In this document: one piece after another, positions 1 through 34,427 of the stretch
Layout: each line of letters begins with the position of its first letter
Position numbering within the stretch: position 1 is the stretch's first letter
Virus record (IMG/VR): IMGVR_UViG_3300017917_005114
Location: 1-34,427 of that record
DNA length: 34,427 nucleotides
DNA from: a virus
Strand: one strand, 5' to 3'
Translations under genes and position numbers: made by a program
Notes under the pieces: model-generated
The model's input: the letters and a program-made list of their open reading frames with translations, nothing else
What the model was told of the DNA's origin: nothing
Database searches by the model: none

Positions 1-68
1 CAATAGGAACATTTTTTAGCGTTCCAACAGCAAATAACTTAGCTGTCATTCAAATAAATAAATTATAA
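1..68 (+). CDS. 3' end of a head-module gene (partial)
   Basis: The frame beginning at base 3 is open and ends in TAA at 66-68, giving a 21-residue tail that finishes AVIQINKL. It lies 9 bases upstream of the major capsid gene on the same strand. In phages with DUF2184-type capsids this slot usually holds a head decoration or structural cement protein, so that is the guess from position alone. The fragment is too short to identify. Confidence 0.5.
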   Translation, partial: IGTFFSVPTANNLAVIQINKL

Positions 69-77
69 GAGGTTTTT

Positions 78-1055
78 ATGGAAAATGTACCTGTTTTTAG
101 ATCAAATAGTAACTTTTTAGGGTCTAATCGTAGGGTGGATGCTAATGAGCTTATGTTCTTTACAAATGAATTAACGGCCTTTGATCCAAAACAATACGAT
201 ATTTTAAGAAGTCCGTTAACTGCTTTTTCCGTGTTTCATGAAAAAGAAGTGGATAAATACCAGACAATATATACTTACGCAATGTTTGAAGGTTTTGGTA
301 AATCAAAATATGCGGCAGTTAAGAATGGTAAAAATACTGACGTACCTTTCGTTGGCACTGGCGGTAAACAATATTCATCCGTCATAGCAGATGTTGCTTG
401 TGCTTTGGCTTTTAGTGACGGGGATATTCTAGCATCCTCAGCTTTAAGAAGGGATGTAGTAGGTTCTCTCAAACGGCAGGCCATGCGTTCAAATTTTGAA
501 CTTATGAATACTACCTGTTTTTTTGGCTATAAAGAACTTGGGTTATCTGGATTATTTAATAATCCTTATGTCGCTACTCCGACAAAAACTGTAGCCGACT
601 GGTCTTTGTCTACTGTTGCTGCTACCGATGTATATAAGGATTTAACAGATGCTTATAATAGTATTTTAACGAACAGTAATAATTTAATATATCCTAACAT
701 AATGTTAATTTCACCAGGTATGTATAATATTATTAATACTCTGATATTTAATACTTACAATGGAATTACTGTAAAAACCCAATTTGAAACTGCTCAAAGT
801 ATAAAAATCGTTGTTGCTCCAGAATTAACAAAAGCTTTTGATACTACGCCTAAAGCAGTAACTAGCGGTGGTACTAAAGATGGTTTTGTTATCATGAATA
901 ACGATCGGGATTTTATAGAGCATGTAATGGCAGAACCTTTTGAAGCAAAGCCGTTACAAGCCGTAGGACTGGAGTATATTTCTTATTGCGTATCAAGACA
1001 TGGTGGTTTGGTTGTAAGACAACCGAATGCGATTGCTATAAGAGCAGCGAAATAA
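78..1055 (+). CDS. Major capsid protein, DUF2184-type
   Basis: This 325-residue protein looks like the DUF2184 family of HK97-fold major capsid proteins, which build the icosahedral head. Family-like features are the N-terminal ANELMFFTNELTAFDP segment, the central block with GLSGLFNNP, and a C-terminal beta-rich part with RHGGLVVRQPNAIA. Length fits the family. The start at 78 is supported by AAGAGG a few bases upstream. It heads the visible late operon and is followed 10 bases later by a head-completion gene. No scaffold or protease domain is fused to it. Identification rests on sequence feel and on the very consistent gene order downstream. Confidence 0.85.
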   Translation: MENVPVFRSNSNFLGSNRRVDANELMFFTNELTAFDPKQYDILRSPLTAFSVFHEKEVDKYQTIYTYAMFEGFGKSKYAAVKNGKNTDVPFVGTGGKQYSSVIADVACALAFSDGDILASSALRRDVVGSLKRQAMRSNFELMNTTCFFGYKELGLSGLFNNPYVATPTKTVADWSLSTVAATDVYKDLTDAYNSILTNSNNLIYPNIMLISPGMYNIINTLIFNTYNGITVKTQFETAQSIKIVVAPELTKAFDTTPKAVTSGGTKDGFVIMNNDRDFIEHVMAEPFEAKPLQAVGLEYISYCVSRHGGLVVRQPNAIAIRAAK

Positions 1056-1065
1056 CCTGCTGCTT

Positions 1066-1419
1066 ATGAGTATGGATTTATTGCTCCGTTTTAAAAGAAT
1101 TGCCGATGAGTTTAAAGACATCGGCGATGATGTTATCAATGATCATTTAGCCATGGCAGATGAATTAATATCGCAAAATATAAGAGTGCCGATAAGAGAT
1201 AATTTAATTGTGTATTTAGCCGCTCATAATATTGATTTATCGTTAAAAAGGAAAGGGTCTGGGGGGCAGGTAACTTCAGTATCGGAAGGAAAACTAAGTA
1301 TTAATTACGCTGTAAATAAAAATATCAATTCTGAATATGATTTATCAAGTTACGGCGGCAAATACATGGCTTTACTTAAAAGCGTTACAATCGCACCGAT
1401 TACTAGAAGTTGCTTATAA
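1066..1419 (+). CDS. Head-tail connector, DUF4054-like
   Basis: This 117-residue protein sits directly after the capsid gene, where phages with DUF2184 capsids carry a DUF4054 adaptor that caps the portal side of the head. The N-terminal half is helical (residues 1-55) and the C-terminal half ends KYMALLKSVTIAPITR, reminiscent of the family pattern in which a final helix and strand follow a Y/L-rich segment. Its stop overlaps the next start in a TAATG junction, indicating coupled translation. The exact family name is inferred from size and position. Confidence 0.6.
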   Translation: MSMDLLLRFKRIADEFKDIGDDVINDHLAMADELISQNIRVPIRDNLIVYLAAHNIDLSLKRKGSGGQVTSVSEGKLSINYAVNKNINSEYDLSSYGGKYMALLKSVTIAPITRSCL

Positions 1420-1868
1420 TGGTTCGTATAGTTGATAAGGATACTGGATTAAAACAATTTAAAAAAGCGATAAAGAATTTTAAAGGTAAAGTTTTAAAAG
1501 TAGGTATTTTTGAAAGTAGCGGAAAAGGTAAAAACGGTGAGCTTATAGTAAATCGTGCTTTAGCTAATGAATATGGAACAAGTAATATTCCGGAGCGTTC
1601 ATTTATACGTAGTACTTCAGATGAGAAAAATCAGGAATGGGGAAAAAGTATAGATAAAATTGTAGATAGGTTACTTACTGAAAAAGTGGACGTAAAGCAA
1701 TATTTGGGACTTCTTGGTGAAAAAATTGTCGGAGACATAAAAGAGAAGATTTCCTCTAATATGCCACCGCCAAATTCACCAGCTACAATTAAAAGAAAAG
1801 GTAGTAGTAGAACTCTTATTGATACTGGCGAAATGAGAGGCTCTATTCATTATAAAATAGAAAATTAA
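1419..1868 (+). CDS. Neck / head-completion protein, gp10 or virion-morphogenesis-like
   Basis: About 149 residues from ATG 1419. A TTG at 1410 would add three residues, but the ATG overlapping the previous TAA is the usual arrangement in this operon. The ANEYGTSNIPERSFIRST segment (residues ~45-63) is the hallmark 'NEFGT..IP.RPF.R' motif of HK97 gp10-type and virion morphogenesis proteins, which form the neck between head and tail. The C-terminus has the typical 'LIDTGEMRGSI..K' ending. Highly lysine-rich, consistent with packing near DNA. Confidence 0.75.
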   Translation: MVRIVDKDTGLKQFKKAIKNFKGKVLKVGIFESSGKGKNGELIVNRALANEYGTSNIPERSFIRSTSDEKNQEWGKSIDKIVDRLLTEKVDVKQYLGLLGEKIVGDIKEKISSNMPPPNSPATIKRKGSSRTLIDTGEMRGSIHYKIEN

Positions 1869-2222
1869 ATGTTCGATGTTTTTAGAAGAGATTTAAGCGT
1901 CTGTAGAATAGGTGAAGGTCAATATGCTAACGGTTTATGGCAAGACGGAGCTAATACTTCATTTATAATTAAGGCAAGCGTTCAGGCTACGGATGCCGAA
2001 ATAATGCAAACACTGCCTGAAGGGGAACGCACAAAAGAGAGTTATACTTTATTTACTAATACGAAACTAGAAACCTCAAAAGTAAATAAAAGCAAACCAG
2101 ATGTAGTTATGATTGAAGGGGAAAGATATCAGGTAGTAAGAGTTACGGCTCATCAGAATTTAAAATATCCGACCGCTCATTATGAGGTTTTGGTAGTAAG
2201 GGAGAATGTCGATGCTAATTAG
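1869..2222 (+). CDS. Head-tail joining protein (putative)
   Basis: A 117-residue beta-rich protein that starts at the base after the previous stop. Between a gp10-like protein and a tail terminator, phages of this layout encode a small head-closure or joining protein. The phrases GLWQDGANTSFIIKASVQ and YQVVRVTAHQN..AHYEVL resemble the 'G.W..G......I.ASVQP' and 'Y.V......W......HY' patterns of such proteins. The function is inferred from these and from position. No enzymatic motif is visible. Confidence 0.55.
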   Translation: MFDVFRRDLSVCRIGEGQYANGLWQDGANTSFIIKASVQATDAEIMQTLPEGERTKESYTLFTNTKLETSKVNKSKPDVVMIEGERYQVVRVTAHQNLKYPTAHYEVLVVRENVDAN

Positions 2223-2736
2223 TCAGCTATATAGTAACATGCATGCTTTTACCGCCCAGGCAATACCTCTGCTACCTGTAGAAAAAATAATATTTGCCAA
2301 TCAGAGTAGCCCAAGGCCTAAAAAACCTTTTGTTACAATATCCTTAGCTAATTTTAAAAACGTTGGTACTCCGATTGTTAGAGCAACAGATGCGAGCGGA
2401 TATCAGAAAATCACGACATCTATGGTTATGACGGCTAGTTTTATTGCTTTTAGCGATGTTTTACATGAAGCCGAGGATTTGCTCGGGTTATTATATAGTG
2501 CCTTTAGCACTGAGCTGCAAAATAGCGTATTTAAAGGAGAATTAGCACTCCATAGGGTAATCAAAAACGTTTCAGCTCTACCTGTAATGCTTAATGAACA
2601 AATGGAAAGCAAGGCTATTCTAGAGCTGGAAATCGCTTTTAATAAGACGATAGAGGATAATGTCGGTATAATTGAAAAAGTGGTTTTTAATGACGGCATA
2701 TCAAATAAACAATATACAGTAAAGGTAGGTATTTAA
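2206..2736 (+). CDS. Tail terminator / neck protein, LIC_12616-like
   Basis: A 174-176-residue protein resembling the LIC_12616 (phage neck terminator gp12-like) family, which caps the tail tube before it joins the head. The N-terminal VEKIIFANQSSPRPKKPFVTISLANF matches the family pattern of an N/Q..P.P..P..T..L segment, followed by an alpha/beta core and a C-terminal strand. AAGGGAG lies too close to ATG 2206 and about 8 bases before ATG 2212, so 2212 (starting MLISQ) is the likelier start. The gene overlaps its predecessor by 11-17 bases and stops directly before the sheath gene. Confidence 0.65.
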   Translation: MSMLISQLYSNMHAFTAQAIPLLPVEKIIFANQSSPRPKKPFVTISLANFKNVGTPIVRATDASGYQKITTSMVMTASFIAFSDVLHEAEDLLGLLYSAFSTELQNSVFKGELALHRVIKNVSALPVMLNEQMESKAILELEIAFNKTIEDNVGIIEKVVFNDGISNKQYTVKVGI

Positions 2737-3786
2737 ATGGCTTTAATAGATGAATATGTAAAAATAAATATCACAAGAGCGACTATGGGTCTTGAACCTA
2801 TTTCACTTGATACTCTTTTGGTAATAGGAAGTGCAAAAAAAACTGCAAATGTAGTAGCAGATGAGACTATACGTGTTAAAGAATATGGAAGCTTACTAGA
2901 GGTGACTGGCGATTTTGCTACTGATACTAAAGAATACAAGGCAGCATCGCTGTATTTTGGTCAGGAAATCAGGCCAACCAAGTTATTAATAGGCCAAGTA
3001 TTTAAAGATGAAACATTTGAGCAAGCTTATCCTAAAATTCTTCTTAAGAAGAGTAATTTTTATGGTGTGATGATTACTAGTGTTGATTCAGTTGACGTAC
3101 TAGCAATTGCAGCTCTAGTCCAAGCCGATAATTACAGAATATTCGGCACTTCTTCCAGCGATGTAAAAACTTATGTACAAGACGATCAATCTCATATCAT
3201 CTACAAATTAAAAGCTAAAAATTACGATAGAACATTTACCATTTTTAATACAGGAGCAAATACTTCGTATCCTGAAGCTGCGTGGTTTGGTTTAATGCTA
3301 ACTAAAAATGCTGGAAGCGCTACTTGGGCTTATAAAACTTTAACAAATGTCGTAGCTGATAATCTTACCTCCGCGCAGAGAACGGTAATATCTGCTAATA
3401 AAGGAAATTATTACGTCAACTTCGGCGGCAAGGACATAATGCTAGATGGCATTACGGCTCAAGGTGAGTATATCGATATTATGATCGGTATAGACTGGAT
3501 TACTTCTCAAATGAAGCTATCCCTTGCTAATGCACTTGTTACATCCGATAAAATACCTTTTACCAACCAAGGTATCGGTATTGTTGAAAGCATCGTAAGA
3601 AACACTTTAAATGATGCAGCTGATAAATCAATTCTTGATAGAGACAGTATCAAAGTATCCGTACCTGATGTTAGAGATGTATTAGTTAGCAATAGAACCA
3701 ATAGGACTTTACCTGATGTCAAATTTGAAGCAAGGCTAGCTGGAGCAATACATAAAATCGGTATTTCAGGAATATTAACAGTTTAA
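2737..3786 (+). CDS. Contractile tail sheath protein, DUF3383-type
   Basis: This 349-residue protein has the hallmarks of DUF3383, the sheath subunit of contractile-tailed phages. These are an N-terminal VKINITRATMGLEP strand region, a middle domain with YPEAAWFGLMLTKNAGSATWAYKTL, and a C-terminal block ending ..FEARLAGAIHKIGISGILTV that forms the strand handshake between neighbouring subunits. It surrounds the tube and shortens on infection. It starts directly after the terminator gene and is followed by the tube gene 13 bases later. It marks the phage as a myovirus. Confidence 0.85.
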   Translation: MALIDEYVKINITRATMGLEPISLDTLLVIGSAKKTANVVADETIRVKEYGSLLEVTGDFATDTKEYKAASLYFGQEIRPTKLLIGQVFKDETFEQAYPKILLKKSNFYGVMITSVDSVDVLAIAALVQADNYRIFGTSSSDVKTYVQDDQSHIIYKLKAKNYDRTFTIFNTGANTSYPEAAWFGLMLTKNAGSATWAYKTLTNVVADNLTSAQRTVISANKGNYYVNFGGKDIMLDGITAQGEYIDIMIGIDWITSQMKLSLANALVTSDKIPFTNQGIGIVESIVRNTLNDAADKSILDRDSIKVSVPDVRDVLVSNRTNRTLPDVKFEARLAGAIHKIGISGILTV

Positions 3787-3799
3787 TAAGGTACTAAAT

Positions 3800-4225
3800 A
3801 TGGCAATAAAAGTTTTTGACCCCAATCAAATTGGCGTGATAGTAGGAGTTAGTGCAATTCAAGGGTTTGCAGAAGATAGTATGCTAGCGGTAGATACTGA
3901 AGATGCTAAATATGGTATTACTTCAGATGTTCACGGCGATGTTACAAGATTCAGGCAGAACAAGAATATAGCTAAAGTAACTCTAACACTAACTCAAAGC
4001 TCACCTTCAAACGATGTCTTAAGTTCATTTTTAGAAGCCGATCGTAAAAGTAATGCTGGAGTTTTCAATTTTATGATTAAAGATAACTCTGGTACTACAT
4101 TATTTACGAGCGTTAATGCTTATGTTGAGAAACAGGCCACTGTTGAGTTCGGCAATGATAACAAGAATAGAGAATGGACAATTATTTGCATTAATCCTAG
4201 CAACTTTGTCGGAGGGGTTAAATAG
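3800..4225 (+). CDS. Tail tube protein, DUF3277-like
   Basis: A 141-residue protein matching the DUF3277 tube family in length and layout. The N-terminus FDPNQIGVIVGVSAIQGFAEDSM resembles the family 'fdp..v.v..gg..i.Gf..gt', followed by GDVTRFRQNKNIAKVTLTLTQSS, and the end is the family-like 'WTIICINP..FVGG'. It forms the inner tube under the sheath through which DNA passes. Its last base overlaps the GTG of the chaperone gene. Confidence 0.8.
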   Translation: MAIKVFDPNQIGVIVGVSAIQGFAEDSMLAVDTEDAKYGITSDVHGDVTRFRQNKNIAKVTLTLTQSSPSNDVLSSFLEADRKSNAGVFNFMIKDNSGTTLFTSVNAYVEKQATVEFGNDNKNREWTIICINPSNFVGGVK

Positions 4226-4686
4226 TGATAGAAACAAGAAATAAAATCGTAGCAGGACATAGATACGACTGCACTTTATTTCCTGCTATGAAAGGATATA
4301 AGATTGCTCGCAAGATAGCTAAGTTATTTAGCAGCGCATTTGGTGGAGTTGTTCCATCTGATAGTTCTAAATTACTTGATAATGAAATCAACTTTTCAAA
4401 AGTTATAGATGAACTAATTGCGATAGACGAGAATGGTGATTTTATTCTTGAATTACTTGCAAATACCATTAGAGACGAACAGGTTATTAATAGAGGTAGT
4501 TTTGATAAGATATACCAGAATAATTACCTGGAGTTAATACAAGCTCTGCAATTTGTTTTAGAATGCAATTTTAGTGAATTCTTTGATCTCTTTAAAAAAA
4601 AAGATACCAGAGAGCAGATAAACAAACAGGAGGAAGTACCGATGGACGGGCAAATTCAATCTCAGAACGACTCGATAAAGATTTAA
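4225..4686 (+). CDS. Tail assembly chaperone, short form (gpG-like)
   Basis: The GTG start at 4225 is preceded by GGAGGGG with good spacing and overlaps the tube stop. The 153-residue product is helical and acidic/leucine-rich (ALQFVLECNFSEFFDLF), as in phage tail chaperones that bind the tape measure while the tube grows. After residue 123 it runs into a nine-A tract (4594-4602) and then a low-complexity, probably unfolded tail ending QNDSIKI. The meaningful continuation is in the -1 frame (next entry), as in the lambda G/GT pair. Identity comes from the slot between tube and tape measure plus the frameshift architecture. Confidence 0.75.
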   Translation: MIETRNKIVAGHRYDCTLFPAMKGYKIARKIAKLFSSAFGGVVPSDSSKLLDNEINFSKVIDELIAIDENGDFILELLANTIRDEQVINRGSFDKIYQNNYLELIQALQFVLECNFSEFFDLFKKKDTREQINKQEEVPMDGQIQSQNDSIKI

Positions 4687-4844
4687 GCGAAGAATTAATT
4701 ATTTGGCGTCCGATCTTAGAGGGGTTAGTTACGTATACGGAGGTATGTAGTATAATGTCTCTTGATGATATCATGAAAGCAAATGCCCTTCTTGATATGA
4801 AGGCATGCGCGGAAGCTGAAGCATACAAAAAAATACAAAAATGA
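4602..4844 (+). CDS. Tail chaperone -1 frameshift extension (gpT-like; fused product 4225-4844)
   Basis: Starting in the A-run, the -1 frame is open for 80 codons and stops at TGA 4842-4844, which overlaps the tape measure ATG at 4841. The frame opens immediately after an in-frame TAA at 4593-4595, just where slippage would enter it. The product contains IIWRPILEGLVTY and LDDIMKANALLDMKA, coherent protein sequence reminiscent of the DUF6889 proteins found between tail chaperone and tape measure in related phages. A -1 slip at A-AAA-AAA (4596-4602), ribosomal or by RNA polymerase, would make a fused protein of about 206 residues. Independent initiation at ATG 4755 is a weaker alternative. Confidence 0.75.
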   Translation, partial: RYQRADKQTGGSTDGRANSISERLDKDLSEELIIWRPILEGLVTYTEVCSIMSLDDIMKANALLDMKACAEAEAYKKIQK

Positions 4845-6427
4845 TAGCTAGAGAATTACTGATAAAACTGGGTTTTGATATTGACGAGAGCAAGTTAAAT
4901 AAGTTCTCGAAGGTTGTAGATGATGCTAAAAGCAAGATGATTAGTTTAAAGCAGAGCGTAGCAGGAAAGCTTGGGGCATCACTTAAATCTAACAAATATA
5001 AATTCTCTCCTATGGAGGAATATGATAGGTCTGTAATAAATGATACCAAAAATCAGTTAAATAAGTCTTCATCAAGTACTAATACTAAATTCGCCGAACT
5101 AAAGGCCTATAGGGATGAATTGCTAAGTTTCTCTAAAGAAGAAAGAAACGAGATTCTTCTCAATAACAAACTGGAAAAGGCGGCAATAAATGAAGTTAAG
5201 CGAGAAGAAAGGCAAAAGCATCTAGAAAAACAGCGACAATTAAGAGAGGAGCAGAGGCTAGAGGCTAGAAATCGCTTCGCAAGCTGGCGGTCTGGTATGA
5301 TTGCCGCCTCCCGCAAGATAGCAATAGCTGGAGCGGCTATCATGGGAGGATTTGGTCTTGGCTTAAGGTCTACTCTAAAAGATGTTGATAGTTATAAGAA
5401 AGGAGAAAATGAAAACGGCTCTACTTTTACTCCTAAACAAATTGCTGAAGTTGATAAATTTAATGCAAGCCTAAAAACTACTGCCGCCATAACTCGGGAA
5501 ATACGCAATTCTTTTGTAATTGATATGTTACCTGCCGTTAATGAGGTAGTATTATCATTTAAGCAATGGATGATTGTAAATAAGGATTTAATAGGTGGAA
5601 AACTAAAAAAAGCCATAGAAACTGTCACAGATGTATTTAAACTACTTGTGCCAATAATCAGTCGTATTATCGGTATATTTGATATGCTTGTCTCTGCTAC
5701 TGTTGGCTGGAAATACTTAATTACTGCTGTTATAGGTATCGGATTAGCTGTTTGGTTTGCTGGAGTTGCAAGTAGTATCTGGGCAGCAGTAATTGCTTTT
5801 AGAGCGTTTGCAGGGGCAATAGCAGCAGTATTATTAGCTAATCCTCTCCTAACAGCAGCTATTACTGCTATACTAGCAGTTTTAGCTCTGCTTATAGATG
5901 AAATTTGGGTTACCATTGAAGGCGGTGATAGTTTAATTAACAGATTTTTAAAAAGCGATGCTTGGGAGTTTTGTAAAGACCGAATTAACGAAGTAGTAGA
6001 AGCATTGAAGTTCATGTGGGAATGGATAATAAAAGCAAAAGATGGCCTGTTATCTCTTCCAAATAAAACTTGGAAACTCGGCGTAGAACTTAAGGACAAT
6101 ATAAAAGATTTTTTTGATATTGAAAAAAGAATAAAAAATATGGACTTGCCAGCGGGATATACCCCTTTAGGGGCAAAAGTATTTAGTATGCCGTCTTATT
6201 CTCCCGAGGAGCTAGCTACTTCCCCTAGTATAATGCACAGCACTAATTTAAAAAAACATCATAATAACATTACGCAGAAAAACTCGTTTAATATGAATAT
6301 AACTGTTCCAGTCGGGACTTCCGCCGAGCAGGCTAAGGTAATAACTGATCTGGTAAAGGCGGAACTTGAAAAACATCAGGAGTTTGAAACAGAAAAAACA
6401 CTAGCAGCAATTGGAGCGTATTATTAA
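4841..6427 (+). CDS. Tail tape measure protein
   Basis: A 528-residue protein setting tail length. Residues ~1-150 are charged and coiled-coil-like (for example KEERNEILLNNKLEKAAINEVKREER). They are followed by a glycine/alanine hydrophobic stretch near 160-175 and a long hydrophobic region at roughly 270-355 with several membrane-like segments. That pattern is typical of tape measures that enter the inner membrane at injection. The N-terminal LLIKLGFDIDESKLNKFSKVV recalls the start of related tape measures. It is short for a myovirus. At about 1.5 angstrom per residue it implies a tail near 80 nm. No lytic transglycosylase domain is apparent. ATG overlaps the chaperone-extension stop. Confidence 0.8.
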   Translation: MIARELLIKLGFDIDESKLNKFSKVVDDAKSKMISLKQSVAGKLGASLKSNKYKFSPMEEYDRSVINDTKNQLNKSSSSTNTKFAELKAYRDELLSFSKEERNEILLNNKLEKAAINEVKREERQKHLEKQRQLREEQRLEARNRFASWRSGMIAASRKIAIAGAAIMGGFGLGLRSTLKDVDSYKKGENENGSTFTPKQIAEVDKFNASLKTTAAITREIRNSFVIDMLPAVNEVVLSFKQWMIVNKDLIGGKLKKAIETVTDVFKLLVPIISRIIGIFDMLVSATVGWKYLITAVIGIGLAVWFAGVASSIWAAVIAFRAFAGAIAAVLLANPLLTAAITAILAVLALLIDEIWVTIEGGDSLINRFLKSDAWEFCKDRINEVVEALKFMWEWIIKAKDGLLSLPNKTWKLGVELKDNIKDFFDIEKRIKNMDLPAGYTPLGAKVFSMPSYSPEELATSPSIMHSTNLKKHHNNITQKNSFNMNITVPVGTSAEQAKVITDLVKAELEKHQEFETEKTLAAIGAYY

Positions 6428-7095
6428 TGGCCTCAATTATTACATCTTTATTTAGAGCATCAAATCTTTTTGGAGGCGTGGAATCATTATTCTTTGGTAA
6501 TAATAACAAGACAAAGATCGGTGATTTAGTGTTAGATGCATCGCTTACCGAAGTAATTACTTTAAGCTCTACTATTACCGAGCATCCTATTGAGACTAAG
6601 GAAGCTATCAGCGATCATATTTTTAAAAATCCCCTTAAGGTAAAAATAGAAGGGTATATTACAGATAGTCCGATTAAAATATTCGGTATTCTTGAGACTC
6701 CGCTGCAGAATAACTCTGTTGATAAAATCATAAATAGTATTAATTCATTTTTACCTTTTCAAAAGTCTGCCAAACCCAGCGTGCAAGCTTATCAGTTGTT
6801 AACTAATCTATATGAAAACAGGCAATTACTTAATGTTGTAACCAAGCTGAATGTCTTTAAAAACATGGCTATTGAGAATATCAGTTTTAATAATGACATA
6901 AATACTGGAGAAAGATTGGAGTTTTCTGCGGAACTAGTACAGGTCAGGTTTGCGAGCATAAAAAAATCCTTTTATACCACCTATAAAGATAAAGATACTA
7001 TGGCGATTGCAAGTCCTATGCAGGATAAGGGTATATCTGAAAAAGGTACTAGTGCTGCAGCTAGTATGTTTGATAAGGTAAAAAGTTATTTTTAA
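6427..7095 (+). CDS. Dit-like tail/baseplate protein
   Basis: This 222-residue protein follows the tape measure in a TAATG overlap. The segment LTEVITLSSTITEHPIETKEAISDHIFKNPLKVKIEGYI is a clear version of the Dit-like pattern ('..s.....h.ve.g..isDHv...P..i.i.G.isd'). That domain forms the hub ring joining tube and baseplate. The C-terminal 60 residues (STFFRYT region on the other strand) are low-complexity and serine/alanine-rich here, ending in a short hydrophobic tip. Fits baseplate assembly. Confidence 0.75.
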   Translation: MASIITSLFRASNLFGGVESLFFGNNNKTKIGDLVLDASLTEVITLSSTITEHPIETKEAISDHIFKNPLKVKIEGYITDSPIKIFGILETPLQNNSVDKIINSINSFLPFQKSAKPSVQAYQLLTNLYENRQLLNVVTKLNVFKNMAIENISFNNDINTGERLEFSAELVQVRFASIKKSFYTTYKDKDTMAIASPMQDKGISEKGTSAAASMFDKVKSYF

Positions 7096-7109
7096 AATAT
7101 TTATTAATA

Positions 7110-7469
7110 ATGTCAAAAAACAGCTCATTAGATTATATACAGTGGTTTGAAGGTTATCGCTTTAAAACGCAGGTAGTACTTGGGGTTACTCAAAAATATT
7201 ATACTTTGGAAGCATACTACCACATTCGTAGCGATAGCTGGTATGTAAGCATTAGAGCGGAAGATGATAAGTTACTTGTGCAGCATAAAAAGCTGGTACT
7301 GGGTTTTGATGTACTGGAGTATTGTTATGATTTAGAAAAACCTGATTGCAAGCTAATTCCTATAACTGATGAAGATACAATCAAGGATATTAATTATGAT
7401 AATATGGCAAATGGGAGTGTAAAGCTTATACATCTAACGCCTGAAGATATTAATAATTTAAAAAGTTAA
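7110..7469 (+). CDS. Baseplate plug protein, Pam3 gp18-like
   Basis: A 119-residue beta-rich protein in the position of the small 'baseplate plug' proteins of myoviruses with DUF3383/DUF3277 tails. The family-like pattern is an N-terminal strand set with QTVVLGVTQKYYTLEAYYHIRSDSWYVSIRAEDDKLL-type spacing, followed by LGFDVLEYC and a C-terminal LIHLTPEDIN. The plug seals the hub before contraction. No strong ribosome-binding site is visible upstream of 7110. It sits between Dit-like and hub genes. Confidence 0.65.
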   Translation: MSKNSSLDYIQWFEGYRFKTQVVLGVTQKYYTLEAYYHIRSDSWYVSIRAEDDKLLVQHKKLVLGFDVLEYCYDLEKPDCKLIPITDEDTIKDINYDNMANGSVKLIHLTPEDINNLKS

Positions 7470-7474
7470 TTCCC

Positions 7475-8326
7475 GTGTTTTATTTTGATAGAGTCTGCAA
7501 AATCATAATAGATAGTAAAATGCGGATTACGATTGAGAATTGCAAAATCAAGTTTGAAATCATTAAGTCGTCTAAGCCAAAAGAAAACATGGCCAAAATA
7601 GAAATCTATAACCTTGCTCCTGATACTAGGAGAATGATTACAGAAGAAGAATCAATATGTAGGGTACTCGCTGGATATTCTAAAGGTGAAGGGTTAGTTG
7701 AAATAGGACAGGGGGATATTTCAAAAATAAAACATAATAGAGATAAAACGGAAGTAGTAACTGAAATATACTTGGCAGAAGGGATAAGAACAACACGAAG
7801 CAAACCTGTTAGCTTTGGCTATAGCTATAATACCGATGTAAAACTTACCACAATTCTACAGGAAATTACAAAACAGACTGGAGGAGAGTTTAGAACTATA
7901 GATATTGATCAAAACAAAACAATCAAAACAGGATATAGTGATAGCGGTTCTCTTGATTATGTCATGAATAACCTAGCTGTAAATTTTAATTTTGACTGGT
8001 CAATGCAGAATGGAGTTATTGTTATCAAAGGTAATAAGTCATCTTCTAAAAAAGAAATATTATTACTTACTCCAGAAACAGGGCTAATTCTACATCCTGA
8101 ATCGGTAAAAAAAGTCTCAAAAAAACTAGAGAAATCAGAAATAACAAAAATGAGTAAAAAATCCAGATCAGTGCAATGTTTATTACAACCAAAATTACAA
8201 ATTCATGACATAATACGCTTGCAGAGTGGCGATATAAATGGATTATTTGAAGTACAAAAAATAACCCACAGTGGTGACATGCGAGGAAATGATTGGTATT
8301 CCAGTCTGGAGATTTACGGGATATGA
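7475..8326 (+). CDS. Baseplate hub protein, gp27/gpD-like
   Basis: A 283-residue protein consistent with the XkdQ/gp27-type hub that trimerises above the spike. The opening FDRVCKIIIDSKMRITIENCKIKFEIIKSSKPKENMAKIEIYNL is the typical start of such hubs, in which a strand pair leads to 'k.......p..a.i.iyNL'. The middle SLDYVMNNLAVNFNFDWSMQNGVIVIKG is the family's 'LD.l.......w....g.l.i' element. The end carries LQPKLQIHDIIRLQSG...YEVQKI-type OB-fold strands. The GTG at 7475 is the likely start because it supplies the first strand. An ATG at 7520 would remove it. ATGA overlap with the next gene. Confidence 0.75.
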   Translation: MFYFDRVCKIIIDSKMRITIENCKIKFEIIKSSKPKENMAKIEIYNLAPDTRRMITEEESICRVLAGYSKGEGLVEIGQGDISKIKHNRDKTEVVTEIYLAEGIRTTRSKPVSFGYSYNTDVKLTTILQEITKQTGGEFRTIDIDQNKTIKTGYSDSGSLDYVMNNLAVNFNFDWSMQNGVIVIKGNKSSSKKEILLLTPETGLILHPESVKKVSKKLEKSEITKMSKKSRSVQCLLQPKLQIHDIIRLQSGDINGLFEVQKITHSGDMRGNDWYSSLEIYGI

Positions 8327-9207
8327 GCGAGGTTATAGAAGCATTACAAAAAAAGATAGCCGCTAATTTGCGAGTAGCAATGCCTGCTATCATTAAAAAA
8401 TATGATTTTAAAACGCAAGCAGCCGATGTACAAATTGATATTAAGGAATTATATTTTGACGGAAGTTATAGCGATTACCCTATAATTTCAGGAGTACCCG
8501 TTATCTTTCCTAGAAGCGGAGGAGCATCAATAACAATGCCAGTAAAAGCAGGTGATGGATGTTTACTTGTGTTTTTAGATAGAGACGCAAGCAGCTGGCT
8601 ACTTGGGGCGTCTGGGCTAGTGCCACAAAGCAGGCGAGTTCATCATTTAAGCGACGCAGTAGCAATTATCGGTCTTAATCCTTTTAGCAAAGTCTCAGCG
8701 GCTGAAAATAACGAAGATGTATTACTTCAGTTTTCAGATTCAAAGATTAGACTAAAACCTAGTGGAATAATTGATATTCATAATGCTAAAGAGGTGAATA
8801 TTAAAACCGAAAATGTTATAATCAATTGTAAGAATGCTAATGTAAAAGCTGCTGAGAATGTAAGTATTGAATGCAAGATTGCTGGCATTAAATCGAGTGA
8901 AAGTGCTAATATAGAAACAAAAACTGCTAGTATTAAAGCAAGTGGAACTATCAATACAGAAACGCCAAATTTTATTCAAAAAGGTAATATGAAAATTGAC
9001 GGAAATATTGAAATCACTGGAACTAGTTTATTAAAAGATAAATTAACTAGTCAGAAAGGCATAGAAAACAGTGGTGCTAACCTAGTATCTAATGGCAAGA
9101 TATTTGAAACACATACTCATCTTTACCAAGATGTTACAAGCGTCACTGCTCCAGATGGTCCATGTAGTATAATAAAAACACCAACAAATTCAAATCAACC
9201 ACAATGA
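8323..9207 (+). CDS. Baseplate spike protein, Gp138-N / gpV-like
   Basis: Starting at ATG 8323 (overlapping the hub stop) the protein has 294 residues. Residues ~25-110 match the Gp138 N-terminal OB-fold of membrane-piercing spikes, with YDFKTQAADVQIDIKELY and YPIISGVPVIFPRSGGASITMPVKAGDGCLLVFLDRD. Residues ~150-245 are a repetitive valine/isoleucine-asparagine-lysine strand pattern typical of a trimeric beta-helix needle. The HTH in FETHTHLY near the C-terminus is an H-x-H iron-binding motif like that at spike tips of P2/phi92-type phages. The gene overlaps the wedge gene by four bases. Confidence 0.8.
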   Translation: MSEVIEALQKKIAANLRVAMPAIIKKYDFKTQAADVQIDIKELYFDGSYSDYPIISGVPVIFPRSGGASITMPVKAGDGCLLVFLDRDASSWLLGASGLVPQSRRVHHLSDAVAIIGLNPFSKVSAAENNEDVLLQFSDSKIRLKPSGIIDIHNAKEVNIKTENVIINCKNANVKAAENVSIECKIAGIKSSESANIETKTASIKASGTINTETPNFIQKGNMKIDGNIEITGTSLLKDKLTSQKGIENSGANLVSNGKIFETHTHLYQDVTSVTAPDGPCSIIKTPTNSNQPQ

Positions 9208-9557
9208 AACACGATATATTACTAACAGGCGGTCATGATCTAGCTATTATTGATTTTGATTTAAAACTCACTGATGAAACAAGCGTTGTAGCCCAGAGAG
9301 TAAAAAGGGCTTTGCTATTATTCAAAGGGGAGTATTTCCTAGATAGTGAAATTGGCATGCCTTATTATAATGACATTCTAGGTACTAAAAACTCCCTTGA
9401 TACGATTCAGGCTATTTTCATAAATGCTATAAGAGAAGTGAAGGGCGTAGCTGATGTCAAAGAGTTTAATATAGCTTTTAATAATCCAAACAGAACGCTT
9501 ACAATTAATATGACTATAAAAGACATTCTAGATAATGAAATAGATATAAGTATATGA
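9204..9557 (+). CDS. Baseplate wedge protein, gpW/gp25-like
   Basis: A 117-residue protein of the GPW/gp25 family, which nucleates sheath polymerisation on the baseplate. Diagnostic are TSVVAQRVKRALLLFKGEYFLDSEIGMPYYNDIL ('v.q.i...L.t.kGEwfld...G.py...ilG'), which holds the conserved 'E' and 'G.pY' residues, and the closing strands NRTLTINMTIKDI. The family's usual length is about 100-140. Coupled at both ends by ATGA overlaps. Confidence 0.85.
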   Translation: MKHDILLTGGHDLAIIDFDLKLTDETSVVAQRVKRALLLFKGEYFLDSEIGMPYYNDILGTKNSLDTIQAIFINAIREVKGVADVKEFNIAFNNPNRTLTINMTIKDILDNEIDISI

Positions 9558-10990
9558 GCGATTATGGATTAACAGCTCAAGGGTTTACTCCCAAATCTTT
9601 TGAAGTAATAACAAAAGAACTGCAAGAAGAGCTTATATCTAATTTAGGGCCACTTAATTTTGATGATAATACTGTTATCTCAAATATTGTTAATATTTTT
9701 GCAGAAAGAGAAGCTTTAATCTGGCAAGTTGTTACATCTCTATATGATAGTATGTCGCCTTCAGCAGCTGAAGGTATTAGTTTAGATAACCAAGTAGGAC
9801 TTATCGGCTTAAAAAGATTAGAGGCCAGCTATAGTTATGTTACTGCTCAAATCATGGCTGAGAACTATACTACAATTCCACAAGGAAGTATTGCTTATAT
9901 AGAGAATAAAGATAACAATTTTTTATTATCTAACGAGGTTATTGTCAGTAATGAATCATGTGTCGGTATATCTTTAAACATAACAGATAATACGCTTGCA
10001 AACTATAGTCTGACAATTAATGGCATATTATTAATTTACACAAAGGTAGAAAAAGATACAACGACAACTATAGCAGTTGCCTTAAAAGCTTTAATAGATC
10101 AGAACTCGATTTTAAAAGAAATTCTGATGGTTGATATTACGGGTAGCAACCTAAATATAAAATCTACATCTTATGTGACTAGCTTTGCAATTTATGTAAG
10201 TAATGGAATAACCATAATAAATACTACTGCGAACAGCAAGTTTATATCAGAAACAAAAGGTAGTATTCCTGTTCCTCCTTATAGTTTGAATAAAATTAAG
10301 ACTTTAGTTCCAGGGTGGATATCAATTAATAATAATGCTGCTGGAGTTACTGGTAGGAACGATGAAACTGATTATGACTTGCGCCAGCGTAGAAAGATAT
10401 CATTATCATTACCAGGACGAGGTACACTGAAATCACTTGAAGCAAAACTCTTAAACCTCAAGGAGGTTACTGCCGTATTAGTCGAAGAAAATATCACTGA
10501 CCAAAACCAAGGATTACTTACTCCTCATAGTTTTTTAGTAACAGTTAATGGAGGAAGTAATGAAGATATAGCAAAGGTGATATGGATGTATAAGCCTATA
10601 GGCATTGCTTCTGTAGGTGAGGTGGAAATCACTATTACTGACACGACTAACAAACCTCAGATAGTAAAGTTTAATAGGGCTAAAAATATATATGCTTTTA
10701 TCGATATTACTCTTACAACAGATAGCACCTTTGCTATAGCTTCAATTGATACTATCAAATCAGAGATTATAAATGAAATCTTATCATTAACACTCGGGGA
10801 AACTTTAATCTATCAGACATTCTTTGGTATTATTTATAAACAAAGCGGAATATTAACTGCCTCAATACTACTTGGGAAAAGTGATAATCCAGAGGCGACT
10901 AATGTTACAAAAACGGCAGCAAACATCACTATTGATTCCCATGAGATTATTGTTAGTGATACATCAAAAATAAAAGTAACTACTTCATGA
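9554..10990 (+). CDS. Baseplate protein J (gpJ-like)
   Basis: A 478-residue protein of the Baseplate J family. The start YGLTAQGFTPKSFEVITKELQEEL is typical, as are NIVNIFAEREALIWQVVTSLYDSMSPSAAEGISLDNQVGLIGLKR (the N-terminal 'a.re..lwe.....y.s..p..A.G..Ld..a...Gi.R' motif), GRNDETDYDLRQRRKIS and the later NVTAVLVEENITDQ-like block. It forms the wedge with the gp25-like and gpI-like proteins. It overlaps both neighbours by four bases. Isoleucine/threonine-rich composition reflects the low GC. Confidence 0.85.
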   Translation: MSDYGLTAQGFTPKSFEVITKELQEELISNLGPLNFDDNTVISNIVNIFAEREALIWQVVTSLYDSMSPSAAEGISLDNQVGLIGLKRLEASYSYVTAQIMAENYTTIPQGSIAYIENKDNNFLLSNEVIVSNESCVGISLNITDNTLANYSLTINGILLIYTKVEKDTTTTIAVALKALIDQNSILKEILMVDITGSNLNIKSTSYVTSFAIYVSNGITIINTTANSKFISETKGSIPVPPYSLNKIKTLVPGWISINNNAAGVTGRNDETDYDLRQRRKISLSLPGRGTLKSLEAKLLNLKEVTAVLVEENITDQNQGLLTPHSFLVTVNGGSNEDIAKVIWMYKPIGIASVGEVEITITDTTNKPQIVKFNRAKNIYAFIDITLTTDSTFAIASIDTIKSEIINEILSLTLGETLIYQTFFGIIYKQSGILTASILLGKSDNPEATNVTKTAANITIDSHEIIVSDTSKIKVTTS

Positions 10991-11772
10991 GTTTACAATA
11001 TATAGAAAATCATGTTGAACTAGCAAATAGCAGGTTAGTACAACAAGACAAAGAAAGTTATAATTTCGTCAAATTACTATCTACTCTTACAGGTAAACTG
11101 CAAGAAATAGAAGATGCTTTATTCTACTTGTTTGATCGGATGGGAATATTTACAGCTGAAGGAAAAACTCTAGATATAATTGGAGAGATAGTAAACGAAG
11201 CAAGAAAGTCTAGAATTGACGCAGAATATCGATTTGGCATCTTAAGAAAGATTATGCAAAATAACTCTTGTGGTACTCCTGAAGATATTATTAACCTAGT
11301 ATTATTTTTTGTAAAGGATATTAGCCAAATACGTCTTATAGAAACTAGTTATAGTTATTTTTTTATTGAAGTTAGAACCGATATTGGAATTGATACGATC
11401 AAAGTTATGAAAGAAATAATTTTAGCAGCAAAACCCGTCGGTGTCGCTTTTGGGATTATAGTTATTAGACTGAATCAACTTAATATTTTCGACGAAACAT
11501 ATAGTGAGATTTATGATTATACTGTTGATAAGAAGTCCCAAAATATGCTCCAGGTTAATGTAAACGGTGACACATTAGCAGTTACATTAAAGCACGGTGC
11601 ATACATAAATTACGGTATGTATTATAACAAGAATTTTCCAAAGGTAAGTAATAGAAATAGTTTACCAAATCCTGCAACTGCACAAGAAGATATTTACTGC
11701 GTTGGCGCGGATGAATTAGCTATTAAAATCGGTATAAAGTGGGAATTTGTCTTAATATTATGGAGCAATTAA
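10987..11772 (+). CDS. Baseplate wedge / tail protein, gpI or DUF2612-like
   Basis: A 261-residue protein following gpJ, the usual slot for the P2 gpI or DUF2612 protein that closes the wedge and attaches fibres. The N-terminal helices (LSTLTGKLQEIEDALFYLFDRMGIFTAEGKTLDIIGEIVNEAR) match the pattern 'l.......le......l......A.G..LD.iG.i.g..R'. They are followed by 'D..yR..i...i..N...GT.edii' (AEYRFGILRKIMQNNSCGTPEDI), which is strongly DUF2612-like. The C-terminal 80 residues are different in style and may contact the fibre. ATGA overlap with gpJ, 1 base to the next gene. Confidence 0.75.
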   Translation: MSLQYIENHVELANSRLVQQDKESYNFVKLLSTLTGKLQEIEDALFYLFDRMGIFTAEGKTLDIIGEIVNEARKSRIDAEYRFGILRKIMQNNSCGTPEDIINLVLFFVKDISQIRLIETSYSYFFIEVRTDIGIDTIKVMKEIILAAKPVGVAFGIIVIRLNQLNIFDETYSEIYDYTVDKKSQNMLQVNVNGDTLAVTLKHGAYINYGMYYNKNFPKVSNRNSLPNPATAQEDIYCVGADELAIKIGIKWEFVLILWSN

Positions 11773-11773
11773 A

Positions 11774-12946
11774 ATGAGTAAAATTCAGTTACCTAACTTA
11801 GAATCACTAGAAGAAAGTCCAAACACAAATGACTTATTCTTAATCAGGAGAAGTGGCAGTAACAGCGACGGTAAAATTAGATATTCTAAGTTGGTTAAAA
11901 ATATTCTTCCTCAATTAACCTATGACTATAACCCTATTAATGCAACAGACGCATTTATTATGCGTAGGATTGATAGTTCTGGTGTCTATAGTCCAGAGGA
12001 AGTAAAAGTACAATTCAAAAACTTATATTCTAGCGTTAACAACACTATAAAGACAAGCAACGTTTTTGATATAGTTTCTTTTACAGATTCTAGTGTGAGT
12101 ATATTAATTGCTTTAAAAACAAGCTTTGGAACTCCTCTTACTGAATTAAAAAAGAATATGGAAATATGTTTTATTTCTGATCAGGATCGTCTAACAGATA
12201 AGAAATTTAAAATTAGAGTAGACAATATAAGTATAGACTCAGGAATATTATTATATAACGATTCATCGGTTGCTAAAGAACTTAAAAAAGGTTTAGAAGT
12301 TAGAACAATATTCAATGGTACAGACTTTATTATAAGTTCTATTTCTGACATTTTTACAGGTTTAAATTTTTTTGATGATTCAACAGCAGTCGCTGGAGGA
12401 GATTTATTACTAGTCAGAAAAAAAGATGAGAGTAATGATAAAAAAATTAAATATTATCAATTAGCTAACAACATTATACCTCAATTAGAGGTTTATTATG
12501 ACACAATTACCTCCAGAGATCTTTTACCTATAAGGCGAATGGATCCACAAGGAGGTTATTTGGAATCAAAGGATAGAAAGGTAACTTTTTCTAATCTATG
12601 TAACCACGTTAACAACACTATAAAAACTAGTAACTTTTTTGATCTAATTTCTATTACTGAAAGTTCGGTAAGCATGTTAATTCATCTAAAAACAAGCTTT
12701 GGACTTCCTCTTACTGAATTAAAACAGAATATGGAAATATGTTTTATACCTCCATCGAATTATAGTTTATTAGGTAATACAACGGGATATAAAATTAGGA
12801 TAGATGACTTAGAAATAGAAAATGGTATCATAATGGGTTATCCTTATACTAATAAATTTAAAGGCAGTCTGATTAAAGATGTAGAAGTTAGAACAATATT
12901 CGATGGTACGAATTTCCGACTAAGTTATTTTTATAAGACTAATTGA
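11774..12946 (+). CDS. Candidate tail fibre / receptor-binding protein with two duplicated modules
   Basis: A 390-residue protein at the end of the tail operon, where fibre genes lie. It opens with MSKIQLPNLESLEES..NDLFLIRR, like adaptor regions of phage fibres. Residues ~10-192 and ~197-388 are tandem copies of one module. Shared pieces are VNNTIKTSN.FD..S.T.SSVS, LKTSFG.PLTELK.NMEICFI and VEVRTIFDGT/NGT. The repeat distance in DNA is about 573 bases, since GTTAACAACACTATAAA occurs at 12035 and 12608. No chaperone gene for fibre folding is seen. I recognise no named family. The function is inferred from position and modularity. Confidence 0.6.
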   Translation: MSKIQLPNLESLEESPNTNDLFLIRRSGSNSDGKIRYSKLVKNILPQLTYDYNPINATDAFIMRRIDSSGVYSPEEVKVQFKNLYSSVNNTIKTSNVFDIVSFTDSSVSILIALKTSFGTPLTELKKNMEICFISDQDRLTDKKFKIRVDNISIDSGILLYNDSSVAKELKKGLEVRTIFNGTDFIISSISDIFTGLNFFDDSTAVAGGDLLLVRKKDESNDKKIKYYQLANNIIPQLEVYYDTITSRDLLPIRRMDPQGGYLESKDRKVTFSNLCNHVNNTIKTSNFFDLISITESSVSMLIHLKTSFGLPLTELKQNMEICFIPPSNYSLLGNTTGYKIRIDDLEIENGIIMGYPYTNKFKGSLIKDVEVRTIFDGTNFRLSYFYKTN

Positions 12947-13005
12947 TAAAGTATAGTAAAAGTTAGATTTAATTAAAAAAAATAACAATAAACAAGAGTA
13001 GAATT

Positions 13006-13389
13006 ATGTTTTTAGGAGAAAAAGGAAAAGAATTACAGGAAAGATTTAAAATAAATGTAAATTTTGCTGAGGTAGAAGATATATTAGAAAAATATTTATT
13101 CAAACCTCAAAGAGAGAGATTAGATCAAAATCAAATTGACGCTCTGACTTTGCTTGTAAGCTATATAGGAGAAGAAAGATTTGCAAAATCCATAGTGTTA
13201 AAAGCGATAATAAATATTACTGACGAAGATATTAAGGAATATTACGAATTATCAAAAGAAGAAAAACCTAGATTATATAAACAAGCTGGTTGGAATTTCG
13301 CCTATGAAGTAAGGATGTTTGCTGAAGATGCGATGGAAGGAGAATATATTGGTCAAGAATTTGGCAAGTTATTTAATACAAATAATTGA
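13006..13389 (+). CDS. Hypothetical acidic helical protein
   Basis: A 127-residue, probably all-helical protein I do not recognise. It is rich in Glu and Lys, with helices around LEKYLFKPQRERLDQNQIDALTLLVSYIGEERFAKSIVLKAIINI and ..WNFAYEVRMFAEDAMEGEYIG. No signal peptide or membrane segment. It follows the fibre gene after 59 AT-rich bases on the same strand and is the last gene before the strand switch, so it may be a late accessory protein such as a fibre-associated factor or a virion moron. AACAAGAG upstream gives a modest ribosome-binding site. Confidence 0.6.
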   Translation: MFLGEKGKELQERFKINVNFAEVEDILEKYLFKPQRERLDQNQIDALTLLVSYIGEERFAKSIVLKAIINITDEDIKEYYELSKEEKPRLYKQAGWNFAYEVRMFAEDAMEGEYIGQEFGKLFNTNN

Positions 13390-13450
13390 TATCTAACGGC
13401 ACTTCTACCAACAGATATCTAGAACTAGAAGAACTGGGGGTTAGTTAGAT

Positions 13451-14584
13451 TTATTCTAAAATTTCAGAATGAGTTTCACCTAATAATTGAATTTCATTAT
13501 TTTGTTCTTCTAAAGCTGGTGTTTCAGGTAAGATGGAATGGTATAAATGCGAGCTTTCGGAGTTCATATGGGATAGAAAAAAGGGAGCAAAAATAGCACC
13601 TTTCAACAAAGCGTTCCAATCTTTTGTAGCATCTAAACCTTGAGATACTACAGGTAATGCAAACCATCCACCTTCTAATACCGATGATATTCCAAGAAGT
13701 AATTGTTTATAATTATAATTACTTCCTTCTACATTTTTTTGAAATAACTTTTTTAAATTCGAATACTCAGATAATCCAAGTGTAATATTTCCTACGACTC
13801 CACCTGTGATAATGGAAATTGGTAAGCTAACATTTTCATCTATACCTATTTGTTTTTGGAATTCATTAAAAATATAAGTTAGACTAATTCCTCTACCTAT
13901 TAATGAGATACCAGATAGTCCATAAACAGTAATTTTACTACCAAGACTAGATAAATCTACTGTTTCAGATTTGCCTACAATATATTTACTAATCTGCTCA
14001 AAATTATTAAGTGTTTTGAAAAATATTAAAGGTAGAGATGTAAATGTTGCCCAAGCAATAAATTGATCAAACCCATGCGTTCCCTCTACTTTTTGATCGT
14101 TTAGTTCTATATTCCATAACATACCGACAGGGATTAAAGAACCTACAAAACCACCAACTTTACATAAAGCTAAAGCCCCTTTTTGAATCTTGTTAAGTTC
14201 TGGTGCTTCTTCTTTTTGCGAATTAAAAAAATAATTGTATAAATAAAAACCAGTAGAAGCTCCAGCAACAATTAGAGTATTAATTGTTGAAATAGCAAAA
14301 AATGTAGAATTACCATGAACATCAACACCGTAATTCTCTAAATGCTCTACTTCTTCATTAAAAATAGGCATCATAGCAAGACCAACGCCAGCACCTAATA
14401 TCGTACTACCAAATATTAACCATTTTTTACTACAAGTCTTTTTAGGTATGTTTAAATTTATCTCTTGCTGTAATTCTTCCGTTTGTCCAGAAGGATTTAC
14501 TAGCAATTTAGTATCAAGACTCAGTCTTTGTATATTTTCTTTTTCTGGCACTACATGAGAAAAAGAATGAGATTTTTTCTTCAT
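13451..14584 (-). CDS. Multi-pass membrane protein, unknown function
   Basis: A 377-residue protein with a soluble, polar N-terminus (residues 1-50) and about eight hydrophobic stretches between ~53 and ~345, several glycine-rich (STILGAGVGLAMM, IITGGVVGNITLGL). The C-terminus is acidic and probably cytoplasmic. The start is 3 bases after the stop of the 52-residue gene, so it is the last gene of the - strand operon headed by the resolvase. No transporter signature, Walker motif or enzyme motif is visible. It is not a standard virion or lysis protein. As cargo it could alter the host cell envelope or act on the eukaryotic host, but that is inference. Confidence 0.65.
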   Translation of the reverse strand: MKKKSHSFSHVVPEKENIQRLSLDTKLLVNPSGQTEELQQEINLNIPKKTCSKKWLIFGSTILGAGVGLAMMPIFNEEVEHLENYGVDVHGNSTFFAISTINTLIVAGASTGFYLYNYFFNSQKEEAPELNKIQKGALALCKVGGFVGSLIPVGMLWNIELNDQKVEGTHGFDQFIAWATFTSLPLIFFKTLNNFEQISKYIVGKSETVDLSSLGSKITVYGLSGISLIGRGISLTYIFNEFQKQIGIDENVSLPISIITGGVVGNITLGLSEYSNLKKLFQKNVEGSNYNYKQLLLGISSVLEGGWFALPVVSQGLDATKDWNALLKGAIFAPFFLSHMNSESSHLYHSILPETPALEEQNNEIQLLGETHSEILE

Positions 14585-14587
14585 AAT

Positions 14588-14746
14588 TTATTTACAGCTG
14601 TCCCATGGCTCGCACCCATAAGCTTTTTGAGGATAAATACCGAACTTTGGATGTACTGAATGTTTTTCTATATTGTAAGTAACTACTAGTATATTAATAA
14701 TTGTGAATATACAAAATAATGATAAGTTTATTATAAATAGTTTCAT
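14588..14746 (-). CDS. 52-residue membrane peptide downstream of spanins
   Basis: A short gene whose ATG (14744-14746) overlaps the TGA of the o-spanin gene and is preceded by AAAGAGGAG at ideal spacing, so translation is well supported. Residues ~2-23 form one hydrophobic segment (FIINLSLFCIFTIINILVV) followed by a short polar tail with two cysteines (GCEPWDSCK). It could be a lysis accessory, a small regulator of the spanins or a membrane toxin-like peptide. No family is recognised. Its stop lies 3 bases before the start of the 377-residue membrane protein. Confidence 0.6.
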   Translation of the reverse strand: MKLFIINLSLFCIFTIINILVVTYNIEKHSVHPKFGIYPQKAYGCEPWDSCK

Positions 14747-14997
14747 TTTTCTAACTCCTCTTTATAAATATTATATTTAACTCTAAAAATATATAGCTCG
14801 TTTAACCAATTATTGAGGTTATCGCATTTCTTGCGAGGTATACAAACAGATTCAACTTCCTTAACTGCCTCTAATGATATTGTAGGCATTTCAGGTAGGT
14901 TAATTTTAGGTACTTTATCTGTTCTTGTCTGACAACCGCTCAAGATTAGTATCAAGATCAGCGGGTTCAATTTTTTCAGTAGCATCCAACACCTCAT
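14743..14997 (-). CDS. o-spanin, Rz1-like lipoprotein
   Basis: An 80-84-residue lipoprotein. ATG 14985 (MLLKKL) has AGGTG close upstream and gives a neat lipoprotein signal: positive N-terminus, LILILI core, LSGC lipobox with Cys at residue 18. Downstream is a proline-rich strip (VPKINLPEMPT), typical of Rz1, then CIPRKKCDNLNNWL with a Cys pair. Its 5' end lies inside the i-spanin gene in another frame (14915-14997), the hallmark overlapped Rz/Rz1 arrangement. The pair would fuse inner and outer membrane in the last step of lysis. Confidence 0.75.
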   Translation of the reverse strand: MRCWMLLKKLNPLILILILSGCQTRTDKVPKINLPEMPTISLEAVKEVESVCIPRKKCDNLNNWLNELYIFRVKYNIYKEELEK

Positions 14998-15154
14998 TTT
15001 GAATATTTATTACTTTATCTTTTTGACTGTTATCTTCAGTAAGCTTTATGTTTTCAGTTGATAATGTCTTATTTCTTTTTAGAATATAAATAGTAAAAAA
15101 AGCTACTATAACAAGTCCAATATTTTTAATATTGCCAAGAAGAAAACTAATCAT
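14915..15154 (-). CDS. i-spanin, Rz-like
   Basis: From ATG 15154 (MISFLLG..) the product has 79 residues, with an N-terminal membrane anchor (residues ~7-24) followed by a charged, coiled-coil-like periplasmic part with a C-terminal acidic end. The longer frame from 15184 would overlap the upstream coiled-coil gene. The 15154 ATG sits 1 base after that gene's stop and is preferred. Small size, single anchor and the embedded lipoprotein gene together identify it as an inner-membrane spanin subunit. Sequence alone would not. Confidence 0.65.
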   Translation of the reverse strand: MISFLLGNIKNIGLVIVAFFTIYILKRNKTLSTENIKLTEDNSQKDKVINIQNEVLDATEKIEPADLDTNLERLSDKNR

Positions 15155-15155
15155 T

Positions 15156-15593
15156 TTATATTTCTTCAATATGATTATCGCCAATTATAATTACATCATT
15201 TTGTAACTCAAATAATTGATTTCTTAACTCTTCAATATCATGGTCTTTCTGAGTTATTGCTTCACCATTTAAAGCTAACGTAGCTTCTAAATTAGTAATA
15301 ATATTTTGTTTCTCAGTTATAGCCTGATTTTTTAAATTAAGTTCTACTTGAAGACCATTAATAGCATTATCCTTTTGTGTTATAGTCTGACTCTTCGCAT
15401 TTAACTCAGACTGTAAAGTTCCAATGGTATTATCTTTCTGTGTTATGGTTTGAGTTTTAAGATTAACTTCAGCTTGAAGGGTTACAATAGTGTGATTTTT
15501 CTCTGCTAGTTCTTTTTTTAGCTCAGCGACTCTTGCAAGTAACTCATCCCTTTGTATCTGAATAGGAGCTTTTGGCAATTCTTTCATTTTCAT
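15156..15593 (-). CDS. Coiled-coil protein with five 21-residue repeats
   Basis: A 145-residue protein with no signal peptide. Residues ~29-133 consist of five consecutive 21-residue units (three heptads each), e.g. ITQKDNTIGTLQSELNAKSQ, with 63-base DNA periodicity at about 15195-15509. They predict a long regular coiled coil of roughly 15 nm. The start overlaps the barrel gene stop by 4 bases (ATGA). The protein precedes the spanins, so it may be a lysis or virion-length accessory, or an adaptor to a host protein. I recognise no named family. Copy number of such repeats can vary between strains. Confidence 0.65.
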   Translation of the reverse strand: MKMKELPKAPIQIQRDELLARVAELKKELAEKNHTIVTLQAEVNLKTQTITQKDNTIGTLQSELNAKSQTITQKDNAINGLQVELNLKNQAITEKQNIITNLEATLALNGEAITQKDHDIEELRNQLFELQNDVIIIGDNHIEEI

Positions 15594-16267
15594 ATTGCAA
15601 ACCTCATTCCTAGAGTTATATTGTGGATTTCATAAGTACGATTACCTATATTTTGAATCCCTCCTATGATTTTTCTTTTATTACTGCCTAAGTTAAAATA
15701 GTTATAGCTGATTTCACCAGTTACATTATCACTTAGTTTTATATCACTACCTAGGGTTAATTTATAGGCAAACTGATTTCTTTTTTTACTGATTTTGTCT
15801 AACGGATAAATAACATTATCATCCCGAGAGATAGCATAACCTCCCGCAGATTCTTTTAAATGTCCAATACCAACGCCACCACCAACAAAAGGTATAAAAT
15901 TGCCAATAGTTACTATATCTTTATAAATATTAAACATTAAGCTATCTGCCTTGGTTTTTGTAGATATTTTAAAAACATCGCAATTAGGGTTAGTAGATAT
16001 TTCAGATGTTCTAAATAGAAAGTAATAATCAATTACTGTTTCTATCCTGATGCCGTTATCAAATTTATAACCAATACCAGCTTCAATTAGCGGGAAACTA
16101 TCTGATAGTTTAACTTTCCCTTCAAAATCATGGTTACTGAATTTTGTAGTTTTAATGTTATTTAATCCGACACCACCTTTTAAGTAGAAACTTCCATCAG
16201 CATAAGTATTAGAAATAAAAGTTAACATTAGTAATACTGAAAATAGTTTAATCATTTTTTTACTCAT
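15590..16267 (-). CDS. Outer-membrane beta-barrel protein (secreted)
   Basis: A 225-residue protein with a clear Sec signal peptide (KKMIKLFSVLLMLTFISNTYA, cleavage after residue ~23). The mature part alternates hydrophobic and polar residues in about eight strands: DGSFYLKGGVGLN, PLIEAGIGYKFDNGIRIETVIDYYF, IPFVGGGVGIGHL, AYKLTLGSDIKL, TGEISYNYFNLG. It ends HNITLGMRFAI, a typical C-terminal strand ending on a bulky residue (I rather than F). This is the OmpA/OmpW-like small porin type abundant in Rickettsiales. It lies 4 bases downstream of the resolvase gene. As a phage-borne barrel it may be a lysogenic-conversion factor. Confidence 0.75.
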   Translation of the reverse strand: MSKKMIKLFSVLLMLTFISNTYADGSFYLKGGVGLNNIKTTKFSNHDFEGKVKLSDSFPLIEAGIGYKFDNGIRIETVIDYYFLFRTSEISTNPNCDVFKISTKTKADSLMFNIYKDIVTIGNFIPFVGGGVGIGHLKESAGGYAISRDDNVIYPLDKISKKRNQFAYKLTLGSDIKLSDNVTGEISYNYFNLGSNKRKIIGGIQNIGNRTYEIHNITLGMRFAI

Positions 16268-16271
16268 TTTA

Positions 16272-16754
16272 TTAGTTTAATTGATGTTGCTCATAGAGAA
16301 TAAAATCAAGTAGGGCCAAACTATCGGCTTCGTTATCATCAATAGGAGCAAATCCTTTCTTTTTTATAGCATCAATAACACTCTCTTTAGGGCTATTCCC
16401 TTTACCCGTAATATGCTTCTTTATCGTTCCAACAGGTATGCCCTGATATGGTATCTGGTGATGTTCACACCAAGCGGTCAGGTGAGCAAGAAATCCTCCG
16501 TATTTATGGGCGGCATCTACTCCCTTATGGGCTCTTACCTCTTCAAAGTAAATCGCATCAATAGCTCCCAAATTCGCCTTTAAATCGGTAAGCCATCGTT
16601 TAAAACGCAAAAAAGACATACCGCCACCTTCAAATCTACCAGTTTTAAAACTAGCTGTTCCAGAAGTTATGTTACCCGATGGTTCACGAGTAGCCCAACC
16701 AGTAACAGTACCAAGGTCTAAAGCTATAATTGTGGAATGATTTAAGATTGCCAT
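16272..16754 (-). CDS. RuvC-like Holliday-junction resolvase
   Basis: A 160-residue RNase H-fold nuclease of the phage RuvC-like type. The catalytic acidic positions are Asp13 (ALDLGT), Glu71/72 (IYFEEV) and Glu142/Asp144 (DNEADSLALL), with the family TIKKHITGKGNSPKE loop near 110-124 holding conserved lysines. It resolves four-way junctions formed during recombination or resolves branched DNA before packaging. It is the first gene of the - strand operon, divergent from parA. A -10-like TATAAT lies at 16780-16785 on the - strand without an obvious -35. Confidence 0.8.
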   Translation of the reverse strand: MAILNHSTIIALDLGTVTGWATREPSGNITSGTASFKTGRFEGGGMSFLRFKRWLTDLKANLGAIDAIYFEEVRAHKGVDAAHKYGGFLAHLTAWCEHHQIPYQGIPVGTIKKHITGKGNSPKESVIDAIKKKGFAPIDDNEADSLALLDFILYEQHQLN

Positions 16755-16956
16755 ATAACTTACTATGTCTTACCTGTTTATTATATCTAACAGCAGGAAT
16801 AATCGCCATTGTTTACGACATTTTTAAAATGGAGAATCAAAAAAAGTTTTATAATAATATACAGTAATCATTATATAGTAATATTACTGTATTGATATAT
16901 TGTAATATATAATAACTAGTATATACTAGTATTAGTAAACCATTATATTTTTATAT
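16755..16956. promoter_or_regulatory. Divergent resolvase/parA control region with repeats
   Basis: This 202-base AT-rich stretch holds no gene. TACAGTAAT (16860-16868) and ATTACTGTA (16883-16891) are a perfect inverted repeat. The inner AGTAATATTACT (16878-16889) is itself a palindrome. ACTAGTAT occurs twice (16915-16922 and 16925-16932), ten bases apart centre to centre. TTGTAA (16900-16905) and TATACT (16922-16927) form a candidate parA promoter with a 16-base spacer. The repeats are therefore placed like an operator and/or centromere for the ribbon-helix-helix partner. Confidence 0.5.
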
Positions 16957-17592
16957 ATGAAAATAATAGCAGTACTTAACCAGAAAGGCGGATGCGGTAA
17001 GACTACAATTGCTATAAACCTGACTCACTCATTACAGAACTTAGGTCATAAAGTATTACTTGTTGATAGCGACCCTCAAGGGTCTGCTAGAGATTGGAAC
17101 GTAGAAAATGATGGTAGGATTATCCCAGTTATAGGATTAGATAGAGTTTCACTCGCAAGTGATATAGAAGCAGTAAAAGCTGGGCATGAGTTTATTGTTA
17201 TCGATGGAGCACCATCAATAACAAAACTAGCTACTGCTGCTGTAAAAATAGCAGATTTTGTTTTAGTGCCAGTTCAACCATCTCCTTGGGATATCTGGGC
17301 AACATCTGATTTAGTAGAAATAATAAAAGCAAGAGCTGAAGTTGCTAATGGTAAGCCTTTAGCGGCTTTTGTAGTTAGTAGAGTAATTAAAAATACTAAA
17401 CTAAGTCAAGAGGTATTGGAAGCTCTAAAACAATATGAACTACCTGTTCTTAATTCATATACTACGCAGCGGGTGGTATATCCAACTTCTGCAAGCGAGG
17501 GAAATACTGTGTATACTCAAGTTTTTAATGATGCAACGTTAGAAATAGATTCAATAAGAGATGAAATACTGGAGGCAATGAAATGGCTTTAA
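16957..17592 (+). CDS. parA: ParA partition ATPase
   Basis: A 211-residue P-loop ATPase of the ParA/MinD family. Walker A is NQKGGCGKTT (residues 8-17), a deviant motif with the signature Lys10 as well as Lys15. Walker A' is LLVDSDPQGSARDW, and Walker B is VIDGAP. The short size with no N-terminal helix-turn-helix fits type Ib partition ATPases of small plasmids, which pair with a ribbon-helix-helix protein, and that is what the next gene encodes. Start at 16957 follows a short AT-rich leader with no evident ribosome-binding site. It segregates the element between daughter cells. Confidence 0.9.
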   Translation: MKIIAVLNQKGGCGKTTIAINLTHSLQNLGHKVLLVDSDPQGSARDWNVENDGRIIPVIGLDRVSLASDIEAVKAGHEFIVIDGAPSITKLATAAVKIADFVLVPVQPSPWDIWATSDLVEIIKARAEVANGKPLAAFVVSRVIKNTKLSQEVLEALKQYELPVLNSYTTQRVVYPTSASEGNTVYTQVFNDATLEIDSIRDEILEAMKWL

Positions 17593-17786
17593 AACCTAAA
17601 CTAAAAAATAATTCCAATCTTCATAAAGAAGAAGCACTAAAAGAAGTTGTAAAAGAAAAAATGGTAAATATAACAATTCTTCTACCAGAATCTTTAAGGG
17701 ACAATCTAAAAGTGAAAGCTATCCGTAATAAGACCAATATTACCAATGTAATATTAAATTATATTAAGGAATATATAAAGGACTAG
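17583..17786 (+). CDS. Ribbon-helix-helix partition partner (ParG-like)
   Basis: A 67-residue protein whose ATG lies inside the end of parA (10-base overlap). The C-terminal 40 residues read MVNITILLPESLRDNLKVKAIRNKTNITNVILNYIKEYIK: one strand followed by two helices, the ribbon-helix-helix fold of Arc/CopG/ParG. The first 25 residues are basic and probably flexible, as in ParG, where they stimulate the ATPase. It is expected to bind the repeats upstream of parA. An antitoxin is an alternative, but no toxin gene is adjacent. Confidence 0.7.
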   Translation: MALKPKLKNNSNLHKEEALKEVVKEKMVNITILLPESLRDNLKVKAIRNKTNITNVILNYIKEYIKD

Positions 17787-17798
17787 AGCATTATAAAT

Positions 17799-18179
17799 AT
17801 GAACTTTATAGAAGCAATAAAAAAGGTATATGAAAAAGATGCTGTTATTAAGAGAGAAACTAAAAATTATTGTATTTATCAAAGTAAAAAGACTGATCGC
17901 TTAAAGAAACTAAGTTTTAATAAAACAGGTGGGGCAATTTATGAAAATTATAGTCTTTTGTCAGATGCAGAGAGTTTAAATGATGATTGGGTTGTAACTA
18001 GTGAATATGAAAACCTAATAGCAAGAGACAATTTAGTTCGTGGGAAATTACCTATATCAAAACTTCCTAAAAAAAGATTAACTTATGCCGCTATTTTGGA
18101 TCAAAGAAAACAGATATTACAAAATAATATTCCAACCTACACTATTTGGAACTATAGATATAATATGTGCATGGGGTAG
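17799..18179 (+). CDS. Possible DUF2829/Tad2-like protein
   Basis: A 126-residue protein. Residues 1-70 show the outline of the small DUF2829 (MW1434-type) domain, which includes Thoeris anti-defence Tad2: an MNFIEAIKKV..DAVIKRE start ('mnf.eAl..l..gk.v.R.') and an acidic, tryptophan-bearing close (SDAESLNDDWVV, compare '..lla.DWe.v'). The tryptophan usually after the first helix is replaced here by TKNYC. The C-terminal ~50 residues are lysine-rich and probably flexible. Its last ~95 bases overlap a WGR-domain gene in another frame. The assignment is tentative. Confidence 0.45.
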   Translation: MNFIEAIKKVYEKDAVIKRETKNYCIYQSKKTDRLKKLSFNKTGGAIYENYSLLSDAESLNDDWVVTSEYENLIARDNLVRGKLPISKLPKKRLTYAAILDQRKQILQNNIPTYTIWNYRYNMCMG

Positions 18180-18300
18180 AATAGGCGGTAATTTAGGAAA
18201 TTATAAAGTTGTAGCTTCTAAGGATGAGCAGGATATTGAGCTAATCATAGATTCTATTAAAAAACGAAGAAGACAGAGAGGTTATAGGCTATGTTCTTGA
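18085..18300 (+). CDS. WGR-domain protein, overlapping +1 frame
   Basis: A 71-residue product that is essentially one complete WGR domain: RYYKIIFQPTLFGTIDII, then AWGRIGGNLGNYKVV, then DEQDIELIIDSIKKRRRQRGYRL. The WGR core is intact, as is the family's closing 'K...RGY'. WGR domains bind nucleic acid and nucleotides in PARPs and occur alone in phage and plasmid genes. A TAA at 18079 in this frame rules out an upstream extension, so ATG 18085 inside the preceding gene is the natural start. Translation is probably coupled. It overlaps the next gene at 18291. A frameshifted single gene is a less likely alternative. Confidence 0.65.
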   Translation: MPLFWIKENRYYKIIFQPTLFGTIDIICAWGRIGGNLGNYKVVASKDEQDIELIIDSIKKRRRQRGYRLCS

Positions 18301-18476
18301 ATTTGTTATTATCACTAATTGTAGGTATAATATGCTTAATGTCATGGATGTTTAAGCGTAATTTAGAGATTGATAAGGAAACTCAAATATTAGTACGAAA
18401 CCTGATAAAAACAATTGAGCTTCTGGAAGCTAGAATTTCTAAACTAGAAAATCAAACAGAAAAAGAATACAACTAA
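18291..18476 (+). CDS. Small membrane-anchored coiled-coil protein
   Basis: A 61-residue protein: residues 1-20 form a hydrophobic anchor (MFLNLLLSLIVGIICLMSW), and residues ~25-58 an amphipathic coiled coil (ILVRNLIKTIELLEARISKLENQTEK). It overlaps the WGR gene by 10 bases and ends 2 bases before the next gene, so it belongs to the parA operon. Topology resembles small phage proteins of unknown role, including i-spanin-like or superinfection-exclusion peptides. No specific function can be given. Confidence 0.55.
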   Translation: MFLNLLLSLIVGIICLMSWMFKRNLEIDKETQILVRNLIKTIELLEARISKLENQTEKEYN

Positions 18477-18478
18477 CG

Positions 18479-18841
18479 ATGACTGAGCCGATATCGAATA
18501 ATCTCAAATATCTTGAAGAAAATTATAAACCAAGTGATATACAGAAACTTCTAGATAGTGGAAGAACTTTAAAAGGTGCAATATGCGTAGAATTAGGAGT
18601 ATCCTATAATGTTTTAAATCATTATATGAAACGCCATAATCTTGTATATATGAGCAAGGTAAAACTAAAGGTAATAGAGAGAGAAAAACGGCAAGCTCGA
18701 ATTAAAAACACACAAAAGATATCTGTCGATAATTCCATCTATCAAGAAAGGACAGATGCTCTTGAAAAGTTTTATGAAATGTTAGCTAAAAAAAGAGCTA
18801 AAAGAATGTTAAAGGAGCTGTTAGACCCTTACGGGGATTAA
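18479..18841 (+). CDS. Helix-turn-helix DNA-binding protein (putative)
   Basis: A 120-residue protein. Residues ~20-52 contain a helix-turn-helix pattern: DIQKLLDSGRTLKGAICVELGVSYNVLNHYMKRHNL, where 'GAICVELGVS..VL..YMK' corresponds to turn and recognition helices as in terminase-small-subunit or transposase-type HTH domains. The rest is basic and helical (KKRAKRMLKELL). Last gene of the parA block. A hairpin follows its stop. It could be a regulator of this operon or a small DNA-packaging factor. No firm family. Confidence 0.55.
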   Translation: MTEPISNNLKYLEENYKPSDIQKLLDSGRTLKGAICVELGVSYNVLNHYMKRHNLVYMSKVKLKVIEREKRQARIKNTQKISVDNSIYQERTDALEKFYEMLAKKRAKRMLKELLDPYGD

Positions 18842-18876
18842 CCTATCCCTGTAAGCTTGCCTCAGGGATAGGTTAA
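18838..18876. terminator. Bidirectional hairpin between convergent genes
   Basis: TTAACCTATCCCTG (18838-18851) and CAGGGATAGGTTAA (18863-18876) pair perfectly over 14 bases with an 11-base loop. It sits between the + strand HTH gene and the - strand porin gene, so it should stop transcripts from both sides. It lacks a proper T-run on either side, so it may act as an RNA-stabilising or Rho-assisted end rather than a classical intrinsic terminator. Confidence 0.7.
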
Positions 18877-18882
18877 AGAAGG

Positions 18883-20154
18883 TTAAATAGATAACTTAAC
18901 ACCGACAAGAGCTACAGTACCTTTTACTTTTCTTGCTTTTAAATTAGGATAGAATTCAGGTTTGCCTTTAAGGGTGTAAGCATGGATTTCAGCGTAAGGC
19001 TTAAGTCCTGGTGCAAGTATATGACTTACTGCTAATTTTACTGAGTTCACCTTATTTTTAAACTGCTCTGAGGCAAAATATGACAATGAAGTTGTCGTAG
19101 CTTTATTATAAGTATAGGCAATACCTGCATTATAGTATTGAGACTTACGGTTACCTTTATGTAACTCTTTTGAAGTAAAACTTTTACCAAAAGAACCATA
19201 ACAGGCATTATACTTAAAATCACCAACCTTTAATTCAGTACCGATATTATAAGCTTTTAAGTCGCTTAATTTATACTCTAGTGGATTTTTATCGTCTTTA
19301 TTAGCAAATTTCTTAATTTTACCAGCAGATTTGCCGTATTCACCAGTTAGAGCTAGTTTTAATTCTGCTTCTTCCGTTAATTTCTGTTCAAGTACTATCC
19401 CACTAGTAATAGCATCTTTAACTGATCTGTCAATTTCAAACCTATCTATGGCAGGCTCTCCTACGGCATACTTTTTTATTCCGTCTGATTTATCTGATGG
19501 TTTCTCTACTCCAGTATTAGCAGAATCAGGAGTATAAGATATACCAAGCCTGATTTTACTAGAATCGGTTAAATCAAACTTAGGAGTATAATAATTTATT
19601 GTTCTTGGCGGTTCACTACTGTAAGTGGCAGAATCCATACTTGCAATTATCTGATCACCAAGGAAAGCTCCTTCGGAAGTTAAAAATGATGGAGTTGCTT
19701 TTGTATTTTGTTTTAGGTATTCGGTGCTAGTTTTAATATATTTTGTAGGTATAGAACCATCACTTACCATCATATTTTTAGCAGCAGGAATAGGTGAACC
19801 AGCTTCAATTCGCCCAAACTCATGTTCTAAAAATACGTATGAGCCGTTATAATCCTTATTAACTTTTCTTTTAGTTGTTGGTACTAATATAATTTTTGCA
19901 CCATAAGTAATATCATCAGTAGTATTTGATATGGCAGCAAATAAAGCCGTATCGTTATAAAAGGCAAAACCTCTTTTATTAGCTGAAATATTTTTTTCTG
20001 TTCCTTTTAATTTACCCTGATTGCTAAATCCACTTTCAAAAGCAGCATATGCCCCAAGTTTTATATTTAAATCCGATACTACAGGCAATGGGTCGCCAGC
20101 TAAAGCTGTACTACTTGCAAGTAAAGCTCCAAGAAATAGTGACATTTTTTTCAT
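18883..20154 (-). CDS. Outer-membrane porin
   Basis: A 423-residue protein with a signal peptide (MKKMSLFLGALLASSTALAG) and a mature chain of alternating beta-strands as in trimeric 16-strand porins: LNIKLGAYAAFESGFSNQ, GFAFYNDTALFAAISN, TYGAKIILVP, YVFLEHEFGRIEAGSPI (the 'G....G...P' element before the constriction loop), SKIRLGISYTP, ..KLALTGEYGKSAG, and a closing strand ALVGVKLSI. Porins of this type occur in Rickettsiales chromosomes. A copy between phage modules is unusual cargo. It is monocistronic, convergent with the parA block. AAAGG precedes the start. Confidence 0.8.
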   Translation of the reverse strand: MKKMSLFLGALLASSTALAGDPLPVVSDLNIKLGAYAAFESGFSNQGKLKGTEKNISANKRGFAFYNDTALFAAISNTTDDITYGAKIILVPTTKRKVNKDYNGSYVFLEHEFGRIEAGSPIPAAKNMMVSDGSIPTKYIKTSTEYLKQNTKATPSFLTSEGAFLGDQIIASMDSATYSSEPPRTINYYTPKFDLTDSSKIRLGISYTPDSANTGVEKPSDKSDGIKKYAVGEPAIDRFEIDRSVKDAITSGIVLEQKLTEEAELKLALTGEYGKSAGKIKKFANKDDKNPLEYKLSDLKAYNIGTELKVGDFKYNACYGSFGKSFTSKELHKGNRKSQYYNAGIAYTYNKATTTSLSYFASEQFKNKVNSVKLAVSHILAPGLKPYAEIHAYTLKGKPEFYPNLKARKVKGTVALVGVKLSI

Positions 20155-20329
20155 AATAATACCTTTATATAATTAACTTTAAATTTTTAAAGATATAAAT
20201 TTAATAACATATTTAGTTCATTACTTGTTAAAGTAAAAAGCACCAACAAATAAAAATATAAAAGGAGTGTGTCCTAATTATTTTAAATTGTTGAAAAAAA
20301 ACGTTTGATTGGTAGAATTAATATTTAAA

Positions 20330-20470
20330 CTAAAAAAGGACGGACTTACTCCCCGTCTTTTTTTTTATGTCCACGTATTCTACTAGTTTGGCCACCTCTT
20401 GTATATCTTGATTTATATAGGGTTGTAGGTTATTAGCTTCCATAAATCTAGGTAGTTTGGCCCTATTGCT
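20330..20470 (-). pseudogene. Remnant resembling the N-terminal part of P63C-type phage proteins
   Basis: On the - strand one frame reads AKLPRFMEANNLQPYINQDI and continues ..VAKLVEYVDIKKK before TAG at 20330-20332. It is blocked upstream by TAA. The phrase 'LP.Fm...NLqPyIn.dl....i.Y' is characteristic of the N-terminal region of P63C-domain phage proteins (antirepressor-like), which are normally over 200 residues. Here only about 45 remain, ending where a terminator hairpin interrupts the frame. It is probably debris of a replaced module. The family match is from memory and the fragment is short. Confidence 0.35.
20332..20366. terminator. Intrinsic terminator hairpin
   Basis: GACGG (20339-20343) pairs with CCGTC (20353-20357), flanked by A6 on the left and T9 on the right (20358-20366). 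It therefore reads as an intrinsic terminator on the + strand, and also on the - strand where six T follow the stem. It insulates the downstream early promoter from upstream reading. Confidence 0.65.
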
Positions 20471-20521
20471 TTATCTTTTCTTGTAATAAAATAACTAAAA
20501 ATAATTTTTTATTATTAAATA

Positions 20522-20554
20522 ATTATTGACAATAATCATAAATTATTGTAATAT
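20522..20554 (+). promoter_or_regulatory. Strong sigma70-type promoter with palindromic operator
   Basis: TTGACA (20526-20531) and TAATAT (20549-20554) are separated by exactly 17 bases, a near-consensus promoter driving the small-gene cassette from 20587. The -35 box is embedded in ATTATTG-A-CAATAAT (20522-20536), a perfect 7-base inverted repeat with one central base. A dimeric repressor bound there would block polymerase. Confidence 0.7.
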
Positions 20555-20586
20555 GTAATTATAAAAAGAAATAAAGGATTAAAATT

Positions 20587-20793
20587 ATGAGCGCTAAAAA
20601 TAGTACTTTTATAACAAAAGCAAAAATTGAAGAGTTGTTAAACACTACAAACGATCAAGTATCAATTCTAACCTTATCAAAGTGGTTAAGAGATAATACC
20701 GATAGCAAATTTACAATAAAAGAAACTATGTATACTAAAGTTTTCCATGGTAGATTTACTGGGTATGCTGACAATAAGGCTTGCAACATTTAA
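20587..20793 (+). CDS. Small protein, first gene of early cassette
   Basis: A 68-residue protein behind the strong promoter, with AAAGGA upstream. It contains FITKAKIEELLNTTNDQVSILTLSKWLRDNTDSKFTI, a probable helix-loop-helix domain whose spacing is repeated in the product of the gene at 26438-26692 (FIPKEEFMRLLFTKIDGVDTHELSMWLKSQTD). The two are probably distant paralogues. Function unknown. A DNA- or protein-binding early regulator is plausible. Confidence 0.55.
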   Translation: MSAKNSTFITKAKIEELLNTTNDQVSILTLSKWLRDNTDSKFTIKETMYTKVFHGRFTGYADNKACNI

Positions 20794-20818
20794 ACTCAAA
20801 AGATTGGGAAGTAACAAA

Positions 20819-20959
20819 ATGAATAACACAAAAGTAAAAGAACTCGAAAACGAGATAGTAGATTATATTATGGATAATTGGAATAGTAACGAAACAGAAG
20901 TAAAAATAAATTACCTTAGGTTGTTAGTAACAAAATATTATGAGGGAAAAGCAAAATGA
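20819..20959 (+). CDS. Small acidic helical protein
   Basis: A 46-residue product starting at ATG 20819, with GGGAAG upstream. A longer frame from 20747 would overlap the previous gene and adds an unlikely basic leader. It is mostly helical (VKELENEIVDYIMDNWNS..VKINYLRLLVTKYYEG). Its TGA overlaps the next ATG. Unknown function. Confidence 0.5.
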   Translation: MNNTKVKELENEIVDYIMDNWNSNETEVKINYLRLLVTKYYEGKAK

Positions 20960-21069
20960 CAATAGAATGTGCTGAATGCGGTAAGGAGTACGATCCTGAT
21001 GATTTAATAGACATAGGGGATAAAGAAATTTATTTCTGTGAATGTGGTTATGAAAATGTATGGGTATAG
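20956..21069 (+). CDS. Zinc-ribbon-like micro-protein
   Basis: A 37-residue product read from ATG 20956, coupled to the preceding stop by an ATGA overlap. It has ECAECGKEYDPDD near the start and YFCECGYENVWV at the end, so CxxC and CxC pairs 25 residues apart form a plausible four-cysteine zinc ribbon. It could regulate transcription or bind RNA polymerase, as small phage zinc proteins do, but this is inference. Confidence 0.55.
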   Translation: MTIECAECGKEYDPDDLIDIGDKEIYFCECGYENVWV

Positions 21070-21072
21070 AAA

Positions 21073-21555
21073 ATGAATATAGTAAAAGCTTTAACTATAG
21101 CATGGGACAATTGTCAAGAAAGTATAGACTTTAAAAGTTTATATGGTCAAGTTTTCCTTGATATCACCCGTTTCAGGACGAATAGAGATGGAGAAATAAT
21201 TGTCTTTAAAACAAAAGATGGTTTGTACTTCATGGGGCATAAACAGGACTGTTGCGAAGATGTTGAGATAAAAGAGGTAAGCGGTAATTTTGAAGATTTA
21301 TTAAACACTCCTATTTTAAAAGCGGAAGAGAATAGTAATTCAAGTGAAAATGAAGTCCCCCCATACAGTGATTCCTATACATGGACTTTTTATAAGTTAG
21401 CGACGATTAAAGGGTACGTGGATATAACTTGGTTCGGTATTTCAAATGGATACTATAGTGAATCTGTGGATCTATTTTATATATCAAAAGATGATTTTTT
21501 GCAAATGACTGGGAGACAGTGGAATGAAAAAAGAAATTACATTAAATGTTGGTAG
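21073..21555 (+). CDS. Phage protein, DUF7448-like
   Basis: A 160-residue protein resembling the DUF7448 phage family. Typical are the MGHKQDCCEDVEIKEVSGNFEDLLNTPILKAEE block ('..H.qDCCE.V.iediiGd...l...pi..aee') and SYTWTFYKLATIKGYVDITWFGISNGYYSESVD ('..tWTFy.l.t.kg.v.irw.G.SNGyYSe.v'). These features are quite specific. The molecular function is not known to me. It overlaps the next gene by 32 bases in another frame. Confidence 0.7.
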   Translation: MNIVKALTIAWDNCQESIDFKSLYGQVFLDITRFRTNRDGEIIVFKTKDGLYFMGHKQDCCEDVEIKEVSGNFEDLLNTPILKAEENSNSSENEVPPYSDSYTWTFYKLATIKGYVDITWFGISNGYYSESVDLFYISKDDFLQMTGRQWNEKRNYIKCW

Positions 21556-21748
21556 TGGAATAGGTCAGATGAGATTTGATCCAGAAAATCACGAAGGCAT
21601 TGATATAGATAAAATAACAAAAATAGTTTCCCCAGAAATAGACTTTATACTACATAACAAAATTAGAATATTACCAATATCTTATTTAAATGTTAAAAAG
21701 ATATGCAAGTATAAGCCTACGATTGGGAAACATTGGAGGAGTAAATGA
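21524..21748 (+). CDS. Hypothetical small protein
   Basis: A 74-residue product starting inside the previous gene (ATG 21524, with GGGAGACAG upstream). The opening LNVGSGIGQMRFDPENHEGIDID superficially resembles motif I of SAM-dependent methyltransferases, but the protein ends far too early for a catalytic domain. It may be a truncated relic or a coincidental match. Its stop overlaps the next start (ATGA). Confidence 0.4.
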   Translation: MKKEITLNVGSGIGQMRFDPENHEGIDIDKITKIVSPEIDFILHNKIRILPISYLNVKKICKYKPTIGKHWRSK

Positions 21749-21900
21749 TTAACAAGCAAAAAAATTCAATAAACATAAACCCTGATGATGCATTACTAGG
21801 GCTAATAGATAAGGAAGCCAAAGATAACATGCGTACAAGAAAAGCACAGGTAGAGTATATAGTCAGGCAGTATTATTTAAATAAACAGGAGGAAAAATGA
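21745..21900 (+). CDS. Small Arc/ribbon-helix-helix-like protein
   Basis: A 51-residue product from ATG 21745, linked to both neighbours by ATGA overlaps and preceded by GGAGGAG. The sequence NSININPDDALLGLIDKEAKDNMRTRKAQVEYIVRQYYLNKQ shows a strand followed by two helices with the 'R....VEYIVRQYY' helix of Arc-type repressors. It is a candidate for the protein that binds the palindrome at 20522-20536. Its own C-terminus encodes AGGAGG, the ribosome-binding site of the next gene. Confidence 0.55.
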   Translation: MINKQKNSININPDDALLGLIDKEAKDNMRTRKAQVEYIVRQYYLNKQEEK

Positions 21901-22499
21901 GAAAATTTACAAAGCAGCAAGTAGATTTTATTTGCTACCAAATAGGCGATTGGTATATGCAGTGGAGAGATCAGCTAGTTGATTATGAGACTAGAACTCA
22001 CAGATTAGGAGTGGCGAAAGAAGCATTAAAAGAAAGATTTTGCAGTTTAGAAGAGTGGGAGACTTTAGAAGATGAGTATGACCCTAATGTTAATGTCTCT
22101 AAAAAGCCATGGGAAACTGAACCAGATTTGTTGGAGTTTGTTGATGAAGATACAGGATATTACTGTTTTATAAAGCGGCATTTAGAATTGAAACACTTAT
22201 GCGGATATGTGGCATTAAATAAAGAACACAAACTATATGGTAAGGATAAAGAAGACAGTTGTTTTGATAAAATAAATGTGCATAAAGGTCTAAGTTATTC
22301 TGGTGAATTAGGGTTCTGGTCAACATCTAATAATTATAAAAAGTTATATTATGTTTTAGGTTTTGATTGTGGGCATGCTGGTGATTTAGTTCCATACTTA
22401 TATAATCGTAATCCTTTAATAGGAGGAAGTTATAAAGATATAGAATACGTAACTAACGAATGTCAAAAGTTAGCTAAACAATTGAAAGACTTGGAATAG
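21897..22499 (+). CDS. Conserved phage protein of unknown function
   Basis: A 200-residue acidic protein, last of the early cassette. The C-terminal half has a pattern I recognise from phage hypotheticals: LCGYVALNKEHKLYGKD, then INVHKGLSYSG, then LGFDCGHAGDLVPYL and YKDIEYVTNECQKLAKQL. The clustered H, D and C residues (VHKG; FDCGHAGD) could bind metal. No named function. AGGAGG precedes the start at good spacing. A hairpin terminator follows. Confidence 0.6.
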   Translation: MRKFTKQQVDFICYQIGDWYMQWRDQLVDYETRTHRLGVAKEALKERFCSLEEWETLEDEYDPNVNVSKKPWETEPDLLEFVDEDTGYYCFIKRHLELKHLCGYVALNKEHKLYGKDKEDSCFDKINVHKGLSYSGELGFWSTSNNYKKLYYVLGFDCGHAGDLVPYLYNRNPLIGGSYKDIEYVTNECQKLAKQLKDLE

Positions 22500-22534
22500 A
22501 AAAAAAATGTTAATAATTTGTAGTAATTATGAGT

Positions 22535-22564
22535 AGTAAAATTTCAGTTAATTTACTTTTTTAT
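22535..22564 (+). terminator. Intrinsic terminator after early cassette
   Basis: AGTAAAATT (22535-22543) pairs with AATTTACT (22550-22557) with one bulged A, followed by a T-rich run. It stands 35 bases past the last gene of the + strand cassette and is the only terminator-like structure there. Confidence 0.5.
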
Positions 22565-22731
22565 TCTTAACTTTTGTCGTTGTAAATTGGCAACATTTGT
22601 CATAACCTAAGTTATGTATACAAAATTCGACGCTTTTTTTCTAAGATGTTTTATTAACTTTTTTAAAATTTGAGAGGAAAAAGAAAATGACACGCACGTT
22701 TAACATACCAAATATTACTTGCTAGTCAAGC
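22565..22731. other. Spacer with inverted repeat and a 12-codon leader-like frame
   Basis: No gene of normal size. CATAACCTAAGTTATG (22601-22616) is a six-base inverted repeat with a 4-base loop. At 22687 an ATG with GAGAGGAAAAAG upstream opens a frame of only 12 codons, ending at TAG. This looks like the preserved start of a lost gene or a leader peptide. The lysozyme gene ends at 22732 on the opposite strand. Confidence 0.35.
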
Positions 22732-23199
22732 TCAATTCCCTAGATCATTCCATAAGGCTATTTCAGCTTTTCTTCTATTGGTTAATCCTTCAAGTGTTTT
22801 TTTAACTCCTCCTATGGTCGCTACATTCCATCTTAACAACTGCCGTGGTACTTCAGTATAAAGTCCTTGGTTCAACAGTAATAATAAAGTAGATTGTTCA
22901 AATCTAAGAACCCCAATATTAAATACAAAACACACTAAAGCACTAAATTGGTTTGGCGTTAAAGCAACTTTTACGTACTTATTAACCGCCTGTTCTGCCC
23001 AAGCTATATCTTCTTCAAGTAACTCTTCTGCCTTAGTCTCTGAAATTGGATATTTTATGAGTTCATTAAGTTTTATAGCATGCCCATAGCCAATTGTTAG
23101 CCTATTAGCACTACAATAATACGGAATTGACGCAAATCCCCCATCTGGTCCCTGTTCCCATGTTTTAAGTAAGTCTAAGCCTTTTTTATTTATTTGCAT
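22732..23199 (-). CDS. Endolysin, GH24 lysozyme
   Basis: A 155-residue T4/P22-type muramidase that cleaves the glycan strand of peptidoglycan. Catalytic Glu15 (LLKTWEQ) and Thr35 within LTIGYGHA are present. The Asp expected six residues before that Thr is Cys29 (YYCSANRLT). The C-terminal lobe shows LTPNQFSALVCFVFNIG and the closing GLTNRRKAEIALW, both family hallmarks. No signal peptide is evident, so a holin would be needed for export. The gene starts inside the end of the holin-like gene (14-base overlap). Confidence 0.85.
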   Translation of the reverse strand: MQINKKGLDLLKTWEQGPDGGFASIPYYCSANRLTIGYGHAIKLNELIKYPISETKAEELLEEDIAWAEQAVNKYVKVALTPNQFSALVCFVFNIGVLRFEQSTLLLLLNQGLYTEVPRQLLRWNVATIGGVKKTLEGLTNRRKAEIALWNDLGN

Positions 23200-23446
23200 T
23201 TTCTACCGCCTCAACTGTAGTAGTTATGGTATCAACAACAGACTGATTATTATCTTCAGGACTAAAATCTACTTTCTTGCCAGTTTGTTCAAAAACAAAA
23301 TATTCCCCCAGCTCTTCAAGTAAATTGTCATTACCAAATATATAATGGGAAAATGCCGCAATGGCCAAAAGAAAACCCATCAAGAAAATCAGAAATGATT
23401 TGCTTAGAATTATAGATTTTATGTAGTTAAGTATATCCGATAACAT
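23186..23446 (-). CDS. Holin-like membrane protein
   Basis: An 86-residue protein with one strong hydrophobic segment (residues ~17-35, FLIFLMGFLLAIAAFSHYIF), an amphipathic N-terminal helix and a polar acidic C-terminus. It lies directly upstream of and overlaps the lysozyme gene, the position of a holin. No holin family signature is visible, so function is inferred from context. An antiholin or an i-spanin-like protein are alternatives. Confidence 0.5.
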   Translation of the reverse strand: MLSDILNYIKSIILSKSFLIFLMGFLLAIAAFSHYIFGNDNLLEELGEYFVFEQTGKKVDFSPEDNNQSVVDTITTTVEAVENANK

Positions 23447-23628
23447 AATTAAACTCTTATTTATTCAGATTAATTATATTATTTTCCCTTGTTAAAAAAT
23501 ACAAAAAAGCAAAAAAGCCAGGACGCAAATCCCAGCTTCTTAGGTGTATATATATGAAAAAAATCAGCAAGTCACTACCGACTTATTTAAACTTATACAA
23601 TTAATATGATTTGGTCAATTAACAAATT

Positions 23629-24510
23629 TTAAGCCGCCTCCATATCCTGCGAATAGTTATACTGCTTGTTAATCCATTCAATACAGGATAGTTGCCTTTC
23701 CTCACCTAAATCGGCAATACTTTCAACACCAGCTTTACTGCACCACTTGTTTATTATCTCGCTTGATACGTTATGCAATTTAATAAGTTCTAGCAATTCT
23801 AAAAGTATTTCGCTTGGCTCTAGGTTTTTGACCTCTTCTTCCTGATGAGATAACACAGAATCAAGTTTGCTACTTATGCTTTGGGATTTTGGTGTTATAT
23901 TTTTAACTTCCATTTCAAGATCGTTAAAAGGCTTGCCTTCCATTTCTTCCGCTGTCGGATGCTGACTTACTATCTCAGGAAAAGCCTTACGTAATGCTTG
24001 TGCCTCAGCACATTTGGCAAGTTGACCATATGGTCTTTTTCGCCACATAGTATTAGGTGTCAGTTCGTCTTTTTTAGAAGCATAGTTTTCTAACCAGTAT
24101 TCTTTCGCAGTAAATTCAACAATAGTATTATTTACCAGCTTTTTAACTGTTACCCTGCACCATTTTGGATAAGTAATCTCAGAACCCCCTAAATTACATG
24201 TTACATCTTCGCCAAATTCAGGCTCGCTTACACCCGCATATTGATTACTACGTGCCGCCTGTATTCTATATAAGCCAACACCTGCCATAACCACGTCCTT
24301 GTACTCATATTTACCTGTAACGGCATTTTTTACACTCATCGGAACAATATGTACAGGCTTTTGCATAGGGTCTAATTTTGCCGCCTTGCAATAATCAAGA
24401 ACCATCTTTATACTTTCATCTCTTGCCCCAGTATATAAGCTGTTTTTTAGTGCTGACCATATATGCTGGTCAATTTCATTACTGGTATTTATTGCTGTTA
24501 TGTTACTCAT
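23629..24510 (-). CDS. bet: Phage recombination protein Bet (RecT-type annealase)
   Basis: A 293-residue single-strand annealing protein. The N-terminal ~190 residues follow the Bet pattern: ESIKMVLDYCKAAKLDPMQKPVHIVPM ('...e...f...c....LDP..kq.y.vp'), VVMAGVGLYRIQAARS ('...gidG.r..a.r.g.yaG'), and LAKCAEAQALRKAFPE ('..K.ae..alr.aFP'). The rest (residues 195-293) is variable and polar. With the exonuclease upstream it forms a Red-like pair that anneals homologous single strands. Its start lies inside the 41-residue gene, whose 3' end supplies GGAGG. Confidence 0.85.
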   Translation of the reverse strand: MSNITAINTSNEIDQHIWSALKNSLYTGARDESIKMVLDYCKAAKLDPMQKPVHIVPMSVKNAVTGKYEYKDVVMAGVGLYRIQAARSNQYAGVSEPEFGEDVTCNLGGSEITYPKWCRVTVKKLVNNTIVEFTAKEYWLENYASKKDELTPNTMWRKRPYGQLAKCAEAQALRKAFPEIVSQHPTAEEMEGKPFNDLEMEVKNITPKSQSISSKLDSVLSHQEEEVKNLEPSEILLELLELIKLHNVSSEIINKWCSKAGVESIADLGEERQLSCIEWINKQYNYSQDMEAA

Positions 24511-24628
24511 TTTCTTCTATTTCCTCCTCTTCTATTTTTTTACTAAAATCTCTATACAAAACTGTTATCCATATACTAGTAGCCAATATTAATACTGCGT
24601 ATGCCATAAAGTGAATATTACAAACCAT
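24503..24628 (-). CDS. 41-residue single-pass membrane peptide
   Basis: A short gene between exonuclease and bet. ATG 24628 has AAGG upstream. The frame gives one hydrophobic segment (AYAVLILATSIWITVLY) followed by an acidic tail (KKIEEEEIEENE) and TAA at 24503-24505, overlapping the bet start by 8 bases. The overlap, spacing and protein-like organisation support expression. No function can be assigned. Confidence 0.5.
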   Translation of the reverse strand: MVCNIHFMAYAVLILATSIWITVLYRDFSKKIEEEEIEENE

Positions 24629-24635
24629 TGTTACC

Positions 24636-25571
24636 TTATTTAATTAAAAACATTCTCGATTGCTTAGCATGACTAATATACTTCAAATACAGCTCTTTTG
24701 CTTCATCTTTGAACTTTTTTACATCAAAAAACGACTTTGGAGCTGTATTTTTCCATGTAGCTATTACGTTCCCCTGATTATCTATAAGTACATCGTAATC
24801 CTGCATAAATTCTTGAATTTCGGTCTTTAATTTCTCAATGGTATCGGCTATCTTGCTTTCTTCTTCTTTCGCAGTTTTAAGTTGTTCCCATTTTTCCAAA
24901 ATGTTACTTTCCGCTACTATTTCGTGATAATTACTTTGAGGAAATAAATTAAATGTATCCCTAGTATTAACACATTTAGGCGGTATTCTTTTTTCTATAT
25001 GGTTATGCCAGAAGTTACAGGCTATCTTAATTAGCTTATCTTCTAGCTCTCTGTTTCTTTCATACGTATAAATTCTAAAATCCTGTCCGCCGATGAGTAC
25101 TGCTATATCAACTTTAGGAACATCACATATACTTGCGTAATATGCTACTTGTATCAGATATGACTCAGGGATTTGGTCAGTGCCTGAGTCGCCCCATTCC
25201 TTACCCTTGGTAAAACCAGCAGTTTTGCATTCAAGAATATGTTTTGTACTCATTTCACTTTTAAAAGGATGAAGATCGTATGCCCACCGATCAATATTAG
25301 CAGCCAAAAACTTATACTCGGAATGATAAATTGGACCATCTGCTATTTTTAAAAAATGACCAGTATCTTCGCTATAAGCCTTAGCAACCACATCTTCTAA
25401 AAGGTTGCCCCACCTCATTGCGGCATTAGTTTCTTCGCTAATATCATCACTAGTTTTATCAAGATATACATCAAGAGCAGTCCTATAAGGATTAAGCCCT
25501 GCTATAGCACCCAGATCACTGCCACCCAAATATTTCTTACGCTCTCTTAACCAGTCTTGTTTGTTGTGCAT
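24636..25571 (-). CDS. YqaJ-type viral recombinase (5'-3' exonuclease)
   Basis: A 311-residue nuclease of the YqaJ/lambda-exonuclease class. Visible PD-(D/E)XK elements are GGSDLGAIAGLNPY (residues 16-29), MRWGNLLEDVV (Glu59), ANIDR (Asp94) and ILECKTAG (Glu114, Lys116), followed by QVAYYASICDV, the conserved 'Q...Y......' helix. It resects duplex ends to give single strands for the Bet protein. The C-terminal ~90 residues form a coiled coil. It overlaps the gene before it by 35 bases. Confidence 0.85.
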   Translation of the reverse strand: MHNKQDWLRERKKYLGGSDLGAIAGLNPYRTALDVYLDKTSDDISEETNAAMRWGNLLEDVVAKAYSEDTGHFLKIADGPIYHSEYKFLAANIDRWAYDLHPFKSEMSTKHILECKTAGFTKGKEWGDSGTDQIPESYLIQVAYYASICDVPKVDIAVLIGGQDFRIYTYERNRELEDKLIKIACNFWHNHIEKRIPPKCVNTRDTFNLFPQSNYHEIVAESNILEKWEQLKTAKEEESKIADTIEKLKTEIQEFMQDYDVLIDNQGNVIATWKNTAPKSFFDVKKFKDEAKELYLKYISHAKQSRMFLIK

Positions 25572-25920
25572 ATGAATAACCTCTTAACTTTTTTCTTTTC
25601 TTTTTAGTTCTTAACAATGGTGCTTTAGATAAAAGGATTAACTCCGAAATATAATCTATACAATCTTTTACCCGTTGCTCCTTATCTATATTAGTAATCC
25701 ATGCTTTTTTAAGGTCGTCATAACTTATATCCCTAACATAATGTTTTAAAATTATTGTCAATTCCTTTAAGACATAAATAGCTATCTGAGTTTGTGTTAA
25801 AACTTTATAAAATATACACTGACTTATCTCTAATTTTCTAAGGTCTATCTCTACAGGATAACCATAGTAAGTAATAACAGGATAAACAGGAGGATATTTA
25901 AATTCTGCTTTCACTATCAT
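25537..25920 (-). CDS. Hypothetical protein in recombination operon
   Basis: A 127-residue protein, Ile/Leu/Tyr-rich, with a helical middle (LTQTQIAIYVLKELTIILKHYVRD) and a strongly basic end (RTKKKRKKLRGYSYAQQTRLVKRA) likely to touch nucleic acid. It is 1 base downstream of the 57-residue gene and overlaps the exonuclease start. Its size and position suggest a nuclease partner or single-strand-binding helper, but no motif proves it. Confidence 0.55.
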   Translation of the reverse strand: MIVKAEFKYPPVYPVITYYGYPVEIDLRKLEISQCIFYKVLTQTQIAIYVLKELTIILKHYVRDISYDDLKKAWITNIDKEQRVKDCIDYISELILLSKAPLLRTKKKRKKLRGYSYAQQTRLVKRA

Positions 25921-25921
25921 T

Positions 25922-26095
25922 TTATTTATTTAAGTATTTATTCAAAAGTTCATCTAATAAACGAGCATTTGGATTTTTTTCAACATGTTCTTTATAGCTA
26001 TCTTCCTGTCTTTTTACGTGTTGCCTACTTTTCCATTCGTTGTAACATACGTTTCCCATGTCGTATAAAGACATATTTTTTATATCGTAGTTCAT
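25922..26095 (-). CDS. 57-residue soluble protein
   Basis: A short gene from ATG 26095 with AAGGATATT upstream, ending in TAA 1 base before the next start. The product is helical, with many charged residues (YNEWKSRQHVKRQEDSYKEH), and no membrane segment. Tight packing with its neighbour supports that it is real. Unknown function. Confidence 0.55.
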   Translation of the reverse strand: MNYDIKNMSLYDMGNVCYNEWKSRQHVKRQEDSYKEHVEKNPNARLLDELLNKYLNK

Positions 26096-26165
26096 ATTAA
26101 TATCCTTATTTATGTATATAATAATATCTGTATATAATGGTTTTATTATATTATTATTTTATAAT

Positions 26166-26426
26166 TTACTTTACTAAAGGTTGCTCTACTTGAGCTTCCC
26201 TACGTTCTTCGCTTTTATGTTTTAGATACGCACCTGAAATAAGCACTATAAACATTGCTATAATCCATACCCCCAGAACTACTGTCAGCTTTAAGCCAAA
26301 ATCTTGCCATTCTTCAAAGTTTATAAAACGCCAAGTCCATAACACCGCTAGCACAAATGCAATAATTGATGCTATTATTAATAAATGCTCTGTTTGGTCG
26401 TATATATTTAAAATCCAATCCATCAT
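26166..26426 (-). CDS. Two-pass membrane protein
   Basis: An 86-residue protein with two hydrophobic helices (residues ~14-32, LLIIASIIAFVLAVLWTW, and ~46-67, LKLTVVLGVWIIAMFIVLISG) joined by an acidic loop and ended by a charged tail. It lies within the recombination operon, 11 bases after the previous gene. A holin or superinfection-exclusion role is conceivable, but nothing sequence-specific supports either. Confidence 0.55.
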   Translation of the reverse strand: MMDWILNIYDQTEHLLIIASIIAFVLAVLWTWRFINFEEWQDFGLKLTVVLGVWIIAMFIVLISGAYLKHKSEERREAQVEQPLVK

Positions 26427-26437
26427 AATTAAAACTC

Positions 26438-26692
26438 CTATAAATAATTCCTTATAATTACTAAGTCCTTTAACATCTCTTTTGAGCTAGGTATTATATC
26501 CTTATATTCGTGTGCGGCTTGTTCAAAGAACAACACCGTCTGATAGACAAACTGCCTTGGTACTACTACCCATTCATCGTCAGTTTGAGACTTAAGCCAC
26601 ATTGACAATTCGTGCGTATCTACACCATCAATTTTAGTAAATAGCAACCTCATAAACTCTTCTTTCGGAATAAAGCGATCTTTTATAGCCAT
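26438..26692 (-). CDS. Small protein, paralogue of the early-cassette first gene
   Basis: An 84-residue protein sharing the outline F-I-x-K ... L-L-x-T-x-x-D-x-V ... L-S-x-W-L-(K/R)-x-x-T-D with the product of 20587-20793. It starts with the canonical ATG 1 base after the end of the upstream gene. The same domain in two early operons on opposite strands suggests a shared partner or operator. No known family is recognised. Confidence 0.55.
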   Translation of the reverse strand: MAIKDRFIPKEEFMRLLFTKIDGVDTHELSMWLKSQTDDEWVVVPRQFVYQTVLFFEQAAHEYKDIIPSSKEMLKDLVIIRNYL

Positions 26693-26693
26693 A

Positions 26694-27347
26694 TTAAACC
26701 TCTACTCCTCTTGATTGTGAATAATAAGAGCGCAAGCTTTGATCATGTATGTAAGCATTATGCTCGGCTTCTTCTATTGCCTGCTCTAAAGCCACAAGAT
26801 CATATTCGCTACTATCCCAATCTATACAATAGTCGTTTGCTTTCTCGAGTAAATACTCGTATTTATCAATATCAACCATTAATTGGTAGTAATTCTCGCC
26901 ATAACTTTTATAGGGAATGTTATAAAACATAGCTCTCTCAATCTGCTCCTCTATAAACGCTTCCCTTGCTCTTTCACCGATTCTAGCAAATGTTTCTTTG
27001 CTAGATGCTGATAATTCTACAGGTTCACTTTTAGCCTCGTGAAACTTAGGAGCTTCGGTTATGTTAGCTGGTAATTTTACTGCTTGACGCTCATTAGAAA
27101 TTTTTATCGCTTCCCTTAATTGCTCAAGATTAGAAAATACTTGTACCGCCTCTCTTGAGGGAAGTAGCATTTTTCTTAAAGTTTCCTTAGCCTTGGCAAC
27201 GCTTAGTTCTTCAAGTCGTGACACAGCAGATAATTCGCAATTTACTGGTTCTATTGTACCATAACTTGCTAGATTATTAATGTTTTTACGATTTTTTTCT
27301 TCAGAATTTCTACCTTGACATAATGGTAGCCTTGAGATATTTTGCAT
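26694..27347 (-). CDS. Hypothetical protein, first gene of recombination operon
   Basis: A 217-residue protein preceded by GGAGGATAT. The first ~110 residues are low-complexity and polar. The rest is helical and acidic with many Glu/Tyr (REAFIEEQIERAMFYNIPYKSY, YEYLLEKANDYCIDW, LEQAIEEAEHNAYIHDQ). It heads a - strand block that continues to bet. I do not recognise it. It could be a regulatory or scaffold protein of the early operon. Confidence 0.55.
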   Translation of the reverse strand: MQNISRLPLCQGRNSEEKNRKNINNLASYGTIEPVNCELSAVSRLEELSVAKAKETLRKMLLPSREAVQVFSNLEQLREAIKISNERQAVKLPANITEAPKFHEAKSEPVELSASSKETFARIGERAREAFIEEQIERAMFYNIPYKSYGENYYQLMVDIDKYEYLLEKANDYCIDWDSSEYDLVALEQAIEEAEHNAYIHDQSLRSYYSQSRGVEV

Positions 27348-27532
27348 ATATCCTCCATTGATGGATAAAGTGATTAAAAGTAAGAATTGTTGTATCTAGA
27401 AAATAAAAAAATTCTTACGACATATAAGGTTCTTAAAACGTCTTAAGTTAGCGCTTAGGGCGTTTTTTTATGCCTTATAAGGTGAGTATAGAGGGGAAAA
27501 ATAAGATTGTCAATTATATAATTCGCATTTTT
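27348..27532. terminator. Hairpins and bidirectional terminator upstream of recombination operon
   Basis: AACGTCTTAAG (27437-27447) pairs fully, with G-T wobbles, with CTTAGGGCGTT (27454-27464). T7 follows on the + strand, and four T on the - strand. On the - strand it lies just past the regulator gene stop and probably ends its transcript. Nested around it are ATAAGG and CCTTAT. A second hairpin, GTAAGAATT (27380-27388) with AATTCTTAC (27410-27418), is near the operon start and may contain its operator. Confidence 0.55.
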
Positions 27533-27850
27533 TTACATTTTTTTTAGTTTTTGACTTGTTTTATATTCTTCTATTATCTCTTGTAGCCTTGTTTTATTTG
27601 GGTAATAAACAAAAACTCTATTCTTTGAGCGATCTACAAAACCACGCTCCATCAAGTGTTTTAAATGTACATTTGCAGCTTGCCTAGATATAATACTTGA
27701 ATTTTTTATTGTATCAGCAGTAACGCCTCCTTTGCTATCAAAAGCAAGCATATATTTTAAAACGCTTTTTTGTCCTTTAGACAAAAGTCCTGTAAAGCTT
27801 ATAGCTTCTTTGCATATTTCTATATTTTTCATGATATCAAATTCTTTCAT
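27533..27850 (-). CDS. Winged-helix transcriptional regulator, MarR/ArsR-like
   Basis: A 105-residue protein (99 if started at the second Met, 27832). Residues ~24-95 show a winged helix: GQKSVLKYMLAFDSKGGVTADTIKNSSIISRQAANVHLKHLMERGFVDRSKNRVFVYYPNK. The recognition helix is SRQAANVHLKHLMERG and the wing is FVDRSKNRVFVYYP. It lies between the recombination operon and the divergent replication gene and is a good candidate for control of both. Direct repeats TTGAC ... TTGAC precede its start. Confidence 0.7.
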   Translation of the reverse strand: MKEFDIMKNIEICKEAISFTGLLSKGQKSVLKYMLAFDSKGGVTADTIKNSSIISRQAANVHLKHLMERGFVDRSKNRVFVYYPNKTRLQEIIEEYKTSQKLKKM

Positions 27851-28116
27851 TATAAAAACAACATAAAATAATTGACTTTCTTGACATATTAATTTAGTTC
27901 TTAAAAAGGATATTTCAAGTTTTATGGAGAATTTATATGAATAATTAGATGTTTTAGAATTAGAATCCCAACAATTCTTATTACTGAGAGAGAGTTTTTT
28001 AAGGAAAAATACTCACAAAAACTCACAAACCCAACATTTGTGAGAATAGGAGAATATTACCTAATAGTCAAGTGTTTTTCTTTAAAAATTTTAATTACTA
28101 ACAATTTTTAAGGAAT
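27851..28116. promoter_or_regulatory. Origin-like intergenic region with CTCACAAA repeats
   Basis: The 266 bases between the divergent regulator and the DnaA-like gene hold no gene. CTCACAAA occurs at 28012-28019 and 28022-28029, ten bases apart, and as its complement TTTGTGAG at 28037-28044. The last two form a hairpin with a 7-base loop. TTGAC is repeated about nine bases apart near 27872. Short iterons next to a replication initiator gene are typical of plasmid origins or of its autoregulatory operator. Confidence 0.5.
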
Positions 28117-29049
28117 ATGACAATAAAACCAAAATCAACTAAATCAGAATCAAAACTTTTAGATATTATTTCCTATTACATAGAAAAATCACCTAGTAAA
28201 ACTGTTTATTTACCACTTGAGTTCCTTTGTACAGAACTTAAAATAACAGATAGACAATTACGAACTATCAGAAACAGAATAAGCTATATATTTGCTAGTA
28301 AATGGCGGAAAGCTACAAAGATTGATGGGATAATAAGGAAAAACGTTTATGTATTTAAACAAGTCGGAATTTTTACTCTTCCTACTTCCGAGTTAAAAAC
28401 TAAAAAACTTCCGACTTCTAATATAGAAGATAATAATCTTAATAAGAATATAGATCTGAAATCTGAATCTTCTTTTAATTTTAAAAATTCTTATTCTAAA
28501 GCAAAAAGCCTAGCAGAAATGTTACCTTCAATTAACTCTGCTATTTGTGATGAACTACGTTCCAAGTCAGGTCGTCCTTTCTCTGATAATTTTATTATCC
28601 AGCTAGTCTTGAAGATGTCCAAAAATCCCAAGATAACAGCTACTTTTAACTACCTAAAAGGCTTTATAGCTTACATGGCTAAAGCTCTACAGTATGAAAA
28701 ACATGACGCAGTTAAAACAGGTAATATCAATTTTAGGTTCAAGGATAATATACTAGTAAACAATAAAAAATATCAAGAACAGCAGAAACTACATGAACCT
28801 CTAAAATTACCAGAAGGAACATGGGGAAACATATGTCAGAAATTAGTTAGAGTTTACGATCAATATACTTATAAAAATTGGTTTAGTAAGCTAACCCCCG
28901 TTATTGATGAGCAGACTAAAACCATTGAGCTAAAGACTTCTAGCACATTCGTAAAAAGTTGGATAGAAAGTAACTATGAAGATACACTCAGAAAAATTAT
29001 TGTTGAATTTAGAATGGAATTTGCAGGGATTAAATCCGAAAGTTATTAA
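28117..29049 (+). CDS. DnaA_N-domain replication initiator, Rickettsia-plasmid-type
   Basis: A 310-residue protein. Residues ~10-90 contain a winged-helix-type segment (LPLEFLCTELKITDRQLRTIRNRISYIF..). The linker is Ser/Asn-rich. Residues ~235-300 show a DnaA domain-I-like fold (PF11638): WGNICQKLVRVYDQYTYKNWFSKLTPVI, then TIELKTSSTFVKSWIESNYED, in which the W...L......F..W...L pattern is intact. No AAA+ domain is present. This architecture, with DnaA_N at the C-terminus, matches the DnaA-like proteins of Rickettsia plasmids. It likely recruits host helicase to the element's origin. Confidence 0.75.
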   Translation: MTIKPKSTKSESKLLDIISYYIEKSPSKTVYLPLEFLCTELKITDRQLRTIRNRISYIFASKWRKATKIDGIIRKNVYVFKQVGIFTLPTSELKTKKLPTSNIEDNNLNKNIDLKSESSFNFKNSYSKAKSLAEMLPSINSAICDELRSKSGRPFSDNFIIQLVLKMSKNPKITATFNYLKGFIAYMAKALQYEKHDAVKTGNINFRFKDNILVNNKKYQEQQKLHEPLKLPEGTWGNICQKLVRVYDQYTYKNWFSKLTPVIDEQTKTIELKTSSTFVKSWIESNYEDTLRKIIVEFRMEFAGIKSESY

Positions 29050-29071
29050 AATAAACCAAAAAAGTATTCTT

Positions 29072-29977
29072 ATGATAAACAAAAGGTTTATTAAAAACAT
29101 AAAAAAAAGTTTTGTGATTGTAATAACAATACTTGTCTTTTTACTTAATCAAAAAAGCTATGGACAGGATACGATAGAAACGGATATTGATAGTTTTCTA
29201 TCGGAGAAGCAAAAAGAGTTTATGTATCTTTTAATTAAAGAAGATTTAACTTTTTATTCTTCTAAGAAAAATACAGATAGTCTGTATGAAAGAGTTTATA
29301 AACCAGATATTATAAAAACTTCAGCAAATGAATTGTTTAAGAGCTATCATGAGAATGAAATAAGTGCTGACGATATCTATAGAAATAAAAAAGTTATTTT
29401 AAGCGGTATTATAGCAGATATTAATCGTGGGGTAGGAGAGCAATATTATATTAGATTTGTTTTGCCTGATCAATTCTCATCAATAAGTGCTTTTTTTTAT
29501 ACAGAATATAAAGAAGAGCTAGCAAAATTAAAACGTAATCAGCATTATCGGGTATTTTGTATATGCGATGGTATGTTAATGGGTTCTCCTACACTAAAAC
29601 AATGTAAACCAGTAAACGATTGGATTGAAGAAGAAACTATTAAAATATTAAATAATTCTTACTTTAATTTAAAAAACTTAACTAAAATAAATGATATTTT
29701 TACTAATGAAGACGGATATTTAATATTTATGTTTTTCATAAAAATCAAGAAAGATACAGAAGTTGAAAAACTTGTAAATTTATTAAAACAAGGCATAGAA
29801 GGTAATAAAAAAAAGCAAACAGAGTTTCTTAGTATTTTGATAACAGAAAAAGAAAAAAATATATTTAATAAAATAGAGAGTACTAATGATGTTAAATCGT
29901 TAGATATTTTTCAAAAAATTAAATTGATAAAACAAGAAAGAGAAAAAATATTATCAGGTGATAGTAATAGTAACTGA
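29072..29977 (+). CDS. Secreted protein with OB-fold (tRNA_anti-like)
   Basis: ATG 29072 (MINKRF) gives 301 residues. An upstream extension overlaps the initiator gene. Residues ~10-29 form a Sec signal peptide (SFVIVITILVFLLNQKSYG). Residues ~90-175 resemble the tRNA_anti-like OB fold (PF12869): ISADDIYRNKKVILSGIIADINRG, then YIRFVLPDQF..ISAFFYTE, then YRVFCICDGMLMGSPTLKQC. The C-terminal third is lysine/isoleucine-rich and helical. Such domains bind lipid or peptide in periplasmic proteins. The gene's stop lies exactly at the edge of a structured element, so its 3' end may have been altered. Confidence 0.6.
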   Translation: MINKRFIKNIKKSFVIVITILVFLLNQKSYGQDTIETDIDSFLSEKQKEFMYLLIKEDLTFYSSKKNTDSLYERVYKPDIIKTSANELFKSYHENEISADDIYRNKKVILSGIIADINRGVGEQYYIRFVLPDQFSSISAFFYTEYKEELAKLKRNQHYRVFCICDGMLMGSPTLKQCKPVNDWIEEETIKILNNSYFNLKNLTKINDIFTNEDGYLIFMFFIKIKKDTEVEKLVNLLKQGIEGNKKKQTEFLSILITEKEKNIFNKIESTNDVKSLDIFQKIKLIKQEREKILSGDSNSN

Positions 29978-30100
29978 ACAACCATCAGCTGTAAGCTGAA
30001 GGGTTCGAAGTTTGCTAACGCAAAACTTCCTTTCGACTTAGTCGACTAAAGCCTCTTGTCGCCTGCAAGGCGAGGGATTTAAACCCAAGACAAGAGACAT
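29975..30100 (-). mobile_element. Possible IS200/IS605-type right end / TnpB-RNA-like relic
   Basis: Read on the - strand the segment ends with a hairpin (29982-30002, CCTTCAGCT / AGCTGATGG, one mismatch) followed by GTTGTTCAG, the organisation of IS200/IS605-family right ends. Upstream of it are a hairpin GAAGTTTGC/GCAAAACTTC (30007-30029), a perfect palindrome TTAGTCGACTAA (30038-30049), and a compound stem CTCTTGTC/GACAAGAG (30053-30096) enclosing GCCT-gca-AGGC and GGG/CCC. It is GC-richer than its surroundings. No transposase or tnpB is adjacent, so it would be a stranded end or a passenger-less element. Confidence 0.4.
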
Positions 30101-30219
30101 TAACGTTCAGATAAATACCTAAAACATGAAAAAAGATAACTTCCGCATAGCATATGACCTAGAGAATAGGAATACTGATGGTTTTCAACCATTGAAAGAG
30201 ATATTTAGTAAACTACAAA
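30101..30219. other. Intergenic spacer
   Basis: No supported gene. A frame of 33 codons (30126-30227) is present on the + strand, but it overlaps the end of the opposite gene and lacks a ribosome-binding site. Nothing else stands out. Confidence 0.3.
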
Positions 30220-30534
30220 TTATTTAAAAAGTGCAATTAAAATAGCGATGTTACTTATTAATACAGTTAAAAACAAAGGAATCATCCATTTTAAAATATC
30301 AGATTTTACTTCAGATATATCGGTTTTTGTAGCCATAGTTTGTTTAATTACAGCTAGATCAGTTTTGATATCTGATTGTTCTTTTTCAAGGTGAGAAAAT
30401 TGCTCCTTAGTAACATAATTCTCATTATTATTACTACTATTTAAAAAAGCCTTACCTATTATTTCTGATGGTTTTTGTGGTAAACCGCCTTCCATAAGTT
30501 CTTGTATTAATTGATGTGTATCTACTCTGGCCAT
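30220..30534 (-). CDS. DUF1640/CCDC90-like coiled-coil membrane protein
   Basis: From ATG 30534 (AAAGGATAAT upstream) the product has 104 residues. An in-frame ATG at 30618 would add 28 residues of unlikely sequence. The pattern is an N-terminal helix pair (RVDTHQLIQELMEGGLPQKPSEIIGKAF, compare 'dt...ir.L...Gl...qAe.i...l'), a coiled coil (THLEKEQSDIKTDLAVIKQ), then ATKTDISEVKSDILKWMIPLFL and a C-terminal membrane helix. This is the small DUF1640/CCDC90-like type common in alphaproteobacterial phages and plasmids. Function unknown. Confidence 0.6.
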   Translation of the reverse strand: MARVDTHQLIQELMEGGLPQKPSEIIGKAFLNSSNNNENYVTKEQFSHLEKEQSDIKTDLAVIKQTMATKTDISEVKSDILKWMIPLFLTVLISNIAILIALFK

Positions 30535-30837
30535 ATTATCCTTTCTAATCCAAAAATGAGGTAAGCTAGGACTAAGTCGGTAAACCGCAAAGACACCCCG
30601 CATGCAGCGGACGTTCACTTACCCTCGTATTACTATAACACGAAACCAAGCTTAGTTCTATAGGCTTTTTAGGCGTGCGTATACTAGTATACGTCAATGT
30701 TTCTGCTAGTAGAAATATTATTTAAGCTAGCAAAAATAATGTGGCAAAAAATCCTCATTACCCCCCCCCCACGATTTTTTAGATACCACACAAACAAATT
30801 AAATTCCCTAAATATTTATTTTACTTAAGATTGAGAG
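30535..30837. other. Palindrome- and homopolymer-bearing intergenic region
   Basis: No gene is seen in these ~300 bases. On the - strand leader of the DUF1640-like gene are CCGC-tgcat-GCGG and CGG-ttta-CCG hairpins (about 30555-30611). CGTATACTAGTATACG (30678-30693) is a perfect 16-base palindrome. TGCTAG/CTAGCA (30704-30732) is another inverted repeat. AAAAAATC (30746-30753) pairs with GATTTTTT (30773-30780) around a run of ten C (30761-30770). Confidence 0.5.
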
Positions 30838-31021
30838 TTGACAGGGTTTTGTCTATTAGCTAGCGTTAAATAGCTAATGGTGCTTGATACCCACTGTTGC
30901 GAGCAACCTCTCATGCTAGGGGTTATGTTATCTATAAGTGCTTCTAGCATGAAGGATAACATGGGTTTGCAACAACTGTATCAAAGCCCCTGGCACTTTC
31001 ATCAATTAAATATAGTAATTT
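30838..31021 (+). promoter_or_regulatory. Structured leader with pseudoknot topology
   Basis: TTGACA at 30838-30843 is a good -35, but the matching -10 (TAGCGT, 30861-30866) is weak. ATTAGCTA/TAGCTAAT (30855-30878) is a perfect hairpin. Downstream CATGCTAG (30912-30919) pairs with CTAGCATG (30944-30951), while ATGTTATC (30925-30932) pairs with GATAACAT (30955-30962). The order A-B-A'-B' can form a pseudoknot or two alternative folds. An outer arm, 30882-30900 with 30969-30987, closes the whole. It ends shortly before the gene at 31022. Confidence 0.45.
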
Positions 31022-31303
31022 ATGCAAGACTCAGATTCATGGGAGGTAGTCGTATCCTCTATTGTAGATCAACTTAAAAATATTGAAACAATCTTAGAAA
31101 ACAAAAATTCAAGCGTAAGAGAATTCATACAAGAAAATGGCGATAAAGCTTGCCCAGCTATTCTAGAAGCACAGCTTAAGTCAACGCAAGTCTCATTTGA
31201 GAGGATGGAAAATAAGCTGCACGATATGATTATTTATTTATGTCGTGCGATGACAGTAAGTAAGGTTCATCAGTTAAGCAATTTACTTGGGGAGGAATCA
31301 TGA
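31022..31303 (+). CDS. Small helical protein under structured leader
   Basis: A 93-residue, probably all-helical protein (WEVVVSSIVDQLKNIETILENK, LKSTQVSFERMENKLHDMIIYLCRAM) with a single cysteine pair and no signal peptide. No ribosome-binding site precedes ATG 31022, but the structured leader ends about 35 bases upstream. Its stop overlaps the next ATG. I do not recognise a family. Confidence 0.55.
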   Translation: MQDSDSWEVVVSSIVDQLKNIETILENKNSSVREFIQENGDKACPAILEAQLKSTQVSFERMENKLHDMIIYLCRAMTVSKVHQLSNLLGEES

Positions 31304-31404
31304 ATTGGAATGACGATGATCCGTTTATAAAGTGGGGGACTAGGATTCACATAGTCACATTTTTGATAGGTACACCACTACTTTTTTATTTAATATTGGG
31401 GTAA
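31300..31404 (+). CDS. 34-residue membrane micro-protein, copy 1
   Basis: ATG 31300 overlaps the preceding TGA and has GGGGAGGA upstream, strong support for translation. The product starts MNWNDDDPFIKWGTRI, an amphipathic acidic head, then one short membrane helix (IVTFLIGTPLLFYLILG). It is a near relative of the next gene (same length and 'D-D-P-F-x-K-W-x-T-R-I' core). Confidence 0.6.
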   Translation: MNWNDDDPFIKWGTRIHIVTFLIGTPLLFYLILG

Positions 31405-31406
31405 TT

Positions 31407-31517
31407 ATGGAGTGGAACTCAGATGATCCATTCGTGAAATGGGTTACTAGGATTTATGTTATAGGAGTATTGATCGGGATGCCTACAGCTTATTATTTGA
31501 TATTAGGGAAGTTATGA
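31407..31517 (+). CDS. 36-residue membrane micro-protein, copy 2
   Basis: Two bases after copy 1, ATG 31407 opens a 36-residue product (MEWNSDDPFVKWVTRI, then YVIGVLIGMPTAYYLILG). It shares about half its residues with copy 1, including the SDDPF/DDDPF head, TRI and LILG. The pair is an evident tandem duplication. The ATGA overlap with the next gene (31514) places it in one operon. Function unknown. Candidates are a small membrane toxin, a lysis or an exclusion peptide. Confidence 0.6.
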   Translation: MEWNSDDPFVKWVTRIYVIGVLIGMPTAYYLILGKL

Positions 31518-31774
31518 AAAGATTTTTAGTATTGATATTTCCTATTGTATTAACAAGTATTTTTTTCCTGTTAAACTTATTATTAGCATATAGTTTAACT
31601 GAAAATTGGGTTTTACAAATAATAATAGGAACAATTGGTATAATTTTATTCATGTATGGAATGGTCTATACTGGGATTGATGACTACTATTATGATAATG
31701 AGAGTCATCAGAAAGTAATAAATAAATGTAAAATATTAAAATCCAAAATAATTAATCTATTATCAAGGGGTTAA
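31514..31774 (+). CDS. Two-pass membrane protein
   Basis: An 86-residue protein with two hydrophobic helices (residues ~3-27, FLVLIFPIVLTSIFFLLNLLLAY, and ~33-53, LQIIIGTIGIILFMYGMVY), a tyrosine/aspartate-rich turn (DDYYYDNES) and a lysine-rich tail. Last of a four-gene run. Overlaps the stop of the opposite-strand gene by 4 bases. Not a recognised family. Confidence 0.5.
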   Translation: MKRFLVLIFPIVLTSIFFLLNLLLAYSLTENWVLQIIIGTIGIILFMYGMVYTGIDDYYYDNESHQKVINKCKILKSKIINLLSRG

Positions 31775-32391
31775 TCATTTTTGAATTTATTTGAGGTATC
31801 TTTATGCATGATATTCATGATATTTACCAGTAAATTAATATTATCTATACATCTTATGTTATTATTGTATTCGTTCATTTCTACTAATCGCATAGATTGA
31901 TCGAATTGAATTAAATTTAATTTAGCTTCTATTATTCTTTCGTTATCGTATCCTCGTTTATTTACTCTTAAAATTTCTAAAAATCCTATTTCTTCTAGTA
32001 TGCTGATAATTCTTGCTAACGTATTTCTCTTTTTGATTTGACTAAGTATTAATAACTTTCTAAATTCCAAGATAATATATATTGATGAACCAGTGGCCTT
32101 TATATCTAAAAAACCATCACTTAAATTCCATATTAATTTACTTGACGATTCTTGAAGTAAAGCTGATAAAACTGCTTTAGCTTGTCTCTTTAAGTAATTT
32201 AAGAGTTTATATTTACTGTCGTTTAAACAAAAACAGAATTTATACCAATATTTAGGATTGTTAAGAAATCGATATTTTTTATAAAGACCCTCATTCTGTT
32301 TTTCTAATTCCAAAAAAAAATCAATAAAGTATCTCTCTCTTCCAAGTTTACTAATATTTCTAATTTCACTCATATAACAAGTTTTTTCCAT
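31771..32391 (-). CDS. Putative winged-helix replication/regulatory protein
   Basis: A 206-residue basic protein. Residues ~105-160 show a winged-helix outline: LEFRKLLILSQIKKRNTLARIISILEEIGFLEILRVNKRGYDNERIIEAKLN. The 'TLARIISILEEIGFLEI' part is a recognition helix and the following strands are the wing. The N-terminal 90 residues are aromatic/lysine-rich (KYWYKFCFCLNDSKYK). No known Rep signature, but its architecture resembles the first part of the DnaA-like protein. Located 42 bases downstream of the transporter gene. Confidence 0.5.
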   Translation of the reverse strand: MEKTCYMSEIRNISKLGRERYFIDFFLELEKQNEGLYKKYRFLNNPKYWYKFCFCLNDSKYKLLNYLKRQAKAVLSALLQESSSKLIWNLSDGFLDIKATGSSIYIILEFRKLLILSQIKKRNTLARIISILEEIGFLEILRVNKRGYDNERIIEAKLNLIQFDQSMRLVEMNEYNNNIRCIDNINLLVNIMNIMHKDTSNKFKND

Positions 32392-32432
32392 TCAACTTGC
32401 TTCTAATCCAGAAGCATTTAGTATTCTATTTT

Positions 32433-33743
32433 TTAAAATTTTACATAATAATTTCCGTTTTCTTTTTCAATTTTTATAAATTCGAATACTCCCCATGTAT
32501 ATACGATAGTAATCACTAAAAAAATAATAAATACTCCATATACTCCAATCATATTATTCATATAATCCATACCAAGTGAAGTTATTATGTATAAAAAAAC
32601 ATGAGCCGTACCATTTAATAATGCAGAAAATTTAAAACGTTCTAGAGTGCCAAAACTCATCATAAATACTCCCTTGGCAGGTACAGTAGAATTACCTAAT
32701 AGGACAACTAAAACTTGAATTAATAATAAAAACGAAGAGGAGTCTGCTATAGTTAATAAATATGGCAAAATGAATATAAAAGGAAAGTATAAAAATAACT
32801 TGAATTTAAGAATTTTAAGAGGGTGAATAAATTTTGTAAGATATATCCAACAAAATAATCCAGATAAATTAAATAAACCTAAAATTAAATTTTGATGAAT
32901 TACCATTTCTTTAGTAAATCCAAAACTTTTTTGTAGAATATTTCCGCAATATACATAGGAAAAATAGAAAGATATAGGCCAACCGCAGAAAACGCAAAAA
33001 TAAGCAAATTTTATTCTGAATGTAGCAATATATAATAGACTTTTTAAACCTCTATTAACTATTTGTTGCCTACCATTTTCTTGGTTTGAATTTATATTAA
33101 GAAATTTTTTTAACTTGGTTTGAATTTGCAAAAACTCTTTTGATTCAATAAATCTTAATCTTATAAAAAACCCTAAAAAGATAATTGTTGTTCCAAATAA
33201 AAAAGCAATTCTCCAGTTCAAGTTAAAATATAAAATAAGTTTTACTAAAAACAATGATATTACTGTTCCTATTACCCCAGCATAAGATACAAGAGCAGTA
33301 GAAAAATACCTTTTAGGTATAGCTATATTTTCTGCTATATATATTTCTGATGCATTAGTTTCTCCAATAGATGCAAAACCTTGAAATAAACGACAAATAG
33401 TTAGAATTACAAAAGCTGAAAATCCTATTTCTTTATAACTAGGTAACAATGTGATTATACCACTACAGGTACCCATTAAAATCATACTAAAAATCAGAAC
33501 TTTCTTTCTGCCCCACCTATCTCCAACCCAACCCCATGTCAAACCTCCTAGTGGTTTTAGAGCAAAAGTAGAACAAAAACTGATTGCAGCCCCATATTGA
33601 ACAAGCCATGGAATTGTAGGATCAAGAAATAGTTCATTAAGTATTGATGCCATATGAACGTACAACATAAGGTCAAAGTACTCTATGAATGTTCCTATCA
33701 TTAATATTAAGCGATTAAATTTATAGTTTTGATGTGTGTGCAT
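32433..33743 (-). CDS. MFS transporter, ProP-like metabolite:H+ symporter
   Basis: A 436-residue 12-helix transporter. The metabolite:H+ symporter signature is clear: FIEYFDLMLYVHMASILNELF at the first helix, ALKPLGGLTWGWVGDRWGRKK (residues 62-81; the family's 'RPLGG...G..GDR.GRK' loop), and LFQGFASIGETNASEIY ('R..QG...GGE...'). Mid-length loops fit. Rickettsia carry many proP paralogues, including on plasmids, and it probably imports osmolytes or amino acids. Whether it is cargo of this element or marks a boundary is open. Confidence 0.8.
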   Translation of the reverse strand: MHTHQNYKFNRLILMIGTFIEYFDLMLYVHMASILNELFLDPTIPWLVQYGAAISFCSTFALKPLGGLTWGWVGDRWGRKKVLIFSMILMGTCSGIITLLPSYKEIGFSAFVILTICRLFQGFASIGETNASEIYIAENIAIPKRYFSTALVSYAGVIGTVISLFLVKLILYFNLNWRIAFLFGTTIIFLGFFIRLRFIESKEFLQIQTKLKKFLNINSNQENGRQQIVNRGLKSLLYIATFRIKFAYFCVFCGWPISFYFSYVYCGNILQKSFGFTKEMVIHQNLILGLFNLSGLFCWIYLTKFIHPLKILKFKLFLYFPFIFILPYLLTIADSSSFLLLIQVLVVLLGNSTVPAKGVFMMSFGTLERFKFSALLNGTAHVFLYIITSLGMDYMNNMIGVYGVFIIFLVITIVYTWGVFEFIKIEKENGNYYVKF

Positions 33744-33860
33744 AATAATTATTAATTTAAGTTAACTTAAAAGCCGTAACTATCCGATACTCATTTTATA
33801 TTTTATTATGTAACATATCTTCGTTTAAAAGAAGAGTATTAATTTTTTGCCAATAACATT
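33744..33860. other. Divergent spacer between transporter and helix-turn-helix gene
   Basis: About 117 bases of AT-rich sequence between diverging genes. No clear hairpin or consensus promoter is visible, only short poly-A/T tracts. Confidence 0.3.
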
Positions 33861-34427
33861 ATGAATCAAATTGCTATACCTTTTTACAATGATTTACTTA
33901 ATTTCTTTAAAAAACAACATAACGAAACATTGATATTAATGGCTTGTTATACACGTAATGCGGATCAATTTGGTTGTTGCTCAGATAAGATAATACATCA
34001 GAGAACAGGTCTTTGTTCTGATACTATTCAAAAAGGTTTTGACAACTTAATTCAGAATAATCAGTTTTTAATAAAAAAATGTTGGAAAAATACAAGGTAT
34101 GGTAAAATTTTAGATAGAACATTTATTGAGATATATGAAAAGCATCTTGAACAGTTAAGATTTCACGATTGTTTTAACGGAAGGATTATTGATATTAATC
34201 CAATTAAAAAGACTGTGTCTTTTATTTCCTTTGAAGATAAAAAATACATAGCACATTGTGCTAACAATACCTCTCCTATCTTTTTTCTACCATTAGGAAC
34301 ATTCATAAAATTTAATGGTTATGTTTTAGAGAATCTGAGTTCTTGCGTCGATGTTTTAATAAAAGAAGATACTTTGAAATGTTTTTCTTCAATGGAAAGC
34401 GAATTTCAAACCAAGATAAACTCTATG
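33861..34427 (+). CDS. Helix-turn-helix protein, replication-like (3' truncated by window)
   Basis: From ATG 33861 a frame runs 189 codons to the last base without a stop. The N-terminal ~75 residues form a winged helix: HNETLILMACYTRNADQFGCCSDKIIHQRTGLCSDTIQKGFDNLIQNNQFLIKKCWKN, where DKIIHQRTGLCSDTIQKGFDNLI is the helix-turn-helix. The rest is a mixed alpha/beta region with no known motif. It resembles small replication or regulatory proteins, as does the gene at 31771. Read downstream to define its length and family. Confidence 0.5.
   Translation, partial: MNQIAIPFYNDLLNFFKKQHNETLILMACYTRNADQFGCCSDKIIHQRTGLCSDTIQKGFDNLIQNNQFLIKKCWKNTRYGKILDRTFIEIYEKHLEQLRFHDCFNGRIIDINPIKKTVSFISFEDKKYIAHCANNTSPIFFLPLGTFIKFNGYVLENLSSCVDVLIKEDTLKCFSSMESEFQTKINSM

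Follow-up and report, generated by a model that had tools for sequence, protein, structure and literature searches.

Conserved slip site and -1 frame extension point to programmed frameshifting in the tail assembly chaperone gene of a contractile-tailed phage

How do tail chaperone genes give rise to two products? In phage lambda, G and G-T, situated before the tape measure gene, provide a short chaperone and its -1 extended version, and this G/GT frameshift is widely conserved in long-tailed phages (PMC5009743); for HK97-type chaperone genes, 6-7% frameshifting was obtained in assays (PMC3711429). For the tail chaperones of the Vandenendeviridae and Andersonviridae (phage Adele, Felix O1-like phages), a conserved -1 frameshift at GTTTTT was argued in 2025 (PMC12846349). 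The cellular replication gene dnaX, in turn, is the model for one gene family using either of two mechanisms, at a nine-base run or at a heptamer: transcriptional slippage on a nine-run in T. thermophilus, ribosomal slippage on A_AAA_AAG in E. coli (PMC5009743).

Here, we analyzed a stretch of viral DNA of 34,427 nucleotides with a GC content of 32% (hereafter, the window), whose tail genes lie on the + strand in the G/GT order, with a chaperone between tail tube and tape measure and a -1 open reading frame (ORF) ending at the tape measure start. A tail sheath gene (DUF3383; 2737..3786; PF11863, E 3e-35), whose homologues are annotated as tail sheath, is followed by a virion structural protein in the tail-tube position (3800..4225; phrog_280, E 2e-32), placed between sheath and chaperone like its counterpart in NC_048766, annotated as putative tail tube. 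The chaperone gene (4225..4686, GTG start, 153 aa) scores 53.6 bits against Pfam PF21822 (Phage_TAC_15; E 4.3e-14), well above the curated cut-off of 22, and also matches phrog_1613 (E 2e-15); by analogy with lambda gpG, it would encode the short form, TAC-N. Downstream, the tape measure protein (4841..6427) matches the tail length tape measure family phrog_8125 (E 3e-19); no obvious Shine-Dalgarno sequence precedes its ATG (4815-4843). Lambda is a siphophage with another slip heptamer, likened to the window by this arrangement rather than by protein alignment. The Vandenendeviridae and Andersonviridae include relatives of the window locus and resemble it in neighbourhood, in a related sheath and chaperone, in a -1 domain before the tape measure and in a slip site at the 3' end of the chaperone gene. 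Their motif, GTTTTT / T_TTT_TTC, lies about six codons further upstream, where the window has no T-run; it carries a run of nine A's instead.

This run (A9, 4594-4602) is part of TTTAAAAAAAAAG at 4591-4603 and reads AAA AAA AAA in the chaperone phase, with the in-frame heptamer A_AAA_AAA at 4596-4602. The -1 frame is closed upstream by a TAA at 4593-4595, so that any slip has to fall on the A-run itself. From there it stays open for 82 sense codons, stop to stop (4596..4844, including the TGA at 4842-4844), 80 of which follow a slip at 4596-4602, and its TGA forms an ATGA overlap with the tape measure ATG at 4841. Its conserved core (EELIIWRPILEG...DDIMKANALLDMKA, 4689..4841) was delimited by alignment, and two families of unknown function, phrog_4364 (E 1.4e-5) and phrog_16972 (E 4.7e-5), match the C-terminal part of the frame. 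The A-run in the chaperone gene, the TAA, the open -1 frame and the ATGA overlap had been proposed by a first-pass annotation made from the letters alone, which gave the 80-codon figure, and they were borne out, as was its statement that standard annotation would leave 4687-4840 empty: no + strand ORF of at least 50 aa fills this gap.

How much of this might be expected by chance? The 17 structural genes hold 588 open stretches in their -1 frame; apart from the one at issue none is longer than 39 codons, and 82 is thus far outside the background. The A-run, which is the sole Lys-Lys-Lys in the structural genes, carries no such weight: shuffling of synonymous codons predicts 1.0 run of at least nine A or T in these genes and one is seen, and we therefore dropped A9 alone as evidence. 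In a phage this AT-rich, a nine-run expected once by chance need not mean selection for length. Likewise, as the structural genes contain 38 in-frame X_XXY_YYZ heptamers, the heptamer by itself is weak evidence. It is because of conservation that we regard the finding as real.

Together with seven further viral contigs, the window forms a clade of eight records, which stem from different metagenomes and comprise five distinct chaperone sequences; the chaperone of the window is 82-87% identical to three of the others and near-identical to the fourth. T-A9-GATACC is invariant in all eight records, as expected of the conserved slip sequence of a G/GT frameshift; the TAA preceding it is found in all clade relatives, and the -1 frame is open throughout, always ending in the ATGA overlap. 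Around this fixed site the sequence changes, with a 6-nt indel directly upstream of A9 between the window and the other lineages and a varying position of the zero-frame stop. Conservation is mosaic along the locus: between the window and two of the relatives (L013 and L014), the sheath is 49-51%, the chaperone 82-84% and the -1 domain 92-96% identical. With the sheath this divergent, the slip site has outlived much change nearby. Homopolymers are error-prone, and a true run of eight or ten A's, in a gene that is continuous or degraded, would mimic what we describe; with nine A's and both frames open in eight records from different metagenomes, and with the -1 arrangement recurring in dozens of loci that have other slip sequences, we consider a sequencing or assembly error highly improbable.

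Selection on the extension, proposed by the first-pass annotation from a conserved-looking core, proved to be strong and purifying. For its final 51 codons in the -1 frame, dN/dS was 0.015-0.064 in nine of ten pairs (dS 0.46-1.41); the tenth and closest pair gave 0.235, from just four changes. Read in the zero or +1 frame, the same 51 codons showed no comparable constraint, with ratios mostly near or above 1. Could the downstream domain then be an independently started gene, in line with the separate small genes annotated in MiCath, Yersinia phage P778, Hafnia phage SarahDanielle and ventosus? The -1 frame has a single usable internal ATG region, the first ATG lying at 4755, inside the conserved domain and with 29 codons to go, and the window contains no ATG, GTG or TTG in this frame before that position. 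Yet the codons 5' of 4755, WRPILEGLVTYTEV, are conserved and under purifying selection and, as they precede the first -1 ATG, must be translated from upstream. Coding selection thus acts on a frame devoid of a start of its own. Moreover, the -1 frame reaches well into the chaperone gene in every relative except AP45, the only one in which it was not seen open well back into that gene (overlap of 7 nt). A separately started gene is hence very unlikely.

Beyond the clade, a profile of the -1 domain recovered 143 relatives from viral contigs, 80 of which we retained, and six from bacterial genomes; removal of duplicates left 68 loci, 61 of them with a complete upstream frame. In all of these 61 distinct loci the downstream domain lies in the -1 frame, and in none in +1. 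The same holds for eleven annotated phage records (Yersinia phage P778, Listeria phage LPML1, ventosus, PSTCR3, Acinetobacter phage vB_AciJM_313, SarahDanielle, phiEt88, AAM37, POR1, MiCath and MII_003), all of which have a -1 frame that reaches without a stop into the chaperone gene. Comparison with relatives had been suggested as a check on both the A-run and the -1 frame: both are kept in the clade, but the A-run is missing in the distant homologues, which mostly have a T-run slip site instead. In most homologues, this T-run falls on conserved Asn-Phe-x-x-Phe-Phe codons, as T_TTT_TTC, T_TTT_TTT or within CTTTTTACG or GTTTTTACT; some, e.g. L052, L064 and AAM37, show no clear run at this position. 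The window there reads GAA TTC TTT GAT, without a run, and its A-run starts three codons later. The first-pass annotation had also named what would speak against frameshifting, namely homologues without any A-run in which the downstream frame is an independently started gene. Such cases occur on the surface only, since the -1 frame that holds the separately annotated downstream genes extends, free of stops, back into the chaperone gene; we take these annotations to be likely artefacts. In annotated phages (L015, L016, L020 and L053-L057), the -1 domain is either unannotated or a separate small gene, and a joined frameshift product was annotated in none of the annotated phage records opened.

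Slip-site conservation throughout the clade and the -1 arrangement across distant homologues together support the programmed -1 frameshift that the first-pass annotation had put forward. What would its products be? The gene almost certainly yields a short and a long chaperone through a -1 slip on A9, and we consider it probable that it is the ribosome that slips. Most translation would end in the 153-aa short form, while a minority of ribosomes would slip back by one base as two Lys-tRNAs re-pair on A_AAA_AAA at 4596-4602, and would continue in the -1 frame from 4602 to 4844. The predicted long form (TAC-NC, gpGT-like, 206 aa) would comprise 126 codons followed by RYQRADKQ... as C-terminal extension. 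By analogy with lambda, both forms may coat the tape measure protein, with the -1 domain recruiting tail-tube subunits. We infer production of the fusion, the ribosome as the slipping agent, a ratio between the two forms and the chaperone role from the conserved arrangement. Translation of the tape measure may further be coupled to frameshifted ribosomes; if so, the amount of tape measure would be tied to that of the long chaperone form. In this group of phages, the extension of about 80 codons adds an overlooked gene product that standard annotation misses.

Ribosomal slippage is the parsimonious default, given the ribosome-type sites of most homologues and the in-frame position of the heptamer. 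Neither a stimulatory structure nor a Shine-Dalgarno-like element, which are common at ribosomal frameshift sites albeit not strictly required, was detected: pseudoknot-free 88-nt folds downstream of the run scored no better than shuffled sequences, either in four lineages (z +0.1 to +1.65) or in the sister clade introduced below, so that a stem-loop stimulator was discarded, and the clade alignment showed no Shine-Dalgarno-like stimulator just upstream of the A-run. In the window and L008 only, the interval 4628-4686 contains an AGGAGG (~4630) and then an ATG at 4642 in the chaperone frame, 14 codons from the stop. As a start or stimulator this pair was rejected, being absent in L009, L013 and L014.

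The same chaperone pair could arise through RNA polymerase slippage, whereby some transcripts would carry ten A's and be translated normally. In bacterial transcription, nine A or T in a row are an efficient slip site, as exploited by T. thermophilus dnaX, and for ribosomes of E. coli A_AAA_AAA is reported to be a far weaker site than A_AAA_AAG (PMC5009743); A9 attains the length given for transcriptional slippage, whether at least eight (PMC3711429) or nine (PMC5009743). Slippage on poly(A) has been described for AT-rich endosymbionts, and the host here looks rickettsial. To this adds the lack of a detected ribosomal stimulator, as well as the distribution of nine-runs, which are limited to the window clade (A9) and a sister clade (T9), the other 55 of the 61 loci having runs of at most seven. 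This second clade (L042/L043 from IMG/VR, sister grouping with support 96/93) likewise has a TAA closing the -1 frame right before its nine-run, and its -1 domain is 62% identical to that of the window, whereas the run itself is T9 (AAT TTT TTT TTG). On the other hand, the great majority of homologues have slip sites too short for polymerase slippage, both clades are AT-rich (32-36% GC), with one nine-run expected by chance in the structural genes, and A9 and T9 both hold in-frame ribosomal heptamers. The dnaX level in T. thermophilus (~50% full-length product) also far exceeds the frameshifting of a few per cent that is typical of tail chaperone genes; there, slippage has been demonstrated, while A9 is a candidate site. 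Whereas the first-pass annotation had given the two mechanisms equal odds, we rate polymerase slippage as less likely than ribosomal slippage, doubtful albeit not negligible.

More speculatively still, an ancestral ribosomal T-run of five to seven at Asn-Phe-x-x-Phe-Phe might have been lost in favor of a downstream T9 or A9 at which RNA polymerase slips, in AT-rich and probably rickettsial hosts. Though this seems rather improbable to us, it would parallel, in a tail chaperone gene, the change of mechanism known for dnaX; if transcription indeed makes the second form, this would be a new way to set the chaperone ratio in phage tails. The window adds a member with a relocated and changed slip site to an already known type of frameshift; the one feature that could be novel is a possible use of polymerase slippage. 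The comparison illustrates that, within a conserved recoding event, the slip site can shift in position and sequence, from T5-T7 to T9 or A9, with the -1 arrangement remaining fixed.

Which bacterium might the phage infect? Sheath relatives were not found in genome contigs, and the six relatives of the -1 domain in bacterial genomes are all in distant prophages (Budviciaceae, Leminorella, Sporomusaceae). The window itself encodes a protein resembling the rickettsial adhesin Adr (15590-16267; NF052636, E 5e-30, below the curated cut-off) and an MFS transporter (32433-33743) whose closest matches among plasmid records are to Candidatus Megaera / Megaira. Together, these two genes make a Rickettsiales host likely. 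A porin-like protein is encoded at 18883-20154, and a second nine-run, T9 on the coding strand (32312-32320), lies near the start of a minus-strand ORF (31771-32391).

Follow-up and report, generated by a model that had tools for sequence, protein, structure and literature searches.

Type I toxin mRNAs, among them hok, fst/ldr and SprA1, have structured leaders with YUNR loops. In the passages on hok/Sok cited here, such loops speed sense-antisense pairing (PMC6562991). Translation of repZ of IncIα plasmids depends on a pseudoknot that lies 5' of the ribosome site, and an antisense RNA prevents formation of this pseudoknot (cited passages of PMC8383071); for IncK, the sections cited describe loop changes that alter compatibility (PMC10724649). 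As far as these two sources are drawn on here, the repZ/repA leaders of IncIα, IncB and IncL/M share a 5' hairpin whose loop pairs with a downstream strand near the ribosome site, which gives the pseudoknot (PMC8383071, PMC10724649).

We studied a leader with a comparable arrangement in a 34.4-kb IMG/VR record (34,427 nucleotides, analysed over its whole length and called the window). Judging from sequence comparison, the approximately 125 bases directly 5' of a small gene on this phage-like plasmid are an uncatalogued folded RNA. As in the IncI-type leaders, a 5' hairpin loop has its complement further along, ahead of the target gene: the loop of the first hairpin, Q, carries the 5' strand of arm P1, which matches the P1' strand in 164/164 Watson-Crick cells (22 members, arms picked by eye). 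Extrachromosomal carriers and a loop sequence that differs between types are likewise common to both, on the IncI side according to the cited parts of PMC8383071 and PMC10724649. Unlike the IncI-type leaders, the RNA described here has no conserved leader peptide frame (10 members examined), is not followed by a rep gene (the product of the next gene, P93, has no family match and the other downstream genes are unrelated to it) and contains an additional conserved core consisting of A, B, H and C'. To our knowledge, this core has no counterpart in IncI-type leaders. By analogy, the leader may work like the IncI-type pseudoknot leaders, but it is not a member of that group. With type I toxin mRNAs it shares the structured leader, a YUNR loop (17/22 members, Q loops counted by eye) and short predicted membrane peptides in the window operon, whereas here the peptides are encoded by the second and third genes and are not always present, and other members precede proteins without such peptides. 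The combination of a conserved core with alternative pairing near the ribosome site is reminiscent of translational riboswitches, but there is no metabolic theme and no Rfam match, and only mobile elements have so far been found to carry the RNA. Regulation in obligate intracellular Rickettsiales and their phage-plasmids is hard to study, and to these the leader adds a family of structured RNAs that is not yet catalogued and is strongly supported by comparison.

Table 1 Features of the leader RNA and the following genes (positions in the window)
Feature	Position	Strand	Description
Predicted sigma70-type promoter	30838-30866	+	TTGACA 30838-30843, spacer 17, TAGCGT 30861-30866; start 30873; consensus match only
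Inverted repeat	30855-30878	none	ATTAGCTA..TAGCTAAT; overlaps -10 box, possible operator
Structured leader RNA domain	30873-30996	+	lead GCTAATGG to CCCCTGGCAC; match of covariance model R1 and 22 distinct related RNAs
Hairpin Q	30879-30895	+	GGTG 30879-30882 with CACT 30892-30895; loop holds P1 5' strand
Arm P1	30884-30984	+	TTGATAC 30884-30890 with GTATCAA 30978-30984
Arm P2	30895-30974	+	TGTTGCG 30895-30901 with TGCAACA 30968-30974
Possible long-range helix E	30906-31047	+	ACCTCTCATG 30906-30915 with CATGGGAGGT 31038-31047; encloses start codon
Segment A	30912-30922	+	CATGCTAGGGG; can pair with 30941-30951 or, via GCTAGGGG 30915-30922, with 30987-30994
Arm B	30925-30962	+	ATGTTATC 30925-30932 with GATAACAT 30955-30962
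Local hairpin H	30938-30950	+	GTGCT 30938-30942, loop TCT, AGCAT 30946-30950; contains most of A'
3' motif C'	30987-30996	+	CCCCTGGCAC; partner of A, alternatively of lead GCTA 30873-30876
P93, 93-aa protein	31022-31303	+	predicted two-helix hairpin; model pLDDT 79; helices 6-42 and 45-88
34-aa peptide	31300-31404	+	MNWNDDDPF...; one hydrophobic stretch; peptide family copy in 10/10 loci examined
36-aa paralogous peptide	31407-31517	+	MEWNSDDPF...; in tandem with 34-aa peptide

The first-pass annotation of this DNA had proposed a structured leader with interleaved pairing that could be matched to no known class. Indeed, positions 30820-31030 fold at -68.1 kcal/mol, compared with -48.3 ± 4.2 kcal/mol for shuffled sequences (z -4.72), and none of the 200 shuffles equalled this value. 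A search against Rfam 15 at the curated threshold gave no matches for the window or for the related loci L071, L079, L083, L088 and L089 (the best weak matches had E 2.6 or worse), in agreement with the earlier statement on class. Likewise, no description of the leader RNA was found among the papers listed by a literature search.

Relatives of P93 were present in 12 viral contigs, and together with the window this makes 13 P93 loci, all of which have the RNA upstream. Using DNA patterns and covariance models, we additionally found L056, where the RNA precedes a P93 with an altered C-terminus, and the loci L071 and L079 (both on Megaera plasmids), L083, L088, L089, L092, L094 and L096, which brings the number of distinct related RNAs to 22, window included. 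Model R1 matches positions 30873-31010 of the window, which was part of its training set. L071 was matched with E 0.008 by the first model and with E 3e-9 by a second model that had not been trained on it; among the 12 Megaera plasmids searched whole, two carry the RNA. One pattern scan returned 31 stretches, 23 of them new, and 3 of the new ones matched R1 well. A later scan returned 17 stretches and added L088 and L089, L087 being a chance match and L090 being left out of all counts; a further scan returned 23, of which 8 were new and 5 real (L092, L094, L096, L097 and L098). L097 and L098 have the same RNAs as L092 and L096, respectively, and each pair was counted once; L091, L093 and L095 represent a single chance sequence. 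L090 (9949-10088) is a decayed copy of the RNA whose 5' half is intact and which has lost C' and the downstream gene. The weak model matches L072 and L073 were judged from their alignments to be due to chance. P93-like stretches were also seen in four Megaera plasmids (E 1e-4 to 4e-7); those inspected (L074, L076) proved to be other coiled-coil proteins, and a search of L074-L077 with R1 revealed no RNA. There was no match in a collection of genome contigs searched by protein and by pattern, nor in phages and plasmids searched by DNA with the window as query.

The -35 box of the predicted promoter reads TTGACA in 15/22 members and TTGATT, TTGATA or TGAACA in the other seven, and in all 22 the end of a -10-like box is followed after 4-7 nt by the first conserved base. 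Transcription therefore likely starts at about 30873, with the predicted start on this base, close to the position near 30870 that had been guessed before. The perfect hairpin noted earlier in front of the paired segments does exist (ATTAGCTA 30855-30862 and TAGCTAAT 30871-30878), but it straddles the predicted -10 box, so that it is mostly promoter and most of it is probably not transcribed. This inverted repeat is broken in L007 and imperfect in L017, and it could possibly serve as an operator. As noted before, the gene at 31022 has no Shine-Dalgarno sequence immediately upstream (inspection by eye). Over the four helices counted in a manual 14-member alignment there are 49 G-U cells and only 2 A-C cells, both of them in P2, for which the alignment of L005 and L034 is poor. 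As far as sequences can tell, this excess of G-U favours an RNA read on the plus strand over a DNA element or the opposite strand. We discarded the possibility that the leader is a coding sequence, as stops and indels break the open frame at 30877-31077 in a comparison of 10 members. Upstream of the promoter (30750-30780), the window contains a run of C's adjoining AATGTGGCAAAAAATCCTCATTA, which is kept in several relatives and varies in length.

Four segments in the order A-B-A'-B' had been read in the window, and we found them exactly there: CATGCTAG (30912-30919), ATGTTATC (30925-30932), CTAGCATG (30944-30951) and GATAACAT (30955-30962), surrounded by the outer arm that we call P1. In the cell counts the arms were picked by eye for each member, which inflates the percentages, and the tests on fixed columns and with swapped strands are fairer. 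Counted in this way over the 22 members, P1 occurs as 12 different helices, Q is canonical in 117/117 cells (12 helices), B in 162/166 (13 helices) and H in 110/110 (8 helices, including AGTAC/GTACT in L094). P2 could be drawn in 16/22 members, with 14 helices, and was not drawn in L071, L079, L083, L092, L094 and L096; an earlier count had joined the P2 arms of L005 and L034 from two pieces, while the 22-member count used one piece. The arms of P1 and B change letters yet stay paired. As the P1 strand sits in the loop of Q, these two elements together could form an H-type pseudoknot.

The pairing of B with B' is thus conserved as proposed, but that of A with A' is not: it is found in 209/220 cells with a good complement in 20/22 members, and it fails in the divergent members L071 and L094, where 4/10 and 6/10 pairs are bad. 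These two members put a hairpin of other letters at the A' site (GTGCCCGAGGGCAC in L071 and AGTACTCTTGTACT in L094), which shows that the conserved role of this site is hairpin H. The motif CCCCTRGC (30987-30994) is present and pairable in 22/22 members, and its pairing with A (176/176 cells, 22/22 members, four versions with one-sided changes only) crosses P1 and P2. C' can alternatively pair with the first four bases of the RNA, GYTA, with 88/88 cells canonical. The partners are therefore mutually exclusive on two counts: A can bind either A' or C', and for C' the choice is between A and the lead. The interleaved geometry of a pseudoknot or switch, which the first-pass annotation had recognized, persists, but with other partners, as A pairs with the 3' motif instead. 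A pairing between J4/A' (AAGTGCT) and GGCACTT, which lies 3' of C', was rejected, because most members have AAATGCC there, which gives an A-C mismatch with the fixed C.

In a 10-member MAFFT alignment, 96.9% of the 258 cells of the structure with A-A' and B-B' were paired, and all slid versions scored far lower; 17 cells were changed on both sides, compared with a mean of 4.7 after shuffling (0/500 shuffles as high). On fixed columns, both candidate structures exceeded 500/500 shuffles in cells paired, double-changed cells and covariation score, and also all slides. The number of pairs changed on both sides was 7 in the version with A-A' (1/500 shuffles as high) and 8 in the version with A-C' and H (0/500), whereas the 'further pair types' were not above shuffles in either structure in this 10-member test. 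The double changes lie in P1 and B, with one in H, and none in A-A' or A-C'; compensatory changes, named beforehand as possible support for pairing of the four segments, are in this alignment seen in B and not in A-A'. In the strand-swap test, where the best stem of each member is compared with that formed after its strands have been exchanged between members, the score decreased from 7.4 to 3.7 for P1 (Watson-Crick only) and from 8.0 to 5.7 for B (with G-U), with a modest drop for Q (5.9 to 4.9). Helix E forms in the computed closed fold of the window, but we do not regard it as a conserved feature, as its own stem (6.9) shows no real gain over swapped strands (6.4). Comparison of the relatives shows the RNA itself and the strand on which it is read, together with P1, P2, B and H as its helices, and shows that the element is portable.

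As judged from the sequences, the RNA stands before at least five unrelated small genes. These encode P93 (14 members), a 91-aa protein (L088), a 78-aa protein (L083), a 120-aa HTH_3 protein (L094) and a 59-aa family (L079 and L089 by BLASTP; L092/L097, L096 and L098 by eye). BLASTP among the P93, 91-aa, 59-aa and 78-aa kinds returned known family links only; the HTH_3 protein was outside this comparison. P93 has no family match in Pfam, PHROG or PDB. Behind it follow tandem single-span peptides (M[EN]WN[SD]DDPF[VI]KW...), of which relatives keep one or two copies and for which Pfam and PHROG gave no match. Among members with P93, mean identity is 86.8% for the 43-nt core and 73.2% for the P93 gene, the core being higher in 71/91 pairs. 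The window and L017, for example, share 93% of the core and 56% of the P93 gene, while the reverse is true for the window and L002, L003, L005 and L034, where the P93 gene is more alike than the core. In L071 the downstream gene was lost to rearrangement: at 1660-1690 (NZ_CP104168) a 5'-truncated tyrosine recombinase gene is joined a few bases past the start codon following the RNA, and the fragment matches an internal part of an intact copy on the sister plasmid at 99% identity. We rejected a link with the Tn3-type recombinase at this locus, since the gene was truncated and fused at this point, and the RNA is missing in front of three intact homologues. As the pairing is kept in 22 distinct relatives despite differing downstream genes, the leader seems to be a portable RNA switch of gene expression. 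One leader in front of five unrelated gene families also offers ready natural fusions for asking what it senses.

We propose, with confidence that is evenly divided, that 30873-30996 is a cis-acting regulatory leader RNA which can take up either of two global folds in competition and thereby governs how the next gene is translated. The leader would be made from its own promoter and run into this gene. In a rod fold, the P1 5' strand would pair near the 3' end with P2 stacked on P1, and the downstream ribosome entry region would be left free. In a closed fold, A would pair with CCCCTRGC, with hairpins B and H inside, and Q at the 5' end would display the P1 strand in its loop; the segment before A could then pair with the Shine-Dalgarno sequence or the start region. 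Refolding of the closed form into the rod would begin when the Q loop pairs with P1', the sensing part (for an antisense RNA, a protein or a ligand) may be the conserved A/B/H core, and the switch would set translation of whichever small gene follows, in the window P93 and two membrane peptides. By nearest-neighbour estimates without pseudoknots, the rod differs from the closed fold by -4.1 kcal/mol in the window and by -14.3 (L088) to +8.6 kcal/mol (L071) over 19 members, the closed fold being lower in 4/19. For the window, the computed closed fold joins the segment before A to CATGGGAGGT inside P93, so that the start codon lies enclosed. In all eight members without P93 the closed fold raises pairing of the Shine-Dalgarno sequence; the rise is small in most and clear in L083 (0.52 to 0.98) and L092 (0.65 to 0.98). 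Two folds of similar energy and a more paired Shine-Dalgarno site in the closed one make us prefer a cis-acting translational switch, and from these we infer the switch, its direction and its translational output. Against it count the P93 gene, which has no Shine-Dalgarno sequence, and helix E, whose masking stem does not exceed swapped strands. Furthermore, since A-C' varies by one-sided changes only, its conservation may have another cause, including pairing of C' with the lead.

The same hairpin-loop arrangement would be expected if the leader were controlled by antisense RNA in the style of plasmid copy-number systems or type I toxins, with a counter-transcript from the opposite strand that prevents the P1 pseudoknot by binding the Q loop, and with the many loop sequences as specificity types. 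The 7-9 nt loop strand with its complement downstream in 12 versions, the YUNR motif, the phage-plasmid and plasmid carriers and the short single-span membrane peptides of the window operon all agree with such control, as does the minus strand of J4, where a hexamer resembling a -10 box (TATAnn or TATGAC) is present in 19/19 members then known. However, this hexamer lacks a conserved -35 box (2-3 of 6 matches), which makes it a doubtful antisense promoter, no terminator was seen by eye, the downstream genes differ and none is a rep gene, and the same covariation would be expected of a plain cis arm; we therefore regard antisense control as a serious but less likely alternative. Copy-number control, which had been named as a model before, is not supported here, because the downstream gene is no recognizable rep gene, an antisense promoter was not established and the RNA precedes unrelated genes. 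With slightly less conviction still, we would speculate that the leader represents a new pseudoknotted class spread by phage-plasmids of intracellular Rickettsiales in which the P1 loop and strand, an interchangeable pair (12 versions so far), are a specificity code read by counter-transcripts or co-resident elements. Related elements would in this way sense one another and determine how strongly an exchangeable cargo gene is expressed. If so, symbiont phage-plasmids would have an RNA means to recognize each other.

In a ligand-binding riboswitch, the A/B/H core would be a small-molecule aptamer and the remainder the expression platform. A core that is kept while the arms vary freely, alternative folds and portability before unrelated genes would suit this reading, but with no metabolic theme common to these genes, mobile elements as the only carriers and no Rfam match we judge it unlikely. 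It is improbable, to a slightly greater degree, that the RNA serves as a binding site for the protein encoded behind it (autoregulation) or acts in trans as a stand-alone RNA with a protein such as P93: although the 13 P93 loci found by protein all carry it, P93 is modelled as a simple helical hairpin, and the at least five unrelated proteins behind the same core argue against a single cognate downstream protein. A DNA element, such as a recombination, replication or packaging site with RNA-like palindromes, would account for the mobile carriers, for the weak model matches on the reverse strand (the arms being palindromic) and for the recombinase fragment beside L071. We consider it very improbable, because G-U pairs far exceed A-C, the conserved promoter points through the RNA, and the gene beside the RNA of L071 is truncated and came to lie there through a later break, while three intact copies of this recombinase lack the RNA. 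The cis-acting translational switch is thus our preferred reading.

The RNA is carried by phage contigs and Ca. Megaera plasmids, among the latter CP113875 of strain NDG2 and NZ_CP104168 of SAG 25.80. In the window, virion and tail-like genes lie to the left (our own reading of the genes), and a ParA-family ATPase, a DnaA_N-domain protein and an MFS transporter are also encoded. The DnaA_N protein had tblastn matches in 11 plasmid records, all from Ca. Megaera/Megaira, and the best matches of the MFS protein are plasmids of this group as well; the host is therefore probably a Megaera-like member of the Rickettsiales, as far as these matches indicate. On plasmid CP113870, terminase, RecT and YqaJ-like genes stand beside the DnaA-like gene, so that the label 'phage-plasmid' fits. 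Behind the leader operon (31771-33743 in the window, and in L002-L008 and L016), variable cargo was observed that resembles a cargo hot spot, with MFS- and solute-symporter-like transporters, among others. A coiled-coil protein resembling CCDC90 is encoded at 30220-30618 of the window; its C-terminal part contains a hydrophobic stretch, and the Pfam match (E 1e-7) falls just short of the cut-off. Proteins that look similar occur near the RNA in L056 and L083. Further inverted repeats, for example CTCTTGTC..GACAAGAG, are found in the intergenic region at 30001-30110, behind a tRNA_anti-like gene.
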